Of a DNA stretch of 33,512 bases, positions 1 through 33,512 are shown piece by piece. The stretch is from a virus. Each line of letters begins with the position of its first letter. The first letter of the stretch is position 1. The position numbers and the translations under genes are program-made. The notes beneath the pieces were generated by a model. The model searched no databases, had not been told where the DNA came from, and saw only the letters and a list, made by a program, of their open reading frames with translations. The stretch lies in the IMG/VR virus record IMGVR_UViG_3300021226_000065, positions 1 through 33,512 of that record. The stretch is one strand, 5' to 3'.

Positions 1-258
1 GACAGGAAGCATCCGATCCATACACAACTTAATGGCGGCTAGTTGGGCAGGGTGATCATCATCCATAGCAATCTGTACTGCCTTGTGGACAACTCTAGAA
101 CCTGCGCTGTTTATCAGCAGATTCTTTAATTCTTTGAGTTGGGCAGTCTCAGTCTTTGGGAGGGTGATGAGTTCTGGCTTATCAGCAAAACTGGTAAGGG
201 AGAACTTCTTATTGGAAGAGCCTTTTGGTCTACCACGGGGTTTTTTGTTTTCTATCAT
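1..258 (-). CDS. terS: Terminase small subunit (probable), 3' end cut by the window edge
   Basis: Open frame of 86 codons with ATG at 258 and no stop before base 1, so the C-terminal part is missing. The N-terminus has a basic RGRPKGSSNKK stretch (residues 8-18), typical of small phage terminase subunits and DUF5681-like proteins. The end, with AAIKLCMDRMLP (74-85), also resembles those families. A small terminase binds the packaging site and loads the large subunit; this role is inferred from sequence style and position. Read on the minus strand, the gene would continue past base 1 and, if the genome is circular, meet terL at the right edge. A weak GGA lies 9-10 bases upstream of the ATG. 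Confidence 0.62.
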   Translation of the reverse strand, partial: MIENKKPRGRPKGSSNKKFSLTSFADKPELITLPKTETAQLKELKNLLINSAGSRVVHKAVQIAMDDDHPAQLAAIKLCMDRMLPV

Positions 259-907
259 CTTTTGTCCACAAAGGGGAAGTGAAGGTTGTTGGTGACCCTC
301 TCATAAAGCAGAGTGTAACTTTTAAATTTGCACAACAAAAAGATAAGGCGCTAACCCTTATTTGGTCACCAACACGGCTGGAGACTAAGCGGATACGGAC
401 TTCTAGAACACCGACCACTTAATGATTGCAATTCAGACTCAATCTCCATGCGTCTTGGCAACGCAATTATGGACTAGATTTATTTGTTGAACAATAGGGT
501 AATCCCTGATATACTGATTTCACTCCACGGGGATCAGAACCCATCCCTCTATGCGGTTGAGCCGACCAAGTAGGATAAACAGGTGAATCATGTGGTCATC
601 AAGTAGTCACTCCCCCCTCGTGATGAGAAGGGAACAAGATGAACGGGACATGTAGCGTGAACTGACTTGCGATGACAAGCAAAGTAAACCAGTAACCAAG
701 ATAAACGAGAGGCTCACTTCTTACGAGAAGTCTTACCTGTATACACGGGTTCCCTGAACTCATCCTTAGACAAACCTAGCAAGTCGGCTTACCTACTCCT
801 GCTAACACAGACCTTGTTTAACAGGATATTCCTAAATTACCTTAACTTGTGGATGGGATGTACCCACAAATATTCCACACACCGCCTACCCCCTCCCCCC
901 CATACAA

Positions 908-1187
908 AAGTAAGCACTCACTTTGTTCGTGTCGCTGTTAGCGAGCACTAACTAACATAGAAGTAAGGACTAACTAACTTAGCAAGGTTAGTAGACGCTA
1001 ACATGGTAGAGAGCGAGCACTAACTAGCATTGCAGTTAATGACTCAGTGGTCAGTAAGCGTGTATATAACTGAAGCACCTAAAGACTAGGACTTGATACA
1101 ACCTTCAGCAATATAGAATTAGTTATGTTTTATAACCAATTAGATTACTTTTATGCACCAATATAGTTAACTAGTGAGTGCTTACTT
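908..1187. repeat. Iteron- or operator-like repeat cluster (five copies)
   Basis: A 16-bp imperfect palindrome, AAGTAAGCACTCACTT, lies at 908-923. Related copies are AGCGAGCACTAACTAAC at 940-956, AAGTAAGGACTAACTAACTT at 961-980 and GAGCGAGCACTAACTAGC at 1011-1028. An inverted 15-bp exact copy is at 1173-1187. The GAGCACT-type cores of the first four copies are offset by 31, 22 and 50 bases, close to whole helical turns. Outside this cluster an exact copy lies at 3349-3363 and a degenerate one at 8758-8777. The AAGT...ACTT dyad suggests a dimeric DNA-binding protein; origin iterons and repressor operators are both possible. Confidence 0.6.
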
Positions 1188-1204
1188 ATAGGTAGTTGGT
1201 GCAT
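1153..1204. repeat. 9-bp inverted repeat enclosing an operator-like copy
   Basis: ATGCACCAA at 1153-1161 and TTGGTGCAT at 1196-1204 are perfect inverted repeats 34 bases apart. The interval contains the inverted copy of the AGTAAGCACTCACTT motif (1173-1187) and the small palindromes GTTAAC and ACTAGT. It lies about 180 bases before the first early gene. This could be a protein-binding site or a cruciform at an origin; the function is inferred only. Confidence 0.45.
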
Positions 1205-1269
1205 GATTTTAAATGGTGAAAATATTAGCACGATTAAGGTGCAAGGATATTATGTTAAGTTACTGTAAG

Positions 1270-1297
1270 TTGTTGATTTTATTAGATATTTTATAAA
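1270..1297 (+). promoter_or_regulatory. Candidate sigma-70 promoter for the first early operon
   Basis: TTGTTG at 1270-1275 and TATAAA at 1292-1297 are separated by 16 bases in very AT-rich DNA. They sit about 90 bases upstream of the first early start codon. The -10 box is good and the -35 box moderate. No phage RNA polymerase is encoded here, so host promoters are expected. Confidence 0.35.
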
Positions 1298-1384
1298 TGG
1301 CTAAACTGGCATGGGTTGTGCATAGTATTAAGGGCTAGCAATAGCAGTCCCTAGTTAATGTTTCAATCAATAGGAGTTCAGACG

Positions 1385-1594
1385 ATGCCAAATATAATAG
1401 CAGTTAGCCAGTTAGGTGACAAACAAGACAGAACACATCGAGTGTGGGCACAATCACGGGAAACCAAGAATAAGAAGATTTTTGTGGTTGAAGGTGTCGG
1501 CAGTTCTTTTGTAATATTTGACGGCACTCAGCAGATAAACTCTTTTAAGACTTTGACAAAGTGCAAAGAGTATCTGAAAGAATTATCATTCTAA
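1385..1594 (+). CDS. Small early protein of unknown function (69 aa)
   Basis: I do not recognise the family. The frame is open from an ATG at 1358, but the AATAGGAGTT ribosome-binding site at 1369-1378 is correctly spaced only for the ATG at 1385. The protein is then 69 residues, beginning MPNIIAVSQLGD. It looks compact, with alternating beta-type hydrophobic residues (KIFVVEG, SFVIFDG) and a basic C-terminal helix. It is the first gene of the early plus-strand block, a position where phages often keep host-takeover proteins. Confidence 0.75.
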   Translation: MPNIIAVSQLGDKQDRTHRVWAQSRETKNKKIFVVEGVGSSFVIFDGTQQINSFKTLTKCKEYLKELSF

Positions 1595-1599
1595 TCCCT

Positions 1600-1621
1600 A
1601 GCCCTTCGGGGCTTTCCCTTT
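1600..1621 (+). terminator. UUCG-loop hairpin between early genes
   Basis: AGCCC-TTCG-GGGCT at 1600-1613 makes a 5-bp stem with a stable UUCG loop, followed by a pyrimidine tract. It lies just after the stop codon at 1594 and before the next AATAGGAGT leader. It could be a weak or leaky terminator, or an mRNA processing or stabilising hairpin. Confidence 0.45.
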
Positions 1622-1643
1622 CATTCATCAATAGGAGTCAATC

Positions 1644-1847
1644 ATGGAAGCAAACATTTGGAAAATGACAATAGAGCAAACCAAGGCTTTGCGCTTTGGT
1701 GCTAGAGTGCAGGCAGGCACAGACGGCGAGAAAGGCACATTCTTGGGTGTCAATCGTTCAGGCGTTGTGGTAGTGGCTTGGGACAATTCCAAGGGCACTA
1801 AAGAGCCACAAATTATGGCTCGCCTTGTTGAGTATGCGTTGACCTAA
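1644..1847 (+). CDS. Small early protein of unknown function (67 aa)
   Basis: The ATG at 1644 follows an AATAGGAGTCA leader at 1631-1640. The 67-residue product, starting MEANIWKMTIEQ, has a beta-rich centre (GTFLGVNRSGVVVVAWDN) that suggests a small barrel or SH3-like fold. I know no named family. It is the second gene of the early block, and a perfect 7-bp hairpin (1861-1882) follows its stop codon. Confidence 0.75.
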   Translation: MEANIWKMTIEQTKALRFGARVQAGTDGEKGTFLGVNRSGVVVVAWDNSKGTKEPQIMARLVEYALT

Positions 1848-1860
1848 TCCATCAATCTAG

Positions 1861-1882
1861 TCCAGGGTAAATTCGCCCTGGA
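1861..1882 (+). other. Intercistronic hairpin
   Basis: TCCAGGG (1861-1867) pairs perfectly with CCCTGGA (1876-1882) around an 8-base loop. It sits between two early genes and just before another CAATCAATAGGAGTT leader. No T tract follows, so an mRNA-stability or processing role seems more likely than termination. Confidence 0.5.
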
Positions 1883-1915
1883 GTAATTTCATCAATCAAT
1901 AGGAGTTAATACACA

Positions 1916-2011
1916 ATGAAACAAACCCTCTTAGACCTCTTCGCCTCTGTCTTGCTCGGCCTTTGCTTTTCAGCCTTAGCCCTTGCATACTTTGATTGTC
2001 TTTTCATTTAA
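1916..2011 (+). CDS. Very small single-pass membrane protein (31 aa)
   Basis: ATG at 1916, TAA ending at 2011. A CAATCAATAGGAGTT leader (1893-1907) precedes it, the same leader type as the neighbouring genes, which is the main reason to believe it. The 31 residues are almost all hydrophobic after the first few (LLDLFASVLLGLCFSALALA), so it should be a single membrane helix or a signal-like peptide. Nothing further about function can be read. Confidence 0.65.
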   Translation: MKQTLLDLFASVLLGLCFSALALAYFDCLFI

Positions 2012-2026
2012 TAGGAGTCACACGAC

Positions 2027-2206
2027 ATGAGTAAAATTAAAGTTTTTCCCAATGGTTACGTAACCCTAGAGAAACTGTTTCCCTCTGGCTACTATCTGGT
2101 TCAATGCTACAAGGGCGCAGAATTGCACGACAAAATTAGGTGTGACGATTACCGCATGGCAATGGATTATTACAAGGCATTCACGGCAATAGCCAAAAAC
2201 GCATAA
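2027..2206 (+). CDS. Small early protein of unknown function (59 aa)
   Basis: ATG at 2027 follows TTAATAGGAGTCA. The 59-residue product, beginning MSKIKVFPNGYVTLEK, contains SGYYLVQCYKG and ends in a helix, DYRMAMDYYKAFTAIAKNA. It is soluble, with no recognisable catalytic motif. It fits the early block of short genes with identical leaders. Confidence 0.7.
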   Translation: MSKIKVFPNGYVTLEKLFPSGYYLVQCYKGAELHDKIRCDDYRMAMDYYKAFTAIAKNA

Positions 2207-2216
2207 TTTCAGACTG

Positions 2217-2258
2217 TAAGCCCTTAATCTAGGGGCTTATGGCCTGCACTTTCGCAGG
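2217..2258 (+). other. Two adjacent hairpins before the 135-aa early gene
   Basis: TAAGCCC (2217-2223) pairs with GGGCTTA (2233-2239). Directly after it, CCTGC (2243-2247) pairs with GCAGG (2254-2258). The pair lies between a stop codon at 2206 and the AACAGGAGTT site at 2261-2270. It continues the pattern of a hairpin followed by a strong ribosome-binding site in this block. Confidence 0.45.
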
Positions 2259-2274
2259 GTTAACAGGAGTTACT

Positions 2275-2682
2275 ATGTCTGCTTTCACAGTCACCAACAC
2301 GCATATAAACGCACTTGTGCGTTATGCTTCACGCCATAAAATAACTGTTGCTTATGGCAATCCAACGATGCGTTTAAACGTATCAGCGCATGAGCAAGAA
2401 GTTGCTCAGTTATTACTTGACGAAAATATTAAGAGCGTTAATTACAGGTATTCTGACACTGAAACAGGTTATATTGAATACGACCGAGGCGCACCTATTC
2501 TGTCAGCCATACAAGCGATTAAAGCGGCGCAGTGCTTGCGTTATCAGTCATGCGAGCACCCAACTTATGAGGGAAGCATTGCAGAGCGCCTAATTGAGGC
2601 CATTATTTCCGATGCAATCCCTCGTCTGGAAGGTTATAACGAGGCACAGTGGGCAATTAACGATGCAGAGGTGACAGCATGA
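2275..2682 (+). CDS. Conserved phage/plasmid protein of unknown function (135 aa)
   Basis: An upstream in-frame ATG exists at 2239, but AACAGGAGTTACT places the start at 2275, giving MSAFTVTNTHINALVRYA. The composition matches a widespread phage and plasmid family with an N-terminal HINALVRYA segment, a central NIKSVNYRY motif (about residues 50-58), and then QAIKAAQCLRYQSCEHP (about 80-96) with a helical end. The family has no established biochemical role as far as I know. Its TGA overlaps the next ATG (ATGA), so the two genes are translationally coupled. Confidence 0.8.
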   Translation: MSAFTVTNTHINALVRYASRHKITVAYGNPTMRLNVSAHEQEVAQLLLDENIKSVNYRYSDTETGYIEYDRGAPILSAIQAIKAAQCLRYQSCEHPTYEGSIAERLIEAIISDAIPRLEGYNEAQWAINDAEVTA

Positions 2683-2870
2683 GCAAAATAACTATAACAA
2701 TCGACACTGACAACGATGCTTTTCAAGATATTGCGCCCGATGGCATGAGCCACGAGTTACCACGAATACTTGAAAGCCTAGCATCTTACATTGTGAAATA
2801 TAACGAGTTACCACCTGCTATTTATGACATAAACGGCAATAAGTGCGGCACAGCGGTTGAGAGCGTTTAA
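2679..2870 (+). CDS. Conserved small phage protein (63 aa)
   Basis: It starts inside the ATGA overlap with the preceding gene. MSKITITIDTDNDAF opens a beta strand, followed by a helix HELPRILESLASYIVKYNE and a final NGNKCGTAVES strand. This layout is typical of a small, common phage family of unknown function. The tight coupling suggests it is made together with the 135-residue protein. Confidence 0.78.
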   Translation: MSKITITIDTDNDAFQDIAPDGMSHELPRILESLASYIVKYNELPPAIYDINGNKCGTAVESV

Positions 2871-2873
2871 ACG

Positions 2874-2930
2874 ATGCTTTACGCCATTATTGGGTTAGTT
2901 TTACAGGTAATCTTACGCAAACGTAAATAA
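2874..2930 (+). CDS. Possible 18-aa hydrophobic mini-protein
   Basis: The ATG at 2874, four bases after the previous stop, opens MLYAIIGLVLQVILRKRK and then TAA. It reads as one short membrane helix with a basic tail. There is no clear ribosome-binding site of its own; coupling to the preceding stop is the only support. It may equally be chance in a 70-base gap. Confidence 0.28.
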   Translation: MLYAIIGLVLQVILRKRK

Positions 2931-2941
2931 AAGGAGTTAAT

Positions 2942-3154
2942 ATGAAAACAGTTTCAATCGGTTTTACCCGTGACGATGGGGATTTTGCCCTATTTGCCAC
3001 ACTTAACAATTTAGATGACTACTTTAGTAGTTATGATTTTAAAGAGTTAGTCCATGCTGTCGCATCTGAATTGCAGGCGGCAATACAAATGAAAGTTGAA
3101 ATTCTAGAGCGGGAAGATGCACCAAGTTACATAACTTTAAATTGTGAGGCTTAA
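2942..3154 (+). CDS. Small early protein of unknown function (70 aa)
   Basis: AAAAGGAGTTAAT directly precedes the ATG at 2942. The 70 residues begin MKTVSIGFTRDDGDFALFA and contain a central helix FKELVHAVASELQAAIQMK. I recognise no family. Only two bases separate its stop from the next ATG, so it belongs to the same transcript. Confidence 0.75.
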   Translation: MKTVSIGFTRDDGDFALFATLNNLDDYFSSYDFKELVHAVASELQAAIQMKVEILEREDAPSYITLNCEA

Positions 3155-3156
3155 CA

Positions 3157-3345
3157 ATGAAAACATTTCAAATTTTTAAGAATGTTTCTTATGAGTATTT
3201 TGTAGAGGCTGAAACCCTAGAGGAAGCACAAAACAAAATAATTGAGGAAAACCCAGAGCCTGAGAGTGAAGATTTAATTGAATGGGTTTTTGCTGATGAG
3301 CACGACGGGGTTAACTGGACTTATGAACCAGTAACCCATTCATAA
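3157..3345 (+). CDS. Small acidic early protein (62 aa), last of the first early block
   Basis: ATG at 3157 with GAGG seven bases before it. MKTFQIFKNVSYEYFVEAET is followed by LEEAQNKIIEENP and an acidic, tryptophan-containing tail (EWVFADEHDGVNWTYEP). The pattern of a strand, an 'EAET-EEA' helix and an acidic tail is common among small phage proteins of unknown role. A copy of the AGTAAGCACTCACTT motif and a terminator follow it. Confidence 0.75.
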   Translation: MKTFQIFKNVSYEYFVEAETLEEAQNKIIEENPEPESEDLIEWVFADEHDGVNWTYEPVTHS

Positions 3346-3348
3346 GTT

Positions 3349-3363
3349 AGTAAGCACTCACTT
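3349..3363 (+). repeat. Isolated exact copy of the early-region operator/iteron motif
   Basis: AGTAAGCACTCACTT at 3349-3363 is identical over 15 bases to the copies at 909-923 and, inverted, at 1173-1187. It lies between the last early stop codon and the terminator at 3367, not in front of a gene on either strand. A site at the end of the operon could terminate or pause replication or transcription, or loop back to the cluster 2.2 kb away. Confidence 0.55.
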
Positions 3364-3366
3364 ACC

Positions 3367-3390
3367 ACCGCCTTCGGGCGGTTTTCTTTT
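3367..3390 (+). terminator. Rho-independent terminator of the first early block
   Basis: ACCGCC-TTCG-GGCGGT (3367-3382) is a perfect 6-bp GC-rich stem with a UUCG loop, followed by TTTCTTTT. It terminates plus-strand transcription; the minus strand has no matching T tract after the stem. Confidence 0.85.
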
Positions 3391-3410
3391 GCCCGTTTTT
3401 AAGCCCTTCC

Positions 3411-3467
3411 AATGCCTTACATGTAGGGTGCATAGGGTAAGGCTAAATTATGGCCTTATACGGCATT
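3411..3467. other. Overlapping inverted repeats at the convergent gene junction
   Basis: GCCTTAC (3414-3420) can pair with GTAAGGC (3437-3443), or AATGCC (3411-3416) can pair with GGCATT (3462-3467). The two pairings share bases and exclude each other. This lies downstream of both the plus-strand early block and the minus-strand block ending at 3485. It could end minus-strand transcripts, but it lacks a clear T tract. Confidence 0.35.
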
Positions 3468-3484
3468 TTAATCGATTCTGTGGG

Positions 3485-3700
3485 CTATTCGTGAGGATAT
3501 TCGTCAGTAGTTGAAACAGTAACCAAGCCGATATGCCTTAAATCCATCTCAGTATTCAACCCTAAATTGTAGAAATGTGCGCCCCACATAATGCAAATTC
3601 TTGCGCCTTCTGCATAACTGCCTTTTCCTATTGTCTTAAGAATGTGCCGTTCTGCCTCTGTGAACTTAATCAGATTATGTTTTGTCTCTGGTTTTTGCAC
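3485..3700 (-). CDS. Small protein of unknown function (71 aa), last gene of the minus block
   Basis: ATG at 3700, inside the 3' end of the resolvase gene (26-base overlap). MQKPETKHNLIKFTEAERHILKTIGKGS has a helix resembling a DNA-binding or regulatory start, and the C-terminus ends DEYPHE. No family is recognised. The overlap implies coupled translation with the resolvase. Confidence 0.6.
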   Translation of the reverse strand: MQKPETKHNLIKFTEAERHILKTIGKGSYAEGARICIMWGAHFYNLGLNTEMDLRHIGLVTVSTTDEYPHE

Positions 3701-4163
3701 TTCTTAACCCTTTTACTTGCTGTCTCCAATATTCCCCAATGAGTAGGGCTTCGGCTAGGTTGTTGTCCTTCTTTCGCTTTAACGGGGCTTCTGGCCAGAA
3801 CATACGGGCTATATCGAGAGAATCCTCTTTGTCGTGTATGTGATAAAACCCCTTCCACACTTGGGGACGCACCATGTGGCAAGGATATGCGGTCAACTCA
3901 CAAATGGCGGTTATTGCACCTACTGCCCTTGCAAATGTCCACATGGCAGAGGCTGATTGACCTGGGCGACTGTATAGCATCTCAATGGCTATCTCTGCGC
4001 CTTCCTTGGGGTCTATTGCCCTCAAAAGTGCGTTTTTAAGCACCATTGCCCTAATGTGCTTGTCTTGGTGCTCAATCATAAAAGATTCAATGTAATTACC
4101 CTCTGAATCTAAAACACCCACCGCACCCGTGGCACTTGCGGGGTCTACGCCAATAAAAACCAT
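3675..4163 (-). CDS. RuvC-like Holliday junction resolvase
   Basis: At 162 residues it matches the usual size of RuvC-type nucleases. The RNase H-fold motifs are visible: IGVDPASATGAVGVL at 4-18 with catalytic D7; AIEMLYSRPGQSA at 59-71 with E61; VRPQVWKGFY at 98-107; and KKDNNLAEALLIGEY at 131-145, with D133 and E138. RuvC enzymes cut four-way DNA junctions made by recombination and replication. In a phage this resolves branched DNA before packaging and complements the ERF/exonuclease pair at 7324-8501. It lies one base after the small zinc-finger gene. Confidence 0.85.
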   Translation of the reverse strand: MVFIGVDPASATGAVGVLDSEGNYIESFMIEHQDKHIRAMVLKNALLRAIDPKEGAEIAIEMLYSRPGQSASAMWTFARAVGAITAICELTAYPCHMVRPQVWKGFYHIHDKEDSLDIARMFWPEAPLKRKKDNNLAEALLIGEYWRQQVKGLRSAKTRDKT

Positions 4164-4164
4164 A

Positions 4165-4323
4165 TTAATCCCTATCCCTTATTTTCCATCTTCTCTTTGG
4201 TTTAGGCTCTGAAACCACCACCTCTTGTGTTCTAAATCGATGCAAATTAAAACATTCCCTTGTTCTTAACCCGTCTTTTGTATGCTTTACATCGGTTGCC
4301 GCTTTACATAGTGGGCATTTCAT
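4165..4323 (-). CDS. Small NrdR-like zinc-finger protein (52 aa)
   Basis: ATG at 4323 overlaps the previous stop (ATGA); TAA ends at 4165, one base before the resolvase start. The N-terminus MKCPLCKAATDVKHT with RECFNLHRFRTQE (22-34) supplies ligands C3, C6, C24 and probably H28. This is a variant of the zinc ribbon at the start of NrdR, in which the last cysteine pair is Cys-Asn-X-His. A basic tail (KPKRRWKIRDRD) follows. The NrdR ATP-cone is absent, so this is not NrdR itself; a small nucleic-acid-binding protein is likely. Confidence 0.78.
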   Translation of the reverse strand: MKCPLCKAATDVKHTKDGLRTRECFNLHRFRTQEVVVSEPKPKRRWKIRDRD

Positions 4324-4589
4324 ACTTTATCTTTCAGATTATTCATTCTTAATCGCAAATCAGCCACAAATGGCTTCCCACGCTTCTTTTCCATATCGTC
4401 TATCGTGTTCGCCCACCATGTAGAGGCTTTGTGTTTCCCCAAGGTCTTCATCTTGTCTATGTATCGTCTTTTCCATTCCATCGCTAGACACGACAAAATC
4501 TCCTCTTGTGTCTCCTGTGACCCATAGTGCTTGATTAACCTCGCTCGGTAAGCAGAGGAATCCTCGTTTTTGTCTATCAAGTAGTTCAT
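4320..4589 (-). CDS. Conserved helical phage protein of unknown function (89 aa)
   Basis: ATG at 4589, TGA overlapping the next ATG. MNYLIDKNEDSSAYRARLIKHYG opens a largely helical, basic protein. The centre KRRYIDKMKTLGKHKASTWW and the end DDMEKKRGKPFVADLRLRMN look like a family common beside phage replication genes. No catalytic motif is visible. It shares DNA with a second open frame starting at 4608. Confidence 0.72.
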   Translation of the reverse strand: MNYLIDKNEDSSAYRARLIKHYGSQETQEEILSCLAMEWKRRYIDKMKTLGKHKASTWWANTIDDMEKKRGKPFVADLRLRMNNLKDKV

Positions 4590-4608
4590 GGGCTTCTAGT
4601 CTAGTCAT
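4360..4608 (-). CDS. Overlapping frame, N-terminus resembling small phage proteins (82 aa)
   Basis: Its ATG at 4608 overlaps the stop of the replication-like gene (ATGA), the coupling seen throughout this phage. The first half, MTRLEAHELLDRQKRGF then VNQALWVTGDT, resembles short phage proteins that begin 'M-T-x-x-E-A-H-x-L-L-D'. The second half looks like an unconstrained shadow of the gene in the other frame. Either two genes truly overlap, or one gene has a frameshift, or this frame is chance. Confidence 0.42.
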   Translation of the reverse strand: MTRLEAHELLDRQKRGFLCLPSEVNQALWVTGDTRGDFVVSSDGMEKTIHRQDEDLGETQSLYMVGEHDRRYGKEAWEAICG

Positions 4609-4961
4609 TTGTTCAGCATCCTATTAATGTAATCACGAACCGATGACGGCATGGGCGCAACATTCCTTGTGTCTTCTTCAATCTTTGCCAAGGCAGGGTC
4701 TTTAAAATTGACATTAACATTGACTGTCATATCAGGGATTTCAGCCCCATCCCACCGCATTTGATTGATGTAGACCAAGGGTGAGGGAATAAACGCACCA
4801 TCGCCCTTTTTCCATTGGTCGGTGGTTTTCATCCATTCAACGTGCTTAATAATTTGGTCAGCCTGTAAGTCTAGTTTCAGTTTGACCCATTTTGCTTGGC
4901 AAGTGGCTTTTCCACCTTTTCTTTTGCTTTTAGGCCATGCTTTCCAGAACTCTTCAAACAT
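4605..4961 (-). CDS. Replication-protein C-terminal-domain-like protein (118 aa)
   Basis: A strong AAAAGGAGTGAAGA precedes the ATG at 4961, even though that site lies inside the upstream zinc-ribbon gene. FEEFWKAWPKSKRKGGKA (2-19) and GAFIPSPLVYINQMRW (56-70, with QW at 49-50) form the signature of the helical domain found at the C-terminus of phage replication initiators, often with a DNA-binding domain in front. Here that domain is a separate protein. It probably helps recruit host replication proteins, but this is inference. The C-terminus SSVRDYINRMLNK is basic and helical. Confidence 0.72.
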   Translation of the reverse strand: MFEEFWKAWPKSKRKGGKATCQAKWVKLKLDLQADQIIKHVEWMKTTDQWKKGDGAFIPSPLVYINQMRWDGAEIPDMTVNVNVNFKDPALAKIEEDTRNVAPMPSSVRDYINRMLNK

Positions 4962-5074
4962 TCTTCACTCCTTTTAATGATTTGATACCTACCACAATCT
5001 CCACAAGTCCATGCTTCCCTGTTACCAGTTAGTTCATGCTGTCTTACTATCCCTCCACATTGACATACTCTCAT
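4877..5074 (-). CDS. Zinc-ribbon protein (65 aa)
   Basis: ATG at 5074. MRVCQCGGIVRQHELTGN and REAWTCGDCGRYQII give two cysteine pairs (C4/C6 and C24/C27), spaced as in a zinc ribbon. The ribbon occupies residues 1-33. The remaining lysine- and serine-rich tail overlaps 85 bases of the next gene and includes that gene's ribosome-binding site. Similar short ribbons occur beside phage replication genes. A nucleic-acid-binding role is inferred. Confidence 0.7.
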   Translation of the reverse strand: MRVCQCGGIVRQHELTGNREAWTCGDCGRYQIIKRSEECLKSSGKHGLKAKEKVEKPLAKQNGSN

Positions 5075-5482
5075 CTAGTTATCCCTATGTAGCCTTTTGG
5101 TGAGTGTTGGAACAAAGCATAGCCTTACCGCATCAAAATGAGGGTTCGCTTTTGCTTTGGATGTAGCCTTTCGGAGCCGTGTCATCACATCGCATTGAAC
5201 AGACTTAAATGGCTTAGAGGCGCATAAAGCGAGGCTCTTACCACTACCACCGAGTTCTATTCTTAGCCCACTCTCCCTGCTCTGGTTCGCTCGTGTTACA
5301 GGGTATCTCATGCCTAACCACCGACGTTCCGCATTAGGCTGTCCAAAAGCAAAAACCCCGCAAGATGCTCTGTGGTCTTGGCTCTTGGCGAGAGCAACAA
5401 CAAGACGATTGAAATCATTCAAAAGACTCGTCATGCTGTACGACAAGACCACACAGAAACCTGCGGGGTTTAATGATTTCAT
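5075..5482 (-). CDS. Doubtful 135-aa open frame over a structured region
   Basis: The frame runs from an ATG at 5482 to a TAG that directly abuts the next ATG. It has no recognisable ribosome-binding site, unlike most genes here. Its sequence (for example MKSLNPAGFCVVLSYS, then many scattered R, S, A and C) resembles no family. Its first 43 codons cross a long inverted repeat. I think the region is more likely a structured RNA plus untranslated leader, but coding cannot be excluded. Confidence 0.22.
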   Translation of the reverse strand: MKSLNPAGFCVVLSYSMTSLLNDFNRLVVALAKSQDHRASCGVFAFGQPNAERRWLGMRYPVTRANQSRESGLRIELGGSGKSLALCASKPFKSVQCDVMTRLRKATSKAKANPHFDAVRLCFVPTLTKRLHRDN

Positions 5483-5504
5483 CGCCCAGATGCCACTCTA
5501 GACG
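5345..5504 (-). ncRNA. Candidate structured RNA, about 160 nt
   Basis: Arms 5353-5380 and 5444-5471 match as inverted repeats at 24 of 28 positions. They form two 10-bp stems (AAACCCCGCA/TGCGGGGTTT and TGTGGTCTTG/CAAGACCACA) separated by an 8x8 internal loop. The 63-base cap contains GCTCT/AGAGC and TTGAA/TTCAA hairpins, the latter extended by GACGA/TCGTC. On the minus strand the outer stem runs into TTTTTGCTTTT (5355-5345), as at an intrinsic terminator. A TATAAT box lies at 5511-5516. A promoter, a folded core and a terminator together suggest an independent small RNA or an antitermination leader. I recognise no named class. Confidence 0.5.
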
Positions 5505-5510
5505 GATTAG

Positions 5511-5538
5511 ATTATACATAGTTCCTTGGATAAACCAA
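5511..5538 (-). promoter_or_regulatory. Candidate promoter reading into the structured RNA
   Basis: On the minus strand a perfect TATAAT (5516 down to 5511) has TTGGTT (5538 down to 5533) 16 bases upstream. The -10 box overlaps the last codons of the winged-helix gene ending at 5512. A transcript would start near 5504. Confidence 0.45.
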
Positions 5539-5889
5539 ATTGTCGCCAAATTTACTAGGGTATTTCAGGAAATCAAATGCACCTACCCTATTGCCTGACT
5601 GCTTTAGGTCAGCCCCATCGTAGAGTTCTGTGGTTGTGCATGCGCTAATCTTGGTGGCAACTGGTCTTGGCATCTTCTTCTCTTCCACCTTGGCAACCCC
5701 GAAGCCTGTGATGTGATAGTAATCTCCTATCAATACCGCATAACCCCAGTTCTCTATGTCATTGAGATACTTCTCATAGTGATGGCCTTGGTTTCCTACG
5801 CCCTGAGAGGCATGGGTAAAGTCCTTGAGTGAACAAGATGAATATGCTAGCCTTTTGAGTATGGTCATGTGACCAAGTTTGAGTTCCAT
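5512..5889 (-). CDS. Winged-helix DNA-binding protein (125 aa)
   Basis: ATG at 5889 with AAGGA six bases upstream. Residues about 9-64 look like a winged helix-turn-helix: ILKRLAYSSCSLKDFTHA, then a recognition-type helix HHYEKYLNDIENWGYAVLI and the wing GDYYHITGFG. The C-terminal part (VATKISACTTTELYDGADL, then PSKFGDNLVYPRNYV) matches the tail of a phage family I have seen beside replication genes. It is the first gene of the minus block and sits beside the divergent promoter region. It may control that region, which is inference. Confidence 0.72.
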   Translation of the reverse strand: MELKLGHMTILKRLAYSSCSLKDFTHASQGVGNQGHHYEKYLNDIENWGYAVLIGDYYHITGFGVAKVEEKKMPRPVATKISACTTTELYDGADLKQSGNRVGAFDFLKYPSKFGDNLVYPRNYV

Positions 5890-5907
5890 GTCAGTCCTTC
5901 TGTGATT

Positions 5908-5946
5908 GTTGACAGCCTATCCTAATGCCAAAAATAGTTTGTCAAC
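5908..5946. promoter_or_regulatory. Divergent promoter region inside an inverted repeat
   Basis: GTTGACA (5908-5914) and TGTCAAC (5940-5946) are a perfect 7-bp inverted repeat, and each half holds a consensus -35 TTGACA. Plus strand: TTGACA 5909-5914 with AATAGT at 5933-5938, spacer 18. Minus strand: TTGACA at 5945-5940 with TAGGAT or GGATAG 15-17 bases downstream. The -10 boxes are weak. The overlap means one bound protein or polymerase could block both directions. Confidence 0.5.
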
Positions 5947-6020
5947 ATAGGGTTTATCCTAGTTCACAAGCCTTTTTTAATCATTGACAATCTCCTCACC
6001 AACTTAAAAAGGAGTGAATG

Positions 6021-6296
6021 ATGTCGGTAAAACCTAAAGACTTTAAACATGAGATTTGTGTCTACCTTGAGGGCATTGGCGAGTGCTTGGTATGCTTTGA
6101 CATACTGACACCTGGCGATGAACTCGATGCTGACCACAGCAATGACTATGAGATTGACTTTGCCGTATTTGATGAGCAAGACAAGCACATCACCTACGAC
6201 ATAAACAAGAAGCAATACAACCATTGCGAGAACAAAGCAATGGACGAAATGCTCGACATTACAACACAATGGCATAAGGAATGGGAGTCCGTATGA
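6021..6296 (+). CDS. Small acidic protein of unknown function (91 aa)
   Basis: Two ATGs in a row (6018 and 6021) follow AAAAAGGAGTGA. The AAGGAG-to-start spacing is 3 for the first and a more normal 6 for the second, so I prefer 6021. The product begins MSVKPKDFKHEICVYLEGIG and is rich in D and E (TPGDELDADHSNDYEIDFAVFD without a basic patch). No family is recognised. It leads the second plus-strand block, and its TGA overlaps the next ATG. Confidence 0.72.
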   Translation: MSVKPKDFKHEICVYLEGIGECLVCFDILTPGDELDADHSNDYEIDFAVFDEQDKHITYDINKKQYNHCENKAMDEMLDITTQWHKEWESV

Positions 6297-6508
6297 CAAA
6301 AGAGGAAGCATCTCAAATAATGAGAACTGCTTTGATGCAAGACTGTGGTTTTTCTACATGGACTGTATCAACGCCACACCTACAAATAGCCTTTGACATA
6401 GTTGCAAGGATTGAGAGAATTGCCTGTGCAGAGATTGCCGAGCAATGGGGTGGACACTATCAAGCAAATGCAATAGCCCAAGCAATAAGAGAGAGAAACA
6501 ATGACTAA
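6293..6508 (+). CDS. Small protein of unknown function (71 aa)
   Basis: The frame opens earlier, but GGGAGT followed by the ATGA overlap puts the start at 6293: MTKEEASQIMRTALMQDCG. The rest is helical, with HLQIAFDIVARIERIACAEIA and an end like QANAIAQAIRERNND. Such short helical proteins with an 'AIRERGN'-type end are common in phages. The role is unknown. Confidence 0.7.
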   Translation: MTKEEASQIMRTALMQDCGFSTWTVSTPHLQIAFDIVARIERIACAEIAEQWGGHYQANAIAQAIRERNND

Positions 6509-6553
6509 ACAAAATAAGAAAAAATGAAATTTATAACAAGGAAACAACTTCAA

Positions 6554-6745
6554 ATGACTAAACATGAAATGGTTAGTTTCTTACGCATGGCGGCAGTTGA
6601 TGAGAACACCATTACCGCTATGTCCAACGCCTATGACATGGGCGTAGAGAATGAACGAGACATCGTTTGTTCAGTAATCTTTGGCATGATTGAAGACAAT
6701 GCTAAAGCCCAAACAATTGTAGACACCATCCGAATAAGGGAGTGA
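6554..6745 (+). CDS. Small protein of unknown function (63 aa)
   Basis: The frame is open from an ATG at 6524, which lacks a ribosome-binding site. AAGGAA about 10 bases before the ATG at 6554 favours the shorter form, MTKHEMVSFLRMAAVDENT. The beginning resembles the 'MTREELI-x-MAREAG' start of small phage proteins. The rest, GVENERDIVCSVIFGMIEDN, is helical and acidic. Confidence 0.65.
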   Translation: MTKHEMVSFLRMAAVDENTITAMSNAYDMGVENERDIVCSVIFGMIEDNAKAQTIVDTIRIRE

Positions 6746-6748
6746 AAA

Positions 6749-6958
6749 ATGACGGATCAGGAAAAGTTAAATTCTGCCTTCCATGAACTTGATTATGAGG
6801 ACGAATTAGCAGTAAATGTAGTCATGTATCAGACTGAGGCAGAGCATCTTAAAGCAGAGATTGCAGAGTTGCATCGAATCCTTGCAGAGCACGAGTTACA
6901 GTTGAGAAAGAAGAACGAAATGATTGCAGAAATCCACAGAATTATGGGGACACCATGA
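6749..6958 (+). CDS. Short coiled-coil protein (69 aa)
   Basis: GGGAGTGAAAA precedes the ATG at 6749. Residues about 28-65 (QTEAEHLKAEIAELHRILAE, then HELQLRKKNEMIAEIHRIM) show heptad spacing of L, I and M and should form a coiled coil. It is probably a small oligomeric regulator or an adaptor. The family is unknown, and its stop overlaps the next ATG. Confidence 0.72.
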   Translation: MTDQEKLNSAFHELDYEDELAVNVVMYQTEAEHLKAEIAELHRILAEHELQLRKKNEMIAEIHRIMGTP

Positions 6959-7140
6959 AAATTAAATATACATTTGAGGAAGTCTTAAAACGCTATTCCC
7001 ATGTGGACTATTGCTGTTATTGCTATGAGCCAAAAGACGACAAAATATCTTGTTGTCAGGAAAATCATTTCATACCATTGAAAGACTTTGACCACGAGAC
7101 ACAGATGGAAATAGCAAAGGCAGAATACGATGCTCAATGA
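6955..7140 (+). CDS. Small cysteine-rich protein (61 aa)
   Basis: It starts in an ATGA overlap: MKIKYTFEEVLKRYSHVD. Five cysteines (C19, C20, C22, C32, C33) in CCYCYEPKDD and SCCQENHF, together with H37, suggest a zinc-bound knuckle. The rest is a charged helix (ETQMEIAKAEYDAQ). No family is recognised. Confidence 0.68.
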   Translation: MKIKYTFEEVLKRYSHVDYCCYCYEPKDDKISCCQENHFIPLKDFDHETQMEIAKAEYDAQ

Positions 7141-7327
7141 TTATTCAACATTTTTAATGAACATCGAAAGATCAGTGAAAACCCTAAGTGAAATGTGCCT
7201 AAATAAGCAATATACTGGGTTCTATTCAGAGATTAACACCATCATTTCAAACCTGATTGGTCTTAGTCATTGGATAGGTCAAGAGCAAGTTAAACAGAGT
7301 CAATATTTAAACAGGAGTAAAGAATGA
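7130..7327 (+). CDS. Small helical protein before the recombination genes (65 aa)
   Basis: ATG at 7130, overlapping the previous gene by 11 bases. MLNDYSTFLMNIERSVKTLS continues as a helical protein with INTIISNLIGLSHWIGQEQV. There is no clear ribosome-binding site. The TGA at its end overlaps the ERF start. The role is unknown. Confidence 0.6.
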   Translation: MLNDYSTFLMNIERSVKTLSEMCLNKQYTGFYSEINTIISNLIGLSHWIGQEQVKQSQYLNRSKE

Positions 7328-7890
7328 ATGTATATCAAAAACTAAACGAGGCGAGAGCCAAGTTCCACAAAAAATCCCTCAAGAAATCAGGCTTCAACAA
7401 GTTTGCTGGTTACAGTTACTTTGAACTGTCAGACTTCGTAATCCCTGCGCTAGAAATCTTCAATGAAGTAGGTCTTACTTCTGTTGTTAGATTTGGTAAA
7501 GAGATTGCAGAGTTCATTGTCATCAATGTGGACAAACCTGAAGAGATCATTGTTTTTACAAGCCCAATGTCAGAGGCCAATCTAAAGGGTTGCCATCCTG
7601 TGCAAAATTTGGGTGCTGTTGAGACGTATATTTCTCGCTACCTTTGGGTACATTGCGTCCTTCATATTGTTGAGCATGATGCCCTTGATAGCACTACTGG
7701 TGCAGTAGATGAAGAAGGCACTCCTGATGAGGGACGGATGCTTGACTACATTGCGGCTATTCAAGCAACTACCACAGTTGATGAACTAAAGAACATCTAC
7801 ATAGAAGCATTTGCGGCTACTGATGGCAACAAGGCATGGCAGACCAAGATGATTGCCGCCAAAGATGCTAAGAAAAAGGAGTTGAAATGA
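7324..7890 (+). CDS. erf: ERF-family single-strand annealing protein
   Basis: ACAGGAGTAAAGA precedes the ATG. At 188 residues it is of normal ERF size. Family motifs are clear: KKSGFNKFAGYSYFELSDF (20-38), VQNLGAVETYISRYLW (93-108) and VEHDALD (116-122). The C-terminal 60 residues are an acidic linker and a lysine-rich helix. ERF proteins anneal complementary single strands in phage recombination and can circularise injected DNA. Its stop overlaps the start of the YqaJ exonuclease, the classic annealase-exonuclease pairing. Confidence 0.9.
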   Translation: MNVYQKLNEARAKFHKKSLKKSGFNKFAGYSYFELSDFVIPALEIFNEVGLTSVVRFGKEIAEFIVINVDKPEEIIVFTSPMSEANLKGCHPVQNLGAVETYISRYLWVHCVLHIVEHDALDSTTGAVDEEGTPDEGRMLDYIAAIQATTTVDELKNIYIEAFAATDGNKAWQTKMIAAKDAKKKELK

Positions 7891-8501
7891 GTGAAGAAAT
7901 AATCCAAGGCACAGACGAATGGAAGATGCTCAGACTAGGCAAAGTGACTGCTAGTCGAGTAAAAGATATTGTTTCCACTACAAAGACAGGCTATTCAACA
8001 AGTCGAGACAAATACATGACTCAGTTGCTGTTAGAACGCCTTACAAACTCAGTAGCAGAGTCATATAGCAACGATGCAATGGCTTGGGGCGTAGAGAATG
8101 AACCCTTTGCTAGAGCCGCTTATGAGTCCAAGATGGGCGTACTGGTTGATGAGGTGGCATTTGTCAACCATCCAACGATTGAGCAGTCAGGAGCATCCCC
8201 AGACGGGATTGTTGGAGAAGGTTTGGTTGAACTGAAATGCCCAATGTCGCATACACATTTGGAAAGCATACTGGGTGGCTTAGACGATCAATATAAGGTG
8301 CAAGTAAATTGGCAGATGGCTTGCACAGGTGCTAAATGGACAGACCTATGTTCATTTGACCCAAGATTTCCCGCAGAATTGCAATTAGTCATTAAGCGTT
8401 TTGAGCGTGATGATGCCTTTATTGCAACGCTGGAAAAAGAGGTTATCAAGTTCTTGGCTGAACTCGATGACAAGTTAAATAAAGTTAAATCAAGAGGTTA
8501 A
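7887..8501 (+). CDS. YqaJ/lambda-exonuclease-type recombinase nuclease
   Basis: AAGGAGTTGAA precedes the ATG, which overlaps the ERF stop. The PD-(D/E)XK core is visible: [14 protein letters not shown] at 67-80 (E70, E72), [19 protein letters not shown] at 101-119 with D106 and E115-x-K117, then [15 protein letters not shown] at 135-149. The N-terminal [17 protein letters not shown] matches the YqaJ start. The enzyme degrades one strand from duplex ends to give single strands for ERF to anneal. At 204 residues it appears complete. Confidence 0.92.
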
Positions 8502-8502
8502 T

Positions 8503-8739
8503 ATGGAAAAAAGAGACAACTCAGGAGTGTTGTTTAAAAACGACAAGAAGGAACAGGAGAAACATCCTGACTACAAAGGTAGCATCATGGTAGACGGAAA
8601 CGAATACTGGTTGTCTGCTTGGATAAAAGAAGGCAAGTCTGGCAAGTTTATGGGCTTGGCAGTATCACCTAAAGATGGTCAGCCACCAGTAGGTAAACCA
8701 TTGCCTAAAGATTTAGAAGATTCTGACATACCCTTCTAA
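8503..8739 (+). CDS. Small protein with an SSB-like C-terminal tip (78 aa)
   Basis: It starts one base after the exonuclease stop, behind [25 protein letters not shown] is followed by a beta-rich middle ([17 protein letters not shown], then [12 protein letters not shown]). The protein ends DLEDSDIPF, very like the DDDIPF tail with which bacterial SSB recruits repair and replication proteins. It is too short for a standard SSB fold, but the first 60 residues could be a reduced OB-like barrel. With ERF and YqaJ it completes a recombination cassette. The ssDNA-binding role is inferred. Confidence 0.75.
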
Positions 8740-8757
8740 TCAAAACGGGGAAAGCGT

Positions 8758-8777
8758 AAGTAAGTACCCACCAACTT
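8758..8777 (+). repeat. Degenerate copy of the early-region motif before a regulator gene
   Basis: AAGTAAGTACCCACCAACTT matches the copy at 961-980 in 16 of 20 positions and keeps the AAGT...ACTT ends. It lies in the 57-base gap before the winged-helix gene at 8797, where an operator would be expected. Confidence 0.4.
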
Positions 8778-8796
8778 AATTAACAGGAGTTCATAA

Positions 8797-9132
8797 ATGA
8801 GTTTATTAGACAAAACATGGTTTGGCGGTGGAGTAGAAAAATTCTTTAGTTCACAGTCATTTGTAAGATCAAGGATCATTGATCCATTAACAAGCCACAT
8901 GGCGGCTGAAAGCGTCACCAATGTAGCACCAGCCCACATGGATGTCATTTACGCTTGTTTAAAGCGATTTGGGCCACTAGGTAAGGATGGAATAGCAAAG
9001 CAAACTGGTCTTAGAAATGATCAAGTATGGCGTAGGTTGCCAGAGATGCAGAAACTAGGAATGATTGGGTTAACTGGTAAGACAGTTGCATCTAATTCTG
9101 GTAGACAAGAGCGTGAGTGGATCATCCTATGA
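8797..9132 (+). CDS. Winged-helix regulator or DNA-binding protein (111 aa)
   Basis: TTAACAGGAGTTCATAA precedes the ATG. Residues 29-40 carry the DPLTSHMAAESV motif often found before phage winged-helix domains. The domain at about 49-110 (IYACLKRFGPLGKDGIAKQT, then a recognition helix NDQVWRRLPEMQKLGMI and the wing SGRQEREW) is convincing. It probably regulates a promoter in this phage; the target is unknown. A copy of the repeat motif lies upstream. Its stop overlaps the next start (ATGA). Confidence 0.8.
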   Translation: MSLLDKTWFGGGVEKFFSSQSFVRSRIIDPLTSHMAAESVTNVAPAHMDVIYACLKRFGPLGKDGIAKQTGLRNDQVWRRLPEMQKLGMIGLTGKTVASNSGRQEREWIIL

Positions 9133-9401
9133 GCCTGTGGCGTAAACGCAACGATGTAAGCCATGATGGACAAAACAGACCTAAATTGTTCACAATGACC
9201 GCCACGACTGACAATGAGTTTAGTATCAAGTCGGACGATTTAAGTATCAAGCAAAGCAAAGTAATCTACACCACCCCACCACAACGCACATGGGTTGGGC
9301 TAACAGACAAGGAGATAGAAGAAATAGCCGTGTACCCAATGAATCCAACTGCGGACTTAGTACGCACTATTGAGCGCAAACTCAAGGAGAAGAACACATG
9401 A
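9129..9401 (+). CDS. Conserved small phage protein with a WVGLTDKEI motif (90 aa)
   Basis: The frame extends to 9117, but the ATGA overlap at 9129 with the winged-helix gene marks the start: MSLWRKRNDVSHDGQ. The first half is polar and probably unstructured. TWVGLTDKEIEEIA (about residues 53-66) is a motif seen in many small phage proteins, followed by a lysine-rich helix. The function is unknown, and the stop overlaps the next ATG. Confidence 0.75.
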   Translation: MSLWRKRNDVSHDGQNRPKLFTMTATTDNEFSIKSDDLSIKQSKVIYTTPPQRTWVGLTDKEIEEIAVYPMNPTADLVRTIERKLKEKNT

Positions 9402-9583
9402 TATGGGTTGACCCACCTGAAGGCTGGAAGTATGGTTTCCCTGCCATATATGACCCTGAGAAAGATGGTCAGATGAGCGAGTGGATTGTCAGAAAAGGCT
9501 ATCCACTTCTGACAATTAAAGAGTACGGAGACTCTTGGGCGGTCAGGTGTTGGCCTGTGGAAGTGAAACCTTCCGATGAGTAA
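9398..9583 (+). CDS. Conserved small phage protein (61 aa)
   Basis: It starts in an ATGA overlap: MIWVDPPEGWKYGFPAIYD. It continues through MSEWIVRKGYPLLTI and SWAVRCWPVEV. The PPEGWKYGFP and RCWP pieces are typical of a short phage family of unknown function. Tryptophan and proline are unusually frequent for its size. Confidence 0.75.
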   Translation: MIWVDPPEGWKYGFPAIYDPEKDGQMSEWIVRKGYPLLTIKEYGDSWAVRCWPVEVKPSDE

Positions 9584-9589
9584 AAATAT

Positions 9590-9653
9590 CCCGTTAGGGT
9601 CATAAATGCACAAAAACACTCTTAAATAATAAAAAAAGCCCCGTTAGGGACAT
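9590..9653 (+). repeat. Two CCCGTTAGGG leader elements exactly 50 bases apart
   Basis: CCCGTTAGGG at 9590-9599 is followed by TCAT, and the copy at 9640-9649 by ACAT. Each can form a tiny CCC-GTTA-GGG hairpin. Both lie in the 82-base gap before a small membrane-protein gene. On the minus strand the second is followed by a run of seven Ts, so it might weakly end late minus-strand transcripts. Confidence 0.4.
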
Positions 9654-9665
9654 CAAGGAAAGAAA

Positions 9666-9767
9666 ATGTTAGAGACTATTGCTTGGGCGGTAATGCTAAT
9701 GCTATCTGGGGCGGCAATCGTAGTGATTGTCGGTGTTGCAATCTTTATGTTATCGGAGGATAAATGA
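9666..9767 (+). CDS. Very small single-pass membrane protein (33 aa)
   Basis: AAGGAAAGAAA precedes the ATG at 9666, and the TGA overlaps the next ATG (ATGA). The sequence MLETIAWAVMLMLSGAAIVV, then IVGVAIFMLSEDK, is one long hydrophobic helix with a short charged end. A clear ribosome-binding site and coupling support it. The function cannot be read. Confidence 0.7.
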   Translation: MLETIAWAVMLMLSGAAIVVIVGVAIFMLSEDK

Positions 9768-9955
9768 AAATAACTATCGAATATGATGATGTCATAGAAG
9801 CAAAACAGGCCATCCATGCACATGATGTGTGGACAGCCCTGTTAGACATCAATGAGGCAATACGCTCACATACTAAACACGATGTTTCTGAAACACAGAC
9901 AATAGCCAGTATTAAAGAAATCTTGTCAGATGTAAGCCGGTTGCTTTACTCTTGA
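9764..9955 (+). CDS. Conserved small phage protein (63 aa), end of the second plus block
   Basis: TCGGAGGATAA precedes the ATG. MKITIEYDDVIEAKQAIHAH then VWTALLDINEAIRSHTKH resembles a common small phage family ('EAKxAIHAxDW...IDxWLR'), generally annotated as hypothetical. It ends with a helix, IKEILSDVSRLLYS. Its last 10 bases overlap the end of the convergent acidic-protein gene. Confidence 0.78.
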   Translation: MKITIEYDDVIEAKQAIHAHDVWTALLDINEAIRSHTKHDVSETQTIASIKEILSDVSRLLYS

Positions 9956-10203
9956 TCTTCGTCTTCTTCTTCTTCTTCGTCTTCTTCTAACTCAAGCCAC
10001 TCGTCTTCGTCTTCGTCATAGTACCAAGTCACGCCATCAGAGTCGGTGAATGACATCAGTTCGCTGTCTTCTTCACCTTCCTCGCACCAGCCACATTCCT
10101 CTTGTGAAGCAATGAACTCTTGCAATAAAACAACTTTGTTGAAGTCGTCTGTTTCAATGACGATAAGTTCGTCCCAACCTAAATTTATCTCAACTTTATA
10201 CAT
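9946..10203 (-). CDS. Very acidic protein (85 aa)
   Basis: The frame reaches 10299, but the overlap with the phosphoesterase and an AAAAGGG eight bases upstream favour the ATG at 10203: MYKVEINLGWDELIVIETDD. The middle DSDGVTWYYDEDEDEW precedes a tail made almost only of D and E. Such charge is typical of DNA-mimic proteins, chaperone-like proteins or disordered tails. No anti-restriction family is recognised. It converges with and overlaps the 3' end of the gene ending at 9955. Confidence 0.75.
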   Translation of the reverse strand: MYKVEINLGWDELIVIETDDFNKVVLLQEFIASQEECGWCEEGEEDSELMSFTDSDGVTWYYDEDEDEWLELEEDEEEEEDEDQE

Positions 10204-10213
10204 AAAAACCCTT

Positions 10214-11182
10214 TTAAGAAACATTGATGATCTGTCCTCGAAACTCAATTTGCCCTTCATCCCACTTGTGTACGATCTCAGGCCATAACAGTTTCCCATC
10301 CTTAAAAGTCAAAATTATGAATCCAGAACGATGGTTTACTGGGTTATCCTCACCATACGCCATCTGTGGGCCAGTTGGCTCTGCAAGTGTACCCGTGTCA
10401 ACCCCAAATCGGTTTCCGTTATAGTCAGAGTAAGGCGTTACTTTTAAAGAATGTAAATGACCTGTAACTATTGTTTTACCTGCACCCACAGTATTGTTGT
10501 GGGTTGCATGGACTCCACCCTTGTAGCGATGCTTAATAACCACATCAGGAGTAGGCCAACAGGTCATACAGAACTCCCAAGTTGGAAAATGGTCTTCCAA
10601 CTTAAACCCATAGGTTTCTGCAAACTGGGGCGCATTAGCCGCTAAACGAGCATTAAAGCGAGCATCGTGGTTTCCCCATGTATAGACTAGCCTGACATTG
10701 TGACGGGCTTCCTTGGCTGTTTCCTCGACTTCGCCTAGTGCCGCCTGACAAGCCTTTAGTTCTTCAATAAGTGAGGGTTCTTTTGGGCCAATCCCTGCTG
10801 GTGGGTGACGACTGATAGATGCACCATCTAGGGCATCTCCATTACAGATCACAACTGATGGCTTAAACTCTTTAATCGCCCACAAAAGACCATCAAAGGC
10901 AGTTGTTCGTATGTTAGGCCAGAAGTGTGCGTCAGAAAAGACTATAACTGTGCCGTTTAATATGCCCAACTGCTTGCGCTCGTATGCGCTTTGCTGTCTC
11001 TGAGGTCTACCATTAGGAGTTTTAGCCTCCAATAAAATACCATATTTTGTCTCTAATAACTGTCTACGCCTCTGAATGGTTCTTATGTTGCCCCCTGTGA
11101 GTTTTTGTATAGCGGTGGCAGAACCATGTGTTCTCCATAGTTCGATAAACTCAGCATCAGAAAGATTAGGGGCTTGAGCCAT
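10214..11182 (-). CDS. Calcineurin-type metallophosphoesterase (322 aa)
   Basis: The frame is open to 11230, but CTGGAGTAGTT sets the start at 11182. Residues 1-60 are a helical, possibly HTH, region (TAIQKLTGGNIRTIQRRRQL). The phosphoesterase core has all metal motifs: D84-x-H86 (FSDAHFWP), GD at 115-116 (CNGDALDG), GNHD at 170-173, H225/H228 (HATHNN) and GHLH at 241-244. These enzymes cleave phosphate esters; phage members may act on nucleotides or DNA ends, and the substrate here is unknown. The position between lysis and early genes is unusual. Confidence 0.85.
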   Translation of the reverse strand: MAQAPNLSDAEFIELWRTHGSATAIQKLTGGNIRTIQRRRQLLETKYGILLEAKTPNGRPQRQQSAYERKQLGILNGTVIVFSDAHFWPNIRTTAFDGLLWAIKEFKPSVVICNGDALDGASISRHPPAGIGPKEPSLIEELKACQAALGEVEETAKEARHNVRLVYTWGNHDARFNARLAANAPQFAETYGFKLEDHFPTWEFCMTCWPTPDVVIKHRYKGGVHATHNNTVGAGKTIVTGHLHSLKVTPYSDYNGNRFGVDTGTLAEPTGPQMAYGEDNPVNHRSGFIILTFKDGKLLWPEIVHKWDEGQIEFRGQIINVS

Positions 11183-11184
11183 AA

Positions 11185-11607
11185 CTACTCCAGTTTTAGT
11201 CGCCAATAACTTGTGTGTTTTGCCATCCAAGGATTAGTTGGATTGAACATCTTGAACCCACATGAGATAAGAGAATTTGCTGAAGCAGGATTGTCATAGG
11301 TGCTAGTAATCAACCAATTTAATCCAAGAGCCTTCGCTTGTCTGACTCTGACCCGAATAAACTTCTTCTGTAATCCTTGTCCACGAAAATTAGGTACAAC
11401 GCCACAGCGTATAAGATAGCCGCAATCAGACCAGCGAGAAGAATAAACAAGACCTGAGAAACCACAATCCACCCCATCCTTAGAAGCAATCCACCAATAT
11501 CCATGAGTTGTGTCATAGGGTTTATCGTAAGGTAGGCACTTCTTCTGAAGTACCGACAGTCTCGTCTGTACGGCAGATTGCCGTATATTCACACGCTGTA
11601 TTTTCAT
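11185..11607 (-). CDS. GNAT-family N-acetyltransferase (140 aa)
   Basis: CGVVPNFRGQGLQKKFI (68-84) is the acetyl-CoA-binding motif A, with RGQGL as the pyrophosphate loop. TSTYDNPASANSLISCGF (101-118) is motif B, with the usual N-x-x-S...GF. At 140 residues it is a complete small GNAT. The acceptor is unknown; a host or phage protein, or a small molecule, are all possible. The ribosome-binding site is weak. Its stop is part of the next gene's ribosome-binding site. Confidence 0.82.
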   Translation of the reverse strand: MKIQRVNIRQSAVQTRLSVLQKKCLPYDKPYDTTHGYWWIASKDGVDCGFSGLVYSSRWSDCGYLIRCGVVPNFRGQGLQKKFIRVRVRQAKALGLNWLITSTYDNPASANSLISCGFKMFNPTNPWMAKHTSYWRLKLE

Positions 11608-11639
11608 GTTGCGTATTAGACGTTGCCAATATGAACAAT

Positions 11640-12068
11640 TTATGAATAAGCCCGTGTACCTTGTTTATCAATAATCAATTGTTGTTTACGAGGCTTACCA
11701 GATGGCTCGTTTGGAACAGAGATATGTGTCCAACGATCAAACTCACGAATCACTTGGTCATAGTTAAGATTGGCGGCAATCACAGCCTTAACAACTTCAT
11801 CGGGAGTCATGCCTGGCACACGAATATCTGCCGCACAACCAACTCTGTGCTGTGATGTGTCTTTTGAACCCACAGCGTCATTCACGGCTTTTGACCTAAA
11901 TGCAGAGTTAATCATTATTGGCTTGCCGTCTAGCAAGGTCTTAACCTCTTCAAGCATCTCAGCCAAACGCTTGAGGTTGTTTATCTCAGAACTGTTAGGG
12001 GTGTTATCTAACTCTCTGTGGTCAGTATGCGTCAGTTCTTCAAGGGTAAAGTGCGGTGTAAGCAACAT
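11640..12068 (-). CDS. Peptidase M15 endolysin (142 aa)
   Basis: The zinc peptidase motif is clear: SQHRVGCAADIRVPG (72-86) supplies H74 and D81, and RWTHISVP (112-119) supplies H115. NSAFRSKAVNDAVG (54-67) is the substrate-binding segment of M15 enzymes. These endolysins cut the peptide cross-bridges of peptidoglycan. There is no signal peptide, so export depends on the holin, whose gene lies two bases upstream. The length matches compact M15 endolysins of Gram-negative phages. Confidence 0.88.
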   Translation of the reverse strand: MLLTPHFTLEELTHTDHRELDNTPNSSEINNLKRLAEMLEEVKTLLDGKPIMINSAFRSKAVNDAVGSKDTSQHRVGCAADIRVPGMTPDEVVKAVIAANLNYDQVIREFDRWTHISVPNEPSGKPRKQQLIIDKQGTRAYS

Positions 12069-12070
12069 GA

Positions 12071-12544
12071 TTATTTCTTTCTCATCTCTGCGAGTTTCTC
12101 AACAGTTCTGCCGCCAAAGTAAGCACCCATGATTAACATTCCCCATTGCCCTAACAAGGTGACATACGCCTCATTAGCGTTCAAACCAAAGGCAGACATC
12201 ATGGCAAACAGGAAGTAACCTATAAAGATGGCTACAAGGCTCATAGGGCGAATGTTCTTGGACAACCAAGAGTCACTACTCATGTCTGCGTTCCAACGGG
12301 TAGAGACATTGTTATCTTCGTTCTTCATAGCATCTGCCGCTAACTTGGCAAACTCTAATTCCATTTCAGCAATCTTTTGAGCCGCTTGCGGATCACCCGC
12401 AATAGCCTTTGCAACAGCATCAACGGAATCAGAAACGCCAAATTTATTAGCCAAAGCGGTAACAGCCATGCCACCCATAGGGCCAGCCACAGCAGTTGCC
12501 AACGTGGGTGCGATACCCTTGAGTAAACCGAATAACTCATTCAT
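12071..12544 (-). CDS. Holin, 3TM family (157 aa)
   Basis: AAGGGAAGAAAA precedes the ATG. It has a hydrophobic glycine/alanine-rich segment at about 10-32 and two strong membrane helices at about 100-120 and 128-145. Between them and the N-terminus lies the motif STRWNADMSSDSWLSKNIRP (81-100), typical of the three-TM holin family first noted in gene-transfer agents. It ends YFGGRTVEKLAEMRKK. It should form the membrane lesion that lets the endolysin out. It overlaps the preceding small membrane-protein gene by ATGA. Confidence 0.85.
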   Translation of the reverse strand: MNELFGLLKGIAPTLATAVAGPMGGMAVTALANKFGVSDSVDAVAKAIAGDPQAAQKIAEMELEFAKLAADAMKNEDNNVSTRWNADMSSDSWLSKNIRPMSLVAIFIGYFLFAMMSAFGLNANEAYVTLLGQWGMLIMGAYFGGRTVEKLAEMRKK

Positions 12545-12717
12545 TTTTCTTCCCTTAGTTCTCGTTTCAACTTACGCAACTCTTTCATTTCTTGTTTAAG
12601 TTGCGCCTTCATATACAAGGTTTCTACATACGCCATTGAGGTTACACCAACAATGAGACATATAGCCACCCCGATTAGAACCCACCAGACAAGTTTCGTA
12701 GTTGCCACATCATCCAC
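12541..12717 (-). CDS. Small membrane protein, possible spanin (58 aa)
   Basis: I read this from GTG at 12717 (MDDVATTKLVWW), with a second GTG at 12708, to a TGA overlapping the holin start. One membrane helix (residues about 10-30, VWWVLIGVAICLIVGV) is followed by a highly charged helix, KAQLKQEMKELRKLKRELRE. This topology and place in the lysis cassette suit an inner-membrane spanin (Rz-like), though it is short and no outer-membrane partner is evident. It overlaps the end of the upstream gene by 43 bases. Confidence 0.62.
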   Translation of the reverse strand: MDDVATTKLVWWVLIGVAICLIVGVTSMAYVETLYMKAQLKQEMKELRKLKRELREEK

Positions 12718-13379
12718 CCAAAAAATATAGAGATAAACATCACAGCAATCACCCCACTTGTCAATTCAATACAACGAATCTCTATTTGTTCTTTACGCCA
12801 TCTTGCCAACCTGTTCCTACGAATCATTTCTGATCTTGCCCATGCTTGTTCTTGTTCTATCTTTGCGTACATCTTGAGGAATCTGCTATACAAATCCTTC
12901 AACTCAGGAGGAGCATATACCATTGCTTCTCTCGTTTGTTCTAATAACTTCTCCATTTGCAATTCAATCAATGCCCTCTCAATTGCTTTCTTTGATGTGT
13001 TTTGTTCAGGATTAAAGTTGTTTTTTGATTCTTCTTCTAGTTCGTGATAGTGGTCATTGATTTGTTGTTGTGTATCAAACAAAACACCGAGATTTGCACC
13101 GACTTCGCTGATTACTTTTAGTTCTAATTCCTCATACGATTGTTTTTGTTTTGCAACAATTTTTGGTGTTATTTTGTTGCTTGGCGTTGCGACTTCTTGG
13201 CTACTTGAAGCAAATAAGCCTTTAAGCCACGACCATAGACCTGAGAGTTGACTGACAATAGCCTTTGCATCGTCAATAGCCCCTTCAATTGTCTTCTTAG
13301 CATTGTCGATCTCCATTCTTCCCTCTTGGAGCATTGCACAGCCTGATTTAATGGCTGAGACTGCGCCTTGCGCCAACAT
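12675..13379 (-). CDS. Helical protein with C-terminal membrane segment (234 aa)
   Basis: The first ATG is at 13379, with no ribosome-binding site. Seven codons upstream an ATT at 13400 sits five bases after the strong AGGAGT used throughout this phage, giving an N-terminus of (M)DPFSLL before MLAQGAVS. I think ATT may be the real start. The protein is almost wholly helical, with coiled-coil parts around 80-180, a basic patch (RRNRLARWRKEQ, 187-198) and one membrane helix at about 208-227. It lies between internal virion proteins and lysis genes; I do not recognise a family. Confidence 0.78.
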   Translation of the reverse strand: MLAQGAVSAIKSGCAMLQEGRMEIDNAKKTIEGAIDDAKAIVSQLSGLWSWLKGLFASSSQEVATPSNKITPKIVAKQKQSYEELELKVISEVGANLGVLFDTQQQINDHYHELEEESKNNFNPEQNTSKKAIERALIELQMEKLLEQTREAMVYAPPELKDLYSRFLKMYAKIEQEQAWARSEMIRRNRLARWRKEQIEIRCIELTSGVIAVMFISIFFGWMMWQLRNLSGGF

Positions 13380-13409
13380 GAGGAGAGAGAAAGGATCAAT
13401 GGGTTACTC

Positions 13410-15599
13410 CTATGGCTGTGGGGTAACTGGAACAGATGTCCAGTCGTATGTGCCAGATGAAGAAGATGTTGGTACTTCAGTTGGCTGTTGTGATCCATGA
13501 AACAAAGTATCACTTGCTTTTAAGTATTCGCTATCAATGATTCCTGATTTATTTAGCATATCTGCAATCTTGGCAGATGCCGCACCAGCAAACTTTGGAT
13601 TGTCTTGTGCCTTGGTAATCATTGACAAAGTATCCATCCCTTGCTTGCTTGTCAAGCCACGAGAAATCATTTTTGGCGTTAAATAAAGAACGCCAGCAGA
13701 TAAGGCAGAGTTTGTTACATCTAATTTATCTGTTACTTCTTGAGGAAGAACCATATATGCACCAACTCCCAATGCGGCTGTTTCTGCAACACCTAAAGCC
13801 GCAGTAACACCTTTTGTTCTTAGCGCAGAACTTCCAGCAAAGGTCTCAGTACCAAATTGAGCCGCTTTTGCAAGGGATTCAATTGTTTTTCTTTGCTCTG
13901 GTTTGTTAAACAAGAAATTAAAAGATTCCTTAAATGTTGGATTTTCTAAATTTTTACCTAATTGAGCAATTGCTTCTGGAGAGTCAAATGCTTTTTTCAG
14001 GTATCCATACATTAATTCTTCTGACAAACCTTTGCTTACATCTTTTGGGAGATATTTTTGAGCCTGAACAATAGCCCCAAATGTCTCTCTCATGCGTTCT
14101 GGTCTATCAAGATTAAAAAGATATTCACCAACAGCAGAAGGTTCTGACTTTAATGCAGATGCAACTGTTCCACTATAAAACCCTTGCATAGCATCGCCAT
14201 ATCCCTTTTGTGCGTTGAAATAATCACGCAATAGTTGGTTATTTGATGTTGTTGCTTTTGTTCTTCCAAGTGCTGATATTAAAGTATCAACATCTTGTGC
14301 ATAGTTCATCTTTTGACCAGTTCGCAAACCAGCAGGAGAAATTACGCTTCCTGTAAACCCTAGTTTTTCTGCCAAAGCCTTATCTTCTGCATTGCCAAAA
14401 GTTGTAACCATGACAGTATCCATTTGCTTGCGGATAGCATCTGCTTGTAGGTTGTATTCTCTTTGGAGAGCAGTAGTGGGAACGCCTTCTTTTTGCGCTT
14501 CTCTTGCGCCAGCCAACAAATCGCTACGCAAATCATGGGCAGTACTTAAAGGAACATCATCTGCTTGATTAAGAATATCTTCCAATGCTCGTCTGCGTTC
14601 CGCACCAGCACCAGCAAAGTTTCGTTTTGCAAGTTTATCTAATTCTATTTTGGCATTTTCTTTTAATGGACGCATATTGATAAACATCCCATTGCCTTCT
14701 TTTTCTAATTGCTCATAAATAGGACGATATTTATCTTTCATTGCAACTTCAGCGGCTTTAATAGCAGATTGGAATCTGTCTCCAACAGCCATTTGTGTTG
14801 GATCGCCTTGTTTTAAAGCCATTTTGAATGTGTCAGATGTATCTAATGTGTTTAAAACATCATTAGCACCTTGTTCAATTGCTTTTTTAACATTGGCTTG
14901 TTGTTTGGCAAAAGCATCTGCGCCTGAAGAATACTTTAATGCTCCCTCAATTGCTTGAGTTCCAACATCACCAGTTAATTGACCTTTTGTTAAGGTTGCG
15001 CCACGCTTAGAAAACCATTGTTGAGCCGCCTGTCTAGCCTGTTCTTCTGGACTTAATGCGTTCATTAAGCCGCCAGTTTGAATTCCAGCCTTAGACAAAG
15101 CATCTTTGCTAATTTGATATGCCTTTCCACCAACAGAAAAAGCAAGATTTCCACCAACATCAAAAGCGGCATTTTCAAGCACATTGGCAAGCATTTTTGC
15201 GCCAGTTTCTGTACTGAATATGTCTTGGCCTAGTAACGCTTGTTCTCCAAGAGTTCCTGCTACTGTTCCTGCTGTGCTTCCAGCCAACGATGGAATAAAT
15301 GGTCTAACTGCGGCAGGTGCTTTGCTAGCAAGTTGGGTAATCGCTTGAACTGGGCGTAACTCTGGCGCAATCAAAGGCAACAAGCCACCAGCCAATCCAC
15401 CCATAGTTGGAAGACTTGTATCTGACGATGGCAACATTAAAGAATAAGGTGATACAGCGGCAGTTACAGGCATGGCAACAGCATTAGCAAGACCTGCCCT
15501 TGCCCTATTCATTTCTTGTTCTTTGGCGGCAACCTCTTCCCTTGATGGGCCTTGGCTCATTACAGGAACAGAAGACCAATCGTATGCGGATGTTGCCAT
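13410..15599 (-). CDS. Large internal virion protein (729 aa), probable
   Basis: GGAGGTAATCTTTA precedes the ATG, which overlaps the previous stop (TAATG). The protein is alanine- and glycine-rich and mostly helical, with hydrophobic glycine-rich stretches (about 67-110). That composition is typical of proteins injected with DNA by short-tailed phages. YDWSSVPV at 6-13 recurs as YDWTSVPV at 718-725, so the two ends share a motif. No enzymatic domain is visible. The role as an ejection protein is inferred from size, composition and neighbours. Confidence 0.72.
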   Translation of the reverse strand: MATSAYDWSSVPVMSQGPSREEVAAKEQEMNRARAGLANAVAMPVTAAVSPYSLMLPSSDTSLPTMGGLAGGLLPLIAPELRPVQAITQLASKAPAAVRPFIPSLAGSTAGTVAGTLGEQALLGQDIFSTETGAKMLANVLENAAFDVGGNLAFSVGGKAYQISKDALSKAGIQTGGLMNALSPEEQARQAAQQWFSKRGATLTKGQLTGDVGTQAIEGALKYSSGADAFAKQQANVKKAIEQGANDVLNTLDTSDTFKMALKQGDPTQMAVGDRFQSAIKAAEVAMKDKYRPIYEQLEKEGNGMFINMRPLKENAKIELDKLAKRNFAGAGAERRRALEDILNQADDVPLSTAHDLRSDLLAGAREAQKEGVPTTALQREYNLQADAIRKQMDTVMVTTFGNAEDKALAEKLGFTGSVISPAGLRTGQKMNYAQDVDTLISALGRTKATTSNNQLLRDYFNAQKGYGDAMQGFYSGTVASALKSEPSAVGEYLFNLDRPERMRETFGAIVQAQKYLPKDVSKGLSEELMYGYLKKAFDSPEAIAQLGKNLENPTFKESFNFLFNKPEQRKTIESLAKAAQFGTETFAGSSALRTKGVTAALGVAETAALGVGAYMVLPQEVTDKLDVTNSALSAGVLYLTPKMISRGLTSKQGMDTLSMITKAQDNPKFAGAASAKIADMLNKSGIIDSEYLKASDTLFHGSQQPTEVPTSSSSGTYDWTSVPVTPQP

Positions 15600-16927
15600 T
15601 AAAGATTACCTCCAAGTTCCTTTTGCAAGGTTTGTGCTTCTTGAATTTGTGCTTGTGTAAGTGGCTGACCTTTTCCAGCCTTTGCTTTATCAGCCAAATC
15701 TTTCAACTCATAGTATCGATTAACTTGAGTGGTGGCTTCTGCTTTTGCAGAATAAGGATTAAATCCATAAATAGAGCCTTTATTGTCTTTCTTGTATTGC
15801 TCACCACGCTTGTAAGCAACTTCCTCTGCGACAAGTCCTTTTTCAAGGTTGGACACAAGACGTTTAAATGTTTCAGGCTCTTGCAAAATACCTGGCTTAA
15901 CCTTTAACTGATACTCAAAGTCTTTAACGGCAGGATTGCTACCAAAGTTCTTTTTAAGTTCAGTAATAGCAAATTGCGTTGTAAGTGCTTCTGTAATTTC
16001 AGTATTTGAGGCTTTGTTAATATCAATTGGCAAATTAAGCGCACGAGCAAGTTTTGAAGCACCCAATTTAACATTAGCACCAGTACCAGTAAATGAGTTG
16101 TCAATCAATCCACGAACATCAGCAAGTTTTTGTCTTGTTGCTGGTATAGATTGAAATGCTTGACCCGCCGCATCCCATGAATCTGCTTGTTTTTGAGCAT
16201 CTTGTGCAGTAAATGCTTTGTCAAACATCTTATCAATTGGAATAATCATTGATGTTGCGCCAGCCTTGGCAATGCCAGCCTTATGAGAAAATACACCTTT
16301 TTCCATAGCCTGAATTTGATCTGGTGTATAGTCTTTTAAGAATGGTTTAACTTCAAATCCTAGTGCTCTTGCTTGCACAGCATAGTCAGCGGGAGTTGCA
16401 ATATTTTTGGCGGCAACATAATTAGCAAATGCCGCATCATTAGAAGCAATTCCTTTCGCTAAACTTTCATCTATTCCAGAATCAGTAAGAGCCTTAACAC
16501 GAGAATCTAAAGACTCTCGTTTAGATTTAATTTCACCAGTTTCAGCAATGGCTTTATTTGCCGTAGCAAACTTTTGAGTTGCTTCTGCATTTTTAGCAAT
16601 TGCCTCACGAGCCAAATTAGCCAATGCACTTGCGCCTTGTGGATCAAATTGCCCAAGTCGTTGTGCACCCATCATTATGGAATTAGGATCGTTTAAATCT
16701 ACTTCACGCATTACAGCATTTCTTTGGCTGATTAACTGCAATTGTGGGTCTTGACCACCTAATGCACCTGCTAAACGATTAGCACCATACATGATGCCAG
16801 TACGAGCCAATGCCATAGGGTCAAGTTGACCTAGTTCTGACGCTTGTTGTAATGCTCTTTGATTTTGTGTTTGTTGGTATATCTCAGGAGTTATACCAAA
16901 TAAACCACCTACTACTGATTCTGCCAT
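15599..16927 (-). CDS. Internal virion / structural protein (442 aa), probable
   Basis: AAGGAGTAACCAA precedes the ATG. It starts MAESVVGGLFGITPEIYQQT and is then alanine-, glutamine- and lysine-rich and helical, with no signal peptide or membrane helix. Together with the genes on both sides it forms a three-gene set (346, 442 and 729 residues) like the ejection-protein sets of podoviruses. No enzymatic motif is visible. Confidence 0.68.
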   Translation of the reverse strand: MAESVVGGLFGITPEIYQQTQNQRALQQASELGQLDPMALARTGIMYGANRLAGALGGQDPQLQLISQRNAVMREVDLNDPNSIMMGAQRLGQFDPQGASALANLAREAIAKNAEATQKFATANKAIAETGEIKSKRESLDSRVKALTDSGIDESLAKGIASNDAAFANYVAAKNIATPADYAVQARALGFEVKPFLKDYTPDQIQAMEKGVFSHKAGIAKAGATSMIIPIDKMFDKAFTAQDAQKQADSWDAAGQAFQSIPATRQKLADVRGLIDNSFTGTGANVKLGASKLARALNLPIDINKASNTEITEALTTQFAITELKKNFGSNPAVKDFEYQLKVKPGILQEPETFKRLVSNLEKGLVAEEVAYKRGEQYKKDNKGSIYGFNPYSAKAEATTQVNRYYELKDLADKAKAGKGQPLTQAQIQEAQTLQKELGGNL

Positions 16928-16938
16928 TTGGTTACTCC

Positions 16939-17979
16939 TTAATCAAAGAATCCACCAGCGCCACCAAATCCAGCGTTAGCACCACCATAAGTAGCCGCTT
17001 GCTGTTGTTGGAACTGTTGTGGCGTATATTGTGGTGTCGTATTCCACCAGTTTGCAATTCCAGAACTTAATGCTGGATTTGTTCCTGCGCCTATGAAAGC
17101 ATTTGCCAAAGGATTGTAGGAAGCCGCTTTGTATGCGTATGGTGCGGCATTTGCCGCTCCTTGCATCAAGAAGTTTCCTGCTTGCGCTCCACTAGCCGCA
17201 GTTCTTGCACCCAATTGCGAACCAATAGTTAATGGGTTTGCCGCCAAGTCTTCTAGCGTTGCACCTGCACCAACATTAGTTGTAAATGGAGACAATGAAC
17301 TTGCCATGCCACCAAAATAACTGCCAAGCAATCCAGAAGCACCACCAGCTACATTTTGACCAAATGTAATTCTGTTTCTTGCCTCTTGGTCAGCATTTGC
17401 CGCCAATTGAAGGTCTTGCATAGCCCTAGCATTGGCAAGCGCAGAATACTCAGGATTGGCAGACATCAATCCACCACCTTGAGCCACAGATAAGCCTGTG
17501 CGACCTGTGTTTGACAATTGGTTTGCCAACAAAGCAGATTCACGCTCACGACTAGGGGCTAACAACGCTTGTTGTTTAGCAATATAGTCTGCCGCTACTT
17601 GTTCTGGACTTTGTTTTAGATAGTCTTGGCTTAAACCAAACAATGTTGCCGCAGTTCCCGTCAATGGGGAATACATGGATGGTGCGGCTTCAGCAGTACC
17701 TAATTGTTGGCTTGCTAACTTAGCCAACCTATCTTGGTAAGCCTGAATCTCAGGAGATGCTGTATATCCTGCGCCCGTAAGATAACCAGTCGTAGGGTCA
17801 AACTGGAAGTTGCTTGATCCATAACGAGTTGTTACTCCAACAGGACGGAACTTAGCCGCATCTGCCGCTATTTGAGCCGCACGAACCTGTGCATCAGCAG
17901 AAGCCCTTGCCGCATCAGAGGCAGAACTGCCACCTAATAAACCACCCGCTACCGATATTGCTGGGCCAATCCATGACAT
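16939..17979 (-). CDS. DNA-transfer / internal virion protein (346 aa), probable
   Basis: AAAAGGGGAATAAT precedes the ATG. MSWIGPAISVAGGLLGGSSA opens with a glycine-rich hydrophobic segment, followed by a long alanine-rich helix and FRPVGVTTRYGSSNFQFD (44-61), a phrase common in freshwater podovirus virion proteins. The C-terminus is glutamine- and glycine-rich (YTPQQFQQQQAATYGG). It is the first of three likely ejection proteins. Confidence 0.7.
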   Translation of the reverse strand: MSWIGPAISVAGGLLGGSSASDAARASADAQVRAAQIAADAAKFRPVGVTTRYGSSNFQFDPTTGYLTGAGYTASPEIQAYQDRLAKLASQQLGTAEAAPSMYSPLTGTAATLFGLSQDYLKQSPEQVAADYIAKQQALLAPSRERESALLANQLSNTGRTGLSVAQGGGLMSANPEYSALANARAMQDLQLAANADQEARNRITFGQNVAGGASGLLGSYFGGMASSLSPFTTNVGAGATLEDLAANPLTIGSQLGARTAASGAQAGNFLMQGAANAAPYAYKAASYNPLANAFIGAGTNPALSSGIANWWNTTPQYTPQQFQQQQAATYGGANAGFGGAGGFFD

Positions 17980-17980
17980 A

Positions 17981-18277
17981 TTATTCCCCTTTTATCAAAA
18001 CATCATCCACTTTGGACGGGTCTTTCTCGTCCGTGGCATGAACACAATACCAAACTGTATCTGTAATAGCCTTAACACCATGATGCTCACCAGCCTTAAT
18101 ATCAATGCAAGCAGGTGCTTCAACAATCTGAATATCACCATCTTTTACAACCACAACCTTACCTTTGGCAAGAATCCCAAAATGGGAATAATTGTGTTTA
18201 TGTTGCATAAGCATTTGACCCGCACTAATATGCGTTTCTTTTGAATACAAACCATCAGAAAAATGGTGAACTATCAT
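17981..18277 (-). CDS. Small cupin-like protein, copy 2 (98 aa)
   Basis: The ATG at 18277 overlaps the previous stop (TGATG); a TTG at 18280 is an alternative. Cupin features are SAGQMLMQHKHNYSHFGILA, with a cluster of histidines, and a later IKAGEHHGVKAI before a strand VWYCVHAT. A single beta-barrel of this size binds a metal or small ligand, or serves as a structural fold. It aligns by eye with the next upstream gene, so the two are paralogues. It lies between fibre and internal-protein genes. Confidence 0.75.
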   Translation of the reverse strand: MIVHHFSDGLYSKETHISAGQMLMQHKHNYSHFGILAKGKVVVVKDGDIQIVEAPACIDIKAGEHHGVKAITDTVWYCVHATDEKDPSKVDDVLIKGE

Positions 18278-18558
18278 CAATACTTGCCTTCCGCAAACAC
18301 ATTCACAAATACAGTTCCGTCTTCCAATGCCTCAATCTCATGCCATTCAGCCGCCTTGAGGTTTATCGGTTGCGTGTACTTATCAATCACCTTCTCAATT
18401 CCTTCTTTACGAATCACACAACTTCCCGAATGACACATTGTCAAATGGGCATATATGTGTTCATGCCGTGGCAATCCCTCGCCCTTATTGGCATGATATG
18501 CATTAAGCATTACGCCATCATAGGCAACTTGATGTTGAGGATTGATTGCAATAGTCAT
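18277..18558 (-). CDS. Small cupin-like protein, copy 1 (93 aa)
   Basis: It starts in an ATGA overlap with the fibre-linked gene. GEGLPRHEHIYAHLTMCHSG (27-46) and LKAAEWHEIEALEDGTVFVN (about 68-87) are the two cupin motifs, with H32, H34, H38 and H74 as possible metal ligands. It shares with the next gene the pattern G-x-x-L-x-x-H-x-H-x-Y-x-H...LKA-x-E-x-H. The biochemical role is unknown. Confidence 0.75.
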   Translation of the reverse strand: MTIAINPQHQVAYDGVMLNAYHANKGEGLPRHEHIYAHLTMCHSGSCVIRKEGIEKVIDKYTQPINLKAAEWHEIEALEDGTVFVNVFAEGKY

Positions 18559-18854
18559 AGAGTTTGCGAACCACTTGTTTTAGGTTGGTGATTTTGTAAA
18601 AATGTTGGTTGAGAATTATTGGTAATAAGATGCGATCCATCCCATGTAAAACCAATATCACCCAAACCAATTACTTCAACAAGTTCGTAAATTCCTTTAT
18701 CTAGGTTTAAAACCCATATTTTTGCTGGCGTTGTTTCTTTTTCTAAAGCAATGAAATTACTAGGCAAAGTCCAATCTTTGTTGTCGCCACTCCAAACAAC
18801 AACGTTTTCGCATACATTGTTATCAATATTGACTAAACAAATATTCTTATTCAT
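18555..18854 (-). CDS. Tail-fibre-associated protein of unknown function (99 aa)
   Basis: MNKNICLVNIDNNVCENVVV is followed by a mid-section TTPAKIWVLNLDKGIYELVE and IGLGDIGFTWDGSHLITN. The 'VCENVVVW', 'YELVEV' and 'GFTWDG' phrases recur in short phage genes next to fibre genes. It could be a fibre-assembly chaperone or a small fibre component. It directly follows the glycine-rich fibre in the operon. Confidence 0.7.
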   Translation of the reverse strand: MNKNICLVNIDNNVCENVVVWSGDNKDWTLPSNFIALEKETTPAKIWVLNLDKGIYELVEVIGLGDIGFTWDGSHLITNNSQPTFLQNHQPKTSGSQTL

Positions 18855-18866
18855 GTTTATTTCTTA

Positions 18867-19910
18867 TTACCACTCAATAATTACAATACCAGCCGTTCCA
18901 GCACTACCAGCAGATTGGGTACATAAATCGCCATAACCACCTCCACCACCAGCGCCCGGCCCACGGACAAACATTCCAAATCCTCCAGCATCTCCATTAC
19001 CATAACTTCCGCCTGCTGAAACATACATTTTTGAACTGCCAACTATACTAATATCTGCACCAGATGTGCTTCCACCACTACCACCACCATGTTGAGTAAT
19101 TCCAGCACTTCCACCATATCCTATGATTGTTGTAATAGTTTGTGTGCCAGATGCGACTTGAGAATTGCCACCACTACCACCATTGCTTCCAGCACCGCCA
19201 GCACTACCAGCAGAACCAACAGTAACTGATAAAGTATTTCCAGATGTTAGGCTTGTTAAATATTTAATAGCGCAACCACCGCCACCGCCACCACCTCCTC
19301 CTTGTGAAGATCCTCCAGCACCCCCGCCACCACCACCTTGAACTATGATTTTTAATGCTGTTACGCCAGTAGGAATTGTGAATGTTCCATTTGAAGTGAA
19401 TACTTGTGCATATAAACCACTTAATCCAGCAGGAAGTGCTGAAGATGCCCAAGTAGTTCCATTAGAAGTTAAAACATTTCCAGAACTGCCAGGCGCAACA
19501 GTTTGTAATGCGCTAGTCCCATTACCCAACAATACATTGTTTGCAGTCAAAGTAGCCGCACCAACACCACCTTGAGCAACAGTCAAAGGCGTTGTCAAAC
19601 CAGTAATTGAAGTAATATCTGAGTTAGCACCAGAAGCCGCCGCACCTAAATTAGTACGAGCATTTGCCGCAGTTGATGCACCAGTACCGCCATCAGCCAC
19701 AGCCAAGTCAGTAATACCAGTAATCGTGCCACCAACAATAGTCACAGAACCACTAAAAGTAGGACTATTTAAGTCTGCCTTGGTTGCAATAGCAGTCTGA
19801 ATGTTATTGAACTCAGTATCAATTTCAGTTCCCTTAACAATCTTTAAGGGGTTGCCAGTAGAAAGACTATCTTTACTTGCGAAATTGGTTGCTTTGGTGT
19901 AGTCTGTCAA
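18867..19910 (-). CDS. Tail fibre with glycine-rich tip (347 aa)
   Basis: The start codon is TTG at 19910, behind AAGGAGATATAGA. The N-terminus MTDYTKATNFASKDSLSTGN is a typical short virion-anchor domain. The middle (about 65-150) has repeats such as VADGGTGASTAANARTNLGA and VAQGGVGAATL. From about 168 comes the motif FTSNGTFTIPTGVTALKIIV, then a long glycine-rich region ending GTAGIVIIEW. Glycine-rich tips of this kind form host-receptor-binding surfaces in several phages. This is a likely receptor-binding protein. Confidence 0.82.
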   Translation of the reverse strand: MTDYTKATNFASKDSLSTGNPLKIVKGTEIDTEFNNIQTAIATKADLNSPTFSGSVTIVGGTITGITDLAVADGGTGASTAANARTNLGAAASGANSDITSITGLTTPLTVAQGGVGAATLTANNVLLGNGTSALQTVAPGSSGNVLTSNGTTWASSALPAGLSGLYAQVFTSNGTFTIPTGVTALKIIVQGGGGGGAGGSSQGGGGGGGGGCAIKYLTSLTSGNTLSVTVGSAGSAGGAGSNGGSGGNSQVASGTQTITTIIGYGGSAGITQHGGGSGGSTSGADISIVGSSKMYVSAGGSYGNGDAGGFGMFVRGPGAGGGGGYGDLCTQSAGSAGTAGIVIIEW

Positions 19911-19921
19911 TCTATATCTCC

Positions 19922-21469
19922 TTAAACAATCTTGCCATTTTTGGCGTGAATCTCAATCTTTTGGATACTCAACGCTAAGTTATTGATGTCCATCTCATAA
20001 CCAGTTTGAATAACCTTGCCCGAACCTGTTGGATAAACACTCAATGTCTGCAAAGCAACACCACCTGAGTATTCAGCAGTAGTATTGTATTCAGCAACAC
20101 CATAATATGAAACCCCTTGTGCGGGTATTTCAACCGATTGAGAGTAATAGTTTCCTGTGAAGTCATATCCCCACTTAAATGTCACATACTGGTTACTGCC
20201 ACCAATCACAACCACCTTGAGTTTCTTCAAAATAGACGAGACAGAAGGCGCACCAAGGTCAGTATGATTCGTAAAATACTGAAAGCGGTAGGTGGATGCG
20301 TTATCAAGATAGCCAGAATAGGTAGCAAGATAGCCCCCTTTTCCTATGTACAAAGTACCATCTTGTTTGGTCAGCAATGCTTTTGGCTCCATAGAGTCCC
20401 AAGAAGTAACCCTTGCCGCACCATCGGGCAGAGTTCCCTTCATATCAAAGCAGTAAACTGACTTTAAAACAGGCAAAGTCAACAAGTAGAACGCTTCTTT
20501 ACTGTTGTATACCGACTTAATGGTGGACAAAGTTTCACCTGCCACAGCAGAAATCAGGTCATTACGGACATTCTTAGACAAGTCACGCAATGGCATTGAC
20601 TTCTCTTGGATAGTTCTCAAGGCACTACGCACACCTGTGGAAGACAAAAAAATTAGGTCAGTACCTGTATAAGCCACAGAATCCCTAGCCACACATCCAA
20701 TGCCTGTGATGACATCTTGTAAAGACATGGTTGACGGGGTAGTTGCACCTTGGTAAACAAGAATGTTGTTCTTGCCAAAGATGAACAAAAAGCCGTTGTG
20801 TGCGCCCAAAGCGACAATTACATCGCCACCTCTAGGCCAAACAGTCGTGGTATCCAAAGTGCCAGCAGTACCTGAATTCCACTTGTTTGCCAACTTTGTA
20901 TCGCACCATTGAACTGTCAGTTTGTCAGTAGAAGTATCGGCTGTCCAAAGCCTTCCATAGGCACTTAGAGCCGTGTTTGCCAATTGAGCAGTACCTGCAT
21001 AGCCTGATAACTCACTAATGCGCCTGTAAGTCGTTGTAGACAGGGATGGGTCAAAAACTAGAGGATCATGCCCTGTTTGGAATAAGTAGAGTGCACCAGC
21101 CAAGGAAACCATCTGCCAATTGCTTGCAGTAATGGTCGGGGCTGTACCCCCTCCCCCATAGGTCAAAGTCACTATGGAAGTGCCACTTAACTTAAAGAGT
21201 TTGCTATTTCCCGCCATGATGGTGTAGGAAGTGGCATCAGCAGTCACCACCTCACCAATGGAAGTAATGTCATTGGTAGACAGGTCAGAATTCGTAGCAG
21301 AATTGACCTTTGTCCAACCTTTTCTTGCGCCAATACGACCATATTGGTCAATCACACAGTTATTTGCAATAAGAGCAAAGCCTTGAGCCAAGTCCAAAGA
21401 CGAGTCTTGGGTGTTCAACCCGTAAAAGCCTGGGGCTGTTATAGAAAAGGCTTGAATCGGTTGAGCCAT
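19922..21469 (-). CDS. Tail stabilisation protein, P22 gp10-like (515 aa), tentative
   Basis: The start overlaps the previous stop (TAATG). The N-terminus, with ITAPGFYGLNTQDSSLDLAQ (9-28), then ANNCVIDQYGRIGARKGWT, is the hallmark of a family often annotated as phage stabilisation or tail protein. The rest is beta-rich, with repeated blade-like segments (for example ALYLFQTGHDPLVFD and GFLFIFGKNNILVYQ) that suggest a propeller-like tail component. Its place directly after the adaptor gene fits P22-type tail assembly. The exact P22 equivalence is not proven. Confidence 0.68.
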   Translation of the reverse strand: MAQPIQAFSITAPGFYGLNTQDSSLDLAQGFALIANNCVIDQYGRIGARKGWTKVNSATNSDLSTNDITSIGEVVTADATSYTIMAGNSKLFKLSGTSIVTLTYGGGGTAPTITASNWQMVSLAGALYLFQTGHDPLVFDPSLSTTTYRRISELSGYAGTAQLANTALSAYGRLWTADTSTDKLTVQWCDTKLANKWNSGTAGTLDTTTVWPRGGDVIVALGAHNGFLFIFGKNNILVYQGATTPSTMSLQDVITGIGCVARDSVAYTGTDLIFLSSTGVRSALRTIQEKSMPLRDLSKNVRNDLISAVAGETLSTIKSVYNSKEAFYLLTLPVLKSVYCFDMKGTLPDGAARVTSWDSMEPKALLTKQDGTLYIGKGGYLATYSGYLDNASTYRFQYFTNHTDLGAPSVSSILKKLKVVVIGGSNQYVTFKWGYDFTGNYYSQSVEIPAQGVSYYGVAEYNTTAEYSGGVALQTLSVYPTGSGKVIQTGYEMDINNLALSIQKIEIHAKNGKIV

Positions 21470-22131
21470 TAAACCGCCTCAAATGTGTCGTTTTCAGGCG
21501 AACGAGCCAATTCCAAGGCAATCAGGTCAGACAATGCAGACTTGTATAGCGCATAGGCTTCTGAACTGGTCAATCCACCATCCTCGCCACGCTCCACCAA
21601 GGCACGAGCAAATGCACCTAAAACAACAGGCTCTTTTGCCAACAAAGTGGTAGATGAATCTGTGGAAAAGTCTGCTTCAGGAACGATCAGACTAAAACGG
21701 ATGCTATACACAGCGTCAGGAACAGGCCAGAAGTTAACCTTCATGTCGCCATTGGTGTCCACTCCTTGCATTGTGTAATACATTGGCAAACCCCGTGTAG
21801 GAGTTGGCGTTGTGTAATAGAAAGAATCGTAGTTTGCGTGTGAAAGTGGACTAAGTTGGTAAAAACTAGATGTATTGATTACATCCATAGTCTTGAAGCG
21901 AACACCTGCCCCTGTGATGCTATAACCAGCAGATTGTCCAACAGCAGTAGAAACAGTTATAGGGGTATTGAAGGCATCCCAGTCATAAGCATCAGACACC
22001 TGACGCTTTGCATCATTGACATACTTGCCAACAAGAGTAGAAACTGTGTTTTCGGCAACAGTTGTAACTTGTGGTTCACGCATACGAACCAACACATCAT
22101 TAACCAAATCTAAATAGGTAGGTAATGCCAT
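21469..22131 (-). CDS. Head-tail adaptor / tail accessory protein (220 aa), probable
   Basis: AAGGGAAGAAGTA precedes the ATG, which overlaps the previous stop. TYLDLVNDVLVRMREPQVTT then VGKYVNDAKRQVSDAYDWDA (48-67) is a helical N-terminus typical of adaptor proteins that sit under the portal. It is followed by beta segments and a final helical region with AYALYKSALSDLIALELA. Families of this type include P22 gp4-like and tail-tubular-A-like proteins. No gp4 lysozyme signature is seen. Confidence 0.68.
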   Translation of the reverse strand: MALPTYLDLVNDVLVRMREPQVTTVAENTVSTLVGKYVNDAKRQVSDAYDWDAFNTPITVSTAVGQSAGYSITGAGVRFKTMDVINTSSFYQLSPLSHANYDSFYYTTPTPTRGLPMYYTMQGVDTNGDMKVNFWPVPDAVYSIRFSLIVPEADFSTDSSTTLLAKEPVVLGAFARALVERGEDGGLTSSEAYALYKSALSDLIALELARSPENDTFEAV

Positions 22132-22415
22132 TACTTCTTCCCTTTATTTCTCGCAGAAATCGCTTTTGCTTTTGCCTTTGCGTCAGCCTTGGAGGAAGCC
22201 CCCCATGCCTTTAGAGAAAGAAGCAGTCTTGTCGGTTCACCATTCTTGTACTCAGGGCCACTCATGTTGCCCATCCGAGCCAAGAAACTCGCTCTCCTTG
22301 AAGAGTCGCCTGATTTTAACGGAGATTTTAGGTTTAGTCCTTCAGTTCTTTTATAAAACTGCCGACCAGCCTCATTAAGTCCGCCTTTTGGATTCTGGTA
22401 TTTTTTTAAGACCAT
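22131..22415 (-). CDS. DUF6321-like basic phage protein (94 aa)
   Basis: AAAGGATAGATCAAA precedes the ATG. KGGLNEAGRQFYKRTEGLNL (10-29) and SRRASFLARMGNMSGPEYKN (39-58), followed by GEPTRLLLSLKAWG, match the pattern I associate with DUF6321. The C-terminal 25 residues are almost only A and K. It is strongly basic and may bind DNA. It overlaps the HNH gene by 10 bases. Confidence 0.75.
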   Translation of the reverse strand: MVLKKYQNPKGGLNEAGRQFYKRTEGLNLKSPLKSGDSSRRASFLARMGNMSGPEYKNGEPTRLLLSLKAWGASSKADAKAKAKAISARNKGKK

Positions 22416-23026
22416 TTTGATCTATCCTTTAAGTTTATCCCAGATTGCAACGGGGCCACAATAGCAAAATCAAAATTAACACCTGTCCTCAGTCTTCGCA
22501 TCAAAGTGCTTGGCTTAAGGTTAACCATTTTTGCAATTTCACTCATTGATCTGTATGAGCCATCATAAAAATACTTATCCTTATTAGGATCAAGTTTTTC
22601 ATGCTCAAAAGGACTTCCGTAAAGTTTATTTGCCTTCCAAAGTCTTTTGTATGGGATATTTAACTTTCTTGAAATTTCAGAAATTGTTAAGTTTTCCCCA
22701 TTTAATAGGTATCTTTTTGTATTGCGCCTATTGTTTGCCTGTTCTATGTTAGTAGCCCATTTAACATTTTCTGGGTAATAACCTTTGTTGACATCAATTC
22801 TGTCTAATGAATATTCTTTAGATGGTCTTAATCCAACATCATTTATAAACTCATAGAAACCAGATTCACCATGCCATTGGTGACAAACATCTATTCCACG
22901 ATTCCCGTAATTTTTGTAATCAGGTGAGTTTTTTGCATAACAGCGATAAAAAAGATGCTTCCAAGTGCCATGTGAAAGAACTAATTTTTCTACAGTTTCT
23001 TTATCTAGGCACTCTTTAATTTTCAT
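22406..23026 (-). CDS. HNH homing-type endonuclease with NUMOD-like repeats (206 aa)
   Basis: A GTG at 23029 is possible, but AAAAAGGTGAAGTG followed by ATG at 23026 fits better. HGTWKHLFYRCYAKNSPDYK, YGNRGIDVCHQW and FINDVGLRPSKEYSLDRIDV lead into GYYPENVKWATNIEQANNRR, the conserved core of phage HNH endonucleases. Two C-terminal repeats (LTISEISRKLNIPYKRLWK and RSMSEIAKMVNLKPSTLMRR) look like NUMOD1 DNA-binding modules. Free-standing enzymes of this kind spread by cutting related genomes. It is AT-richer by eye than its neighbours, consistent with insertion into the structural operon. Confidence 0.88.
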   Translation of the reverse strand: MKIKECLDKETVEKLVLSHGTWKHLFYRCYAKNSPDYKNYGNRGIDVCHQWHGESGFYEFINDVGLRPSKEYSLDRIDVNKGYYPENVKWATNIEQANNRRNTKRYLLNGENLTISEISRKLNIPYKRLWKANKLYGSPFEHEKLDPNKDKYFYDGSYRSMSEIAKMVNLKPSTLMRRLRTGVNFDFAIVAPLQSGINLKDRSKWS

Positions 23027-23136
23027 CACTTCACCTTTTTGGGTTTCTTCGCAGTTTTAGCAGATTGAATAAATGCTTGAGCAGTTGGCGCACCTTTGCT
23101 AGCATGAATGTTTGCATAAAGTCCCTGTTTTGCCAT
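23026..23136 (-). CDS. Short basic phage protein (36 aa)
   Basis: ATG at 23136, one base after the preceding stop; TGA overlaps the HNH start. MAKQGLYANIHASKGAPTAQ then AFIQSAKTAKKPKKVK. In related phages this type of protein is usually longer, with a block like 'KRIAAGSGEKMRKPG' between 'NIHA' and 'KGAPTAQAF'. Here that block is absent, giving a short form. The function is unknown. Confidence 0.7.
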   Translation of the reverse strand: MAKQGLYANIHASKGAPTAQAFIQSAKTAKKPKKVK

Positions 23137-23137
23137 G

Positions 23138-23302
23138 TCAATACTTCTTTTTTGCCTTGCTCATGCCTGCCTCTGATAAGGCAATAGCCACGGCTTGCTT
23201 TTGAGACTTGACAACAGGGCCTTTCTTAGAGCCAGAGTGCAGTTTGCCTGCCTTGTACTCTTTCATAACCTTGCCAACTTTAGCCATTTTAGGTGCTTTC
23301 AT
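23138..23302 (-). CDS. DUF6496-like basic phage protein (54 aa)
   Basis: ATG at 23302, TGA at 23138. MKAPKMAKVGKVMKEYKAGK then LHSGSKKGPVVKSQKQAVAI and ALSEAGMSKAKKKY. The 'KVMxEYKxGKLHSGS' and 'KSxKQAxAIALSEAGMS' phrases are those of DUF6496, common in small phage and bacterial proteins. It is strongly basic. A nucleic-acid-related role is only a guess. Confidence 0.78.
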   Translation of the reverse strand: MKAPKMAKVGKVMKEYKAGKLHSGSKKGPVVKSQKQAVAIALSEAGMSKAKKKY

Positions 23303-23311
23303 GGTTTCTCC

Positions 23312-23596
23312 TTAGTAAAGAACTTTGGCGGTGATAGTGCCTGACACATAAACTGTACAGTTAGCACGAATATATTTAGGGCAATTTGCAACAGTAATCA
23401 ATCCATCGGCAGTCAATGCTGAACCAAGAGTTGACCAGTTAGTGCCATCAATACTGCCTTGGAAAACAACAGTAGCACTTGTAATGCCTGAAACTTGGAA
23501 AAATACTGGTTGACCACCATCAACCTGAACAGATGATGATGCCCCTGTTGCAGTTACTGCGTTTAACAGGGTTTTTGCGGCTGATAATGAACTCAT
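23312..23596 (-). CDS. Small beta-rich structural-type protein (94 aa)
   Basis: AAGGAAAAACC precedes the ATG. After a helix SSLSAAKTLLNAVTATGA the protein is beta-rich: GGQPVFFQVSGITSATVVFQ and SIDGTNWSTLGSALT, then YIRANCTVYVSGTITAKVLY. This resembles immunoglobulin-like or jelly-roll decorations found on virions ('GSIDGTNW' is a frequent phrase). The role as a virion decoration is inferred. Confidence 0.7.
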   Translation of the reverse strand: MSSLSAAKTLLNAVTATGASSSVQVDGGQPVFFQVSGITSATVVFQGSIDGTNWSTLGSALTADGLITVANCPKYIRANCTVYVSGTITAKVLY

Positions 23597-23605
23597 GGTT
23601 TTTCC

Positions 23606-23974
23606 TTACTGAAGGGTAAGTTGATAAAGGGTGTTCTGATACAAGCCAACAACTTCGTCAATGACGTTATGCAAAGCAGTCTCAGTACGGGGAACGATCT
23701 GTTGGCGGTTAGCCTCAATCCACTCCATTTGCTGACGCAAGACCTCAGACACAGTACCTTTGTACTTGTTGGTCACATAAGGAATATCCAAACGGATGGA
23801 ATAACGACCCTGATACTGTTGAGCAAAGTCGTCTGCCAAAGGAATGATGCCTTCATAGAACTCATTGAGAGTCTTGTGTTCAGCAAAAGATAGGGTTTTT
23901 AAGTGGATGCGGTGGGTTATCTCTCTCGCAAGGAACAATGTTCCTACAAATTCACCTGCTGTATTGTTTGCCAT
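23606..23974 (-). CDS. DUF5856-like phage protein (122 aa)
   Basis: Two ATGs (23980 and 23974) lie close together. AAGGA sits six bases before the second and overlaps the first, so I prefer 23974 (MANNTAGEFVGTLFLAREIT). The helical protein has HRIHLKTLSFAEHKTLNEFY and IPLADDFAQQYQGRYSIRLD, phrases typical of DUF5856. It contains several histidines in helices, but no proven activity. Confidence 0.75.
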   Translation of the reverse strand: MANNTAGEFVGTLFLAREITHRIHLKTLSFAEHKTLNEFYEGIIPLADDFAQQYQGRYSIRLDIPYVTNKYKGTVSEVLRQQMEWIEANRQQIVPRTETALHNVIDEVVGLYQNTLYQLTLQ

Positions 23975-23976
23975 TC

Positions 23977-24387
23977 TCATTCCTTAGTTATTGGGCCACC
24001 CGATTTCCATGCGTTACAGGTGCGCTTGGCGGCACAAGTAAAGTGGAAAAGTTCACAAAATCCTAGATTTGCCGCATCAATAAACTGCTGATCGTAGGAC
24101 AACTCTTTCTCAGAAGCGTTCATAGACTCTAAGCCACCCTTGATACACTCCATCATCTTTGGAGTTTGGATAAATGCGGCACAGTTGCCACAACGCATAT
24201 CCATAATATCTTTGGTGGGGGCTTTGTACATCTTGGCCTTCTTTAGCCAAAACGCATGATTAGCATCGTTTGGATTGGGAGGGCCATATCCATACTCTTT
24301 GAAAGCATGGTTTCTGTTCTTTAAATTGGTAGAAACATCCTGAGTTGCCACAGGACACACATTTCCTGACAGCATCCCTTGTTTCAT
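23977..24387 (-). CDS. Cysteine-rich phage protein, possible Fe-S or zinc binder (136 aa)
   Basis: The frame is open to 24456, but the ATGA overlap with the preceding stop and GGAAAGG upstream place the start at 24387 (MKQGMLSGNVCPVATQDVST). The C-terminal half carries CGNCAAF (about 66-72), a later C after KMME, then GFCELFHFTCAAKRTCNAW. With about eight cysteines in a HiPIP-like arrangement it may hold a metal cluster. Its neighbours are structural genes; the role is unknown. Confidence 0.75.
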   Translation of the reverse strand: MKQGMLSGNVCPVATQDVSTNLKNRNHAFKEYGYGPPNPNDANHAFWLKKAKMYKAPTKDIMDMRCGNCAAFIQTPKMMECIKGGLESMNASEKELSYDQQFIDAANLGFCELFHFTCAAKRTCNAWKSGGPITKE

Positions 24388-24590
24388 CGCAATACCTTTC
24401 CACCAATAAAGGTGATAAGACCACCAATTGCCGAGGCGATCATCATGCCAGTCCAAAAGCCACCCTTGGACTTGTTTGCCAACTCAAGCAAAGACTTGAC
24501 ATCGTTAGCCAACTGATGAACTTCGGTCTGCAAAGCCTCAACTTGGGCTTCTAATTTACCGAACTCTCGTGCACTAATATCGTCTGTCAT
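24384..24590 (-). CDS. Coiled-coil protein with C-terminal membrane helix (68 aa)
   Basis: It starts in an ATGA overlap. Residues 7-40 (FGKLEAQVEALQTEVHQLAN then VKSLLELANKSK) form a heptad coiled coil. Residues 44-66 (GFWTGMMIASAIGGLITFIG) form a membrane helix. This resembles XhlA/holin-associated proteins or a second lysis-type membrane protein placed away from the lysis cassette. Other roles cannot be excluded. Confidence 0.7.
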   Translation of the reverse strand: MTDDISAREFGKLEAQVEALQTEVHQLANDVKSLLELANKSKGGFWTGMMIASAIGGLITFIGGKVLR

Positions 24591-24787
24591 AACAATTGTT
24601 CCTTACGGGGTCTTCCCATAGGTTTCTTCAATGTGATGGTATGCCTTGTTCCATCTTCTTTGACATCCTCAACAACAATTGAGGTGTCCACAAGTTGATA
24701 CTCATGGTGACGTTTCATCTCGTCTATGTCATGTTGCGCTGTGAATTCAACCACAGTTCCGCTTCTGATGCATTTGAACAAAGCCAT
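24587..24787 (-). CDS. Small phage protein of unknown function (66 aa)
   Basis: TAGGAATAAAA precedes the ATG. MALFKCIRSGTVVEFTAQHD then MKRHHEYQLVDTSIVVEDVK and a basic end KKPMGRPRKEQLL. The GRPRK motif is an AT-hook-like DNA-binding element. The N-terminal part resembles short phage proteins ('FxxxGNVVEFxxxxDIxxMRxHPEY'). The function is unknown. Confidence 0.72.
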   Translation of the reverse strand: MALFKCIRSGTVVEFTAQHDIDEMKRHHEYQLVDTSIVVEDVKEDGTRHTITLKKPMGRPRKEQLL

Positions 24788-24804
24788 TTTTATTCCTAAT
24801 AGAG

Positions 24805-24824
24805 AAAAGGGGGACTAGCCCCCT
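24805..24824 (-). terminator. Intrinsic terminator after the decoration-like gene
   Basis: On the minus strand AGGGGG-CTAGT-CCCCCT (24824 to 24808) is followed by TTTTCTCT. It lies in the 41-base gap between the 108-residue virion gene and the next gene, and probably reduces downstream expression. Confidence 0.7.
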
Positions 24825-24828
24825 CTCC

Positions 24829-25155
24829 TTAAACGATCAAACGACCGACAACTACGCGAATTTTGCAAGACGCTAAGTCGACAGTACCACCTGATTCGTT
24901 CTGAACACGCAAGGAAACCACATCAGCGGCACTTACATATCCAGTTACAGTCATGCCAGCCTCGCTGACAGCAAAAGAGCAACCAAGAACCATGTCACCC
25001 AAGGCAACGCCTGGGACAGCAATCGTATCGGTTTCACCTGCACCATCAACTAAAGAGCCAGCGTCAAGAGTTGCAGTAACAACCCAAGTATCACTAAACA
25101 TTCCACGGAATTGATCGTTACCTCTACGTGAGGTAATTGAGGAAGCGGCGGCCAT
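24829..25155 (-). CDS. Small virion protein, possible capsid decoration (108 aa)
   Basis: TTAGGAGAAAAAT precedes the ATG. MAAASSITSRRGNDQFRGMF is followed by a beta-rich body (VVTATLDAGSLVDGAGETDT, then VALGDMVLGCSFAVSEAGMT). It lies directly after the major capsid gene and is bracketed by two intrinsic terminators, as expected for a highly expressed small structural protein. Decoration or head-fibre function is inferred. Confidence 0.7.
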   Translation of the reverse strand: MAAASSITSRRGNDQFRGMFSDTWVVTATLDAGSLVDGAGETDTIAVPGVALGDMVLGCSFAVSEAGMTVTGYVSAADVVSLRVQNESGGTVDLASCKIRVVVGRLIV

Positions 25156-25174
25156 ATTTTTCTCCTAATTAAGT

Positions 25175-25201
25175 TAAAAAAGTCCCCCCAGTTACGGGGG
25201 G
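25175..25201 (-). terminator. Intrinsic terminator after the major capsid gene
   Basis: On the minus strand CCCCCC-GTAACT-GGGGGG (25201 to 25184) is followed by A, C and then TTTTTT. The strong stem lies between the capsid stop at 25213 and the next start at 25155. It may be partial, which would set capsid mRNA above downstream mRNA. Confidence 0.8.
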
Positions 25202-25212
25202 CGCAACTGCAA

Positions 25213-26184
25213 TTAGGCTGGTACTGCCAAAGCAAATGCAGATGAGGACTTAGCCGCACCAACAGTAGCCGCTGTACGCAAGGCTTGAACGCCATACAGA
25301 GTGTCAGAAGTAAACAATGTACCGAGGTACTCTTGCTTGTACTGAGTCTGAGCACGAACTGCTTGTTGTTCAACCAGAACCATAGACTCTTTGTGACCCA
25401 TCAAAGCGATGCGGTCAGTCTGAGTGTTGCCATAACCCACATCAGCGTTAGAAGTAACAAACACGGGGATGCCGTACAAGTTACCGATTTCGCCATTGCG
25501 GATAGCATCGCCATTACCGACAAATGCTTGTTCGGTGTAACGAGCCAAGCCCATCAAAGTGTTACGGCTTGAGGGTGGGATGATGAAGAAGCGACCATCC
25601 ATTGGAGTGTCGTTGTCATCAAGACGTTGGATAGTGCGACGAATAGCGGCATCAGTCAAAGCAGAAGCATTTGAAGATGCGCTGTTATAAGCAGTAGTGC
25701 CGTCACCACCGATGTAGGCTTTAGTAGTGCTGTTAGAAGTTGCATAGTCGTCTGTACCAACTGTTGCACCATTGAAGGCACGACCCAATTGGATCAAGTC
25801 GGTGTCAACTTGTTTAGCCAAAGCGTAACCTGCGTCACCTGTGTAGAAGTTGCGGAGGCTGTTCAATGCCTGTGCTTCCACGATGTCTTCGATCAAGCGG
25901 CTATATTCATAGTGCTTGTTGATAGACACTTGGACTTCTGACTCGGTATTAACGATCAGGGTAACTGCGTTTGTTGCGCCTTTAGCAGAAGCAGAACCAC
26001 GGACAGGGGCTGGAATGTGAACTGTGTCACCTTTCTTGCCCTTGAAGTTCATCTTCATAACTAAGTTTGCCAAAACCAAGTTCTTTTTGTAAGCGGCAAT
26101 AATCTCATCCGACCAAATTTCGGGGATGAAGTTAGCCGCTGAAGTTACAGTCGTATTATTTGCGGGGGAAAATGCTGTTGCCAT
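25213..26184 (-). CDS. Major capsid protein (323 aa)
   Basis: TTGGAGAAATAAC precedes the ATG. FIPEIWSDEIIAAYKKNLVL (18-37) and MKMNFKGKKGDTVHIPAPVR (43-62), then EVQVSINKHYEYSRLIEDIV, form the N-terminal part of HK97-fold coat proteins. DGRFFIIPPSSRNTLMGLAR (about 195-214) and GIPVFVTSNA match the central part of such proteins. The gene follows the scaffold gene and precedes a decoration-like protein, the expected head-gene order. At 323 residues it fits phage coat proteins without a fused protease or scaffold domain. Confidence 0.88.
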   Translation of the reverse strand: MATAFSPANNTTVTSAANFIPEIWSDEIIAAYKKNLVLANLVMKMNFKGKKGDTVHIPAPVRGSASAKGATNAVTLIVNTESEVQVSINKHYEYSRLIEDIVEAQALNSLRNFYTGDAGYALAKQVDTDLIQLGRAFNGATVGTDDYATSNSTTKAYIGGDGTTAYNSASSNASALTDAAIRRTIQRLDDNDTPMDGRFFIIPPSSRNTLMGLARYTEQAFVGNGDAIRNGEIGNLYGIPVFVTSNADVGYGNTQTDRIALMGHKESMVLVEQQAVRAQTQYKQEYLGTLFTSDTLYGVQALRTAATVGAAKSSSAFALAVPA

Positions 26185-26205
26185 GTTATTTCTCCAAGAT
26201 TAAAG

Positions 26206-26961
26206 TTACTTAACTCGACCTTCTTGATACGCTTGCATGATTTCGTTAGAAAGTGCCTCATATCTGTCAGGATCGTTCATTTTTAGCCGAATTAGGTCAG
26301 CCCGCCTGTAAGTACGCTTGCCTGATTCACCCGATCCACCTACATCAACTGCGGCGGCTTTTAGATTACTCTTGCGACTTGACTCTCCGTCAGAAGCCAC
26401 TTGTTTCGTCTTAACGCCACGCAACTGTTTGAAGGTAGATAACAACTCATTTGCACTATCGTAGTCATACTCACCATGAGCCTTCGCATACAACCCCATC
26501 CGTACATTTGAGCCTTTAACCCAATTTACGAACTCTGGATCAGCAGTAATCTGCTGAAAATCAGGGTGTTCTTGCGCTAACCTTTGCTGAATCTGCATCC
26601 TTTTGAATTCGCTAGCCGCTTGTTTAGCCGCTAACACATCGGGATGTCTATCAACTGTGCTCTGAATCGCTTTCTGAGGATTCTCAAAAAAGTCTACTTC
26701 AGGTTCAACTTCAGCGTGCTGGACTTTCGTACCAAGATTTTGCTTAATCAACTCATCGGCTAATTTACGAACTTCTCCAACCTCTTGAGCCTGCTTACCA
26801 ATCAACTTCTCAGCCTCTTGGTGCATTTTGATGATGTCATCTAAGTTTTTATTCCTATATTTCTCAGGAATCTTAGAATCTTCTACCTCAATTTGATCTT
26901 GAATCTTCGTTTCTTCAGCCTCTAATTCACTAGGCATCTCGTCTTCATTGTCAATCAACAT
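26206..26961 (-). CDS. Scaffold protein (251 aa)
   Basis: A TTG frame reaches 26985, but AAAAGGAAACAGT selects the ATG at 26961 (MLIDNEDEMPSELEAEETKI). The N-terminus is very acidic. The middle is a helical coiled coil with KIPEKYRNKNLDDIIKMHQE, the 'IPEKYRxKxLxDIIxMHQE' motif of podovirus scaffolds. The C-terminus is basic (RRADLIRLKMNDPDRYEALS), as scaffolds use to bind coat protein. It lies immediately before the coat gene in transcription order. Confidence 0.86.
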   Translation of the reverse strand: MLIDNEDEMPSELEAEETKIQDQIEVEDSKIPEKYRNKNLDDIIKMHQEAEKLIGKQAQEVGEVRKLADELIKQNLGTKVQHAEVEPEVDFFENPQKAIQSTVDRHPDVLAAKQAASEFKRMQIQQRLAQEHPDFQQITADPEFVNWVKGSNVRMGLYAKAHGEYDYDSANELLSTFKQLRGVKTKQVASDGESSRKSNLKAAAVDVGGSGESGKRTYRRADLIRLKMNDPDRYEALSNEIMQAYQEGRVK

Positions 26962-27026
26962 ACTGTTTCCTTTTCCTGCCACCAATGGGTTCTAGGAGAT
27001 TACACATGAACTCGACAACATCTTGT

Positions 27027-27254
27027 TTATGAGTTCGCTTTGCGCTCTGCCGCTAATTTTTCACGATGGATGCGATCAAACTTGTTGGCCGCCCCAGGGA
27101 AACTCCCTGACCATCCCTCTAACTTAACAGCAGGTGCGCTGAGAATGCGATTGGCTTGCGCTCCGCACTCACACCTGAAACTAACTGCCTCATAATCAGT
27201 CAGTCTTTCGGTTTTATGCCCGTTTTCACAGGCAAATTCAAATATTCTTCTCAT
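27027..27254 (-). CDS. FmdB-like zinc-ribbon protein (75 aa)
   Basis: MRRIFEFACENGHKTERLTD followed by SFRCECGAQANRILSAPAVK gives the four-ligand ribbon C9 with H13, and C28/C30. This is the FmdB-like layout often present between portal and scaffold genes in phages. The C-terminus EGWSGSFPGAANKFDRIHRE plus a lysine-rich helix is shared by phage homologues. It overlaps the previous gene by 17 bases. Confidence 0.8.
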   Translation of the reverse strand: MRRIFEFACENGHKTERLTDYEAVSFRCECGAQANRILSAPAVKLEGWSGSFPGAANKFDRIHREKLAAERKANS

Positions 27255-27477
27255 TTAGTTCCTCATACGCTTGTGTGCTGACCTGTTTTAAGGTTTTTAG
27301 CCACGTTAGGATTGAGATTTCGCCTTTTTTGAATTGTAGGCTTTTTTCATCAGGGATTGTACTAATATTGTTCAACGAATTTATCATGTTGTCAATATCT
27401 TCCATCAAATCCTTCCACCCGTCCCTTGACATCATGTCAAAGCGAGCCTCGTAATAGCGTTGCAGTTCTGGACTCAT
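27238..27477 (-). CDS. Conserved small head-region protein (79 aa)
   Basis: ATGA overlap with the preceding gene. MSPELQRYYEARFDMMSRDG then WKDLMEDIDNMINSLNN and KKGEISILTWLKTLKQ. The pattern 'YEARFxMMxxxGWKDLxED' followed by 'FxKGExxILxW' is a common small phage family beside scaffold and portal genes. It is a helical protein of unknown function. Confidence 0.78.
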   Translation of the reverse strand: MSPELQRYYEARFDMMSRDGWKDLMEDIDNMINSLNNISTIPDEKSLQFKKGEISILTWLKTLKQVSTQAYEELNEKNI

Positions 27478-27743
27478 GCGTCTGTCGCACCTTCAAACTC
27501 AGGTTTTTGCTTAATGATTGCGTAAAGTTGCGCTCTGTCAGCACCAGCCACATACTCGCTACCGCTAATCTGTACTTTGCCAGCACTTAAAGGCTGTTTA
27601 CCTTGCTCTCTAGCCTGTTGTGAGGCATAGCCATAGAAAGTCACCTCAGTTCCTTGACCCTTAAAGTCTTCTTGGACTGCACCAATGTTCCAATAAGTAG
27701 CTGGTATGCCGTAGTCTGTGTCGATTGATTTGAGTAATGCCAT
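27474..27743 (-). CDS. Small beta-rich protein of unknown function (89 aa)
   Basis: TAGGATAAAAC precedes the ATG. MALLKSIDTDYGIPATYWNI then TEVTFYGYASQQAREQGKQP and VAGADRAQLYAIIKQKPEFE. The beginning 'DTxYGIxAxYWxI' is frequent in phage proteins that follow fibre or capsid genes. The function is unknown; a virion component is possible. Confidence 0.72.
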   Translation of the reverse strand: MALLKSIDTDYGIPATYWNIGAVQEDFKGQGTEVTFYGYASQQAREQGKQPLSAGKVQISGSEYVAGADRAQLYAIIKQKPEFEGATDA

Positions 27744-27746
27744 GTT

Positions 27747-30191
27747 TTATCCTACTAAAAGTCTGCGAGTTGTACCACCACTATCTTTGATTGTGATGTA
27801 GCCTGTCGGGGTAAGAATAGTTCCTGTATATGTACCAAAACGAACTGCACCAGCACCTTTTGGGGTTAGGGTTAGGTCTATGTCTGTGTCTGTGCCAGCA
27901 ACGCTAAATGTAGGCGCAGAACCAGCAATGTTTCCAGTAGCAGTAGCGTAATTAACAATAGTTCCAGCAGTATGGGTTACTCTAAATTGTTCAGATGAAG
28001 CCGCCGCCGTGTAAAACCTGATTACACCTGTTCCCTTAGTTATAAAGTTAAGGTTGACGTTTGTATCACTACCTTGTGATGAAATTGCGGGTGTTCCACC
28101 AGTAACCGAACCCGTCACCTGTACATAGTTAACAGCAGAGGCTGTGTGGGATACACGCATTTGCTCTGTAAATGTAGTTCCATTTGTATAAAACCTGACA
28201 TTACCAGAGCCATTAGAGGCTAATCCTAAACTTGCAGTTGAGTTACCTTGAGCAACAAAAGCGGCTAATGAGCCTGTATTATTAATCATTGGATAACTGT
28301 CAGATGCATTATCCCTAATACGCATTGCTGAAACACCAGCAGTTATGCTTTGAGGCGTATAAAAGTCTAACGAAGCAGTACCAGTAGCACCCAATGCACG
28401 AATAATTGAACCACTACCCACAGTAGCATAAGCAGTAGCACTACCACTTGAGAATGTTACTGTTGGTTGTTCTACATAGCCAGAGCCAGCGTTGGTGATA
28501 TTTGTACTGTTAAAAGTAAATGATAGAGTAAATGTTGCACCAGAACCAGTACCACCAGTAACGCTTATTGGACTTGTTGGTAAAACTGTATATGAACCAC
28601 CAGATGCTTGAACTGCGGCAGTAATAACACCACTAGAAACAGTAGAAACTGTAATTGTTGCGGCACTTGTAAATGTGCCTCCAGAAACTGTTAGTGTGTC
28701 TCCAGCCGTATATCCTGTGCCTCCACTAATAATTGCGGTAACCGAACCTGTTTGTAAGCCTAATACTGGAGTTGCTGTTGCTTGCACTCCACCAGCAGTT
28801 GTAGGTGCAGATATTGTTATTGTTGGGGCAGTTGTATATGCGCCACCAGCAGTTTTAGTAATAGCAGTAACAGTACCACCATTGCTAATGTTCACACCGC
28901 TAGAACCAGTCGCTAGGTCAATAGCACCAGTTCCCTTAGATTGCACCGCTAACGATACATTGGTATCGCTTCCAAGTGACTTAAATTCAACTGCCTTGGT
29001 TGTAGCACCGCCTGTTAACTGTCCGTAATTAGCAGAACCACCACCACCAATTAGGGTTGTGAATGTTCCAGTTGATGGAGTTGATGCGCCTATTGTTGTA
29101 TTGTTTATTGTTGTTCCACTTATTACAGGAGCATTGCTTTGCTCCCACAAACTTGTAGAACTGTTGTAAACAATGGTCTGTCCCGTAGTTGGAGACTGAG
29201 CCGAAACATTGTGGATTTCGTCTAACTCATATCCGTTTTGTACTTTTACAAACAACTTGCCTTGAGTTGGGTGAGCGTGTTCAACTACAGCAACATAAAC
29301 CAAGTGTGTAGGCGCATAGGTCTTGGTAGCAGTCAAAGTACCTGCCGTAGTACCACTTAAATACAGTTGTGCACCATCCGTATAGGCTGAAGTATCAATA
29401 TTGGTAATCAAACCAATGACAGTTACATAGCCACTTGTGTTGTTTGCCAAGTCTGCTGTCATCAAACCCAATGTTTGAGCAGAAGTGGCATCAGATGTAG
29501 CCAAAGCCTTAGAAACAGTAGGAATCTGACCTGTTGCACCTGAGATATAGACCGCAGTACCCTTAGTTAGCGTTGCGCCTGTCGTATTTCTTACTTGGCA
29601 AATAACATTGGTAGTAGACGATGCAACTGCAACACTCAAATCTGCAACATTGTTAACAGTAGTTACAGTTACGCTTCCATCATTGGATGTAATTGATGAC
29701 AAATTACCAGTTGGGTTGGTAGACATGGTTGTGATGTGATGAATCTTCTCTCTAAGATCAGACGCAACAACCTCACCCACATTTATCTCTTGCCCTGTTG
29801 ACAAGGAAATAATCAACGAACCATCAAAGTCAATCTTGGCATCTGTTACAGAGACACCATCTTTGCCATCTGCTCCGTCTTTGCCATCCCTACCATCACG
29901 CCCATCTTTTCCGTCAAGACCATTCTTTCCGTCTTTACCATCCTTGCCTTTATCTCCCTTGTCCCCCTTCTCAGGAACAATAGACTTGGCAATCTCTAGT
30001 TGGGCATTGACCTTATCTTCCATTACCTTGATGGCTTCAACAATAAGGTCTACATTGTCATTTATGGCTTCTTCCTCTTGCTGGCGCATAGCCACAAGTG
30101 TTTCTTCCATCTGATTGATGGCGGCTAACTTCTCATCGAATGAGGAATCTGCCGCCTCAATGCTTTGGATTAGTTCCTTGATACTAGCCAT
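27747..30191 (-). CDS. Long tail fibre with collagen-like stem (814 aa)
   Basis: The ATG lies inside the portal 3' end (8-base overlap), so it is probably translated by coupling. Residues 1-72 are a coiled coil (QMEETLVAMRQQEEEAINDN). Residues about 76-112 are uninterrupted Gly-X-Y triplets rich in K and D (GKDGKDGKNGLDGKDGRDGR), a collagen-like stem. The long C-terminal part has repeats such as GSDTNVSLAVQSKGTGAIDL, and further copies near residues 700-760. Collagen-like fibres trimerise and bind hosts or capsids. The position beside the portal suggests an early virion-assembly module. Confidence 0.83.
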   Translation of the reverse strand: MASIKELIQSIEAADSSFDEKLAAINQMEETLVAMRQQEEEAINDNVDLIVEAIKVMEDKVNAQLEIAKSIVPEKGDKGDKGKDGKDGKNGLDGKDGRDGRDGKDGADGKDGVSVTDAKIDFDGSLIISLSTGQEINVGEVVASDLREKIHHITTMSTNPTGNLSSITSNDGSVTVTTVNNVADLSVAVASSTTNVICQVRNTTGATLTKGTAVYISGATGQIPTVSKALATSDATSAQTLGLMTADLANNTSGYVTVIGLITNIDTSAYTDGAQLYLSGTTAGTLTATKTYAPTHLVYVAVVEHAHPTQGKLFVKVQNGYELDEIHNVSAQSPTTGQTIVYNSSTSLWEQSNAPVISGTTINNTTIGASTPSTGTFTTLIGGGGSANYGQLTGGATTKAVEFKSLGSDTNVSLAVQSKGTGAIDLATGSSGVNISNGGTVTAITKTAGGAYTTAPTITISAPTTAGGVQATATPVLGLQTGSVTAIISGGTGYTAGDTLTVSGGTFTSAATITVSTVSSGVITAAVQASGGSYTVLPTSPISVTGGTGSGATFTLSFTFNSTNITNAGSGYVEQPTVTFSSGSATAYATVGSGSIIRALGATGTASLDFYTPQSITAGVSAMRIRDNASDSYPMINNTGSLAAFVAQGNSTASLGLASNGSGNVRFYTNGTTFTEQMRVSHTASAVNYVQVTGSVTGGTPAISSQGSDTNVNLNFITKGTGVIRFYTAAASSEQFRVTHTAGTIVNYATATGNIAGSAPTFSVAGTDTDIDLTLTPKGAGAVRFGTYTGTILTPTGYITIKDSGGTTRRLLVG

Positions 30192-32241
30192 TTTGCTTTA
30201 GACCATCTGTTAGTTTGTTTAAGAAGTCTTGCTTGACTTTATGCTGTGCATTGGCTTTGTCAGCCATCTGCAACTCAACAATCTTGCCTTTGTTTGTGAT
30301 GTCTTTCTCTTTCAGCATCAATTCTGCAATCTTAACCCTCTTATCAAACTCTTTAGATGCTAATTCATCTTGGTTTGGCAGATTATTGGTGGTAGAAGCA
30401 ATCACTTTTGCCTTGATTTCCTCTGGCATCAACTGCGCTTCCATCATTGTCTTAGTCGCTTCAGCCCGATTCTGCTCTGCTTGAGTCGTATTGACCGCAA
30501 TCTGAGCCTGTGCCGCTTGCAAAGCCAATTGTTGCTGTGCTTGTTGCATTTGTTGTGCTTGTGGGTCAGGTGCAGACATTTTCTCCAACGCATCCATGAG
30601 TTCATAGCGGTTGGTAAATGAACTGTTGCCCACAATTCCCTTGAGAATCAATGGCATGACAGGGGTATTTGGCCCTAAAGTCTGCAATAGACCAATGAAC
30701 TGCTGTTGTTCGTACTCACGGGCGATGATGCCAAGCGTAGCCGTAGGAACAAAGTTCATGTCCACAGAGGGATAACGCTCTGGATCAAACTGCATATAGC
30801 GGAAAGCCGCCTTTTTGATAAATGGCATCAAGAAATCTTCTTGGAAGTTCACCAAAGTGCGCTTGTACTTCTTGATAATCGAGGCAATTGCCATCGACAT
30901 ACCGCCTTGACCACCATCACGGGCTACGGCAGATACCATTCCTTGAGAATCTAGCGTACCAGTTGCCTGCAAAAGCATACTCTCAAAGGCTTGGGCAGTT
31001 GCCATATTGCCTTGGTCAGTCGTGCCAAACTTAAATGGCATCAAAATCTCTTGAGGAGAGCCGTTTGTTAGGATTGCCTTGCCTGGCTTGACTTCAAACT
31101 TAGCACCCCGTGGTAGACGGGTAGCGTCCATAGCAATCATGGGGCTAGTTGTCAGGGCAAGAGAATCTAAATGGCTACGGATTTGTGCATCCATCGCCTT
31201 TTGCATATTGTAGGCTTTCTCTACTGTGCCACGACCCACAATCCTATTGGGAACTGTGTCTGCTTGGTAGGAAAGAATCGGACGATCCTTCATCATGTAA
31301 GGTGTTGGCTCTGCCTTCAACAACAATGAGTCATTAGCAATAACCACAATAGCCTCTACCAAGTCGGTATAGGTGTCTGCTTCGCTATTCTCAGGGAATA
31401 GATCAACAATGTCCTTTTGCTCTTCAAGATTCTCAAGACATTCCCGTGGAACTAAGCCATAGTAAGTCAACAAGCGAACCTTGTTGTCCTTAAATTGGGT
31501 AGATTCTTGGGTAGGCTCTAAGTCAGCGTCATCAGGATCGGTGTTGATGTCTACTTTGCGGTAAACGCCAGCCTCAATGCCTTGGACAATCTTATGTAAA
31601 GAAACAAATTTCTCTACGGCAACGCCAAGGCAGTCGTCAATGCTTGTGCCGTTAGGGTCAAACAGGAAGTTCTTGGGATTGATTGGGTTGATTTTGACGC
31701 TGATGCGGTCTTTTTCCATTACGCCAATGGCGGCTTGATTTGCTTGTCCTGGGATTGGCTGAGTCGCAGGGTAGAACTCTTTTTCTGTCTTGACAATGAT
31801 TTCGCCTATGCCGATGCCATAGATTTCAGCCATCAGAACAGTTTGGTCAATGGATTTGCGAACCTTATCTTTAGCAAAATCCTCCATGAGTTGTTCACGG
31901 AGTTTGCCAACATCTAGGGGGTTGCCGTCTAGGTCTTGAACATCGTCTTTGATGTCAAAGTATTCGCCTTGACCAAAGATTGCTTCAATAATCTCAGCAT
32001 GACGGGTTTCAACGGCTTGTTGAGTGCCAGGCGTTATGAGTCGGCTACGCTCTGAATCACGGGTAGCGTCTTCGGATGACCACTCACCACGGAAGATGCG
32101 CTCGTACTCTAGCCATTGGTCAAGATAATTGGAATCTCGGTAGTCACGCCACCGATCACAATGGTCTACAACAAAGGAAACCAGTTCTTTGTCAGCCTCC
32201 GTAGGTTCAACAAAGTTGCTTTGTCCTAGTTCTTCATCCAT
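30184..32241 (-). CDS. Portal protein, P22 type (685 aa)
   Basis: It begins immediately after the terminase stop. The N-terminal region (YRDSNYLDQWLEYERIFRGE, then ERSRLITPGTQQAVETRHAE) and the wing/stem pattern (DRPILSYQADTVPNRIVGRG) match P22-type portals, as does the length (P22 gp1 is 725). The last 150 residues are glutamine- and alanine-rich helices forming a long coiled barrel. The dodecamer is the DNA-entry pore and binds terminase and tail adaptor. Confidence 0.9.
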   Translation of the reverse strand: MDEELGQSNFVEPTEADKELVSFVVDHCDRWRDYRDSNYLDQWLEYERIFRGEWSSEDATRDSERSRLITPGTQQAVETRHAEIIEAIFGQGEYFDIKDDVQDLDGNPLDVGKLREQLMEDFAKDKVRKSIDQTVLMAEIYGIGIGEIIVKTEKEFYPATQPIPGQANQAAIGVMEKDRISVKINPINPKNFLFDPNGTSIDDCLGVAVEKFVSLHKIVQGIEAGVYRKVDINTDPDDADLEPTQESTQFKDNKVRLLTYYGLVPRECLENLEEQKDIVDLFPENSEADTYTDLVEAIVVIANDSLLLKAEPTPYMMKDRPILSYQADTVPNRIVGRGTVEKAYNMQKAMDAQIRSHLDSLALTTSPMIAMDATRLPRGAKFEVKPGKAILTNGSPQEILMPFKFGTTDQGNMATAQAFESMLLQATGTLDSQGMVSAVARDGGQGGMSMAIASIIKKYKRTLVNFQEDFLMPFIKKAAFRYMQFDPERYPSVDMNFVPTATLGIIAREYEQQQFIGLLQTLGPNTPVMPLILKGIVGNSSFTNRYELMDALEKMSAPDPQAQQMQQAQQQLALQAAQAQIAVNTTQAEQNRAEATKTMMEAQLMPEEIKAKVIASTTNNLPNQDELASKEFDKRVKIAELMLKEKDITNKGKIVELQMADKANAQHKVKQDFLNKLTDGLKQNG

Positions 32242-33438
32242 TTAAAACCCCGCTATAACATCTAAAGGTTGCCAGTCTTCATCCTCATCTCCCTCAAAGT
32301 AGGAAGTGACCGCTAACTGGTCAAGATAACTGAGTGAGTCTGGCAAATCATCGTGGACTCCTTGTGCGGGGAACATCAGCAGTTGGTCAAGAAAGACATC
32401 CCAATCTTCATCCTGATTCAAGATGATGCGCCCATGCTCAAAACGCCCTTGGAGACTCCAAATAATTCGGTCAGCCTTTTTCCTGTTGCCATGCGTCAAG
32501 TCAACTATATGCGAATATACATTATTTTTACGCATTAAGTCAGACAAATACGGCAAAACTGCATTTTTTAATGCTCCACGCTCAATTCCAACAGCAATTG
32601 GACGATAGTCACGCATCGCCATCAGTATCTTTGCCGCAGTCTCCCGTATGTCCCACCGCCCATGAATGATCTCTTTCACCCACCATTTGCCATCCTCCGT
32701 GACCTTAACCACAGAGATAGCCGACTCGTCTAGGCGTTTCTTAGAATTACCCGCTTGTTTGGCAACTTCCTCAAATCCTGCCAAGTCAATGGCTATGTAG
32801 TAACTGCCAACTTGGGGTTCTTCCCCGTATTTGATCCATTCTTCCTTAAAGATGTCGCTACCAGCATTGGTAAAACTCGCCATGTACTCTTGTTTGAAAG
32901 CAAAGGTAGAGAGGGTTTTCTTGGCAGACTCAATCTCGGTTGGGTCAATCAGGGGGTTGTCTTTTGTTGTGAAATGCCAAGACTTCCAGTCGGAGTCCTC
33001 TGCGCTCTCGCCCAATCTAAACAGATCGTAAAACCAGTTTCTTCCTTTGGGCGTTCCGATGAACATGGCTCTTCCTTTTTTATCGGAGAGGGAGGCTCGG
33101 ATAACTTGTTCCCACGCTTCGGGCTTGATGTCTGCGACTTCATCGAGGACTGCATAGGTGAGTGAAACTCCACGTAGCGTGTCTGGTCTGTCTGCTCCAC
33201 GGACGTAGATGGTTGCTCCGTTGATTGTCGTGATGTCTTGGTTGTTGATGTGGGCATTTTGGATAACTTCCCTTCCTAAATCCATTAAAACGTCCCAAAT
33301 AATCTGACGCGCTTGCCCGTTTGTAGGGGCTACATACATCACAGCAGAACCTGCGGGACAGCGCAAAGCCTCAATCAGCAAGGTCACAGCCGCCAAGCGG
33401 GATTTACCACAGCGGCGACCAGCGGCAAGCACTTTAAA
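32242..33438 (-). CDS. terL: Terminase large subunit, 5' end cut
   Basis: 398 residues of real phage sequence remain. Walker A is AAGRRCGKS (residues 5-13 of the fragment), Walker B is YAVLDE (95-100), and the coupling motif is FIGTPKG (126-132). The nuclease domain has YIAIDLAGF with D218, a later VGIERG, and HDDLPDSL near the C-terminus. It packages DNA by ATP-driven translocation and cuts the concatemer. Walker A so near the start implies about 40-60 N-terminal residues are missing. An upstream extension reading CSSDL is translated Illumina adapter, not protein. TAA touches the portal ATG. Confidence 0.92.
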   Translation of the reverse strand, partial: FKVLAAGRRCGKSRLAAVTLLIEALRCPAGSAVMYVAPTNGQARQIIWDVLMDLGREVIQNAHINNQDITTINGATIYVRGADRPDTLRGVSLTYAVLDEVADIKPEAWEQVIRASLSDKKGRAMFIGTPKGRNWFYDLFRLGESAEDSDWKSWHFTTKDNPLIDPTEIESAKKTLSTFAFKQEYMASFTNAGSDIFKEEWIKYGEEPQVGSYYIAIDLAGFEEVAKQAGNSKKRLDESAISVVKVTEDGKWWVKEIIHGRWDIRETAAKILMAMRDYRPIAVGIERGALKNAVLPYLSDLMRKNNVYSHIVDLTHGNRKKADRIIWSLQGRFEHGRIILNQDEDWDVFLDQLLMFPAQGVHDDLPDSLSYLDQLAVTSYFEGDEDEDWQPLDVIAGF

Positions 33439-33439
33439 T

Positions 33440-33512
33440 AGATCGGAAGAGCACACGTCTGAACTCCAGTCACTCAGGCATCCCGTATGCCGTCTTATGC
33501 TTAGACAAAAAA
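33440..33512. other. Illumina sequencing adapter (artefact)
   Basis: AGATCGGAAGAGC starts at 33440 and continues as the standard TruSeq index adapter (33440-33473). An index-like stretch, a degraded copy of the P7 flow-cell sequence (including CGTATGCCGTCTT) and a poly-A run follow. These 73 bases are not part of the phage and should be trimmed. They fuse with terL to create a false N-terminus. Confidence 0.97.

Follow-up and report, generated by a model that had tools for sequence, protein, structure and literature searches.

A structured RNA family with a predicted promoter and terminator precedes the replication genes of uncultured phages

Genomic context of the conserved block

The window, i.e. 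the whole 33,512-base stretch of DNA that was analysed, is a virus record (IMG/VR IMGVR_UViG_3300021226_000065) with head, terminase and recombination genes, and its plus strand encodes an Erf-like annealing protein, a RecE-like exonuclease and SSB at 7324-8739. On the minus strand lie the genes for a RuvC-like resolvase (3675-4163), a replication initiation protein (4605-4961; PHROG 9474, E 9e-15) and a 65 aa zinc-ribbon-like protein with CxC motifs (4877-5074), and just upstream of these replication genes, on the same strand, is a structured RNA of ~160 nt, here called module A (5343-5504, from its inferred start at 5504 to the end of a T-run). The gene for the 65 aa protein is the first gene downstream. 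The conserved block spans from the -10 box of module A to ~5070, and since a profile search returned many loci that match only the first part, it is made up of two modules, the other being a second structured RNA beyond the terminator with covarying helices of its own (module B1, 5087-5342, minus strand). The preliminary description of this locus had overlooked module B1, although conservation extends through it (5342-5087) for ~250 nt beyond the feature described.

The typical order among related loci is module A, a module B of one of several types and a replication-initiation gene. The initiator is found downstream in most loci read, and a small gene of the 4877-5074 type may intervene; the operons that follow contain methylases, nucleases and NinB/RusA-like genes, as judged from the sequences rather than by library comparison. 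In several loci a small Cro-like regulator (phrog_409, E 7.5e-12) lies directly upstream of module A, whereas L049 and L053 have a terminase gene upstream. In the window, the minus strand upstream of module A encodes a 125 aa protein (5512-5889) which has its stop codon inside the module A -10 box and no match in Pfam or PHROG; relatives of this protein are found upstream of module A in ~25 loci. Further upstream, between the divergent operons, there is a TTGACA ... TGTCAA inverted repeat (5909-5945, plus strand), possibly an operator over a plus-strand promoter.

Promoter, terminator and fold of module A

Including its -10 box, the module A block consists of this box, hairpin P1, the P2 domain and a U-tract (window 5516-5343). 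The TATAAT which the preliminary description had placed just upstream of the RNA is present at 5516-5511 on the minus strand, and matches the consensus in five or six of six positions in 106 of 111 relatives. The accompanying -35 element is weak in the window (TTGGTT, 5533-5538, 3/6 matches, 16-nt spacer); in the relatives the best -35 score averages 4.29/6 versus 2.95 in shuffled sequences, with a perfect TTGACA in 30/111. P1 starts 5 nt past the -10 box in 93/111 sequences, and with the usual promoter spacing the RNA therefore begins with P1, in agreement with the earlier prediction of a start near 5504. The T-rich terminator that had been proposed on the minus strand likewise recurs in our analysis: at the 3' end of module A a GC-rich stem leads into a T-run, and this U-tract (TTTTTGCTTTTGG, 5343-5355, minus strand) is kept whatever module follows. 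A simple terminator scan missed it because the loop of this terminator is itself a folded domain of ~95 nt. An intrinsic terminator (P2a plus U-tract) thus sits between the -10 box and the first gene, as sequence features, and from these features we infer that module A is a transcription unit running from near 5504 to the terminator at 5355-5343.

The helices that the preliminary description had placed were located as described, and the fold is strong: the folding energy of the minus-strand RNA 5480-5345 is -60.5 kcal/mol, compared to a mean of -32.3 for shuffled sequences (z -8.4), and none of 200 shuffles was as good. The P1 hairpin (5483-5504) pairs 5504-5497 with 5490-5483 around an invariant GUGGCA loop. 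The P2 domain (5353-5471) coincides exactly with the 119-base core recognised earlier and comprises the terminator stem P2a (5471-5460 with 5364-5353), the nearly invariant P2b (5456-5444 with 5380-5368), P2c (5439-5428 with 5408-5396) and the hairpin P2d (5395-5381), all on the minus strand. The further hairpins ascribed to this core do exist, but P2c and P2d actually form a three-way junction, and the P2c apical loop is engaged in a pseudoknot with a segment upstream of P2. The symmetric 8x8 internal loop of the preliminary description was not borne out, as most of it is paired across the family (alignment columns 58-156, 59-155, 61-153 and 62-152), and the column pair 58-156 covaries.

Covariation of the helices and the pseudoknot

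An alignment of 98 distinct module A sequences was compared with the named structure of 55 pairs. In this alignment 97.0% of paired cells can pair, versus 89.6% after shuffling and 33-47% in slid registers, and changes on both sides were found for 23 pairs in 406 cells, versus 107 in the control. The covariation score was 0.278, which none of 500 shuffles reached, versus 0.135, and an unsupervised consensus fold recovered identical nested helices. Compensatory change is heavy in P1, P2a, P2c and the pseudoknot, so that the stems do show the compensating changes among relatives which the preliminary description had suggested looking for. With regard to the departures from Watson-Crick pairing within helices, G-U (568) is far more frequent than A-C (33), and the minus strand is therefore the RNA strand. 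P2b, P2d and the P1 loop hardly vary and are hence uninformative about pairing; this near-invariance suggests either a bound partner or tight packing. The invariant UGGC of the P1 loop (5496-5491) and GCCA of the P2d loop (5390-5386, both minus strand) could form a kissing interaction, which is beyond the reach of covariation because neither ever varies.

The pseudoknot links the hypervariable segment after P1 (5474-5481) to the apical loop of the terminator domain, in P2c (5410-5417, both minus strand). As the sliding and shuffle controls allow incompletely for relatedness, changes in six pseudoknot pairs were also counted on a tree for which the tested columns had been left out. This gave 145 double changes from pair to pair versus 17 to a mismatch, while sliding the partner by one or two bases left 4-13 such double changes and 127-140 to mismatch. 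One strand has two conserved partners that compete for it: columns 20-24 (window 5486-5482, minus strand) pair either within the lower part of P1 or with columns 112-117 (an alternative pairing with 5408-5404 which extends the pseudoknot), and these pairings are mutually exclusive. The alternative column pair 21-116 is AU in 32 sequences, GC in 23 and GU in 16, with zero mismatches. This competing pairing does not involve the terminator stem P2a.

The overlapping reading frame and other readings of the conservation

Module A is overlain by a 135-codon reading frame which is open in the window, and a protein product of this frame could have been what is conserved. When this frame was used as query, 240 related stretches were found in IMG/VR, but the matches jump between frames and stop codons abound, and the frame is intact in only one of 53 non-redundant homologues, namely in the window itself. 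Length differences among module A copies are not multiples of three, and differences are spread nearly evenly over the three codon positions (0.19, 0.20 and 0.25). There was no match to a Pfam or PHROG family, and what was found is the opposite of a conserved frame over stems that do not covary, which makes the protein reading next to inconceivable. Suspected likenesses to peptides of Moraxella, Neisseria and Pasteurellaceae prophages, and to Ash/Icd-like frames over C4 RNA, were unsupported, with no phage or plasmid match for either. The adjoining replication-initiation gene might instead point to a palindromic element acting at the DNA level, such as an origin, a packaging site or an operator; we regard this as very improbable, given the strand asymmetry of the G-U and A-C pairs, a pseudoknot which is not a DNA palindrome and a block that runs from promoter to T-run.

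Occurrence and database standing of module A

Module A was present at 228 IMG/VR loci with 149 distinct sequences, where contigs overlap in part, so that the number of loci does not equal that of phages. It measures 155-166 nt among relatives, and travels as a block of promoter, RNA and terminator, with or without module B1. Neither the window nor 41 related loci matched any of the 4227 families of Rfam 15 at gathering thresholds, and searches with three stretches at relaxed E-values gave no credible Rfam match; the Rfam search advised in the preliminary description thus yielded no family. Module A was not found in records of cultured phages and plasmids, and an exact-pattern search of bacterial genomes, which diverged copies would escape, gave 0 matches. 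A search with the replication gene gave one relative, on a MAG contig of Comamonadaceae that lacks module A. We found no published description of module A in the open-access literature. As the stems and pseudoknot covary, the -10 box is fixed in its spacing, the T-run is conserved and no Rfam family matches, the data support the earlier proposal of a new structured RNA that brings its own promoter and terminator, and, on the sequence comparisons presented here, module A is a real structured RNA and represents a new family absent from Rfam.

Module B1 and its replacements

Module B1 is the usual successor of module A, but is missing from 66 loci, most of which carry a different structured-looking sequence, falling into two main groups (B2 and B3) and singletons. 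A promoter scan detected no minus-strand promoter for B1, although the same scan also overlooks the promoter of module A. As B1 covaries, lies past the terminator and has no visible promoter, polymerase has to get past the terminator on at least some occasions.

B1 contains a direct repeat of 7-11 nt, located after GGCTCC and after CACCA, as seen in 82 distinct loci; in the window both copies read AAAGGCTACAT (5161-5171 and, at the 3' edge of B1, 5087-5097, minus strand). The two copies vary in concert among loci, with an overlap of 7.43 nt within a locus versus 4.16 nt between loci, and no consistent complementary partner was found for them in cis. We do not favour a view of B1 as a mobile element whose guide equals its own 3' flank, since copy 2 tracks copy 1 rather than the downstream gene, and the constant kind of location of B1 also speaks against it.

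With regard to the replacements, B2 (GGCCCAGACCGTCAGGGCGCG...) is a conserved leader of at least 200 nt which follows module A in L044, L067, L136-L140 and others. Record MW202484.1, which has a related replication gene, lacks module A and has B2 downstream of this gene (33624-33873), in a stretch annotated as a hypothetical protein. B3 (GGGACTGATTGGATTGCAGACC...) is conserved over >270 nt before the replication gene, following module A in L088, L190, L204, L211, L221 and L255. In L178 a small frame of 76 codons has apparently been inserted after module A, ahead of a B2-like start.

Unrelated RNAs with the plan of module A

Module B1 is also found without module A, and in most of the 38 such loci with enough upstream sequence other RNAs directly precede B1. 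Two further RNA families were recognised there (L285-L341), with alignments judged by eye, in which a 5' hairpin and the terminator domain have complementary loops and a T-run follows. In the first family (20 sequences) the 5' hairpin loop complements the loop of a large terminator hairpin, and the pairing sequence differs by locus (GTGATAAG with CTTATCAC, GTCGTGT with ACACGAC, GTAGCGGA with TCCGCTAC). The second family (7 sequences) has the same plan (CATTGCGGC with GCCGCAATG, CATCGCAGC with GCTGCGATG, CGTAACGGC with GCCGTTACG). In L306 the pair TGTTCACGGC with GCCGTGAACA was picked by an automatic self-complementarity test on too narrow a stretch. Several of these RNAs start at promoters which have their -35 element inside the terminator of the preceding gene, and the RNAs preceding B1 gave no match in Rfam.

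Discussion

Of the three roles suggested in the preliminary description, a small regulatory RNA, a put-like antitermination RNA and an attenuator, we favour the last. Module A may be best understood as a conditional terminator, i.e. an attenuator, in the leader of the replication operon, with a stable RNA as its terminated product, a reading that we hold with moderate confidence and favour because readthrough is needed to reach B1 and because of its place in the leader. Transcription on the minus strand would run from the TATAAT at 5516-5511, starting near 5504, to the terminator at 5355-5343. The transcript would fold compactly, with P1, the P2 domain and a pseudoknot joining linker and P2c loop, and P2a followed by the U-tract would act as terminator. 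Most polymerases would stop there, yielding a stable ~160-nt RNA, and readthrough into B1 and the replication genes would be limited to a regulated fraction. The switch would most likely lie in the exclusive pairings of 5486-5482 (lower P1 versus extension of the pseudoknot). Transcription, termination, regulated readthrough and the switch are all steps that we infer. Neither of the two pairing states touches P2a, which leaves the link from switch to termination unexplained, and a terminator with an apical domain of ~95 nt is unusual. Readthrough could also be constitutive leakage, or come only from transcription that starts at an upstream promoter.

The terminated 160-nt RNA might instead act in trans, either on RNAs of the host or phage or on a protein, with readthrough into B1 being incidental. 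Its ends both look protected (by the 5' hairpin and the 3' terminator), P2b, P2d and the P1 loop scarcely vary, as would be expected for a bound partner, and promoter, RNA and terminator move as one block; however, module A was not seen in isolation, and nearly always heads a leader, usually with a second structured module and then a same-strand operon of replication type, which makes a trans-acting small RNA somewhat unlikely. A put-like antiterminator, in which the nascent RNA binds polymerase and lets it pass both the RNA's own terminator and those further along the operon, would fit where module A lies, after a Cro-like gene and before the replication genes like putR of phage HK022, and also a covarying RNA downstream to which polymerase can come only by readthrough. 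The put RNAs are ~70 nt long with two stem-loops, and putR lies ~270 nt downstream of PR (PMC9378689). Module A resembles HK022 putL and putR as a structured early-operon leader RNA between promoter or cro and the replication genes which may act on the transcribing polymerase, and in many loci, although not in L049 and L053, the Cro-like gene directly upstream conforms to a position downstream of an early promoter. In size and shape it departs from them, as only module A is pseudoknotted, with P1, P2a-d and a three-way junction in its 155-166 nt, and has its own promoter and a basal intrinsic terminator in which it ends. No sequence likeness was found among phage records either, and we consider the put-like reading improbable.

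There are also similarities with other systems. At PR'-tR' of phage lambda (6S RNA) a promoter lies near an intrinsic terminator, a short terminated RNA is made and the genes beyond are transcribed via readthrough. Module A shares the short terminated RNA and the genes reached only by readthrough, but precedes replication genes, whereas lambda PR'-tR' controls late genes and needs Q; we know of no pseudoknot in the lambda leader. The antisense RNAs P4 CI and P1 C4 act through complementary repeats, and likewise involve an untranslated leader of ~400 nt before replication-type genes and control by termination. A mechanism of this kind is not supported here, as the B1 repeats have no consistent complement in cis and no Rfam match was obtained. 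The ToxI RNAs of type III toxin-antitoxin systems share the order of promoter, pseudoknotted RNA, terminator and gene, but module A is a single unit without tandem repeats and is followed by a module B and replication genes rather than such a toxin gene. GOLLD, ROOL and OLE are large ornate RNAs, some of them from phages and lakes (PMC12286853); module A is smaller, has its own terminator and matches no Rfam family. The known kind to which module A belongs is the terminated, structured leader RNA, within which it is new.

Taking the RNAs that precede B1 together, we tentatively propose a new class of phage leader RNA with three or more exchangeable families unrelated in sequence, module A among them, in which the hypervariable docking may serve as a self-recognition code and the unit may gate the entry of polymerase to the replication genes. 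Members of such a class would combine a promoter, a hypervariable 5' segment docking on the loop of their own terminator domain and a terminator, and would always be followed by another exchangeable structured RNA and, in most cases, a replication gene. With such a code, the RNA of each phage would recognise itself and not that of a rival.

Module A adds a well-supported RNA family which is widespread in uncultured phages and was previously hidden under spurious reading frames. The leaders to which it belongs are modular, with terminator-type RNAs and second structured RNAs shuffled among phages, and keep the pseudoknot between 5' part and terminator loop despite fast sequence change. If these leaders gate the replication genes without a dedicated protein, they would add a new case of phage development controlled by RNA alone.
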